Below are positions 1 to 34,052 of a stretch of 34,052 nucleotides of DNA, one piece after another. The DNA lies in the NCBI GenBank assembly GCA_007376805.1, contig VMGX01000005.1, positions 1 to 34,052 on the forward strand. Direction: 5' to 3'. This DNA is from Parcubacteria group bacterium Athens0714_16. GTDB lineage: Bacteria > Patescibacteriota > Minisyncoccia > Phycocordibacterales > 21-14-all-36-13. Position 1 is the stretch's first letter. Each line of letters starts with the position of its first letter. A model generated the notes under the pieces. That model worked only from the letters and a program-made list of their open reading frames with translations. It had not been told where the DNA came from and did no database searches. The translations under genes were made by a program, and so were the position numbers.

Positions 1-36
1 ATGAAATGTGCCTATATTTTTTTATCTTTTTCATAT

Positions 37-76
37 GACAGTTAGTTAAATTACTAATCTATATATTTTAACTGTC
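37..76. repeat. Inverted repeat upstream of the first gene
   Basis: The arms GACAGTTA (37-44) and TAACTGTC (69-76) are perfectly complementary around a 24-nt AT-rich centre. The repeat lies about 50 nt before the start codon at 128, so it could be an operator or an mRNA leader hairpin. No consensus -35/-10 pair could be placed with confidence. Its role is unknown. Confidence 0.35.
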
Positions 77-127
77 CTACTTCAAAGGTTAACTGGGGTA
101 ACTTTCTTTAACAATTTGGAGTTAAAA

Positions 128-499
128 ATGAGTATTAAAAAATATGTTCTTTTGGTTATTTCCGACCAGCCATTGGGCTTAGGATGCGAACTCATTGAAA
201 AAATAAGCGGTGATCCTTCAACCCAACATTTCATTTATGAAGAGCTTGAGTTGGAGCCGACCAACAAAGGAATGCGTGCGAAAAAAGAATTACCATCACA
301 CTCTAGTGATGAAGATATGATTCTTGAGGCGGAAGGTGTTGGGGCATCCAGTTCAATGGTAATAACGAGTTTTTTAGTAGATATGGTTCATTCTGTTTTT
401 GAATACAAACCACACTACAAAAAAACTGAAACCGAAAGAGGAGCTACGGTCGAAAAAATGTTAGAAACCGACGAAGAAAGAGAGCCGGGTTCTAATTGA
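128..499 (+). CDS. Hypothetical protein, 123 aa
   Basis: I do not recognise this protein. It is an acidic soluble-looking protein with no membrane segment or signal peptide; its N-terminus (SIKKYVLLVIS) looks like a buried beta strand, and the C-terminal third is rich in Glu, Lys and Thr. I chose the ATG at 128 because a GGAG lies 7 nt upstream; the frame also opens at a TTG at 116, which would include the ribosome binding site. The leader and start TTGGAGTTAAAAATGAGT is identical to that of the membrane-protein gene at 16273, suggesting common expression control or shared origin. A strong terminator follows 10 nt after the stop, so it is monocistronic. Confidence 0.65.
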   Translation: MSIKKYVLLVISDQPLGLGCELIEKISGDPSTQHFIYEELELEPTNKGMRAKKELPSHSSDEDMILEAEGVGASSSMVITSFLVDMVHSVFEYKPHYKKTETERGATVEKMLETDEEREPGSN

Positions 500-508
500 T
501 AGGATTTA

Positions 509-541
509 ATTGGTGTGATTTTTTAATCACACCAATTTTTT
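509..541 (+). terminator. Rho-independent terminator
   Basis: A 12-bp perfect stem (ATTGGTGTGATT with its complement) has a 4-nt T loop and runs into six T. It ends the transcript of the gene at 128-499. Confidence 0.85.
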
Positions 542-542
542 A

Positions 543-570
543 TTGCCAAAAATTTTTTTAGTGATAATAT
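543..570 (+). promoter_or_regulatory. Sigma70-type promoter for the structured RNA
   Basis: TTGCCA (543-548) and TAATAT (565-570) are separated by 16 nt. Transcription would start near 577, at the base of the structured segment that ends in the terminator at 748-787. Confidence 0.5.
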
Positions 571-576
571 TATCAA

Positions 577-787
577 AAAGTTCTTTTGGACAGAGTATGG
601 TTGCCTGGCTGGCGATACTCAAGAGAATAAAAAAGTTAGCGGAGCGTGAGAATAACCGAGAGACTTTGAAACTTTCTTTCTGGGGAAAGTGGAGTCGCCA
701 GTGCGATATCGGTCTTGTCGTTTACTTTTTTAATTCTGTCGTTCATTGTTTGCGGGTTTGTAGAGCAACTGCCCGCAAACATTTTTT
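577..787 (+). ncRNA. Candidate structured non-coding RNA, about 210 nt, unidentified
   Basis: A promoter-like pair precedes this segment and a strong terminator ends it, with no convincing gene between. Nested pairings visible in the sequence are 589-595 with 734-740, 593-598 with 615-620 (GAGTAT/ATACTC), 629-636 with 724-731 (AAAAAAGT/ACTTTTTT), 655-659 with 709-713 (ACCGA/TCGGT), 662-665 with 693-696, and 671-676 with 685-690 (ACTTTC/GAAAGT). Together they form a closed multi-branch fold. The length is near that of 6S RNA, but I see no diagnostic motif of 6S, RNase P, SRP or tmRNA. It is more GC-rich than the flanks. A 125-codon frame crosses it but runs through the terminator and looks like a chance frame. 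Confidence 0.5.
748..787 (+). terminator. Strong rho-independent terminator of the RNA candidate
   Basis: GTTTGCGGG (748-756) pairs perfectly with CCCGCAAAC (772-780), and an inner TTG/CAA pairing extends the helix. Six T follow at 782-787. Confidence 0.8.
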
Positions 788-825
788 CCAAAAAATAACG
801 AGCAAGGCGATTATATTTTTTGAGA

Positions 826-934
826 ATCCAGCTCCACTTTCATATTTTTGTTTTAGAATTTTTGAAATAAAAAATTTCTTCAAATTTTTTAATCTTAAAA
901 TTCTTTACAAAAAAATATAGAAGTGGGGCTGGAT
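826..934 (+). repeat. Leader element with terminal inverted repeats, copy 1
   Basis: The left end ATCCAGCTCCACTT (826-839) pairs with AAGTGGGGCTGGAT (921-934) at 13 of 14 positions around an AT-rich core. The same ends occur at 12739-12843 and 14218-14322. In all three places the element sits in the same orientation just upstream of a gene; here it is the small peptide at 961. It may be a miniature mobile element or an RNA-level leader hairpin. Confidence 0.6.
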
Positions 935-960
935 AAAAATAACCAATAACCGGAGGTACG

Positions 961-1038
961 ATGAGAAAACAATTTTTTGTTATTCAGTGGTCTTTTCCCG
1001 CAGTTCTGCATTGTGATTGTGGATGCGGAAGCGGTTAG
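961..1038 (+). CDS. Small Cys-rich peptide, 25 aa
   Basis: The short frame starts MRKQFF, has a hydrophobic centre (VIQWSFPAVL) and ends HCDCGCGSG. It has an excellent ribosome binding site (CCGGAGG, 3 nt before the ATG) and is followed 3 nt after the stop by a perfect terminator, which argues for real translation. No family is recognised. The C-terminal CxCxC could bind metal, be modified, or act as a stalling or leader peptide. No maturation enzyme gene lies beside it, so a modified-peptide (RiPP) role is only speculation. Confidence 0.5.
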   Translation: MRKQFFVIQWSFPAVLHCDCGCGSG

Positions 1039-1041
1039 TTT

Positions 1042-1076
1042 GGGGAGAGTGATTAAAAATCACTCTCCCCTTTTTT
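1042..1076 (+). terminator. Rho-independent terminator after the small peptide
   Basis: GGGGAGAGTGATT pairs with AATCACTCTCCCC around a short A-rich loop, followed by six T. Confidence 0.9.
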
Positions 1077-1099
1077 GTTTTTCAAAAACAAATGTTGAG

Positions 1100-1127
1100 T
1101 TGACACAGATTAAAATAAATATATAAT
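1100..1127 (+). promoter_or_regulatory. Consensus sigma70-type promoter
   Basis: TTGACA (1100-1105) and TATAAT (1122-1127) are exact consensus hexamers with a 16-nt spacer. It drives the gene at 1183. Confidence 0.85.
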
Positions 1128-1182
1128 GCGGAAAGAAAAGTTTAAAATTAATTAATTTTTTAAATTCAGTAAGGAGTTCTTT

Positions 1183-1536
1183 ATGCTAAGGGGTATAATA
1201 AAAAAAATATTCAAAACTAAAACTTTCTACGTAGAAACAAATCTTAAAATAATTTCACTGGTTGTTGAAAAAACATATCCTGTCTTTGCTGGAACACTTA
1301 ATGACAAAACGAGTAAGCAAATGCCATTTGTTGTGGGAAAAACAGAATATGGGCCAGTAAAAATACCGATAAGTGAAAAAACGCACAAAGCTCTGTGGAG
1401 CAAGATAAGTTTTGGACATAACAAAATCCGAACCAGTGTCCCTATTAAATTGAAGATACGAAAAACAAAAGAAGGTGGACACACGGAGTTTAAGATACTG
1501 GCTGGAAAAGTTATTTCGGAAATAAAGAAAGAATGA
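1183..1536 (+). CDS. Hypothetical basic protein, 117 aa
   Basis: I do not recognise this protein. It is Lys-rich, lacks membrane segments, and has several short beta-strand-like stretches (ISLVVEKTYPVFAG, PIKLKIRK) compatible with a small beta-barrel or nucleic-acid-binding domain, though no motif proves this. The start ATG is preceded by AAGGAG at the right distance. A perfect promoter lies about 55 nt upstream and a terminator follows 14 nt after the stop, so it is a stand-alone gene. The reverse-strand frames inside it are weaker. Confidence 0.65.
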   Translation: MLRGIIKKIFKTKTFYVETNLKIISLVVEKTYPVFAGTLNDKTSKQMPFVVGKTEYGPVKIPISEKTHKALWSKISFGHNKIRTSVPIKLKIRKTKEGGHTEFKILAGKVISEIKKE

Positions 1537-1550
1537 TTTTTTATTCTACA

Positions 1551-1586
1551 ACCTCACTCTTTATACAAAATAAGGGTGAGGTTTTT
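1551..1586 (+). terminator. Rho-independent terminator
   Basis: ACCTCACTCTTA pairs with TAAGGGTGAGGT (one G-T pair), with five T following. Confidence 0.8.
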
Positions 1587-1600
1587 ATTTGCTTAAAATA

Positions 1601-1724
1601 TAGTCCTGTGCTATAAATAATGGGTATTTTGTTGGACTAAATCCACCGCTTAATAGTGTGAAAATACTGGAATACTTTTTTAATATTCAATTATTACACT
1701 AAATATACCACGCTAAACGTGGTA
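1601..1724 (+). promoter_or_regulatory. infC leader with alternative pairings
   Basis: The 5' leader of infC contains TAGTCC (1601-1606) complementary to GGACTA (1634-1639), and GTATTTT (1624-1630) complementary to AAAATAC (1661-1667). These two helices interleave, so they form either a pseudoknot or a switch. A further hairpin, TACCACG/CGTGGTA (1706-1724), stands 21 nt before the start codon. Translational control of infC-rpmI-rplT by a leader is well known in other bacteria; this particular fold is inferred. Confidence 0.4.
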
Positions 1725-1745
1725 AAAAATACAAACTAAAATACA

Positions 1746-2267
1746 TTGACGAAAAAAATAGAAAATAGAATACGAATAAACCAACAAATCAGAGCATCTG
1801 AACTGCGTGTCGTAGGACCAGATGGAACTAATTTGGGTGTGATAAAGCTTGAAGAGGCTCTTCAAAAAGCCAAGGAATTTGGTACAGATTTAATAGAAGT
1901 TTCACCAAATGCAGTACCTCCCATTGCGAAAATAATGGACTACGGGAAATTCCAATACGAACAAAACAAAAAACAGAAAGAAACCAAATCAAAAACACAC
2001 CGAACGGAAACAAAATCAATACAAATAAAGGTTGGAACAAGCGAACACGACCTTGAGCTAAAAGCAAAAAAAGTATCGGGGTGGTTAAAGGAAAAACACA
2101 GAGTAAAAATAGACCTTTTCCTTTTTGGAAGATTGAAATATATGGAGAAAAATTTTCTTGAGAGTAGGATGGAAAGAATTCTCAAGTTAATAACAAGCGA
2201 GTTTAAAATTTCTGATGGGCCTAAAAAAAGCCCAAAGGGATTATCGATTATTGTAGAACATAAGTAA
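1746..2267 (+). CDS. infC: Translation initiation factor IF-3
   Basis: IF-3 binds the 30S subunit, blocks premature 50S joining and checks start-codon pairing. The 173-residue product has the normal two-domain length. The N-domain opens with RINQQIRASELRVV and contains DLIEVSP and PIAKIMDYGKF; a Lys-rich linker (about 75-90) leads to a C-domain beginning around IQIKVGTSEHDL. The most likely start is TTG at 1746, since no ATG precedes the conserved RINQQIR segment and no Shine-Dalgarno is present. A non-ATG start in infC recalls the AUU start through which E. coli IF-3 autoregulates. It is first in the infC-rpmI-rplT operon. Confidence 0.93.
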   Translation: MTKKIENRIRINQQIRASELRVVGPDGTNLGVIKLEEALQKAKEFGTDLIEVSPNAVPPIAKIMDYGKFQYEQNKKQKETKSKTHRTETKSIQIKVGTSEHDLELKAKKVSGWLKEKHRVKIDLFLFGRLKYMEKNFLESRMERILKLITSEFKISDGPKKSPKGLSIIVEHK

Positions 2268-2271
2268 TGGA

Positions 2272-2422
2272 AATTTAAAGTTGAAAAATCAAAGTGCAAA
2301 GTTGTGGAGTTCGCCACAAGCGAACAAAAGATTAGTTGCAAATTTTCTTTGAGAAAATTTGTTCAATGATTTTAACATTTTGCATTGTCATTTTTCATTT
2401 TGAGATTTGCATTTTTTAATTT
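2272..2422 (+). repeat. 150-bp dispersed intergenic element, copy A
   Basis: Most of the infC-rpmI spacer matches, as reverse complement, the rpsS-rplV spacer at 15581-15730. Shared landmarks are AAAATCAAAGTG, GTTGTGGAGTTCGCC, a GTTCGC/GCGAAC hairpin, an AAATTTTC/GAAAATTT hairpin and TTTTGAGATTTGCATTTTT. The two ends are themselves imperfect inverted repeats. Both copies have the same orientation relative to transcription. Confidence 0.75.
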
Positions 2423-2428
2423 ATTATC

Positions 2429-2614
2429 ATGAAAACAAACAAATCATTTACAAAAAGAATGAAGGTGACAAAGAACGGTAAAATCGTTGTTAGAAAACCG
2501 GGTCTTAACCATTTCAACGCAAAAGCAAGTAGAAGTAGCAAAATGGATAAAAAAAGAAGTTCCCTTTTTGTTATGACAAACAAATCAAGGGCTAGATTTT
2601 TACCAAATTCGTAA
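2429..2614 (+). CDS. rpmI: Ribosomal protein L35
   Basis: This is a 61-residue, very basic 50S protein, close to the usual 64. It shows the L35 pattern of an N-terminal TNKSFTKRMK, a GKI strand and the RSSKMDKKRSS turn. The expected infC-rpmI-rplT order confirms the call. No Shine-Dalgarno is visible before the ATG. Its 3' flank carries a TTCAAAACC/GGTTTTGAA hairpin (2616-2643). Confidence 0.9.
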   Translation: MKTNKSFTKRMKVTKNGKIVVRKPGLNHFNAKASRSSKMDKKRSSLFVMTNKSRARFLPNS

Positions 2615-2615
2615 A

Positions 2616-2643
2616 TTCAAAACCGATATAATGAGGTTTTGAA
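2616..2643 (+). repeat. Hairpin between rpmI and rplT
   Basis: TTCAAAACC (2616-2624) pairs with GGTTTTGAA (2635-2643). No T tract follows directly. It resembles the terminator stem after rplL at 27077-27103. It may stabilise the 3' end of an rpmI message or set its ratio to rplT. Confidence 0.45.
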
Positions 2644-2700
2644 TCCATAATTATTTTATTTAACTAAAAAAATTATAAGAAAACATTTTAAATTTTAATC

Positions 2701-3048
2701 ATGACTAGAGTAAAAAGAGGAACAATTTCATTAAAGAGAAGAAAAAATGTCTTAAAAATGACAAAGGGTTATCGTTTTGGCAGAAGCACCAAAGAAAGAC
2801 AGGCGCGTGAAGCAATAGCTCACGCAGGAGTTCATGCTTTTAATGACAGAAGAAATAAAAAAGGTAATTTTAGAAGAGATTGGACAAACACAATAAATTA
2901 CGCCGTTAGAGAATTAGAATTAACATACAGCAAATTTATAAAACTTTTGAAAGATAAAAAAATTGAATTGGATAGAAAGGTTCTTGCTCAAATTGCGATA
3001 GAAAACCCTGAATCATTCAATAGAATAGTCGAGCAAACAAAAAAATAA
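2701..3048 (+). CDS. rplT: Ribosomal protein L20
   Basis: L20 is a 50S assembly protein and, in several bacteria, a repressor of its own operon. The 115-residue product has the normal length and the standard start MTRVKRG, followed by the KGYRFGRS and RRNKKGNFRRDW segments and the NRIVEQ region. It follows rpmI with an 86-nt gap. A GC-rich terminator closes the operon right after the stop. Confidence 0.95.
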   Translation: MTRVKRGTISLKRRKNVLKMTKGYRFGRSTKERQAREAIAHAGVHAFNDRRNKKGNFRRDWTNTINYAVRELELTYSKFIKLLKDKKIELDRKVLAQIAIENPESFNRIVEQTKK

Positions 3049-3049
3049 C

Positions 3050-3074
3050 AAAAACCCCCGCAAGGGGGTTTTTA
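3050..3074 (+). terminator. Terminator after rplT, bidirectional in form
   Basis: AAACCCCC-GCAA-GGGGGTTTTT is a compact stem with a T tract on the + strand and a weaker one on the - strand. It separates rplT from the convergent nuclease gene. Confidence 0.85.
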
Positions 3075-3087
3075 AAAACAAAAAATA

Positions 3088-4473
3088 TTATAAATCGAAG
3101 CTCTCCCCCTCCTTTGGATAAATAGCATCTAAATCAAGGTTGTCTCTAACTTTCTGAACAAAAAATAATCCCGCTTTTAACTCCCCCATCACAACAAAAA
3201 CCTTTTTTACTTTTTCTCCGGCTTGTTCAACAAATTCAAGTAAATGATCTGAATCTTTGTGACTTGAATAACTAAAAATACTTTCTACATCAGCTCTTAC
3301 TTCTATATCATTATCAAAAATATTAACATTTCTTGAGCCGTCTAATATTTGCCTTCCGAGTGTTCCGGCAACTTGAAATCCTGTAAACAATACTGTTGTG
3401 CTTTTATCTGAAAGATATTCTATTTCGTGCGACATAACTCTTCCGCCCATAGACATACCGGAACCAGCTAATATTATTTTGGGGTTAGGTGTATTTTTTA
3501 TATTTTCGGACTCTTCTCTTCTTTTTGTAAGTTTCAATTTAGGAAAATTAAAAATGTCGTCACCCGAATTAATTGTTTCTTTAGATTCTTTATTAAAATA
3601 ATGCGAATACTTTTTATAAACTTCGGTCGCTTTTATTGCTAATGGCGAATCAAGAAAAACTGGTATTGATTCAACTTCTTTGTTTTCTATTAAAGAATTT
3701 AATTCGGAAAGAATTATTTGTGTTTTCTCAACAGAAAAAGTTGGTATAAGTAGCGTTCCTTTTTTTTGAATTACTTTTTTAATTATTCCTTTTAATTTTT
3801 CTCTTCTCGTTTCTTTTCCTTCGTGGTTTCTGTCGCCATAAACACTTTCCATAACTATGTAATCCACACCTTTCACGGATTCAGTGTCTCTAATTATTGG
3901 TGATGGAGAATTTCCAAGGTCGCCCGTAAACGCAACGCTTTTGCCATCACATTTAATTTCAACAATAGAAGATCCAAGTATGTGCCCAGCGTCTTTAAGT
4001 AAAACAGAGAAGCCCTCATTAAACTTTGTTTCAACTCCATAATCAATGGTTTCCCACATAGAGATTGTTTTATCCACGTCCTTTGAAGAATAGAGAAAAT
4101 CTTTTTCATTTGAATTATATGACATTATTTTAAGAGCGTCTTCAAAAATTAAATATGAAAGATCTTTTGTTGCTGGGTTTGAATAAATTTTACCCTTAAA
4201 TCCATCTTTTATTAATTTCGGTATTCTACCGATGTGATCAAGATGTGAATGTGTAACAAAGAGAAAATCTATTTCTTCTGGGTTATATTTAAATGGTTGA
4301 TTATTTAATTTTTCTCTTTCTTTCCCACCCTGAACCAATCCACAATCAATCATTATTTTAAAATTTTTCTTTGTATCTAATTCTCCGGTCTTTTCCAAGA
4401 TAAAATTTGCCCCAGTGACCATCCCTACTCCGCCGTAAAAAATTAGCTTCAATTTTTTGTCTGTGTTTTCCAT
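3088..4473 (-). CDS. Metallo-beta-lactamase/beta-CASP RNA-processing nuclease
   Basis: This 461-residue protein belongs to the beta-CASP branch of the metallo-beta-lactamase fold, which holds RNA endo- and exonucleases (CPSF-73-like). The zinc motif THSHLDHIG gives H75, H77, D79 and H80. Further ligands are in GHILGSS and GDLG, and the beta-CASP part shows LDSPLA, AGSGMSMGGRV and, near the end, SYSSHKDSDHL. I chose the ATG at 4473; the upstream TTG at 4491 would begin inside an inverted repeat. Its leader shares the arm sequence next to the start codon with rplB. It probably acts in RNA decay or maturation; the exact substrate cannot be read. Confidence 0.85.
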   Translation of the reverse strand: MENTDKKLKLIFYGGVGMVTGANFILEKTGELDTKKNFKIMIDCGLVQGGKEREKLNNQPFKYNPEEIDFLFVTHSHLDHIGRIPKLIKDGFKGKIYSNPATKDLSYLIFEDALKIMSYNSNEKDFLYSSKDVDKTISMWETIDYGVETKFNEGFSVLLKDAGHILGSSIVEIKCDGKSVAFTGDLGNSPSPIIRDTESVKGVDYIVMESVYGDRNHEGKETRREKLKGIIKKVIQKKGTLLIPTFSVEKTQIILSELNSLIENKEVESIPVFLDSPLAIKATEVYKKYSHYFNKESKETINSGDDIFNFPKLKLTKRREESENIKNTPNPKIILAGSGMSMGGRVMSHEIEYLSDKSTTVLFTGFQVAGTLGRQILDGSRNVNIFDNDIEVRADVESIFSYSSHKDSDHLLEFVEQAGEKVKKVFVVMGELKAGLFFVQKVRDNLDLDAIYPKEGESFDL

Positions 4474-4611
4474 CCTGTAGTGAAATTTCAAATTGTTTTT
4501 TATTAATTTTTTTAAAACAATCCAAAACTCTATTATTAACTTAATTATATATTATTTTAAAATCTAGTCCCGAGAAAAACAAATTAATAATTTGAAATTC
4601 TACTACGGGAT
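4472..4611 (-). repeat. Leader element with terminal inverted repeats (ATCCxGTAGT type), copy 1
   Basis: ATCCTGTAGTGAAATTTCAA (from 4472) is complementary to the segment at 4589-4611 at 20 of 23 positions. The proximal arm abuts the start codon of the nuclease gene. The same ends, with the same three arm mismatches, occur upstream of rplB (17786-17918), so the two are related elements. Confidence 0.6.
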
Positions 4612-4622
4612 CCATATCTTTA

Positions 4623-5027
4623 TTATACACCAGGTTCTTTATTATTAGTTTCAATTTTTATTTTGTTTGATAATAAAGAAATTAAAAAAGCTCCAGCCAG
4701 AGCAATAAGGATATCAGTTAAAGTATCAATAAAATAGTTACCACCAAAAAGATTTGCGTCTATTAAAAATTCCATAATTTCCCACAATATAGAAATCGTT
4801 ATCGTTACAAAAAGTATTGTTGAAGCTATACTTATTTTTTCTTTCAATCCAAAATTCTTGTATAAATAAAGAACAAGAAGTGCTACAGATACCCCGCCGG
4901 TAAAATGCATAAACAAATCAAACCACCAAAATCTCCAGTACCAAAAATATAGGCCTGCATAAAAATTTAAAAAGGCCAGCGAAAGGGCTAAAAGAAATAG
5001 GATTAACAAAAAAAGTTTATTTTTCAT
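4623..5027 (-). CDS. Small integral membrane protein, 134 aa, unknown function
   Basis: The product has four likely membrane segments, at roughly residues 4-24, 42-56, 66-86 and 100-121. Polar residues lie inside or next to the helices (DLFMHFTGG, LWEIMEFLID, DTLTDI), a pattern reminiscent of the DUF2238/YjdF or VanZ-like membrane families, but I cannot assign one. I chose the ATG at 5027 because the longer frame opens at a TTG at 5069 inside the terminator of the RNA candidate upstream. No Shine-Dalgarno is visible. Confidence 0.6.
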   Translation of the reverse strand: MKNKLFLLILFLLALSLAFLNFYAGLYFWYWRFWWFDLFMHFTGGVSVALLVLYLYKNFGLKEKISIASTILFVTITISILWEIMEFLIDANLFGGNYFIDTLTDILIALAGAFLISLLSNKIKIETNNKEPGV

Positions 5028-5067
5028 ATCAAAATTATTTAACAATATTTTTTCGACAAAATATAAC

Positions 5068-5222
5068 AAAAATATCTGCTCTCGCAGATATTCTCGTTAG
5101 GGTCGTCTGTGAATGAGCCCGCCGTTGATGACAGGTGGGTGCTCGCAGAAACAAGTCCAAGGACTTGTCCGATGTAAAGCTCCCAAATAACTCATTGTGG
5201 ACTTTTTCAACAAACAACCCTA
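5068..5222 (-). ncRNA. Candidate 6S-like structured RNA
   Basis: This is a GC-richer island in AT-rich flanks. A 13-bp closing stem pairs 5210-5222 with 5098-5110 (two G-T pairs), a second stem pairs 5191-5196 with 5112-5117 (AATGAG/CTCATT), and an apical hairpin sits at 5151-5168 (ACAAGTCC/GGACTTGT). The result is a rod with a large internal bubble, as in 6S RNA. The segment CACCCACCTG...GGCGGG also recalls 6S 3' halves. A promoter (5227-5254) and a terminator (5071-5092) frame it exactly. That it is an RNA gene is fairly well supported; the 6S identity is less certain. Confidence 0.55.
5071..5092 (-). terminator. Terminator of the 6S-like RNA
   Basis: On the minus strand AATATCTGC-GAGA-GCAGATATT is a perfect 9-bp stem continuing into TTT. 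Confidence 0.75.
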
Positions 5223-5226
5223 CTAT

Positions 5227-5254
5227 ATTTTAGAATAGAAATAACAAATCACAA
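5227..5254 (-). promoter_or_regulatory. Promoter of the 6S-like RNA
   Basis: On the minus strand TTGTGA (5249-5254) and TAAAAT (5227-5232) are 16 nt apart. The start would fall near 5220, the first bases of the closing stem. Confidence 0.45.
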
Positions 5255-5374
5255 GCACCAAAACACAAACAAACACAGAAATGCAAAAACAACAAACACA
5301 AAAAACGAAAACACCAAGTTCTTAGGCATTTATTAATTTAATCGAAAATTAGAAATTGAAAATTGAAAATTTTT
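5255..5374. other. Gene-free A/C-rich spacer
   Basis: Low-complexity sequence built from CAAACA-like words. I see no coding frame, hairpin or promoter in it. It lies between the RNA candidate and the 3' flank of ndk. Confidence 0.5.
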
Positions 5375-5408
5375 GATTTAGTGATTTTATGATTTGGTGA
5401 TTTTATGA
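5375..5408. repeat. TTTAGTGAT-type short repeats, copy 1
   Basis: Imperfect tandem copies of the octamer ATCACTAA (complement TTAGTGAT) directly follow ndk. The same words occur at 12395, 16145, 17944 and 27554. Confidence 0.6.
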
Positions 5409-5411
5409 ATT

Positions 5412-5999
5412 TTAATTATCCACCCCAAATCTTTTATAATCAAAAATTGGTGGATTCTTACCAAACCAATGTTCTATTTCATGTTTTGCCTCTTCTGGTG
5501 TTTCCGATGCATGCATTAAATTCATTACCGCTCTTTTTTCTTTATTAGCAAGAACCGGAGAATCAATTGAAAAATCTCCTCTTACTGTCCCCATATCTGC
5601 TAAATACGGCATCGTAACTCCTGCGATTTTTCTAACAGTATCAACTGCATGAATTCCTTGAACAACCATTCTTATTAATGGTGCAGATGTCATATAATCA
5701 ATAAGCCAACTTCTTACCATTTGCCCTATCTCAAACTCATCTTCTGTTTTATATTCTTCTTTCGCTGAATAGCCATATTTTTCATATGTTGTTTTTGTTT
5801 TTGTTCCTAAACGTGTTATATACTCTTTGTTTTTTGGATAATGATTATCCATTTCGTCGTGTGTTGGTTGAAACATTTCAAGAGCAACTATTTTTAAGTC
5901 CCTTTGTTCTAATCTTTTTATAATCTCCCCTATCAAACCTTTCTTAACTCCATCTGGTTTAACCATAACAAATGTTCTTTCTTCTTTTGGATTTATCAT
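5412..5999 (-). CDS. ndk: Nucleoside diphosphate kinase with internal insertion
   Basis: NDK transfers a gamma-phosphate between nucleotides through a phosphohistidine. The catalytic His is H163 in NLMHASE, and K14 lies in the TFVMVKPDG nucleotide-binding strand; GTVRGDFS also matches the family. At 195 residues it is some 50 longer than the usual 140, because of a charged insertion at about 55-100 (GTKTKTTYEKYGYS and on) between the first helices and the ALIRMV-like strand. It follows map on the same strand after a 29-nt gap and probably belongs to the adk-map-ndk tail of the ribosomal operon. Confidence 0.93.
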   Translation of the reverse strand: MINPKEERTFVMVKPDGVKKGLIGEIIKRLEQRDLKIVALEMFQPTHDEMDNHYPKNKEYITRLGTKTKTTYEKYGYSAKEEYKTEDEFEIGQMVRSWLIDYMTSAPLIRMVVQGIHAVDTVRKIAGVTMPYLADMGTVRGDFSIDSPVLANKEKRAVMNLMHASETPEEAKHEIEHWFGKNPPIFDYKRFGVDN

Positions 6000-6028
6000 A
6001 AAAATTTTTTTAATAAATAATAATTAAA

Positions 6029-6811
6029 TTAATATACTAGATTTTTATCTTTCGTCAAAATTTCACAACCATTTTTTGTTACAACTATTGTATGTTCAAA
6101 GTGTGCACTTCTTTTGCCATCTTTTGTTTTGTATGTAAAACCATCTTCACCAGAAATTATTTTTCCGATACCCTCTCCTATCATTGGTTCTATTGCTATG
6201 ACCATTCCTTCTTCTAATTTTTCTCCGTCGCCCTTGAAACCAAAATTTGGAATAAACGGTTCTTCGTGTAATTCATAACCTACACCATGCCCAACAAGTT
6301 CTCTAAAAACAGAAAATCCATTTTCTTTTGCAACTTTTTCAACAGCAAAACCAATATTTCCTACATGATTACCAGCCTTAACTTCTTTTATACCGCTTAA
6401 TAGAGCCGTTTTTGTTGTTTCTATAAGTTTTTTTGCTTTGTCATTAATTTTACCAACACCAACAGTGTATGCCATGTCCGTAATTAAATTTTCATATTTC
6501 ATACCTATATCCAAAGAAACAATGTCTCCATTTTTTATTATTCTTTTTTCTGATGGAACACAGTGAACGATTTCATCATCTATTGAAACACAGAGTGATG
6601 CGGGATAAGGTTTTGATTTTTTATCCGGCCTATAATTAAGAAACGCCGGTTCACCGTTTTGTTGTTTTATTAATTTATAAGCAAGTTTGTCCAATTCAAT
6701 TGTTGAAACCCCGACCTTAACATTTTTAATTAGCTCCGACATAACAAAAGCGAGGCGCTTTCCGCCTTCTTTTAAGATTTTTATCTCATTTTCTTTTTTT
6801 ATGGAAATCAC
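6029..6811 (-). CDS. map: Methionine aminopeptidase, type I
   Basis: This enzyme removes the initiator Met from nascent proteins and is a dinuclear metalloenzyme. All five ligands are present: D101 (SLDIG), D112 (TDMAYT), H175 (GHGVG), E208 (AIEPM) and E239 (FEHTI), with the substrate His in IVHCVP. At 260 residues it has the bare type I length with no N-terminal extension. It follows adk by 7 nt, and the secY-adk-map order is the classical one. Confidence 0.95.
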   Translation of the reverse strand: MISIKKENEIKILKEGGKRLAFVMSELIKNVKVGVSTIELDKLAYKLIKQQNGEPAFLNYRPDKKSKPYPASLCVSIDDEIVHCVPSEKRIIKNGDIVSLDIGMKYENLITDMAYTVGVGKINDKAKKLIETTKTALLSGIKEVKAGNHVGNIGFAVEKVAKENGFSVFRELVGHGVGYELHEEPFIPNFGFKGDGEKLEEGMVIAIEPMIGEGIGKIISGEDGFTYKTKDGKRSAHFEHTIVVTKNGCEILTKDKNLVY

Positions 6812-6818
6812 AAGTTTT

Positions 6819-7424
6819 TTATTTAAAAATCTTTTTTATTACTTGATTATGAACCTCATCAATACTTTGTTCTCCGTTTATTTCATAAAATTTATAATTT
6901 GGATCTGTTTTAAAGTATTCAATTGTAGGCACAACTTCTTTTTCATACCAATCAAGTCGTCTCTCTATGTCTCCCTGAACTTTATCATCCAATCTTCCTC
7001 TTTCTTCTAATCTTTGTTTTGACCACCCGTGAGAAACATTTAGAAAAATAATATTCGTGCTCGTTCTTTCATAAAACCTAATTGCGGTATCAAAAACTTT
7101 TGCTTCTCTGAGCTTGCGTGGTGTCCCATCAACAACCAAATGTTCATCGTCTTTCAAATTTCCAATCAAAATGTCAGCCCAAACCCAAACCGCCAAAAAT
7201 TCCGGTTGTAGTTTTCCGTCTTCATAAAGTTGTTTAGAAAGTTTATTGGAATATTTATCTCCAGCCATAAAACTTCTAATTTTTTCTCCCGTCTCCAAAT
7301 AAAAAACACCCCTGCTTGGATCATTTTCTTTGAGATATTTAATTAAAAGTTCTGCCTGTGTTCCCTTGCCACAGCCAGATGGGCCTATAAATATAAATGT
7401 TTCTGATTTTGTTATATTTGTCAT
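6819..7424 (-). CDS. adk: Adenylate kinase family nucleotide kinase
   Basis: A 201-residue P-loop kinase with GPSGCGKGTQ at 14-23 and the DGTPRKLREA segment corresponding to the adenylate kinase DGFPR motif. LEERGRLDD marks the start of a short LID, with no Cys4 zinc site. The position between secY and map is that of adk. The sequence is divergent (DGTPR instead of DGFPR), so specificity for AMP is inferred from context. Confidence 0.85.
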   Translation of the reverse strand: MTNITKSETFIFIGPSGCGKGTQAELLIKYLKENDPSRGVFYLETGEKIRSFMAGDKYSNKLSKQLYEDGKLQPEFLAVWVWADILIGNLKDDEHLVVDGTPRKLREAKVFDTAIRFYERTSTNIIFLNVSHGWSKQRLEERGRLDDKVQGDIERRLDWYEKEVVPTIEYFKTDPNYKFYEINGEQSIDEVHNQVIKKIFK

Positions 7425-7455
7425 TGCCTATAATAATACGATATTTTAGGCCAAA

Positions 7456-7486
7456 ATCAAAATCCCAAGATGAAATCTCGGGATTT
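7456..7486 (-). terminator. Hairpin between secY and adk
   Basis: AAAATCCC(A/G)AGAT pairs with ATCTCGGGATTTT, a stem of about 12 bp. On the minus strand it is followed by GATTTTGG rather than a pure T run, so it may be a weak terminator or a processing site. Confidence 0.45.
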
Positions 7487-7556
7487 TGTTAAATTTTATT
7501 AAAAGATATTATCAATCAAAACTCTCATTAAGAGCTTTAAAAAAAATAATTACTTG

Positions 7557-7587
7557 TCCCGTAGTGAGCTTTGCTCTACTACTGGGA
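7557..7587. repeat. TCCCGTAGTGAGC hairpin element
   Basis: TCCCGTAGTGAGC and GCTCTACTACTGGGA form a bulged stem around TTT. The flanks TTACTTG and TGGAT are shared with the hairpin at 8922-8953, so both belong to one intergenic family on either side of secY. Confidence 0.55.
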
Positions 7588-7618
7588 TGGATTTAAAACC
7601 TCTCCCAGAGCTTTTTCA

Positions 7619-8890
7619 TTAATATTCTCTCATGGCAACTTGTGCATCTACTTTCTTAATGAGGTCTATAACAACTGAAACAACAATTAGAAGAGCCGTA
7701 CCGCCTATCGCAAGAGATGCTATACCTGTGATTGATTTCATTATGAGAGGAAGAATTGCAATTACTCCTAAGAACAAAGCACCAACAAAAGTTATTCTTG
7801 TAAGTATTTTTGAAATATGTTCGGATGTTGTTTTACCAGGTCTTATCCCCGGAACAAATGCCCCACTCTTTTGTAAGTTGGTTGCAATTGAATCTGGGTC
7901 AAATGTAATTGCTGTGTAAAAATATGTGAATAGAAAAACAAGAAGGAAATATAAAATTCCATAAAATACCTGATTTGTAAGTATTTTCAATATAAAACTA
8001 GAAACACTCACAATTGTTGCATTTTGAACATTCGCTAAAAAGCTAAATATCATTTGTGGGAAAAGAAGTATCGACAACGCAAATATTATTGGCATAACGC
8101 CGGCTTGATTTACCCTTAATGGGAGGTATGTAGATATACCACCATAAACCTTCATTCCTCTCACCCTCTTAGCATAGGTGACCGGTATTGGCCGTTCGGC
8201 CTCTGTTACGATAACCACACCGAGTATTACCAAAGCAGCTGCGACTAGAAAACCAAGATAAATTGGAATCTGTGACACATCAAATGTATATAAAAGCTGA
8301 CTTATTTGTGCTGGGAGTCCCGCAACAATACCAGCAAAAATTAATAAAGAAATACCATTACCTATTCCAAACTCCGTCATTAATTCACCAATCCACATTA
8401 ACAAAACTGAGCCCGCGGCTATCATTAAAATATTTGAAACTAAATCAAATGTGCCTAATTGTCCTATGATATTTTGTTTTTGTAAAAGTGTTAAAAAAGC
8501 AAAACCTTGTAATAACGCAAGAGGAAGTGTAAGTAAACGAGAATATTGTGTAAATTTCTTCTTTCCTGCCTCTCCTTCTTCGTGATATAAAGCTTTTAAT
8601 TTAGGAAACATTATTGTCAAAAGTTGCATTATTATTGAGCCCGTTATATATGGGCCAACACCCAACATTACCAATGACAAGTTAGACAAACCTCCTCCTG
8701 AAAAAATATTCAAAAGTCCTAAAAATTGATTTTGAGAAAAAAACTGTTCTAGATTAGATATATCAATACCTGGGATTGGGACAGATGCAAATGCTCTAAA
8801 AATAATAAATGCTACAAGTATAAATACTATTTTCTTTCTTAAAATTCTATCTTTAAAAACTTGTTTTGTTTTTTCTATGAATTTGTCCAT
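7619..8890 (-). CDS. secY: Protein translocase subunit SecY
   Basis: SecY is the channel of the Sec translocon in the inner membrane. The 423-residue protein starts in the typical way (LRKKIVFILVAFIIFR, then VPIPGID) and has about ten membrane segments. Landmarks are the plug region GGGLSNLSLVMLGVGPYI, GIGNGISLLIFAGI, AERPIPVTYAKRV in the cytoplasmic loop, LPLRVNQAGVMPIIFA, and DPDSIATNLQKSGAFVPGIRPG. It follows rplO across a 95-nt gap holding two hairpins. Length is normal. Confidence 0.97.
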   Translation of the reverse strand: MDKFIEKTKQVFKDRILRKKIVFILVAFIIFRAFASVPIPGIDISNLEQFFSQNQFLGLLNIFSGGGLSNLSLVMLGVGPYITGSIIMQLLTIMFPKLKALYHEEGEAGKKKFTQYSRLLTLPLALLQGFAFLTLLQKQNIIGQLGTFDLVSNILMIAAGSVLLMWIGELMTEFGIGNGISLLIFAGIVAGLPAQISQLLYTFDVSQIPIYLGFLVAAALVILGVVIVTEAERPIPVTYAKRVRGMKVYGGISTYLPLRVNQAGVMPIIFALSILLFPQMIFSFLANVQNATIVSVSSFILKILTNQVFYGILYFLLVFLFTYFYTAITFDPDSIATNLQKSGAFVPGIRPGKTTSEHISKILTRITFVGALFLGVIAILPLIMKSITGIASLAIGGTALLIVVSVVIDLIKKVDAQVAMREY

Positions 8891-8921
8891 TATAATAAAT
8901 TAAAAATTAAAAAAATTACTT

Positions 8922-8953
8922 GTCCCGTTAAATGCGAAGCATATTTAACTGGG
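8922..8953. repeat. Hairpin element upstream of secY
   Basis: TCCCGTTAAATGC pairs with GCATATTTAACTGGGA (bulged). Flanking words match the element at 7557. A second stem, ATGAAAAACTC/GAGTTTTTTCAT, follows at 8957-8984 over the end of rplO. The pair could tune secY expression. Confidence 0.5.
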
Positions 8954-8985
8954 ATGGATGAAAAACTCGTTAAGAGTTTTTTCAT

Positions 8986-9492
8986 TTATCTCTTCCTCTT
9001 GGATTTTTCTGGCTTCCCTTGTCTACGTAGGTGTGTCATTTTTTGATTTTTTATTTCTTGTCTTTTTACCTCCTTAATTTCACCTCCGGCTTTTTTTATT
9101 TTCTCTGCTGCTTTTTTTGAAACCAAACATCCTTCAACAACTATTTTTTTGGTTATTTCTCCCATTGATAATATTTTAACCCCAACAACACTTCCCTTTT
9201 TCAAATTCAAAATCTTTTTTGAAACAAGTATAGTTGGTGAAACCACTTCACCGGCAGAAAATTTTTTATCAATCAAATTAAGATTAATTACAACTGGTTT
9301 TGTTTGTATTGTATTAAAACTGTACCCTCTATTTTTAGGAAGTTTTTTTATCACGTCACGAATTGCCGGTCTTGGATTTCCTCTTGCCTTTTGTCCTTTG
9401 TGACCTGCGCCAGATGTTTTTCCTCTTTTACCACCACGTCCAACACGGATTTTTCTTCTTTCTGTATTTCTTTTTAATTCATGGAGTTGCAT
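8986..9492 (-). CDS. rplO: Ribosomal protein L15
   Basis: The N-terminal Gly/Arg-rich arm (RVGRGGKRGKTSGAGHKGQKAR) is diagnostic for L15. At 168 residues it is about 20 longer than usual because of a basic C-terminal tail ending KPEKSKRKR. Only 2 nt separate it from rpsE, so the rpmD (L30) gene that normally lies here is missing. Confidence 0.95.
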   Translation of the reverse strand: MQLHELKRNTERRKIRVGRGGKRGKTSGAGHKGQKARGNPRPAIRDVIKKLPKNRGYSFNTIQTKPVVINLNLIDKKFSAGEVVSPTILVSKKILNLKKGSVVGVKILSMGEITKKIVVEGCLVSKKAAEKIKKAGGEIKEVKRQEIKNQKMTHLRRQGKPEKSKRKR

Positions 9493-9494
9493 AT

Positions 9495-10118
9495 TTATTT
9501 TATTGTTTTTAGCGCCTTTATTGTTGCCTGTGCGATATTTAATTTATTTTTTGATCTAGAAAGTATTTTTGCAGTAATGTCTTTTATTCCGGCCATTTCT
9601 ACAACATCATGAACAGCACTTCCCGCTGAAACTCCTCTTCCGTGTGCTGGTCTCATTTCTATTATTGATGATGAGTATTTGGCTTTTATTTCACTTGATA
9701 TAGACATATTTTTATCCAAAATCACCTTTATCATATTCTTTTTTGCGTCTCTTATGGCTTTTTCAATTGCAAGAGACGTGTCTGTGGCCTTTCCTGTTCC
9801 AACACCAACTGAGCCTTTTTTGTCTCCGATAACAATTGCAACGCTAAAACTAAATCTTCTTCCCCCCGATACAACACGAGTAACTCTTCTTATGTTTAAA
9901 ATTTTCTGTTCGAATTCATTTTTTACTCTTTCCCTTCTAACAAATTTGCGAGGATTTTTTCTTAAAGAAGATCTCTGTCCGACATCTGCTCTTCTTGTGT
10001 CTTTTTTGTCAGCAACAGAAACAGAAACAGCGGGCTGAATATTATTTTCAACAGTTTCTCCTGCTTGCGCAGGCAATTCTATGTTTGTGTTCGATTCTTT
10101 TTTTACTTCTTCTTCCAT
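9495..10118 (-). CDS. rpsE: Ribosomal protein S5 with N-terminal extension
   Basis: The S5 core begins near residue 62 (EFEQKILNIRRVTRV), with the KGSVGVGTGKA loop and the GRGVSAGSAVHDVVEMAG segment of the C-domain; S5 takes part in decoding fidelity. The first 55 or so residues are an unstructured extension containing LPAQAGET at 15-22, which is encoded by a small CCTGC/GCAGG palindrome and reappears as LPVQTGKT in L23. At 207 residues the protein is some 40 longer than E. coli S5. Confidence 0.95.
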   Translation of the reverse strand: MEEEVKKESNTNIELPAQAGETVENNIQPAVSVSVADKKDTRRADVGQRSSLRKNPRKFVRRERVKNEFEQKILNIRRVTRVVSGGRRFSFSVAIVIGDKKGSVGVGTGKATDTSLAIEKAIRDAKKNMIKVILDKNMSISSEIKAKYSSSIIEMRPAHGRGVSAGSAVHDVVEMAGIKDITAKILSRSKNKLNIAQATIKALKTIK

Positions 10119-10129
10119 ATAAATTTATA

Positions 10130-10489
10130 TTAAAAAATTAATCCTCCTTCTCTTGCACTGTCAGCAATTGCCTTAATAACACCAGTATAAATATATCCAC
10201 CCCTATCAAACACGACTGTGGTTATTTTCTTTTCTATTGATTTCTTTGCTATATCATTTCCAACAGCCTTTGCCATAGCAATTTTACCTTTTTCTTTAAG
10301 TTTTAAATCTTTTGAAGAAGAATACGCCAATGTGTTTCCGTTTTCATCGTCTATAATTTGTGCGTAAACATAATAGTTTGATCTATATACAGAAAGTCTT
10401 GGACATTCTTTTGTACCCGAAACTCTCGCACGAATTCTTCTGTGTCTTTTTTCTCTATTTATTCTTTTTTCTTTTGATTTATCTAGCAT
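10130..10489 (-). CDS. rplR: Ribosomal protein L18
   Basis: A 119-residue 5S-rRNA-binding protein of normal length. It shows the basic start (KRINREKRHRRIRARVSGT), PRLSVYRSNYYVYAQIIDD and the C-terminal FDRGGYIYTGVIKAIADSAREGG signature. It lies between rplF and rpsE with gaps of 28 and 11 nt. Confidence 0.96.
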   Translation of the reverse strand: MLDKSKEKRINREKRHRRIRARVSGTKECPRLSVYRSNYYVYAQIIDDENGNTLAYSSSKDLKLKEKGKIAMAKAVGNDIAKKSIEKKITTVVFDRGGYIYTGVIKAIADSAREGGLIF

Positions 10490-10517
10490 ATCGTTTGATA
10501 TAAAATTTATTTAAAAC

Positions 10518-11051
10518 CTAAACTGATTTCTTGCCTTCTTTTCTCTTTATAATTTCGTCAAAATATCTTATTCCCTTTCCTTTGTATGGTTCCGGTTCTT
10601 TTCTTGATCTAATAACGGCAGTAAATTGTCCAACCGCTTCTTTATCAATCCCAGAAACTGTAATAATATTTTTTTCTATTAAAACATTTAGTCCGGCTGG
10701 AATTTTTATATTAACAGGATGTGAAAAACCAATGTTTAAAACAATTGTGCTTCCAGATAGGGTAGCCTTATAACCAATTCCCTCAATTATTAATTTCTTC
10801 TGAAACGGTGTATTTACACCATTTATCATATTCATAATATGGGAAGCATACGTACCCCATAAAGACATCGTCTCTATCGCTTCGTCTTTTGGAGAAAGAA
10901 TTACTTTTTTGTCTTTTATTTCAATTAAAATATTTGGTCTAAAATTTTTTGAAAGTTCTCCTTTTGGTCCTTTTACAACAACAGTACCATCTTTTATGGT
11001 TACTTCTGTTTTTTCTGGTATTTCAATTTGTTGTTTTCCTATTCGTGACAT
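10518..11051 (-). CDS. rplF: Ribosomal protein L6
   Basis: L6 sits near the sarcin-ricin loop. The 177 residues contain the start MSRIGKQQIEIPEK, the two repeated alpha/beta domains, and the C-terminal EPYKGKGIRY signature. Order rpsH-rplF-rplR is standard. Confidence 0.97.
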   Translation of the reverse strand: MSRIGKQQIEIPEKTEVTIKDGTVVVKGPKGELSKNFRPNILIEIKDKKVILSPKDEAIETMSLWGTYASHIMNMINGVNTPFQKKLIIEGIGYKATLSGSTIVLNIGFSHPVNIKIPAGLNVLIEKNIITVSGIDKEAVGQFTAVIRSRKEPEPYKGKGIRYFDEIIKRKEGKKSV

Positions 11052-11096
11052 GTTTATAAATTGTTTTATTGTTTTATTGTTTTTTTTGTTTTGAGA

Positions 11097-11489
11097 CTAC
11101 CAAATTTTAAATAACGCCTCGCCACCGACTCTTTCTTTCTTTGCTTCTTTGTCTGTTAAAATTCCTTTCGGAGTTGATAATATCAAAGAGCCCTTTCCTT
11201 GCTTTACTGGTTTAATATCATTAACTCCAAGATAAATTCTTCTAGATAATTTAGATATTCTCTGAACATCACTTATTTTTGATTTTTTGTTTTTATATAA
11301 AAGCTGAACATCAATTGTCTTGGTTGTTTTCTTTCCTTTTTTAGCAACTTCTCCAACAAATCCTGCTTTTGAAAGCGCCACTGCGATTGCATATTTCAAA
11401 TTTGAGTGTGGTATAGAAATTTCTTCTTTACCTACTAAAGTTGCGTTTTTTATTTTTATTATAAAATCTGATATTGGATCGTTTACCAT
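11097..11489 (-). CDS. rpsH: Ribosomal protein S8
   Basis: An early 16S-binding protein of 130 residues, with [16 protein letters not shown] at the N-terminus, [15 protein letters not shown] in the C-domain and the terminal GGEALFKIW. The start overlaps the end of rpsZ by 7 nt, suggesting translational coupling. Confidence 0.96.
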
Positions 11490-11668
11490 GATGATTTTTT
11501 TATTCCCGGGATTTTACCTTCGTTTGCTAATTCTCTAAAACAAATTCTACAAAGATCAAAATCTCTCATATAAGCTCTTTTTCTACCGCAACGAAAACAT
11601 CGTCTCACTACTCGTGATGCAAATTTTGGTTTCTTTTGACTTCTTGCTATAACTGATTTTTTTGCCAT
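11483..11668 (-). CDS. rpsZ: Ribosomal protein S14, zinc-binding type Z
   Basis: The 61-residue short form of S14 carries a zinc ribbon from C24, C27, C40 and C43 (CFRC ... CRIC) and ends KSSW. This is the zinc-containing paralogue rather than the long zinc-free form. An internal promoter and a roughly 105-nt leader precede it. Confidence 0.96.
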
Positions 11669-11777
11669 AAAATTAAGGAATGCTAATGACTATAATTTTT
11701 GAGCACCCCGCCTTGGCGTGGGTCGCCATAAATAACTTTTTCTGTAAACAAAAAAGGCATTTAAGCCCCTTAAGCCA
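11669..11777 (-). promoter_or_regulatory. Leader of the rpsZ-rpsH sub-operon
   Basis: A transcript from the promoter at 11784-11812 would begin with about 105 nt containing GGCTTAAGGGGCTTAAATGCC and a GGCG...CGCC-rich segment (11704-11726) that can fold. It is GC-richer than its flanks, so it may be an autoregulatory ribosomal leader. This is inference only. Confidence 0.4.
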
Positions 11778-11783
11778 GTGCGA

Positions 11784-11812
11784 ATATTAGCAATATAAAA
11801 CATCCTTGTCAA
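11784..11812 (-). promoter_or_regulatory. Internal promoter between rplE and rpsZ
   Basis: On the minus strand TTGACA (11807-11812) and TAATAT (11784-11789) have a 17-nt spacer. It gives the spc cluster a second start downstream of rplE. Confidence 0.75.
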
Positions 11813-11828
11813 CCAAATTAACTATATA

Positions 11829-12380
11829 TTATCTTGTTTTTTCCTCGGTCTTTTTAAAAGGAAAACCTATACATTCAAAGAATTTTATTGCTTCTTTCTT
11901 TGATTTAGCCGTTGTAACTATTGTCATAGAAAGACCAAAAACATCCTTCAACTCTTCGTCTGCGGTTTCTGGGAAAATTATATGTTCTCTAATACCAATT
12001 GTCATATTCCCCATTTCATCAAGACAATCTTTCGAAATACCCCTAAAATCTTTTGTTCTTGGCATCGCAATATCAATCAATTTATATAAAAAACTAAACA
12101 TTCTGTCTCCTCTTAGTGTAACTTGATATCCGACAACATCTCCCTGTCTAACTTTAAATGAAGCCACAGATTTTTTTGCGGGGCACGCAGATGGTTTTTG
12201 GCCAGTTATTTTAGTTAAACGATTTTCTATAAGTTTTATTTTGTCTTTGTCTTTCATAGAACCAACACCAGAGGTAACAATAACCTTCACAAAGTGTGGT
12301 GATTCAATCGAATTTGTATAACCAAATTCTTTTTTCATTAATCCAAAAACTTTTTTTTCTTTTTCTCTTATTGATTCCAT
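11829..12380 (-). CDS. rplE: Ribosomal protein L5
   Basis: A 5S-rRNA-binding protein of 183 residues. Typical parts are GVGSMKDKDKI, the LTKITGQKPSACPAKKSVASFKVRQGDVVGYQVTLRG block, and the C-terminal MTIVTTAKSKKEA. It lies in the standard place after rplX. Confidence 0.96.
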   Translation of the reverse strand: MESIREKEKKVFGLMKKEFGYTNSIESPHFVKVIVTSGVGSMKDKDKIKLIENRLTKITGQKPSACPAKKSVASFKVRQGDVVGYQVTLRGDRMFSFLYKLIDIAMPRTKDFRGISKDCLDEMGNMTIGIREHIIFPETADEELKDVFGLSMTIVTTAKSKKEAIKFFECIGFPFKKTEEKTR

Positions 12381-12394
12381 AATATATTCATTAA

Positions 12395-12425
12395 AATCAC
12401 TAAATCACTAAATCACTAAATCATA
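12395..12425. repeat. ATCACTAA short tandem repeats, copy 2
   Basis: Three to four head-to-tail copies of the octamer fill the rplX-rplE gap. Confidence 0.65.
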
Positions 12426-12426
12426 T

Positions 12427-12693
12427 TTATTTTTTGCTTACTTTTGCCTTCTTGGTCGGTGCTTTTGCTTCTTTTAATTCTAAGGATTTTACATTGGAAG
12501 CATTAATTGGCATCGGTTTTTCTATTATTCCACCACTTTTCCCTTGTCCTTTTGATTTTTGATGTTTTTTTACAATATTTATCCCATCAACAATAACTAA
12601 ATTACTTTTAGGAATAACTCTTAAAATCTTTCCGGTTTTACCCTTATCTTTACCTGTTATAACTTTCACATTTTGTCCTTTTTTTATGTGCAT
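12427..12693 (-). CDS. rplX: Ribosomal protein L24
   Basis: An assembly-initiating 50S protein. The KOW motif covers residues 1-30 ([20 protein letters not shown]), followed by [12 protein letters not shown] and the [10 protein letters not shown] strand. At 88 residues it is shorter than the usual 100-105, ending in a Lys/Ala tail. Its whole leader (12694-12843) resembles that of rplP. Confidence 0.95.
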
Positions 12694-12738
12694 GATTGAT
12701 TTTCTTATTAAACTTTAGTGGGGATTTTAAAAATCGTT

Positions 12739-12843
12739 ATCCAGCCCCACTTTTTTATAACAAATTTTAATCTTATTCTCAAATTTTATAAATTTTTTCT
12801 TATTAAATTTCATTTTACCTCTCCCAGAAAAGTGAAGCTGGAT
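12739..12843 (-). repeat. Leader element with terminal inverted repeats, copy 2 (upstream of rplX)
   Basis: ATCCAGCCCCACTT (12739-12752) pairs with AAGTGAAGCTGGAT (12830-12843) at 12 of 14 positions. The core is homologous to that of the copy upstream of rplP, and the similarity continues to both start codons (CATGATTGATTTTCTTAT). Confidence 0.7.
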
Positions 12844-12876
12844 TAAGAAAAATATATTCGCTCGCTCATTATTTTT

Positions 12877-13248
12877 CTAAACAATCTCTGGTGCTAAAGA
12901 TGCTATTTTTTGATATCCGCGCTCTGCAAGTTCTCTAGGAATTGGACCAAAAATTCTACCTGCTTTTGGGTCTTTTTTGTCTTTTTCAAGTATAACAACT
13001 GCGTTTTCATCAAAACGAATATATGTACCATCCTTTCTTCTTAGCGGTTGTTTTTGTCTAACAACAACTGCTTGAAAAACATCTTTCTTCTTTACTTCCT
13101 TCCTTGGTTCTGCGGATTGTATAGATAAAATAACAACATCACCTATTCTTGCATACTTTTTTCTTGTTCCACCAATAACCTTAAAGATACGTCCTATCTT
13201 CCCTCCTGAATTATCTGTTATTTTCACTAATGATCTTGGTTGAATCAT
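12877..13248 (-). CDS. rplN: Ribosomal protein L14
   Basis: A 123-residue protein of normal length with MIQPRSLVKITDNSGG, the basic KKKDVFQAVVVRQKQP stretch, and the C-terminal IFGPIPRELAERGYQKIASLAPE signature. It is 6 nt downstream of rpsQ. Confidence 0.97.
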   Translation of the reverse strand: MIQPRSLVKITDNSGGKIGRIFKVIGGTRKKYARIGDVVILSIQSAEPRKEVKKKDVFQAVVVRQKQPLRRKDGTYIRFDENAVVILEKDKKDPKAGRIFGPIPRELAERGYQKIASLAPEIV

Positions 13249-13254
13249 AAAATT

Positions 13255-13521
13255 TTATTTTATTTTTTCTTCGCTTGAATTTTTAATTACAACAAATGAT
13301 TTTGTTTTCGATATTGGTTTTGATTCTCTTATAACAACATTGTCACCAATTTTACATTTATTACCGAAATCATGCGCTTTAAATTTCTTGCTCTTTTTAA
13401 AATATTTTTCATATTTTGGATGTTTTACATATCTTTCAACCAAAACAACGACAGTGTCTTTCATTTTATCTGAAACAACTTTACCTTTTAAAATTTTGCT
13501 GTTATTAATTTTTTTCTCCAT
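13255..13521 (-). CDS. rpsQ: Ribosomal protein S17
   Basis: An OB-fold 16S-binding protein of 88 residues: LKGKVVSDKMKDTVVVLVER, HPKYEKYFKKSKKFKAHD, and IGDNVVIRESKPISKTKSF are canonical. It lies between rpmC and rplN. Confidence 0.96.
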   Translation of the reverse strand: MEKKINNSKILKGKVVSDKMKDTVVVLVERYVKHPKYEKYFKKSKKFKAHDFGNKCKIGDNVVIRESKPISKTKSFVVIKNSSEEKIK

Positions 13522-13554
13522 GTTAATTATATTTAAATGTTACGGGCACAAAAT

Positions 13555-13749
13555 CTAGTTTAGAGATTTTGAATTTCTTAAATTAACCTCCGTTAATACA
13601 CGTGCAATATCTTTTTTAATATTTCTTCCGTGTTTAACATCTCTAGTTTTACCTCCGGCACCAGAAAATCTGAATGCACTTAATGCTTCTCTTTTCTCAA
13701 TAAGCATTTTTTCTAATTCCGTATTATTTTTTTTATCCAATTCCAACAT
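13555..13749 (-). CDS. rpmC: Ribosomal protein L29
   Basis: A two-helix protein of 64 residues near the peptide exit tunnel. It shows LEKMLIEKREALSAFRF and the C-terminal VKHGRNIKKDIARVLTEVN motif. It is 4 nt downstream of rplP. Confidence 0.94.
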   Translation of the reverse strand: MLELDKKNNTELEKMLIEKREALSAFRFSGAGGKTRDVKHGRNIKKDIARVLTEVNLRNSKSLN

Positions 13750-13753
13750 AAAA

Positions 13754-14173
13754 TTATTCCCTGGTTATTATTTTTGTTTTAAGTGGTAATTTCTTACCAG
13801 CCTTTCTTAACGACTCCTTTGCTACCTCTTCGGTGACACCATCAATTTCAAATAAAATTCTTCCTGGTTTTACTTCAAATTCATAACCCTTTGGTTCACC
13901 TTTTCCCTTTCCCATACCTACCTCAGCCGCTTTTCTTGTATAAGGTCTGTCTGGGAATATTCTTGTCCAAACTCTTCCTGTCTTACCACTTGCTCTCTTA
14001 GCAACCCTTCTGGCTGCCTCTATTTGATTTGAATTTAATCTGTGTGCAGTCATGGCTTTCAAACCACAGAAACCAAAGGCAAGCGTTGTTCCTCGGTATT
14101 CAATACTCTTTTTGGCAGGATTTACTCTCTTTTTCTGCCATTTTCTGTGTTTTACTTTTTTGGGGAATAACAT
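13754..14173 (-). CDS. rplP: Ribosomal protein L16
   Basis: L16 organises the A-site region of 23S rRNA. The 139 residues include MLFPKKVKHRKWQK, ARRVAKRASGKTGRVWTRIFPD, and MGKGKGEPKGYEFEVKPGRILFE. The leader element at 14218-14322 lies upstream. Confidence 0.97.
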   Translation of the reverse strand: MLFPKKVKHRKWQKKRVNPAKKSIEYRGTTLAFGFCGLKAMTAHRLNSNQIEAARRVAKRASGKTGRVWTRIFPDRPYTRKAAEVGMGKGKGEPKGYEFEVKPGRILFEIDGVTEEVAKESLRKAGKKLPLKTKIITRE

Positions 14174-14217
14174 GATTGATTTTCTTATCGAGCTTTGGTG
14201 AGATTTAGAAAATCATC

Positions 14218-14322
14218 ATCCAGCTCCATTTTTTTATAATAAATTTTAATCTTTTTTTTAAATTTTATAAACTTTTTTTAATTAAATTTTGATTTACCTT
14301 CCCCAAAAAAGTGGGGCTGGAT
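14218..14322 (-). repeat. Leader element with terminal inverted repeats, copy 3 (upstream of rplP)
   Basis: The left end ATCCAGCTCCATTT (14218-14231) pairs with AAGTGGGGCTGGAT (14309-14322), with one A-C mismatch besides G-T-type differences. The core matches copy 2. Confidence 0.7.
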
Positions 14323-14337
14323 TCTCGGAAATAATAC

Positions 14338-15009
14338 TTATTCTATTCGTTTATCTCCAGAAAAAATATTTCCTTTATAAATCCAAACCTTTATCCCTAT
14401 AGCACCGTAGGGCAACTTCGCAGTGCCTTTTGCAAAATCTATATCTGCTCTAAATGTCTGTAACGGTATTCTGCCTTTCTTTATTTCTTCTTTTCTTGCC
14501 ATTTCAGAACCACCCAATCTACCAGAAAGTTTTATTCTCACGCCGAGAACGTCTCTATTCGCCATAACTTTTTCAATTGTTTGTTTTAAAACTTGTCTGA
14601 AAGGTAATCTTTTTTCTAATCCCTCTCTTGCCATTTGCAAAACAATACTTGCATCTGATTCTGGTGATTTTATTTCATCAATATCTATCTTTATCTCACC
14701 AGCAGTCATAAGATTGTTCTTTTTCACAAATGCGTCAATTTGATTTTTCAACTTCACAGCTCCGTCTCCACTTCTTCCAATAATAACTCCCGGACGAGAT
14801 GTTCTTATTATTATTTTTAAATATTTTTGATTTCTTTCTGTTTCTACAGAGCTGACATAATTATTCCTCAATATTTTTTCCAAATATTCACGAATAAGCA
14901 CGTCAGATTTAAGCATTTCACTATAATTGCTCTTAATACCAAACCATCTGGATTTCCATCCTCTTATTATTCCTAGTCTATGAATGTATGGGTGAACTAT
15001 ATGTGTCAT
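14338..15009 (-). CDS. rpsC: Ribosomal protein S3
   Basis: S3 lines the mRNA entry tunnel. Its 223 residues include MTHIVHPYIHRLGIIRGWKS, a type II KH domain with the GXXG loop in GVIIGRSGDGAVKLK, and RLGGSEMARKEEIKKGRIPLQT in the C-domain. It follows rplV by 45 nt. Confidence 0.97.
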   Translation of the reverse strand: MTHIVHPYIHRLGIIRGWKSRWFGIKSNYSEMLKSDVLIREYLEKILRNNYVSSVETERNQKYLKIIIRTSRPGVIIGRSGDGAVKLKNQIDAFVKKNNLMTAGEIKIDIDEIKSPESDASIVLQMAREGLEKRLPFRQVLKQTIEKVMANRDVLGVRIKLSGRLGGSEMARKEEIKKGRIPLQTFRADIDFAKGTAKLPYGAIGIKVWIYKGNIFSGDKRIE

Positions 15010-15054
15010 ATTTTTATCTTAAATCTCAAAATTAAAATCTCAAATCTTAAAAAA

Positions 15055-15525
15055 TTATTTCTTTTTTAATACCTTTTCTTTTTTAACAACTTTTGTTGGT
15101 TTTTTCTCACTTTTTACTGGTAAATCTTTCACATCCTTATTTTTTTTATCTTGTTTTGTTGTTTTTTTGCTCTCTTGCTTATTTGTTTTCTTGCTTTCTT
15201 GTTTATCTCCTAATTCCAAAGTGATATGACTCGTTCTTTTATTTATTCTAAAAGCCCTACCCTTGCTCATTGGCATCATTCTTTTCAATGTCACCCCCTC
15301 ATCAACTCTTATTTCTTTAATAAATAAATTTTCTTTTGCTTTTCCAGAATTCGTTTCAGCGTTTGATACAGCAGATTTAATAAGCTTTTCTATTGTTCCC
15401 GAAGCTCTCTTGGGAATAAATTTCAATTCAGCAAGTGCTCTTTCAACACTTTTACCTCTAATAGAGTTAATTACTAAACGAACTTTTCTTGGTGATTGTC
15501 TGTACTGATTTAATGTGGCCTTCAT
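15055..15525 (-). CDS. rplV: Ribosomal protein L22 with Lys-rich tail
   Basis: L22 lines the exit tunnel. The core (1-111) has YRQSPRKVRLVINSIRGKSV, ALAELKFIPKRASG and the GRAFRINKRTSHITLEL hairpin region. A roughly 45-residue tail of Lys, Gln, Ser and Thr follows, containing near repeats of NKQESKKT, so the total is 156 against the usual 110. Confidence 0.96.
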   Translation of the reverse strand: MKATLNQYRQSPRKVRLVINSIRGKSVERALAELKFIPKRASGTIEKLIKSAVSNAETNSGKAKENLFIKEIRVDEGVTLKRMMPMSKGRAFRINKRTSHITLELGDKQESKKTNKQESKKTTKQDKKNKDVKDLPVKSEKKPTKVVKKEKVLKKK

Positions 15526-15580
15526 ATAATTTGTTATTTTATCTTGCTTTATATTATTTATTTTTTCTACGTAACACTCT

Positions 15581-15730
15581 AAATTAAAAATGCAAATCTC
15601 AAAATGAAAAGTGATAATGTAAAATGTTAAAGTTATTGAGCAAATTTTCTTTCAGAAAATTTGTATTTAATTGTTTGTTCGCCTTCGGCGAACTCCACAA
15701 CTTTACACTTTGATTTTTCAATTTTAAACT
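15581..15730 (-). repeat. 150-bp dispersed intergenic element, copy B
   Basis: This is the reverse-complement partner of 2272-2422 and fills the rpsS-rplV spacer. It keeps both inner hairpins (GTTCGCC/GGCGAAC and AAATTTTCT/AGAAAATTT). Compensatory-looking change is visible in the first hairpin loop (CACAAG against GAAG). Confidence 0.75.
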
Positions 15731-15734
15731 TTTA

Positions 15735-16076
15735 CTACTTCTTACCTTCTACGGTTGATTTCGCCGCTTTTGCTGCTGTTATTTCTGCCTCTTTCTTCTT
15801 TAATTCTATTTCCTTTTGCATCTTACCTCCGTGTCTTACGAATTTTTTTGTAGGAGAAAATTCTCCCAATCTATGTCCAACCATATCTTCGGAAACAAAA
15901 ACATCTATATGGGTTTTCCCATTATAAACACCAAATGTAAAACCAACCATTTCTGGAGAAATTTGACATCTTCTTACCCATGTCTTAATAACCCCAACGT
16001 TTTCGGGTTTTTTACCAACAACTTTTTTTAGAAGTCGTTCGTCTACATAAGGACCTTTTTTAATTGAACGTGACAT
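15735..16076 (-). CDS. rpsS: Ribosomal protein S19
   Basis: Canonical S19: [41 protein letters not shown] and [22 protein letters not shown]. The 113 residues include a C-terminal Lys/Ala extension of about 20. It starts the second half of the split S10 cluster from its own promoter. Confidence 0.97.
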
Positions 16077-16112
16077 ATAACAATAATAAAAGCCCCGAAG
16101 AGCTTAAGAGAG

Positions 16113-16140
16113 ATAATAGCAAAATAAGGTTTAATGTCAA
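16113..16140 (-). promoter_or_regulatory. Promoter for rpsS and downstream genes
   Basis: On the minus strand TTGACA (16135-16140) and TATTAT (16113-16118) have a 16-nt spacer. A small AAGC-TTCG-GCTT hairpin lies in the leader (16090-16105). Confidence 0.75.
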
Positions 16141-16144
16141 CAGA

Positions 16145-16182
16145 AAATCACCAAATCACTAAATCACTAAATCATAAAATCA
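16145..16182. repeat. ATCACTAA short tandem repeats, copy 3
   Basis: Three to four octamer copies lie between the two divergent promoters at 16113-16140 and 16199-16226. Confidence 0.65.
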
Positions 16183-16198
16183 AAATTCATAAAAATAC

Positions 16199-16226
16199 TT
16201 GACACTTTGTTAAATAACTATATAAT
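16199..16226 (+). promoter_or_regulatory. Consensus sigma70-type promoter
   Basis: TTGACA (16199-16204) and TATAAT (16221-16226) are exact, with a 16-nt spacer. It drives the membrane-protein gene at 16273. Confidence 0.85.
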
Positions 16227-16272
16227 AAGCCCAGAATTTAAAACATTTTAAATAACTTACTTGGAGTTAAAA

Positions 16273-16824
16273 ATGAGTACTTTTAAAAATATTCAAACCA
16301 AAATTGGATTTTGGTTATACGATAATTCATATGGATTGATGATTGTTTCGTTCTTTCTAATGGTTTTTTCCTTGTTTACCACCATTATATTTGTGACAAG
16401 GAACACGCCAACGCACGAAACGAGTTTCAATTTTTCTGTGTTTTTATATTTCATTCCATTTTTCATCATAGTTGTGTTGTTTCTCTTCTTTTTTGTCGCT
16501 TGTACTGACAGAAAAAAATGGGAAAGGAGTTCAAATTATTTAATAGTAATTGACCTCGCTAGAAAACTTCGTGAAAAAATTTCTGCCCAAGGAAAAATGA
16601 CTGGCGAAATTTCTGGAAGATTATCAATTCAAGTTGCGGGGGCAGTGGGGACAAAAAATTCAAAAGAACTAACCGCTTGGATGTGGAACTATCGAGCATG
16701 GGGAAAATTTCAAAAGTCAATTGATGAAAAAAAAACATTACTAAAAGAGCTTACTAAACTTTCGTCTGAAATCGCAGAAATGGAAAACAGACAAAAAATC
16801 CTTTGGAAGGGTTTAATGTCGTAA
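16273..16824 (+). CDS. Two-helix membrane protein with C-terminal coiled coil, 183 aa
   Basis: Unknown family. Two strong membrane segments (about 20-42 and 54-76) are followed by a cytosolic domain and a helical coiled-coil-like end (about 145-175, rich in Lys, Glu, Leu). A LemA-like or signalling role is conceivable but not shown. I chose the ATG at 16273 because GGAG sits 7 nt before it; the frame opens at a TTG at 16261. It is the only + strand gene in a 16-kb minus-strand ribosomal cluster and separates rplB from rpsS. It has its own promoter and terminator, so it looks like an insertion. Confidence 0.7.
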   Translation: MSTFKNIQTKIGFWLYDNSYGLMIVSFFLMVFSLFTTIIFVTRNTPTHETSFNFSVFLYFIPFFIIVVLFLFFFVACTDRKKWERSSNYLIVIDLARKLREKISAQGKMTGEISGRLSIQVAGAVGTKNSKELTAWMWNYRAWGKFQKSIDEKKTLLKELTKLSSEIAEMENRQKILWKGLMS

Positions 16825-16837
16825 ATTCCGAAGTTAG

Positions 16838-16864
16838 AAGGCCGAATTTAATTCGGCCTTTTTT
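16838..16864 (+). terminator. Terminator of the membrane-protein gene
   Basis: AAGGCCGAAT pairs with ATTCGGCCTT, followed by a T tract. Confidence 0.9.
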
Positions 16865-16882
16865 ATTTTTAACTTTTATTCA

Positions 16883-16920
16883 AAAACTCACATCTACGCT
16901 ATAGCGTAGATGTGAGTTTT
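16883..16920 (-). terminator. Terminator after rplB
   Basis: A 38-bp perfect palindrome centred on CGCTATAGCG, with arms AAAACTCACATCTACGCT, runs into a T tract on the minus strand. It shows that the first half of the S10 cluster ends here. Confidence 0.85.
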
Positions 16921-16924
16921 CTTT

Positions 16925-16944
16925 TATCTGCGTTAATCTGCGTT
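16925..16944. repeat. ATCTGCG direct repeats
   Basis: Two ATCTGCG words in direct repeat lie immediately downstream of rplB. More copies occur around rplJ (28127-28340). Confidence 0.45.
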
Positions 16945-17787
16945 CTATTTTTTCTTCCCAACTTTTCTTCTTTGAATGATTAGTTTGTTTGAATATTTTT
17001 TAGCTCTGCGGGTCTTTTGTCCTTTCCCCGTTGGTTTACCCCACATTGACTTAGCCCTTCTTAATCCTCTTCCCTGTCTTCCTTCTCCACCACCGTGTGG
17101 GTGGTCAACCGGGTTCATTGCAGTCCCGCGAACCGTTGGTCTTATACCAAGCCATCTTGATCTCCCCGCCTTACCAAGATTTCTTAATTTGTGTTCTTGA
17201 TTTGAAACTTCTCCAATTGATGCCCATGCATTGTCAGGAATTTTTCTTACTTCGCTTGATGGCATTTTTATATTTACATAACCAGCGTCTTTGGCAACAA
17301 CCTCTGCATAATTACCAGCACTTCTTGCTATTTTTGCACCACCAAGATTTTTTAATTCAACATTATAAACAAATGTCCCGACTGAAATTTTTGATAGAGG
17401 CAATCTATTCCCTGGTTTTAAATCTGCCTTTTCAGAACAAATGACCTTATCGCCAACCTTCACTGATTTTGGTAACAAAACATATCTTCTTTCTCCATCT
17501 GCATAGCAAATCAAAGAAATATAACTTGACCTGTTTGGATCATATTCTATGGTTTCTATTTTTGCCGGAATATCAAATTTGTTGTACTTAAAATCAATTT
17601 CTCTAAATAATCTTTTATGTCCTCCGCCTTTGTGTCGGACTGTTATTCTCCCCGCATTATTTCTTCCCTTATCTCTTTTTACTCCTTTTGTTAAACTTTT
17701 TTTAGGTTTAGATACGGTTAAAATATCACCGAATGATGGCGTCGTTGTGTGTCTTTGTGATGGTGTTGTTGGTTTATAAGATTTCAT
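16945..17787 (-). CDS. rplB: Ribosomal protein L2
   Basis: L2 supports the peptidyl-transferase centre. The 280 residues have the standard start MKSYKPTTPSQRH, DPNRSSYISLICYADGERRY, and the NPVDHPHGGGEG signature with its functional His. The start codon abuts the arm of the inverted-repeat leader at 17786. It is last in the first half-operon. Confidence 0.97.
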   Translation of the reverse strand: MKSYKPTTPSQRHTTTPSFGDILTVSKPKKSLTKGVKRDKGRNNAGRITVRHKGGGHKRLFREIDFKYNKFDIPAKIETIEYDPNRSSYISLICYADGERRYVLLPKSVKVGDKVICSEKADLKPGNRLPLSKISVGTFVYNVELKNLGGAKIARSAGNYAEVVAKDAGYVNIKMPSSEVRKIPDNAWASIGEVSNQEHKLRNLGKAGRSRWLGIRPTVRGTAMNPVDHPHGGGEGRQGRGLRRAKSMWGKPTGKGQKTRRAKKYSNKLIIQRRKVGKKK

Positions 17788-17918
17788 CCTGTAGTGAAAA
17801 ATGACATCGCTCTAAAAGAGCACTGCTATTTTTGTTATTAATATTGATAAATTTTTTGTTTTTAACATGTTTTATTATTTTTAATTTTTTCCCGTAATAC
17901 CATTTTCTACTACGGGAT
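17786..17918 (-). repeat. Leader element with terminal inverted repeats (ATCCxGTAGT type), copy 2
   Basis: ATCCTGTAGTGAAAAATG (17786-17803) is complementary to 17901-17918 at 15 of 18 positions, with the same three mismatches as the copy at 4472-4611. An inner GCTCT/AGAGC hairpin is present. Confidence 0.6.
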
Positions 17919-17943
17919 TCATAGTATTTTTCTGATTTTATGT

Positions 17944-17970
17944 TTTAGTGATTTAGTGATTTTATGATTA
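17944..17970. repeat. TTTAGTGAT short repeats, copy 4
   Basis: Octamer repeats abut the stop codon of rplW. Confidence 0.6.
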
Positions 17971-18402
17971 TATGAGTTCTAACTTATCACCTTTTTTCAA
18001 ATATATATATGCTTTCTTCCCTCCGGATTTTACACCTCTTTTACCACGAGAAATTACATTTTTTAATGGAATTTTAACTGTTCTAATTTTTTCTGGAGTT
18101 ACATTATAAAAAGTTTTTACTGCTTTTGATATTTCTCTCTTGTTTGTATTTTTATCAACTTCAAAAACATAAACGTTATGGTCCTGTGACAAATCTGTTG
18201 CCTTTTCTGTTATGCGAGCATTTTTTAGAACAGAAAACAAATGACTACCTTGTATTTTAGGAATTGAAACAACCTTTTCCTTTTCTTTTTTTGCAGGTTT
18301 ATTTTCAACTTCTTTTACAGATACTTTTTTGATTGTTTTTCCTGTCTGCACGGGTAGATCTGTTTTTTCAGACGTATTCTTTTTTGCTTTAAATAATGCC
18401 AT
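17968..18402 (-). CDS. rplW: Ribosomal protein L23 with N-terminal extension
   Basis: The L23 core begins near residue 54 (HLFSVLKNARITEKATDLS) and includes YVFEVDKNTNKREISKAV and the RGKRGVKSGGKKAYI loop. L23 is the docking site for trigger factor and SRP at the tunnel exit. About 50 extra residues precede the core, with LPVQTGKT (16-23) resembling the S5 insertion. Total is 144 against about 95-100. Confidence 0.94.
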   Translation of the reverse strand: MALFKAKKNTSEKTDLPVQTGKTIKKVSVKEVENKPAKKEKEKVVSIPKIQGSHLFSVLKNARITEKATDLSQDHNVYVFEVDKNTNKREISKAVKTFYNVTPEKIRTVKIPLKNVISRGKRGVKSGGKKAYIYLKKGDKLELI

Positions 18403-18413
18403 ATTTTAAATTT

Positions 18414-19076
18414 TTATAATTTTTTACCTTCAATAAAAGCAACGCTTTCCTCTGGTTCTGTTATAACTATATGTTTATATTTTAATAAATCTACAGAACT
18501 TAAGCTCTTAACATTTATAATCTCTGTATTATTAAAATTATTGAAACTTTTTGTTGTATTAATATTATTTTTTCCTAGAATTATCAAAACAGAGTTATTC
18601 TTTTTTGAAAGAATTTTTTCAAAACCAGAAATTTTTGATAAATTAGATAAAATACTTTTAGCCTCTTTTGCTTTTGGTTCAGAAAACTTTATTGAATCAA
18701 CAAACAAAAGTTCTCCGTCTTTAAGTTTCTGTGAAAGTAACGTGAAAAGAGCCTTAACCTTCATCTTCTTGTTTATTTTTTTAGAAAAATCTCTTTCATT
18801 TCTTGGTCCAAAAGTAACACCTCCACCTTTCCATATTGGTGATCTTGATGAACCGTGTCTCGCCTTTCCTGTTCCTTTTTGTCTCCAAGGCTTAATCCCG
18901 CCCCCCCTTACATCACCTCTGTTTTTTGTGTGTGCAATTGCTTTTCTTGCATTTGACATCATTGATGTCGCAACCTGATAAATAAGATCAGCGTTCCATT
19001 TAACACCAAAGATAGATGCGGGTATTTTGATTTTACCTTTTTCTTCTCCTTTTTGATTGTATACTTTTACTTCCAT
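18414..19076 (-). CDS. rplD: Ribosomal protein L4
   Basis: A 220-residue protein with the L4 signature: VATSMMSNARKAIAHTKNRGDVRGGG, PWRQKGTGKARHGSSRSPIWKGG, then FGPRNERDFSKKINKKM. L4 lines the exit tunnel and is the operon's autorepressor in E. coli. It lies between rplC and rplW. Confidence 0.96.
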   Translation of the reverse strand: MEVKVYNQKGEEKGKIKIPASIFGVKWNADLIYQVATSMMSNARKAIAHTKNRGDVRGGGIKPWRQKGTGKARHGSSRSPIWKGGGVTFGPRNERDFSKKINKKMKVKALFTLLSQKLKDGELLFVDSIKFSEPKAKEAKSILSNLSKISGFEKILSKKNNSVLIILGKNNINTTKSFNNFNNTEIINVKSLSSVDLLKYKHIVITEPEESVAFIEGKKL

Positions 19077-19109
19077 GTTTTTTAAATAATTATGGATTAA
19101 AAAGCTCGT

Positions 19110-19733
19110 TTAGAGCTTTTTAATTACCTCCACCAAGGTTCCTCTTCTGCCTGCAACAGCGCCTTTTATTAAAATTAAATTATTTTCTTTATCTATTTGA
19201 ACAACTTTAACATTTTTTAAAGTGACAACATCACTACCCATTCTACCCGCCATTCTTGTTCCTTTTAAAACTCTCTGTGGTCCGGTTGCTGCAATTGAGC
19301 CCGGTTCTCTTTCTGAGTGTTTTTGTCCGTGACTTCTTCTTCCCCCACCAAAACCGTGTCTTTTAACAACTCCCTGAAAACCTTTTCCTTTTGAAATTGA
19401 GCTAACATTTACTTTATCGCCTTCGCTGAAAAAAGAAGCATCAATTTTATCTCCAACATTATATTTATTTAAATCATTTTCATCTTTCATCCTAAATTCA
19501 CGAAGATGTCTAAAATTACCCAAGTTTTTTCTGTGACCAATATCTGCTTTTGTAAGTTTTTTAGGATTTTTTTCTCCAAAACCAACTTGAATCGCATTAT
19601 AACCATCCGTTTCTTTATTCTTTTTTTGTACAACAACAACGGGTCCTACTTCCAATACAGTGACAGGCGAAACCACTCCGTCTTCATTAAACACCTGTGT
19701 CATATTCTTTTTTAACCCTAATATAAATTTCAT
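19110..19733 (-). CDS. rplC: Ribosomal protein L3
   Basis: The start at 19733 gives the canonical MKFILGLKKNMTQVF; the longer frame to 19781 adds 16 residues with no family support. The remaining landmarks are KGKGFQGVVKRHGFGGGR and GTRMAGRMGSD. At 207 residues the length is normal. A GATTAAAAAGCTC/GAGCTTTTTAATT hairpin covers the stop codon region (19093-19122). Confidence 0.96.
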   Translation of the reverse strand: MKFILGLKKNMTQVFNEDGVVSPVTVLEVGPVVVVQKKNKETDGYNAIQVGFGEKNPKKLTKADIGHRKNLGNFRHLREFRMKDENDLNKYNVGDKIDASFFSEGDKVNVSSISKGKGFQGVVKRHGFGGGRRSHGQKHSEREPGSIAATGPQRVLKGTRMAGRMGSDVVTLKNVKVVQIDKENNLILIKGAVAGRRGTLVEVIKKL

Positions 19734-19786
19734 ACCAAAAAAATAAAGCTTCTTAGATGATCTAACAAGCCCTTGAAACAAGCAGT

Positions 19787-20146
19787 TTACATCATCTTAA
19801 CGTCTATTGTTACACCTGATGGTAAACTCAAGTTCGTTAATGCTTCAACCAGCTTAGCCTCAGGATTTATTATGTCAAGAAGTCTCTTGTGTGTCCTCAT
19901 TTCAAACTGTTCCCTGGCATCCTTAAAAATAAATGTAGACCTGTTAACGGTATACTTTTTTATTTCAGTTGGAAGTGGAACCGGCCCTCTAATCTCAGCA
20001 TCAAATCTTAGTGCTGTGTCTATAATTTGTTTAACAGAGATATCAAGAATCTTACTGTCATAGGCACGAACCCTAATTCTCAACACCTGTGAGATTTCCT
20101 TTTCTTCTTTTTTCTTTGAAACTTTTTTTGTTTTCAACGTAGTCAT
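19787..20146 (-). CDS. rpsJ: Ribosomal protein S10
   Basis: The 102-residue S10 core (RIRVRAYDSKILD ... GPVPLPTEIKKYTVNRSTF ... REQFEMRTHKRLLDI) carries a 17-residue Lys/Glu-rich N-terminal extension. It opens the S10 cluster after tuf and has an inverted-repeat leader ending at its start codon. Confidence 0.96.
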   Translation of the reverse strand: MTTLKTKKVSKKKEEKEISQVLRIRVRAYDSKILDISVKQIIDTALRFDAEIRGPVPLPTEIKKYTVNRSTFIFKDAREQFEMRTHKRLLDIINPEAKLVEALTNLSLPSGVTIDVKMM

Positions 20147-20269
20147 CCCGTTAGAAATTAAAAAATTTTAATAAATTTTTTAATCCGTAATTTTAATAAA
20201 TTTTAATTATTTAACAATATTCACTGTAATTATTCTCTCTTTGTTTATCCACATTATTTCTAACGGGAT
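20145..20269 (-). repeat. Inverted-repeat leader of rpsJ
   Basis: ATCCCGTTAGAAAT (20145-20158) and ATTTCTAACGGGAT (20256-20269) pair perfectly over 14 bp around an AT-rich core. The arm abuts the rpsJ start codon and includes the only purine-rich stretch (ACGGG), so pairing could block translation. Confidence 0.6.
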
Positions 20270-20295
20270 AAATTTTACTTGATTTAAAAAGATTG

Positions 20296-20336
20296 GTTGT
20301 GAAAAATAAGATTTTTTATTTCTTATTTTTCACAAC
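20296..20336 (-). terminator. Terminator after tuf
   Basis: GTTGTGAAAAATAAGA (20296-20311) pairs with TCTTATTTTTCACAAC (20321-20336). On the minus strand it is followed by CAATCTTTTT. Confidence 0.7.
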
Positions 20337-20359
20337 ATCATCTTTTTGTTTATCTCTGT

Positions 20360-21559
20360 TTAAGCGACAATCTTTGTAACAACTCCTGCTCCAACTGTTT
20401 TTCCTCCCTCTCTGATAGCAAATCTTTGTTTCTCTTCAAGAGCAATCGGTGCAATAAGTTTTACTTTGAATGTTACTGTGTCTCCTGGCATAACCATCTC
20501 AACTCCTTCTTTCAAGACAACATCTCCTGTAACATCGGTTGTTCTTATATAGAACTGCGGTTTGTAACCACTGAAGAATGGTGTGTGTCTACCCCCTTCT
20601 TCCTTACTAAGAATGTAAACCTCTGCTTCAAAATCTGTGTGTGGAGTAACTGAACCTGGTTTTACAATAACTTGACCTCTCAAAACATCTTCTTTCTTTA
20701 CACCTCTCAATAATATTCCAGCGTTGTCGCCAGCCATACCTTTATCAAGAGATTTATTAAACATTTCAATTCCTGTAACCGTTGTCTTCATTACTGGTTT
20801 TAATCCAACCAATTCAACTTCCTCTCCTATTTTTACAACACCTCTTTCAATTCTTCCTGTTGCTACTGTTCCTCTACCTTCAATTGAGAAAACGTCTTCA
20901 ACTGGCATAAGAAATGGTTTTTCTATTTCTCTTTCTGGAACAGGTATGTATGTATCAAGCGCATCAACTAATTGCATAATGCCCTTTGTCCATTCATTGT
21001 TCATGTCTTTTGCTTCCAATGCTTTCAATCCAGAACCTCTTATAACTGGAGCGCTTGCTCCGTCAAATCCTTGTTTTGTCAAAAGTTCGCGAACTTCTTC
21101 TTCTACCAAATCAATCAAATCCTTGTCATCTACTTGGTCAATTTTATTTAGGAAAACGATTATTTTTGGGACACCAACTTGTTTTGCAAGAAGAACGTGT
21201 TCTCTTGTTTGTGGCATAACACCATCAGATGCTGCAACAACCAATATTGCACCGTCCATTTGTGCTGCACCTGTAATCATGTTCTTTATATAGTCAGCGT
21301 GACCTGGAGCGTCAACGTGTGCATAGTGACGATTTTTTGTTTCGTATTCAACGTGTGCTAATGCGATAGTAATACCTCTTTCTCTTTCTTCTGGGGCATT
21401 ATCAATAGCGTTAATATCCTTATTTTGTGCCTTGTACCCATCACCTGCCATGTTGAGTGTTTTCAAAATAGCTGCGGTAAGAGTTGTTTTCCCGTGGTCA
21501 ACGTGGCCTATAGTTCCTACGTTAACATGGGCTTTTGATCTATCAAATACTTCTGCCAT
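20360..21559 (-). CDS. tuf: Translation elongation factor EF-Tu
   Basis: This GTPase delivers aminoacyl-tRNA to the ribosome. G1 is GHVDHGKT (18-25), G2 lies in [13 protein letters not shown]3 is DAPGH, G4 is NKID, and G5 is in RGSGLKALE. Domains 2 and 3 are complete ([35 protein letters not shown]). At 399 residues length is normal. An inverted repeat lies in its leader. Confidence 0.97.
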
Positions 21560-21570
21560 ATTTATTTTTT

Positions 21571-21629
21571 ACCCTGTGAAATAAAAAACTTTAGTTTTTA
21601 TGATGTTAAAGCATCATATTTCACGGGGT
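21571..21629 (-). repeat. Inverted-repeat leader of tuf
   Basis: ACCCTGTGAAAT (21571-21582) pairs with ATTTCACGGGGT (21618-21629) at 11 of 12 positions. An inner ATGATG/CATCAT hairpin lies at 21600-21616. The element stands 11 nt upstream of the tuf start. Confidence 0.55.
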
Positions 21630-21732
21630 GAATTAAATCTTATAATAATTTTTAAATACTTTTTTAGCTTGCGCAAACCAAAAATACGCAACAAATGCGT
21701 TAGAAGACATGATAACAAAAAACCGTTTATAG

Positions 21733-22740
21733 TCAAGAAGCTTTTAGCGTCTGCCCCAATTTGTAGGCATCACCATGAGAAAGCATTCCTAAATATGATT
21801 GCCTCATTTCTTCTTTTGAATTTTCCCTTAATTTTCTTACCATTCTTTTCTTTGTTGAAGTTCGTAACACTCGATGGTTTGAAAAATGAACCCAGCCCAA
21901 GAAATCTACACCAGAAAAAATGGTTTTAATAAAAACTTTGTTTGGATGTAAATTCAATTTTAAATTGTTTTCCAAAAAAATTTTTATTTTTTCTAAAATA
22001 TCTTCTAAAAATTTTTTATCCTGCGACAAAACAACAAAATCATCAGCATATCTTATATAATATTTTATTTTCAATTCGTGTTTTACAAACTGGTCAAATT
22101 CATTCATATAAATATTTACCAAAAGTTGCGAAGTTAAATTACCCAAAGGAAGTCCTTTTTCGATATCAGCCATGTCTGATATCGAACTTGAAGTATAAAA
22201 ACTATCTATTATATTTTCTAAAAGCCAGAGAATATTTTTATCTTGAATATGTTTCTTTAGAATTTCTTTCAAAATACTATGGTCTATATTTGCAAAAAAC
22301 TTTTTAACATCACATTTTAAAACCCAACAAGTTTTTGTATCATTTTTACTTACTTTTTTTATAAAACTCTTAAATCTATATATTGCTTTATGTGTTCCTT
22401 TTCCAACACGACAAGAATACGAATCATAAATAAATTTCTTATCAAAATATGGATATAGCATTCTATAAATTGTGTGATGTAACAATCTATCTCTTACTTC
22501 GGCTTTATGTATATCTCTGGGTTTGGGGTCATCTATCTTAAATGCTTCATAACTACCATGCTTATATGTTTTATGTAAAAGTTCGTTATGAAGTTTAATA
22601 ATATTAGTCATTAAGTTTCTTTCAAAACCTAAAACATCTTTTCGTGATTTTTTATCTTTCAAAAACTCCTTCCACGCAAGAAGAAGATTTTCAATGGAAA
22701 TGATATATTGGTATGTATGAATAAGTTGAACATGAGACAT
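21733..22740 (-). CDS. DGR reverse transcriptase
   Basis: A 335-residue reverse transcriptase. It has the catalytic Asp in LKCDVKKFF (D144), the YADD box at 231-234, and GNLTSQ at 200-205. The SQ in the last motif, where group II intron enzymes have SP, is a hallmark of DGR enzymes. There is no endonuclease or intron maturase domain and no intron RNA around it. In a DGR it copies the TR RNA with adenine-directed errors and the cDNA replaces a VR. The neighbours confirm this: an Avd-like gene, a TR 400 nt upstream and two VR-bearing genes. A 9-base G run (minus strand) 14 nt before the start codon may act as ribosome binding site. Confidence 0.95.
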   Translation of the reverse strand: MSHVQLIHTYQYIISIENLLLAWKEFLKDKKSRKDVLGFERNLMTNIIKLHNELLHKTYKHGSYEAFKIDDPKPRDIHKAEVRDRLLHHTIYRMLYPYFDKKFIYDSYSCRVGKGTHKAIYRFKSFIKKVSKNDTKTCWVLKCDVKKFFANIDHSILKEILKKHIQDKNILWLLENIIDSFYTSSSISDMADIEKGLPLGNLTSQLLVNIYMNEFDQFVKHELKIKYYIRYADDFVVLSQDKKFLEDILEKIKIFLENNLKLNLHPNKVFIKTIFSGVDFLGWVHFSNHRVLRTSTKKRMVRKLRENSKEEMRQSYLGMLSHGDAYKLGQTLKAS

Positions 22741-22762
22741 ACTAATAATTCTACCCCCCCCC

Positions 22763-22788
22763 TACTTTTGCCACTAATGGCAAAAGTA
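22763..22788. repeat. Perfect hairpin between the reverse transcriptase and avd starts
   Basis: TACTTTTGCCA (22763-22773) and TGGCAAAAGTA (22778-22788) form an 11-bp stem with the loop CTAA. The avd start codon (22777) is in the loop and stem. A run of nine C lies at 22754-22762. The hairpin would also be present in a TR-to-RT transcript. Confidence 0.7.
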
Positions 22789-23121
22789 AAAAGTTGTTAT
22801 TTAATTTGGATTACTTTTTATCAAATCTTACCAAAGCCCCATAAATATTCTTTGGGACAAAAAATAGATAATATTTTTATTGAGATTATTGAAGCAATTT
22901 CTATTGCCACTTTTTTATCTCGTGAAGAAAAACATCCATGGGTTCGGTTAGCGATACGAAAAGTGGATACTCTAAAAATACTTTTGATGGTTTTGTGGGA
23001 AACAAAATCATTGGATAATAAAAAATATATTGTTCTGTCTTTACAAATAGACGAAATAGGCAGAATGTTAGGCGGATGGAATGGACAAATTATAAAACAA
23101 AACTCTCCCACTAAAAAGTAA
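22777..23121 (+). CDS. avd: Avd-like four-helix-bundle DGR accessory protein
   Basis: Avd proteins are small basic helical bundles that bind the reverse transcriptase and TR RNA. This 114-residue product has the family signature: HKYSLGQKIDN, then LSREEKHPWVR, KVDTLKILLMVLWE, LDNKKYIVLS and IDEIGRMLGGW. I chose the ATG at 22777, which leaves the usual short N-terminus before YLIWITFYQILPKP; the frame continues upstream without family support. No Shine-Dalgarno is visible. It is on the opposite strand to the reverse transcriptase and TR, in the TR-RT spacer, whereas avd is usually collinear. Confidence 0.85.
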   Translation: MAKVKSCYLIWITFYQILPKPHKYSLGQKIDNIFIEIIEAISIATFLSREEKHPWVRLAIRKVDTLKILLMVLWETKSLDNKKYIVLSLQIDEIGRMLGGWNGQIIKQNSPTKK

Positions 23122-23138
23122 GAGAGAAATGAAGAGAT

Positions 23139-23264
23139 TTGCGAGAACCGCGGACGGGTTGTTGACATCAAAATCATTGTCAAGCCAGTTGTAATTCCAG
23201 TTCCACTTGCCACCATTCCAGTAGAGATACAGGACGTAGCGATTACCATTGGAGTTCCGTAGAA
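23139..23264 (-). repeat. DGR template repeat (TR)
   Basis: A 126-bp segment matching VR1 (23602-23727) and VR2 (26198-26323). Read on the minus strand, VR1 differs at 11 sites, all A in TR, and VR2 at 24 sites, of which 23 are A. TR codons at variable sites are mostly AAY (Asn) or TAY (Tyr), as expected of templates. The 3' end on the minus strand is a GC-rich A-free block (CCCGTCCGCGGTTCTCGC) identical in all three copies, a good candidate for the IMH-type homing site. It lies 17 bp beyond the avd stop. Confidence 0.95.
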
Positions 23265-23319
23265 ATATATAGAATGTCATCAGCCCCACCACCTCTTGAA
23301 TATTCTTAAGGTTGTATCT

Positions 23320-23494
23320 TATTTGTATCTTTTGTGATAGTAATCACCCAACACTCTATACCAAGTATCTTCATTTTTTGAAGTTTCTGCATACATCACT
23401 CTATTTGAAACTGTAGTTGCAAATACTCTCAATGTATGGATACTGGTTTCGGTAGCAGAAAACCGTAATTTTCTACATATTCACCTACTGCCAT
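23320..23494 (-). pseudogene. Degraded coding remnant upstream of TR
   Basis: On the minus strand an ATG at 23494 opens MAVGEYVENYGF and stops after 21 codons. In another frame, a protein-like stretch follows and overlaps it: KLRFSATETSIHTLRV, then FATTVSNRVMYAETSKNEDT, then WYRVLGDYYHKRYK and a stop. The two parts look like one gene broken by a frameshift. No family is recognised. It might be what remains of an earlier DGR-associated gene. Confidence 0.35.
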
Positions 23495-23508
23495 ATTTAA
23501 TTTAGCAC

Positions 23509-23543
23509 AAAAAAAAACCTCGTCCCGATAAATCGGAACGAGG
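23509..23543 (-). terminator. Terminator of DGR target 1
   Basis: On the minus strand CCTCGTTCCGA-TTTA-TCGGGACGAGG (one G-T pair) is followed by nine T. The same hairpin follows target 2. Its place downstream of the VR also matches that of DGR homing hairpins, though with a longer stem. Confidence 0.85.
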
Positions 23544-23596
23544 ATAAGAACAAAAAATAAAGGATCAAAAAGTTTAAAGAAAAAAAGTCCTAAGTA

Positions 23597-24241
23597 CTAA
23601 CTTGCGAGAACCGCGGACGGGTAGCTGACATCAAAATCATTGTCAAGCCAGTAGAAATCCCAGTGCCACTTGCCACCATACCAGTAGAGATACAGGACGC
23701 AGCGATTACCATAGGAGAACCGTAGAATTGTTCCATCAAAGAAAATAAAAGTTGTGTTTCCATTTGTTTTCTTTTTCCATTCTTCGGGAATAAAGTTTTG
23801 ATTTTCCCAAAGTGTTTGGAAAATTTTTGCATCCAAACGAATAACATTTTTTTCTTTTAGGCACTTGAGTTTGTCTACGCCGTTGATGGTTTTTTCATTT
23901 TTTTCTAAAGTTGTTTCAAAAACAACTTTAGTTAAATCAATTTCTGTGAGAGCAAGTGATTTTTCATCTTGCTCTTCTATTGACCATCCTGCACCAATGA
24001 ATTTTGCAGGGTCAAATGGAATAGAGCGGTCAATTTGGATTATTTTCGATCCAGAGACAATAACTTTTCCGCCACTGTTTATAAAAGTGACTAAATTTTT
24101 TAGAACAGTCTCTTCGCTTGAAAGCGAATTAATGCACGACTGGATTTTTTCTTTGTCGATAGAAGAGATTATTTCGTCGCTTCCCTTTACAAGAATTTTT
24201 CCAATAAATTCACGAAACTGACCATTAGTGGCTTTTTCCAT
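23597..24241 (-). CDS. DGR target (variable) protein 1
   Basis: A 214-residue protein with no signal peptide. The N-terminal 60 residues are helical and unlike target 2. From SGSKIIQIDRS (64) on it is closely related to target 2, including FDPAKFIGAGWSIEEQDEKS and LDAKIFQTLWENQ. Residues about 173-214 are encoded by VR1: LRFSYGNRCVLYLYW, GGKWHWDFYW, DVSYPSAVLAS. A Gly/Trp-rich variable end is typical of C-type-lectin-fold DGR targets, so ligand binding is inferred. AAGGAG precedes the ATG by 6 nt and a consensus promoter lies at 24322-24350. Confidence 0.9.
   Translation of the reverse strand: MEKATNGQFREFIGKILVKGSDEIISSIDKEKIQSCINSLSSEETVLKNLVTFINSGGKVIVSGSKIIQIDRSIPFDPAKFIGAGWSIEEQDEKSLALTEIDLTKVVFETTLEKNEKTINGVDKLKCLKEKNVIRLDAKIFQTLWENQNFIPEEWKKKTNGNTTFIFFDGTILRFSYGNRCVLYLYWYGGKWHWDFYWLDNDFDVSYPSAVLAS
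23602..23727 (-). repeat. DGR variable repeat 1 (VR1)
   Basis: The 126-bp 3' end of target 1. Compared with TR it has 11 substitutions, every one at a TR adenine. The 18-nt GC block at its 3' end is unchanged. Confidence 0.95.
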
Positions 24242-24321
24242 GACTTTCTCCTTATTTTAAAGAACATTTGAGCCGATTTTTCTACATTTTGTAGAAAGGG
24301 GCGGTTTCTAACCTTTGTTAT

Positions 24322-24350
24322 ATTATATACCCACTCGAACAAAATGTCAA
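24322..24350 (-). promoter_or_regulatory. Consensus promoter of DGR target 1
   Basis: On the minus strand TTGACA (24345-24350), a 17-nt spacer and TATAAT (24322-24327) are exact consensus. The roughly 75-nt leader holds a TTTCTAC/GTAGAAA hairpin. Confidence 0.9.
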
Positions 24351-24410
24351 GAGTTTGTAAAAAAGACCCCAAATAAGCCCTTTAATAAAAGGTATTATTT
24401 CTATTAAACA

Positions 24411-24446
24411 AACCACCGTGCTTTCATATATGAAAGCACGGTGGTT
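24411..24446. terminator. Perfect palindrome between the channel-like gene and target 1
   Basis: AACCACCGTGCTTTCA pairs perfectly with its complement around TATA. A T-rich tract follows on both strands, more strongly on the + strand. It probably ends the gene at 24471-25160. Confidence 0.7.
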
Positions 24447-24470
24447 ATTTTTTACTTTTATTTACTAAGA

Positions 24471-25160
24471 TTACTCTTTCTTCCCTATTTCTTTCTTTAT
24501 ACTTTCAAGATATTTCGCAGCTGCTTCTTGTCCTCCAAGTCCAAATGCCAATCCAAATGCAAGAGACAAAGCAACAACAATTCCGGTAAATAATGTTTGA
24601 ATGAATGTTACTGCAACACCAAGTTCAAACAATGCTGCCAATGCGGCAAAAATCCAGATTGTCCATTTTGTTAATGCTCCCAAAAACTTTGAAGATCTAA
24701 CATTTGCTGCTTTTATTCCTCCGATAACAACATTTTGCATTGCATCAGCTATAACAACACCAACAAGAAGTATAAGAACGGCAACAATTACTCTAGGCAA
24801 GAATAACAACACTACGTCTTGCAAAAAGATATTTACTTGATCAAGACCAAGAATATCTAAAGATGCAACAAGAAATGCTATCACCACAAACCATTTTATA
24901 AGACCTCCAACAAAAGCACCTGAATCAAGATTAAATCCTGTGCGATTAATTGGTGCTTCAAAACCAGCGTTTCTCAATGCATTATCTATCTTCAACGACT
25001 TAAAAATTTGGCTAACTGCTTTTCCTAAAACAGAACCAACCAACCATCCTAGAAGGAAGATTATGATTGCGATTATAAGACTTGGAATGAAGCCAATGGC
25101 ACCAACCCACAAGTCCTGAAATGATTTAGTCAAAACATTTCCCCATGTATTTAGTATCAT
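24471..25160 (-). CDS. TM-helix-repeat membrane protein (MscS-related, CmpX-like)
   Basis: A 229-residue membrane protein with about five hydrophobic segments. It contains repeated helices of the conserved TM-helix type found at the N-terminus of some mechanosensitive channels (IGFIPSLIIAIIIFLLGWLVG and LPRVIVAVLILLVGVVIAD have the same pattern) and ends in LAFGLAFGLGGQEAAAKYL, resembling the MscS pore helix. No cytosolic MscS beta domain follows. A role in ion flux or membrane stress is inferred. It lies between the DGR targets but looks chromosomal. Confidence 0.75.
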   Translation of the reverse strand: MILNTWGNVLTKSFQDLWVGAIGFIPSLIIAIIIFLLGWLVGSVLGKAVSQIFKSLKIDNALRNAGFEAPINRTGFNLDSGAFVGGLIKWFVVIAFLVASLDILGLDQVNIFLQDVVLLFLPRVIVAVLILLVGVVIADAMQNVVIGGIKAANVRSSKFLGALTKWTIWIFAALAALFELGVAVTFIQTLFTGIVVALSLAFGLAFGLGGQEAAAKYLESIKKEIGKKE

Positions 25161-25293
25161 ATTTCTTTTCTTTACTAATTAGCCTAAGCTAATTTGTTAT
25201 TAAAAATTCTAATAAAATTAATAATGTTGACCTGATTATTTAAACAACCTTTAAACAAGGTCTCTATAAATAATAACATTTTAGGAATATCAC

Positions 25294-25322
25294 GGGTTGG
25301 TTCGTGTGGATAACCCAACCCC
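25294..25322. repeat. GGGTTGG hairpin in a 264-nt spacer
   Basis: GGGTTGG pairs with CCAACCC. The rest of the 25161-25345 spacer is AT-rich with no clear frame. Confidence 0.35.
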
Positions 25323-25350
25323 ACCTAAAAGAAAGGGATGAAAAGGGGAT

Positions 25351-25422
25351 GAAAAATGCCAATAGGGGCATTTTTTAAAAAAAATTAATCATGGATGAAA
25401 AATGCCCATAGGGGCATTTTTC
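25351..25422 (-). terminator. Two tandem copies of an AAAAATGCC hairpin
   Basis: GAAAAATGCC-AATAG-GGGCATTTTTT (25351-25376) and GAAAAATGCCC-ATA-GGGGCATTTTTC (25397-25422) are near-identical terminator-like stems 46 nt apart, just past the stop of the HTH gene. They form a tandem duplication. Confidence 0.7.
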
Positions 25423-25424
25423 AT

Positions 25425-26054
25425 TTAGATGATGTTCGTTTTCTTTAATATTTTTCTATGTGGATAATCGAGAACATCTCTGATTAATTTATCATGTATA
25501 TCCAATCTGTAAGAAAAATCTTCCATATCAAAAGCTGCGTACGATAATTCTTTCCCTACCTGTGATTCTATGTCTTGAATAGCATTCTGTAATAATGTTT
25601 TATTTATTTTGTCTCCAACAACAAGAATATCAACCCTACTTTCTTCTGTTTTGTTAAAAAATACTCCGGAAAGGACAACCAATTTTATGTTGCCTGTCTT
25701 TTTTATTTTTTCAATTATTTGTTTATCGCCCAAAAGATCATTATTTAAAAGTAAATTTTGTAATGCATTTAAATATGGAAAATCTTTGTCCAAACACCAT
25801 CCGTTTGTTTTCTTTTTTTTGTTTTTTTGTTTTTTTGCTTTCTTGCTTTTTTGTTCTATTTCTTTAAAAAATATTTTTTTCTTTATCATCCCCGCACTTT
25901 CAATTTGTTTAATTATTTTACCAGCGACAAATTGCGAAACCTTGGATTTTTTTGAAACATCACTTTTGTTGTATGAATTTTCGGGATTAAATAGGAAAAG
26001 ACGCATTATTTTAACCCGATTTATTCCGTCAAATAGTTTTGATAAACTTTCCAT
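25425..26054 (-). CDS. Winged-HTH protein with nucleotidyltransferase-like domain
   Basis: The first 60 residues (LFDGINRVKIMRLFLFNPENS, then KSKVSQFVAGKIIKQIESAGMIKK) fit a winged helix-turn-helix. A very Lys-rich linker (about 65-85) follows. The C-terminal half (KLVVLSGVFFNKTEESRVDILVVGDK) resembles a small nucleotidyltransferase-like domain with D in VDILVVGD but without a full GS-x-D-x-D motif. Such two-domain proteins recur in CPR genomes. A regulator role is inferred. It lies just downstream of DGR target 2. Confidence 0.7.
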   Translation of the reverse strand: MESLSKLFDGINRVKIMRLFLFNPENSYNKSDVSKKSKVSQFVAGKIIKQIESAGMIKKKIFFKEIEQKSKKAKKQKNKKKKTNGWCLDKDFPYLNALQNLLLNNDLLGDKQIIEKIKKTGNIKLVVLSGVFFNKTEESRVDILVVGDKINKTLLQNAIQDIESQVGKELSYAAFDMEDFSYRLDIHDKLIRDVLDYPHRKILKKTNII

Positions 26055-26103
26055 ATAAAGTCATTCTACCACTATTTTAAAAACCCGCCACCGATAAACA
26101 AAA

Positions 26104-26137
26104 TAAAAAAACCTCGTCCCGATAAATCGGAACGAGG
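26104..26137 (-). terminator. Terminator of DGR target 2
   Basis: The same CCTCGTTCCGA/TCGGGACGAGG hairpin as after target 1, with T6 on the minus strand. The 26138-26197 segment up to the stop is also homologous to the target 1 flank. Confidence 0.85.
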
Positions 26138-26192
26138 ATAAGAACAAAAAAAACAAAGGTTCAAAAAGTTAAAAGAAGAAAAATCCCAAGTT

Positions 26193-26774
26193 CTAACTTG
26201 CGAGAACCGCGGACGGGAAGTTGACATCAAAATCACCGCCAAGCCAGTAGAAGAACCAGTACCACTCGCCACCAAGCCAGCAGAGACACAGGACGCAGCG
26301 ACGACCAAGGGAGAACCGCAGAATTGTTCCATCAAAGAAAATAAAAGTTGTGTTTCCATTTGTTTTCTTTTTCCATTCTTCGGGAATCAAGTTTTGATTT
26401 TCCCAAAGTGTTTGGAAAATTTTTGCATCCAAACGGGTAACATTTTTTTCTTTTAGGCGATTGATTTTATCTTCGCCTTTGATGGTTTTTTCTTTTTTTT
26501 CTAAAGTTGTTTCAAAAACAACTTTAGTTAAATCAACTTCTGTGAGAGCAAGTGATTTTTCATCTTGCTCTTCTATTGACCATCCTGCACCAATGAATTT
26601 TGCAGGGTCAAAGGGTTGAGAGCGGTCAATTTGGATTATTTTTTGTCCAGAAACAATTAATTCATCTCTCAAAAATTTTCTGGCGGACTCCTCTCCGCCG
26701 AGTTTTTTAACAATGGCGTTCATTTCGCCCATTGTTAGATTTTTTGAAGCAAATTTGCTTTCAGCATTTTCCAT
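26193..26774 (-). CDS. DGR target (variable) protein 2
   Basis: A 193-residue paralogue of target 1. Its N-terminal 42 residues are a different module (MGEMNAIVKKLGGEESARKF), after which VSGQKIIQIDRSQPFDPAKF matches target 1. The VR2-encoded end reads LRFSLGRRCVLCLCW, GGEWYWFFYW, DFDVNFPSAVLAS. Compared with TR many Asn codons have become Leu, Arg, Tyr, Phe or Gly, and two Tyr have become Cys in the LCLCW segment. GGAGG sits 6 nt before the ATG; the promoter is at 26934-26962 and the leader is long and structured. Confidence 0.9.
   Translation of the reverse strand: MENAESKFASKNLTMGEMNAIVKKLGGEESARKFLRDELIVSGQKIIQIDRSQPFDPAKFIGAGWSIEEQDEKSLALTEVDLTKVVFETTLEKKEKTIKGEDKINRLKEKNVTRLDAKIFQTLWENQNLIPEEWKKKTNGNTTFIFFDGTILRFSLGRRCVLCLCWLGGEWYWFFYWLGGDFDVNFPSAVLAS
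26198..26323 (-). repeat. DGR variable repeat 2 (VR2)
   Basis: The 126-bp 3' end of target 2. There are 24 differences from TR: 23 at TR adenines and one at a T (minus-strand sense). This VR has diverged about twice as far as VR1. Confidence 0.95.
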
Positions 26775-26841
26775 TTGAAACCTCCAACTAATTTGTTGTT
26801 TTAACCTCTCATCCGAGGTAGGAGCTTAGCTTTTATTTTCA

Positions 26842-26889
26842 GCCACAGCTAAAAAATTACAAATGAAATTACAATTTTTTAGCTGTGGC
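26842..26889 (-). repeat. 17-bp hairpin in the target 2 leader
   Basis: GCCACAGCTAAAAAATT (26842-26858) and its exact complement (26873-26889) enclose 14 nt. The hairpin lies between promoter and start codon and could stabilise or attenuate the message. Confidence 0.65.
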
Positions 26890-26933
26890 CACTCGCAAGT
26901 TATGTAAACGAGCTCTTTGAAAATTCTATATAT

Positions 26934-26962
26934 ATGATAGCATACTATGGTTTATTTGTCAA
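26934..26962 (-). promoter_or_regulatory. Promoter of DGR target 2
   Basis: On the minus strand TTGACA (26957-26962), a 17-nt spacer and TATCAT (26934-26939). The leader is about 150 nt. Confidence 0.8.
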
Positions 26963-27000
26963 ATATTTTTCAATTACCCAATGCTCCCTAAAATAGACAA

Positions 27001-27066
27001 CAAACCACGGCTTAATAAAGCCGTAGTTTGTTTAATTTCACTTGGAGACTTAGTCTCCAAGTGAAA
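27001..27066 (-). terminator. Two further hairpins behind rplL
   Basis: A CAAACYACGGCTT stem (27001-27030, one mismatch) and a perfect 15-bp TTTCACTTGGAGACT palindrome (27036-27066) follow the rplL terminator, giving three hairpins in 103 nt. Confidence 0.6.
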
Positions 27067-27076
27067 AAATAATGGA

Positions 27077-27103
27077 TTCAAAACCTCCCCCAGAGGTTTT
27101 GAA
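27077..27103 (-). terminator. Terminator of rplL
   Basis: TTCAAAACCTC pairs with GAGGTTTTGAA around five bases; TCCATTATTTTTT follows on the minus strand. Confidence 0.8.
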
Positions 27104-27111
27104 TTTAGTGA

Positions 27112-27522
27112 TTACTTGAGTTCTACTTTTGCTCCGACTGCTTCTATTTGTTTCTTCATGTCTTCTGCTTCTGCTTTCTTTACCCCTTCTTTCAAAACTG
27201 AAGGTGCATTATCTATCAATGCTTTTGCCTCAGCCAAACCAAGATTCAATATTGCTTTAACTGCTTTAATCACAGCAATTTTATTTTCACCAACTGATTT
27301 CAACTCAACTGTGAATGAATCTTTTTCTTCAACTTCTTCTACGACTCCTCCATTTCCTAAAGAAGCAACTGCAACTGCTGTTGCAGAAACTCCAAATTTC
27401 TTTTCTAAAACTCTAACGAGTTCGTTGAGTTCCAAAACTGACATTTTTTCAACTTCATCAACAAGTTTTTTAAATTTTGCAGGAACTTCAAATGTTTCTT
27501 CTACTTTATTTTCATCTGCCAT
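27112..27522 (-). CDS. rplL: Ribosomal protein L7/L12
   Basis: The stalk protein that recruits translation GTPases. The N-domain ([18 protein letters not shown]) is followed by a short hinge ([15 protein letters not shown]) and the C-domain, with [25 protein letters not shown]. At 136 residues it is slightly longer than usual because of an N-terminal addition. It lies 64 nt after rplJ. Confidence 0.96.
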
Positions 27523-27553
27523 AATAATTTTTTAAAATTAATAATATTGTGCT

Positions 27554-27591
27554 TTTGTGATTTAATGATTTAGTGATTTGGCGATTTTATG
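27554..27591. repeat. TTTAGTGAT short repeats, copy 5
   Basis: Imperfect octamer copies fill the rplJ-rplL gap and reach into the rplJ stop region. Confidence 0.6.
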
Positions 27592-28075
27592 TTCTCGCTT
27601 CTGCAATTTTGCTTAAAACTGTAACAATTCCTTGTATTGGAGAATTAATTATGTTTGCAAATTGTCCTCTTAAAATGAGCATGTCTGGTATTTGTGCTAA
27701 TTCATTTATTTTATCTTTACCAGCAAATTCATTTTCAAAAATACCGCCCATGATAACAAGTTTCTCTTTATATTTTTTACAAAAGTTGTATATCTCTCTC
27801 GCAGGAGATAATTCATCTTTTGCATATACTAAACCTAACTCGCCATCAAGTTTTGGTGTTTCTCCTCCGATTTTTTTACTTTCAAGCGCTTTTCTTATGA
27901 GTGTTTTTTTAGCAACAAAATAACCGATATCGTTTTTTCTTAATTCCTTTCGTATCGCAGTAGTTTCACCTACACCCAAACCATGAAAGTTTACAAAAAC
28001 AATAGTTTTTGCATCATCAAAAATATCTTTCAATTTTGATACTATTTCTTTCTTTTTATCTTTTGTTATAGCCAT
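27587..28075 (-). CDS. rplJ: Ribosomal protein L10
   Basis: The base of the L7/L12 stalk. The 162 residues show MAITKDKKKEIVSKLKDIFDD, the VNFHGLGVGETTAIRKELRK block and KTLIRKAL, with the NIINSPIQGIVTVLSKIAE helix near the end. It is paired with rplL and preceded by an L10-leader-like element. Confidence 0.95.
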   Translation of the reverse strand: MAITKDKKKEIVSKLKDIFDDAKTIVFVNFHGLGVGETTAIRKELRKNDIGYFVAKKTLIRKALESKKIGGETPKLDGELGLVYAKDELSPAREIYNFCKKYKEKLVIMGGIFENEFAGKDKINELAQIPDMLILRGQFANIINSPIQGIVTVLSKIAEART

Positions 28076-28089
28076 ACATTCTTCGAAGC

Positions 28090-28140
28090 GAAGATCAACG
28101 CACTTGCCCGCCTATGGCGGGGATAATACGCAGATAAACG
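28090..28140. other. Spacer between the L10 leader and rplJ with CCCGCC hairpin
   Basis: A CCCGCC-TAT-GGCGGG hairpin and ACGCAG words (complement of CTGCGT) lie between the leader and the start codon. Confidence 0.4.
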
Positions 28141-28159
28141 CAGAAATTAAAATAACGGT

Positions 28160-28224
28160 CCAAAGAAAAGACCGCTTAATCGACCTCCGCAGGACTTATA
28201 TGTATTCGTCGCCTGCTTCTTTGG
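28160..28224 (-). promoter_or_regulatory. L10 leader-like autoregulatory RNA
   Basis: On the minus strand CCAAAGAA closes with TTCTTTGG, enclosing GCAGG/CCTGC and the conserved-looking GGAGGTCG internal loop. This matches the layout of the L10 leader that binds the L10-(L7/L12)4 complex. It lies just downstream of the promoter at 28232-28260. Confidence 0.65.
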
Positions 28225-28231
28225 TATTTGT

Positions 28232-28260
28232 ATATTATCTTTAATTAAAAATCATGTCAA
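28232..28260 (-). promoter_or_regulatory. Promoter of rplJ-rplL
   Basis: On the minus strand TTGACA (28255-28260) and TAATAT (28232-28237) have a 17-nt spacer. Confidence 0.85.
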
Positions 28261-28296
28261 CCCAGCACTTATTTTGTTAACAAAATAAGTGCTGGG
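28261..28296. terminator. 36-bp perfect palindrome after the SIMPL gene
   Basis: CCCAGCACTTATTTTGTT and its exact complement meet without a spacer. It ends the gene at 28342 and directly abuts the rplJ -35 box. Confidence 0.7.
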
Positions 28297-28297
28297 T

Positions 28298-28340
28298 ATC
28301 TGCGAAAATCTGCGGTTTTTTATCTGCGGATATCTGCGAC
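28298..28340. repeat. Cluster of ATCTGCG repeats
   Basis: Four copies of ATCTGCG in 43 nt, directly behind the SIMPL stop codon. The same heptamer flanks rplB and, inverted, the rplJ leader. Confidence 0.55.
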
Positions 28341-28341
28341 G

Positions 28342-29148
28342 CTAGCGTATTTCGTAAGTAATATTTACAGTTGAAACAATTTTACTTTCCCCGGTTGGTA
28401 TTTCTGGTACTGATGCCGTTACCGCTCCTCCGGTTGCGTAACTTTCTGATTTCATGGCATCATATCGTCCATAAACAATTCCATTCCCATATTCAGAATA
28501 ATTTACAACTCTGACAAGCTTAACACCAAGCGCACTTGCAAGTTCTTCTGCTTTTGTCTTTGCATTTTCTATCGCCATATCACGAGCTTGGGTTTTTAAT
28601 TCATCTTGTTTATCAATTGAGAAACTGACACCACTCACATCACTCGCTCCAAGCCCACCTAAATCTGTAAGAATACTGCCGACTTTGTCTAAATCTCTAA
28701 TCTTTAATGTAATATTGTGGCTAACGTTATACCCAACGATAATACTTTTGCCCTGTGGACATGGATAAGCAAAACAATTTATTTTTTCATAATCGTATTC
28801 TGGGTAAATATTATAACCGCCCGTTGCTATGTCTTTTTCATCGATTTCTGAATTTTTCAAACTTTCAAGAATGCCATTCATCTTTTTGGTAACCGCTTCC
28901 TGTGCTTCTTTTACTGTTTTTGCCTTTTCACTCACAGTAAAAGAAAATGTAGCTATGTCGGGCGCAGCAAAAACCTCGCCCTTGCCTTCTATATTAATCG
29001 TACCCTGCATACCTCCCTCTCTACCAATATAACTACCGGATTTCCATTCGTTTATGACCTTGACTGCAAAAAAGAGAGAAATAATAATAACAAAAACAAA
29101 AATTGCTTTTGATACATTATTCTTATTATTTTCAAAAAGTGTATTCAT
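28342..29148 (-). CDS. SIMPL (DUF541) domain protein, YggE-like
   Basis: A 268-residue protein with one N-terminal membrane anchor (about 15-32). The SIMPL domain follows: INIEGKGEVFAAPDIATFSFTV, KMNGILESLKNSEIDEKDIAT, YNVSHNITLKIRDLDKVGSILTDL and AIENAKTKAEELASALGVKL are typical. It is expected outside the membrane. Family members are linked to oxidative stress or form oligomeric channels; the role here is unknown. Confidence 0.88.
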   Translation of the reverse strand: MNTLFENNKNNVSKAIFVFVIIISLFFAVKVINEWKSGSYIGREGGMQGTINIEGKGEVFAAPDIATFSFTVSEKAKTVKEAQEAVTKKMNGILESLKNSEIDEKDIATGGYNIYPEYDYEKINCFAYPCPQGKSIIVGYNVSHNITLKIRDLDKVGSILTDLGGLGASDVSGVSFSIDKQDELKTQARDMAIENAKTKAEELASALGVKLVRVVNYSEYGNGIVYGRYDAMKSESYATGGAVTASVPEIPTGESKIVSTVNITYEIR

Positions 29149-29212
29149 GATTATTTTTAATTAAACTTATAAATTCTAATGTGTGTATTATAGTATTTTT
29201 TTATACAAAAAC

Positions 29213-29240
29213 AAAAAAACGGAGCTCTGCTCCGTTTTTT
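29213..29240 (-). terminator. Bidirectional-type terminator
   Basis: ACGGAGC-TCT-GCTCCGT is flanked by A and T runs on both sides. It ends the Thr-rich peptide gene. Confidence 0.85.
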
Positions 29241-29258
29241 TATACTCTATAACGAGAA

Positions 29259-29429
29259 TTACTCTGTTACAGGTGGTACTACTTCAGGAGTAGTCGTTGC
29301 AACTACGTCTGTTGGTACTGTTGTATCTGTTGTTACATCAGTTGGTGTTGTTGTTTTAGAAGCAAACAAATACCATCCAAGTATCAACACAACTACTACA
29401 ACAATTACAGTCATTAGTGTTTTGTTCAT
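29259..29429 (-). CDS. 56-aa membrane-anchored Thr/Val-rich peptide
   Basis: The product starts MNKTLMTVIVVVVVLILGWY, a single membrane helix or uncleaved signal anchor, then continues with a Thr/Pro/Val-rich acidic tail (for example DVTTDTTVPTDVVATTTPEV) likely to lie outside the cell. No family is recognised. A clean terminator follows 19 nt after the stop. Weakly repetitive tails like this are common in cell-surface spacers. Confidence 0.55.
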   Translation of the reverse strand: MNKTLMTVIVVVVVLILGWYLFASKTTTPTDVTTDTTVPTDVVATTTPEVVPPVTE

Positions 29430-29509
29430 ATTAATTTTCGATTAATAACTTTATAATACACAGCACTATATCATGTGTTGGTTAATATACACAAGTGGAT
29501 ATTTAAATA

Positions 29510-30196
29510 TTATTGGGAGGTAATCTCTAGGCGAAGTTTTTTCGCAAGCAAAGAGGGCTTGTTTCTACACATAAATTCAATTTTACTGGCCGACCTGTGT
29601 GATTCTGGGTATAACAAACCACTCGCCATTAGGCGCCTTTCATGAACTTCGTGTAAAAGAACAAACCGTCGCTCTTTTGGAGAAAGATCATCGTCAATCC
29701 AAACTTCGTTTTTTGGTACAAACGAATAAACTTTGTCATGACCACCCTCAGTAAAATCGATAAAATAAAAGTCCCGCACAAGTTCGCCGTGAACAAGCCA
29801 CACTTCTAGCCCATTTTTGTAGGATGCGATTTGTTTTTTGTGAATTTGTTTTATAAGTGTCGTGTTCGTAAGTGATGGTTTTAAATCTTTAACCTCATCT
29901 GATTTAATTCTTTCTGCACGTTCAGATTTGCTAGCATGCATAAGGGCGGTTTTGTATTTCATCCCCCGTCGCATAAGATGCCACTCAACAAGAAGGTGAT
30001 GAATAAAAAACTCCTCTTCTCCGGGACTAAATTCTTTATCAATCCAAAATTCGTTTGTTGGAATAAAATGGAAAACGTAATGTTGTCCGAAATTTGTAAA
30101 TTCTTGATCAAAGTTTTCTCGAACATATTTCCCATCAACAAACCAAATCGTTATGTTCTTTATAACTTTAAATTTTTTTAAATATGGTTTTTTCAT
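29510..30196 (-). CDS. Two-repeat protein with an HExxxE-like motif, 228 aa
   Basis: Two related halves. Repeat 1 (about 14-98) has IWFVDGKYVRE, FHFIPTNEFWIDKEFSPGEEE and HHLLVEWHLMRRGMKYKTALMHAS. Repeat 2 (about 129-211) has VWLVHGELVRD, YSFVPKNEVWIDDDLSPKER and LHEVHERRLMASG-LYPESHRSAS. Repeat 2 keeps HEVHE and a later H, which could bind a metal as in small peptidases; in repeat 1 the first Glu and second His positions are changed (HHLLVE), so it may be inactive. No signal peptide. The function is unknown. Confidence 0.65.
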   Translation of the reverse strand: MKKPYLKKFKVIKNITIWFVDGKYVRENFDQEFTNFGQHYVFHFIPTNEFWIDKEFSPGEEEFFIHHLLVEWHLMRRGMKYKTALMHASKSERAERIKSDEVKDLKPSLTNTTLIKQIHKKQIASYKNGLEVWLVHGELVRDFYFIDFTEGGHDKVYSFVPKNEVWIDDDLSPKERRFVLLHEVHERRLMASGLLYPESHRSASKIEFMCRNKPSLLAKKLRLEITSQ

Positions 30197-30244
30197 ACAA
30201 AAAATATGACAAACAAAAATCGGTTGATAATTTTTTACTTACAG

Positions 30245-31003
30245 CTAGATTTGAAAACAATAACTTATCGAAACAAAAACCAAAACCATAAACAGAAATG
30301 TGTAAATTTGAGGCAAATTAATTCTGCTTGGTAATTTTTTTAGTTTCTTTGTGATAAACCATTCTGAAATTTCTATTAATAAAATTAAGGTTGCAAATCC
30401 AACAAGATTACCAGCAATTACATCACTAAAATAATGAACCCCCAAATAAAGACGGCTCAAATCAACCAACACAACTAGTGAAAGAAAAGACAGGAATGCT
30501 ATCGCCCGTATTTTTAATGATTCATAATTTCTAAAAATTAAATAAACTAGAAATCCATAAAATAAAACTACTGATGTGGCATGTCCACTTGGAAATGAAA
30601 AAGAGTTTGCTACTACTGCTCTTAAAAAAAGAGCTGGACGTTCTATGTGAAATAAATATTTGCTGACAATTGCAATGCCTTCTCCGACAGCAAGTGTTAG
30701 CCAAAGAAAAAATACATAAATATGTTGTTTGTTAAACCAAAAAAATATACTCAATATAGTTGATAAAGCAATAACAACTAAGGACTCTGCAAATAAAGTT
30801 ATAAAATAAAAGATATTGAGAAATGTTTCGTTACGAAAAATATAAAAAAAGTTGGTAATCCGCACATCAAACAATACCAGTGGGTTGTTTACAAGATAAC
30901 CTTGGACCATACCAAGCAGTAAAAAAAACGCATACAAAATAACGGCCGTAAAAACATGAATGGGTATATCTGCAAAATTAATTATGTTTAATACTTTCTT
31001 CAT
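30245..31003 (-). CDS. PAP2-family membrane phosphatase
   Basis: A type 2 phosphatidic-acid phosphatase or related lipid phosphatase, 252 residues, with about six membrane segments. All three catalytic motifs are present: K115 with R122-P123, PSGH (138-141), and SR...H...D (S183, R184, H190, D194). Substrate could be undecaprenyl diphosphate or phosphatidate. It stands alone, with an intergenic hairpin upstream. Confidence 0.9.
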   Translation of the reverse strand: MKKVLNIINFADIPIHVFTAVILYAFFLLLGMVQGYLVNNPLVLFDVRITNFFYIFRNETFLNIFYFITLFAESLVVIALSTILSIFFWFNKQHIYVFFLWLTLAVGEGIAIVSKYLFHIERPALFLRAVVANSFSFPSGHATSVVLFYGFLVYLIFRNYESLKIRAIAFLSFLSLVVLVDLSRLYLGVHYFSDVIAGNLVGFATLILLIEISEWFITKKLKKLPSRINLPQIYTFLFMVLVFVSISYCFQI

Positions 31004-31044
31004 ATAATAAAGTTTAGCAAATCAAAAATAAAACCACCAATACA

Positions 31045-31083
31045 AACATGACCGTTTTGTTAAAACAAAACGGTCATGTTTTA
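31045..31083 (-). terminator. Terminator between the small membrane protein and PAP2
   Basis: AACATGACCGTTTTGTT pairs with AACAAAACGGTCATGTT, with TTTA following on the + strand and a weak T tract on the minus strand. Confidence 0.7.
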
Positions 31084-31101
31084 TAATTTTAAATATATTG
31101 A

Positions 31102-31338
31102 TTACTTCTTTCTTCGCAACACAAACAAAACTCCCGCAGAAAAAATGAAGGAAATTAAGTTAAGCCATGCAATAGATCCAAGTCCAGAAATAAATCCGTC
31201 CAAAACAAGCAAGAAAACACCCGCTGTATAAATACCAACAAAAGAAGAATTAATTCGTGTGTCTTTTTTATTGGTCAATAAACTAAACTCATAAAGCCAC
31301 GCAACACAAATAATGATTAACCCAAGTATAGTTAACAT
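31102..31338 (-). CDS. Small membrane protein, 78 aa
   Basis: Three hydrophobic segments (about 2-18, 33-50 and 54-72) with a basic end (LRRKK). The first and second are joined by TNKKDTRIN. No family is recognised. Confidence 0.55.
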   Translation of the reverse strand: MLTILGLIIICVAWLYEFSLLTNKKDTRINSSFVGIYTAGVFLLVLDGFISGLGSIAWLNLISFIFSAGVLFVLRRKK

Positions 31339-31394
31339 ATGTTTTTTTAATTATTTTTTTTTATAAATATTCCAAATCGACCAAAGTAAAAATT

Positions 31395-31414
31395 GGGCGA
31401 CTAGAGAGAATCGG
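31395..31414 (-). repeat. Duplicate of the tRNA-His 3' end
   Basis: A 20-bp exact copy of the tRNA-His 3' end (31560-31579), 165 bp away in the same orientation; with TT before it, the match is 22 bp. The intervening DNA contains a GC-rich island (31450-31495) that differs from the AT-rich flanks. Confidence 0.75.
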
Positions 31415-31557
31415 GGTCAAGTTTCTAATTCGTTTTGTTCATAAGAACTTCCTCCCCGAGCTCGGCGACCCAGAGGGTACCCCGCCTCCGCTTTTCGATT
31501 CTCTATACCCACTCCAAAAATACAGTTGCCAAACACTTTGTGTTTGTCTCATTATTT
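31415..31557. other. GC-rich island between tRNA-His repeats
   Basis: Contains GGGTACCC and CCGAGCTCGG palindromes, an AGAGAATCG/CGATTCTCT inverted pair (31403-31411 with 31496-31504), and no convincing gene. It might be a structured tail of the tRNA precursor or a small inserted fragment. Confidence 0.4.
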
Positions 31558-31559
31558 TT

Positions 31560-31632
31560 GGGCGACTAGAGAGAATCGGACTCTCAACTTCGGTTCCACA
31601 AACCGAGGTTTTACCATTAAACTATAGTCGCC
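31560..31632 (-). tRNA. tRNA-His (GUG)
   Basis: 73 nt. The acceptor stem GGCGACT/AGTCGCC is perfect, and the anticodon stem TCGGT/ACCGA holds the loop TTGTGGA with anticodon GTG. Discriminator base C73 is as required for His. The T-loop reads TCCGATT, lacking the usual second T. CCA is not encoded and G-1 is not encoded (T there). Confidence 0.88.
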
Positions 31633-31692
31633 ATATAAAATATATTATATTAGAAATGGTTTAATAACAAACTGTTTAAATTACTCTATTTG

Positions 31693-31776
31693 TGCACGAG
31701 AGAGGACTTGAACCTCCACACCCGTAAGGGCATATCCACCTCAAGGATACGTGTATACCAATTTCACCACTCGTGC
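31693..31776 (-). tRNA. tRNA-Leu (GAG)
   Basis: 84 nt with the long variable arm of class II tRNAs. The acceptor is GCACGAG/CTCGTGC with discriminator A, and the anticodon loop TTGAGGT gives GAG (codons CTC/CTT). It begins 1 nt after the stop codon of the LAGLIDADG gene, so it is probably processed from the same transcript. Confidence 0.9.
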
Positions 31777-31777
31777 A

Positions 31778-32458
31778 TTATTTTATCAAATACTTTTTTT
31801 GTTGTTTCTTTTCTGTCTTTAGGGCTTTTTCTATTTTTACAAGCTTCCTGGATAAACAAACAACGCTGTGATTGTAATACATTTTTTTAATAATTTCTAA
31901 TGCTTCTTTTTTTGCATATTTTAATTGGAAAGCAGAATTTTTCTTGCTTTTCCCGATATAACCAGAAACGTTGATTTTGTTATTTAATTCTTCTCTAATC
32001 CATTCTATGTGTTTTTTGCTTGCAGAAACAAATTCTATATAAAACATATGACTCGAACGCCATCTTGGGTCCCAGTATGAGTAAAATGTCCCATCACCAT
32101 CAAAACAACCCCTCAAAAAATCAAAAAAATACTTTTCTGGTATATTTAATTTCCCCATTGTCAGTGATTTTTTTGGAGTTAAACCAATAGAAAAAAGAAA
32201 ATCGTAAAACATTCTATTTTTAAATTGGATTCTCAAACACTTGTCTCCTTTTTGGTTTCGCTTATTACCTATTTTAAAATTTATCCCAACACACTTAGAA
32301 AAATTCAATAACTGTTCTCTGTCCTTGGATGTTAAATCGATTAATAAACCATCATTAGACAAACAACCATCCGTGACAAGTAAACCAATTGCATAAGCCA
32401 AATTTGAATTCCACTTCTCGTTTATAATTTTCTTTGGTTTTGGTCCACTCTTTCCCAT
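31778..32458 (-). CDS. LAGLIDADG homing-endonuclease-like protein
   Basis: A 226-residue free-standing protein with both LAGLIDADG helices: AYAIGLLVTDG (21-31) and FLRGCFDGDG (114-123), each with its catalytic acid. It is not inside another gene, intron or intein here. The ATG at 32458 is preferred; the TATAAT at 32465-32470 stands so close that the message is probably leaderless. Besides being selfish endonucleases, some members act as regulators, so cleavage activity is not certain. Confidence 0.85.
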   Translation of the reverse strand: MGKSGPKPKKIINEKWNSNLAYAIGLLVTDGCLSNDGLLIDLTSKDREQLLNFSKCVGINFKIGNKRNQKGDKCLRIQFKNRMFYDFLFSIGLTPKKSLTMGKLNIPEKYFFDFLRGCFDGDGTFYSYWDPRWRSSHMFYIEFVSASKKHIEWIREELNNKINVSGYIGKSKKNSAFQLKYAKKEALEIIKKMYYNHSVVCLSRKLVKIEKALKTEKKQQKKYLIK

Positions 32459-32464
32459 GTAAAT

Positions 32465-32493
32465 ATTATACCGCCTCAAGGTAGTAGCGTCTA
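32465..32493 (-). promoter_or_regulatory. Promoter of the LAGLIDADG gene (leaderless)
   Basis: On the minus strand TAGACG (32488-32493), a 17-nt spacer and TATAAT (32465-32470), ending 6 nt before the ATG. Confidence 0.6.
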
Positions 32494-32510
32494 CTAGTTA
32501 TAAAAAAATT

Positions 32511-32537
32511 AAAAAACCATAACAATGTTATGGTTTT
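32511..32537 (-). terminator. Terminator of rplS
   Basis: AAAAAACCATAAC pairs with GTTATGGTTTTTT (with an AAT loop), giving a stem with its own T tail on both strands. Confidence 0.85.
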
Positions 32538-32543
32538 TTAAAC

Positions 32544-33056
32544 TTACTCCTCTTTTTTTGTTTCTGTAGATTGATTTTCCTGTTCTTTCAAAATTTTCTT
32601 ATTTTCTTCATCGGCTAAATCTTTTTTCTTTTTTTCATCTTCTTTTCTCTTTTCGTCTATTCCGCTTAGTGTAGAAATATCTACCATCTTTGCCTTTCTC
32701 ATTTGTTTTTTAATTTCTTTTGAGGCCTTGTCTCTTATGTAGTAAAGTTTTGCTCTTCTTACTTTTGCTCTTTTTGTTATTTCAATCTTGTCTATTATTG
32801 GAGAATATAGTGGAAAAATTTTTTCAACACCAACCCCGTCCAAAACTCTTCTTACGGTAAAAGTTGCTCCGGCTTCGTTCCCATGTTTTTTCGCAAGAAC
32901 AATCCCCTCAAAGGCCTGAACCCTCGTTTTGCCTTTGTCTTGAATCTTTTGCCACACACGAATTGTATCACCTGACTTAATACCAAGGTTTCTTCTTTCT
33001 TCCATATTTACTGGAGACGTTTTTGTATTTAATTTTATTACTGTCTTTGCGGTCAT
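32544..33056 (-). CDS. rplS: Ribosomal protein L19 with acidic/basic tail
   Basis: L19 lies at the 30S-50S interface. The core has SGDTIRVWQKIQDKGKTRVQAFEGIVLAKK and FTVRRVLDGVGVEKIFPLYSPIID; RRAKLYYIRDK closes it. A charged 55-residue tail of Lys and Glu follows, so the length is 170 against 115. I chose the ATG at 33056 rather than TTG at 33068. Confidence 0.95.
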   Translation of the reverse strand: MTAKTVIKLNTKTSPVNMEERRNLGIKSGDTIRVWQKIQDKGKTRVQAFEGIVLAKKHGNEAGATFTVRRVLDGVGVEKIFPLYSPIIDKIEITKRAKVRRAKLYYIRDKASKEIKKQMRKAKMVDISTLSGIDEKRKEDEKKKKDLADEENKKILKEQENQSTETKKEE

Positions 33057-33108
33057 AATGGAGAACAATTTAACACAGACGGCGAATTACCGCAATATTT
33101 TAAATTTC

Positions 33109-33831
33109 TTATTTTAAAAACGTTAATGCTTTTTCAAAATCGTCTGGTAGTGGTGCTTCTATTTTTAAAACAGTTCCATTTAGATTTTTAAATTCAATAG
33201 AAAATGCATGAAGAGCCAGTCGTTCAAAACCTAGGGCACATTCTCTTCTATCGGCATATAATTTATCACAAACGACGGGATGATTTATTAATTTAAAATG
33301 AACACGAATTTGGTGTGTTCTTCCGGTCTTGGGGCTAACTTCCACAAAAGAAAAACTTTTGTTTCTTATTAAAATTTTATATTCCGTTATTGCGTCCCTC
33401 AATTTTCCTCTTGCCTTATCAGACGCTGACCACTGCTTAAAATCTCTTCTGCTTTTCCCAATTGGCTTATCTATCACCCCGCTGTTTTCTTTTATTTCTC
33501 CATAAACAAAAGCTCTGTATGTTTTTTTAACTTCTCTGTTTTTGAATTGGTTCTTTAAATTTAAAAATGTTTCTTGGTTTTTTACAACCAAAAGAACGCC
33601 GGACGTTTCTCTGTCTATACGATGAACTACCCCCGGTCTTTTTATTTCTCCGCCACCAATAAGTTTTAGTGGTTCCCCAACATCTTTTGTGTTCGGGTAA
33701 TTTTTAAGAATCCAGTCGCATAGGTTTGGCTCGTCTGTTTTTCCATCATTATGCACAACAAGCCCACTTGGTTTGTTTACTGCAACAATATTTTCATCCT
33801 CGTATATTATTTTTACTTCATCCAAAATCAT
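33109..33831 (-). CDS. RluA-family 23S rRNA pseudouridine synthase
   Basis: 240 residues. VNKPSGLVVHNDG and VVHRIDRETSGVLLV (catalytic D73) define the RluA/RluC/RluD family, and GRTHQIRVHF is the second signature. There is no N-terminal S4 domain. The exact target uridine is not determined. It lies upstream of rplS, 40 nt away. Confidence 0.92.
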   Translation of the reverse strand: MILDEVKIIYEDENIVAVNKPSGLVVHNDGKTDEPNLCDWILKNYPNTKDVGEPLKLIGGGEIKRPGVVHRIDRETSGVLLVVKNQETFLNLKNQFKNREVKKTYRAFVYGEIKENSGVIDKPIGKSRRDFKQWSASDKARGKLRDAITEYKILIRNKSFSFVEVSPKTGRTHQIRVHFKLINHPVVCDKLYADRRECALGFERLALHAFSIEFKNLNGTVLKIEAPLPDDFEKALTFLK

Positions 33832-33896
33832 AAATTTATATTAGCATAAAGTTGTTTAATCTCATTTTTTATTATAATATAAAACCGTTTAGATAG

Positions 33897-33970
33897 GGGC
33901 GATTAGCTCAGTTGGTTAGAGCAATTGTTTTACACACAATAGGCCGGGGGTTCGAATCCTCCATCGCCCA
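33897..33970 (+). tRNA. tRNA-Val (UAC)
   Basis: 74 nt: acceptor GGGCGAT/ATCGCCC with discriminator A; D-arm AGCTCAGTTGGTTAGAGC; anticodon stem ATTGT/ACAAT with loop TTTACAC (anticodon TAC); and T-arm GGGGGTTCGAATCCTCC. CCA is not encoded. The remaining 82 nt of the window hold no recognised feature. Confidence 0.95.
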
Positions 33971-34052
33971 CAAACATAAGCTTAACGGCTTTGTTGAAGA
34001 AGTTTTTGTTTTGACAAATTAGCAGATGAGCAAGCAAATTTATTTGCTTGTG

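Follow-up and report, generated by a model that had tools for sequence, protein, structure and literature searches.

The diversity-generating retroelement (DGR) described here probably represents a CPR-specific build with separately controlled parts, in which a free-standing template repeat (TR) RNA and the pairing of its leader would be combined with a convergent avd gene and a slipping repeat within that gene. It lies in a genome of 632 kb on contig G000:C10, the 34,052 nucleotides of which form the window analysed, and a search with its reverse transcriptase (RT) found the nearest relatives in Candidatus Nomurabacteria and other Patescibacteria. The locus has a DGR-type RT, which is the sole RT of its family in the genome, a TR/VR pair with adenine differences and an Avd accessory protein. 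All 11 differences between TR and VR1 (11/11), and 23 of the 24 between TR and VR2, fall at TR adenines, which identifies the minus strand as the TR strand. As transcribed, the minus-strand order is target gene 2 with VR2, target gene 1 with VR1, a hairpin with a T9 tract, TR and RT. Between these last two, antisense to both, the plus strand carries avd, which fills the TR-RT spacer almost entirely; its stop codon is 17 nt away from the TR 3′ end. The features of the locus are as follows.

21733-22740, minus strand: DGR reverse transcriptase, 335 aa (RVT_1, E 1e-25; phrog_1423, E 5e-113)
22701-22709, plus strand: predicted extended -10 of avd, TGATATATT, within antisense RT codons (motif enrichment against synonymous shuffling)
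22717-23121, plus strand: avd, 134 aa, MNKLNMRHTNNSTPP...NSPTKK, in frame across the C9 tract (bAvd and phrog_3206 matches, codon-position signature, translation)
22754-22762, plus strand: poly-C tract (C9) in the N-terminal codons of avd, a candidate phase-variation tract
22763-22788, no strand assigned: perfect 11-bp inverted repeat with a 4-nt loop, directly after the C tract
23093-23126, minus strand: intrinsic-terminator-like hairpin (23126-23103) and U-rich tract, overlapping in antisense the stop and last codons of avd (59/61 loci; 3/366 control windows)
23127-23135, minus strand: post-TR segment UCUUCAUUU, predicted to pair with leader segment AAAUGAAGA (23376-23368) (own-partner duplex energy)
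23139-23264, minus strand: template repeat (adenine-specific differences from VR1 and VR2)
23260-23373, minus strand: 3′ domain of the leader, model R1 (covariation against shuffles)
23265-23492, minus strand: structured, conserved 5′ leader of the TR RNA (covariation, 28 loci)
23499-23507, minus strand: predicted extended -10 of the TR RNA, TGCTAAATT, 7 nt before an invariant GG (consensus of 28 aligned leaders)
23518-23543, minus strand: hairpin and T9 after VR1, terminator of target gene 1
23597-24241, minus strand: target gene 1, with VR1 at 23602-23727
24350-24322, minus strand: promoter of target gene 1, a perfect TTGACA-17-TATAAT
26193-26774, minus strand: target gene 2, with VR2 at 26198-26323

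The system is a DGR by all tested features, and its build differs from that of BPP-1. The two have in common the RT, Avd, a TR/VR pair with adenine-specific differences and a VR at the 3′ end of the target gene. The BPP-1 record, however, runs mtd/VR1, bbp7 (at the avd position), TR and brt, all on one strand, whereas avd is antisense here, a departure that the preliminary description of this DNA had correctly recognized. When a C-type-lectin fold at the VR was looked for, neither target gene gave a Pfam match. Hairpins downstream of the VR are known from DGR targets. The one at 23518-23543 recurs after VR2 (about 26110-26140), so the same hairpin follows each VR; it may both terminate the gene and be the counterpart of the target hairpin of other DGRs.

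That avd is a real gene on the opposite strand is supported by several lines of evidence. Its product matches PF22296 (bAvd) with an E-value of 2.4e-10, above the curated cut-off, and phrog_3206 ('Avd protein of DGR') with an E-value of 3e-14; ATG 22717 is the most likely start. The Avd frame is intact in 66 relatives, with differences of 29, 17 and 57% at codon positions 1, 2 and 3, a coding signature on the avd strand that indicates purifying selection on this frame. The overlapping minus-strand open reading frame at 22821-23249 was rejected as a gene, being without any family match. A second, collinear avd elsewhere, a possibility raised in the preliminary description, was not found in the genome. 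The only other match in the genome, a 269-aa open reading frame (L083, G000:C8:36973-37239) with an apparent helix-turn-helix C-terminus, was bAvd-like at a sub-threshold 18 bits. The gene is also predicted to have its own promoter inside the 5′ codons of the RT, where 55 of 70 loci have an extended -10 on the avd strand; from synonymous shuffling of the RT codons, 17.2 would be expected.

We surveyed related DGRs for this arrangement, as the preliminary description had proposed, and found opposite-strand avd between TR and RT at 104 of 105 assessable loci. The RT search yielded 80 related loci, in which avd lies antisense directly upstream of the RT wherever the locus reaches, and those reaching far enough have the order VR-TR-avd(antisense)-RT in common, L041 being the exception on both counts. 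Less similar RTs drawn from an even sample of 380 genomes of the phylum showed the same arrangement (L161-L193, L196 and L197). In the RT tree a single group of 116 rows (support 94) holds all 104 antisense loci together with 12 that have no avd, 11 of these cut by a contig end and the other being L041. Outside this group are the collinear avd-TR-RT cassettes of L194 and L195, from the same phylum, the second DGR of L015 and the phage DGRs. Because all antisense loci fall in one RT group, the arrangement is most simply explained by a single origin.

Three loci deserve separate mention. L041, the sole exception to the arrangement, has an RT near the clade, and neither avd, leader nor TR was found upstream of it. 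The second DGR RT of L015 (8902-10710) is distant and has a collinear avd, the start of which adjoins a G10 run. In L162 (G216:C4) an RT with antisense avd is present, and no leader or TR was found upstream; we considered G216 as a cleanly split DGR, with RT and avd in L162 and the RNA in L149, and rejected this as L149, the only leader match in that genome, has no TR after it.

The 3′ boundary of the TR transcript is predicted by a hairpin and U-tract. By our scorer a terminator-like structure stands 17-46 nt 3′ of the TR (median 34) in 59 of 61 loci, compared with 3 of 366 equal windows further downstream (Fisher p 4e-66), and the two misses, L048 and L064, have a terminator-like hairpin by eye. 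The sequence of the stem varies between loci. The stem-loop with its U-tract is kept in place and has the form of an intrinsic terminator. It usually overlaps the avd stop codon; where avd is shorter (L003, L008) it lies between the genes, which argues that its position is tied to the TR and not to avd. Since target gene 1 has a terminator-like hairpin before the TR, the TR needs a promoter of its own, and when 28 leaders were aligned by the bases at which their conservation begins, a TGnTAnAAT-like extended -10 was found at a fixed -15 to -7, of which the window's version, TGCTAAATT, is weaker than the consensus. The TR appears to form the 3′ part of a separate non-coding RNA that is short, about 400 nt, and runs from 23492 to about 23094 on the minus strand. 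A short transcript of its own for the TR had been raised earlier as the alternative reading, and it is this alternative that promoter, structured leader and terminator favour, the sequence pointing to a separate TR unit that would not cover avd.

The orphan units L146, L150 and L152, which comprise a -10-like site, leader, TR and terminator and have neither avd nor RT in the stretch examined, indicate that the RNA unit stands alone. A VR is nearby in L150 and L152, and the three units may be used in trans. Four further candidates (L144, L147, L149 and L151) were remnant-like and without a TR, and were left out of the count. In L148 (9374-9909) a second leader-TR-avd copy without an RT lies ~5 kb from a complete DGR of the same genome.

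The preliminary description had favoured a TR-spacer-RT transcript fully antisense to avd, whose pairing with avd mRNA would tie Avd supply to the level of TR. TR and RT do lie on the same strand about 400 nt apart, and we found no clear RT promoter in the 720 nt upstream, where -10-like sites are no more than modestly enriched near -240 and -120. However, a terminator directly follows the TR in nearly all loci and orphan TR units occur without an RT, and we regard a single long transcript as very unlikely. The proposed coupling fares no better: avd is convergent and has a predicted promoter of its own, so Avd supply would be uncoupled from TR RNA, and the predicted terminator after the TR points the same way. 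What survives of the long transcript is leaky read-through. Because no clear RT promoter was found, some antisense RNA from this source is possible, and expression of the RT may rely on transcription that passes the TR terminator. Most RNA would then end after the TR and a small share would continue to the RT, antisense to avd, leaving TR RNA in excess and RT scarce. Such a leaky terminator would account for the missing RT promoter and fits the same-strand placement of TR and RT about 400 nt apart, and an excess of template over enzyme is plausible, but a promoter for the RT that is weak or not of the sigma70 type, situated within antisense avd, would be equally adequate. We consider the leaky terminator a serious possibility, although one to which we give somewhat less than even weight.

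The leader of the predicted TR RNA, roughly 230 nt from promoter to TR, is conserved in both sequence and fold. Of the cells in its 3′ domain (60 loci), 96.3% are paired; the figure is 72.9% in shuffles and no more than 56% with slid partners, and both-sided changes occur in 17 of 19 pairs. The 5′ domain (28 loci) has 30 pairs, with 96.6% of cells paired and double changes in 23 of the 30, the structure having been predicted from the same alignment as was used for this count, which has no shuffle control. Single-sequence folding of the window RNA was not exceptional (z -1.49), so the case for leader structure rests on covariation. Neither leader nor TR matched Rfam 15, which gave weak matches at 25.3 kb. 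A covariance model of the 3′ domain (R1) was used in a protein-blind scan of the 380 genomes and gave 89 matches in 70 genomes, with rough E-values; 72 of the 89 have a same-strand RT downstream, 71 of them at a distance of 466-587 nt. We also compared duplex energies between leader and post-TR segment. The helix with the locus's own partner averaged -5.2 kcal/mol, against -3.17 (sd 0.22) with the partners of other loci (p 5e-5, 20,000 permutations), and the preference for the own partner was also seen in the 44 loci that lack the common sequence. The comparison shows a predicted pairing of the leader with the segment just 3′ of the TR.

What is known of DGR priming comes mainly from a single phage, with collinear avd, TR and RT, and the present system would depart from it in the position of the conserved structure. 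In BPP-1 a structured spacer 3′ of the TR primes the cDNA (PMC12875486), whereas here a predicted terminator stands about 34 nt after the TR and the conserved structure is 5′ of it. The view that the spacer after the TR is part of the RNA needed for priming, carried over from that system by the preliminary description, is probably not transferable. The hairpin after the TR might still be such a 3′ spacer structure and not a terminator, as its near-fixed distance from the TR (median 34 nt) and its covarying stem would suggest. It has, however, the full form of a terminator, with a G+C stem followed by 4 or more U, its stem varies widely in sequence and length, and the large conserved fold sits 5′ of the TR; a role in priming in place of termination is in our judgement improbable. 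The hairpin could act in both roles.

A scheme for the working of the system can be drawn from these predictions. The TR RNA would be made constantly as a short folded molecule consisting of leader, TR and intrinsic terminator, expressed from its own extended -10 promoter. Pairing between leader and post-TR segment would keep the 3′ end of the TR beside the leader, which would assume the role of the BPP-1 3′ spacer in RT/Avd binding and as the priming site. By analogy with BPP-1, RT and Avd would bind the leader and cDNA would begin at the 3′ end of the TR. Transcribed convergently from a promoter of its own on the other strand, avd would do no more than overlap the TR terminator with its stop codon, and the opposite strand would serve to separate Avd supply from TR RNA. 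Slippage of the unstable repeat in the first avd codons would switch Avd, and hypermutation with it, on and off between cells.

A repeat, lying shortly downstream of the predicted avd -10, occupies the first avd codons in many of the 120 avd loci: poly-C in 66, (CT)n in 8 and (AC)n in 5, to which (AG)n in L189 and a pentanucleotide in L183 and L191 were added by eye. The repeat unit measures 1, 2 or 5 nt and in no case 3. Of the 66 poly-C/G runs of 7 or more found in 806 kb, 58 lie no more than 120 nt from an RT start. In tract-less relatives the ATG is upstream of an LPVL/IPIF motif that elsewhere comes after the repeat, so the repeat is most likely coding. An upstream ATG is in frame with Avd in 34 of the 41 loci without a repeat but in only 23 of the 79 with one (p 2e-8), and the latter share is compatible with the one third of a random frame (p 0.48). 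We scored the repeat-bearing loci as 23 ON, 54 OFF and 2 unclear, homopolymer lengths in metagenome assemblies being error-prone and those of 2-nt repeats less so; the window copy (C9) is in frame and therefore ON. An other-frame ATG is open into the repeat in 53 of the 54 OFF loci. Given the one-third in-frame share with a repeat and 34/41 without, the simplest reading is that avd would be phase-variable by repeat slippage.

The repeat might instead be no switch at all. Read on the other strand, the C9 tract is a poly-G in the RT 5′ leader, and such tracts (poly-G, GA) could be a ribosome-binding element of the RT, with avd starting downstream at a TTG, GTG or ATG. The tract does lie 8-25 nt upstream of the RT start, an in-frame GTG or TTG that could act as a start follows it in 31 of the 54 OFF loci, and an ATG does so in the window. 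In 22 of the OFF loci, however, there is no in-frame ATG, GTG or TTG of any kind, loci without a repeat have their ATG upstream of LPVL/IPIF, and hence of the repeat site, and GT and pentanucleotide repeats are not ribosome sites. We regard this explanation as unlikely, and retain phase variation of avd. The repeat also resembles those of simple-repeat phase-variable (contingency) genes, in which a repeat with a unit other than 3 nt stands in the first codons and about one third of copies are in frame; the difference is that the gene affected here would encode a mutator element's accessory protein.

Two further observations concern the tract and its surroundings. Perfect inverted repeats of other sequence stand at the place equivalent to 22763-22788 in L008, L017, L022, L025 and L068, among others, and it may be the hairpin rather than its sequence that is kept after the C tract. 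The only other C9 runs in the genome are at G000:C7:34261-34269 and G000:C19:2431-2439, and the genes there are possible further phase-variable candidates.

In their main text, Roux et al. (2021, PMC8144416) describe a clade 2 of DGRs restricted to Patescibacteria, which the present system fits in RT kinship and host range; that main text makes no mention of Avd, strand or orientation. Antisense avd in CPR DGRs may possibly have been described earlier, for example by Paul et al. 2017 or in the large survey of Wu et al. According to Pfreundt et al. (2014), cited in PMC8867640, a Trichodesmium DGR has a TR that is strongly expressed as non-coding RNA and is in this respect like the TR predicted here, the citing account offering no link to antisense avd or to the present leader. 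Among the papers that our literature search found, none joins DGRs with phase variation of Avd.

In conclusion, this comparative analysis points to a large CPR clade in which the chemistry would be unchanged while the RNA would be built in another way and the accessory gene would stand apart, and which offers an independent test of the RNA features needed for priming. R1 is an RNA model with which template RNAs of DGRs can be searched for independently of protein genes. Metatranscriptomes and long-read metagenomes that already exist allow both the predicted RNA ends and the variation in tract length to be examined. It is an evenly balanced question, in our estimate, whether targeted hypermutation is itself phase-variable across this ultra-small bacterial phylum, such that slippage of the avd repeat would turn the mutator on in a minority of cells, beside a constitutive, self-contained template RNA whose leader would replace the 3′ priming spacer. 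This yields the concrete hypothesis that cells may limit a costly mutator by switching Avd through repeat slippage.
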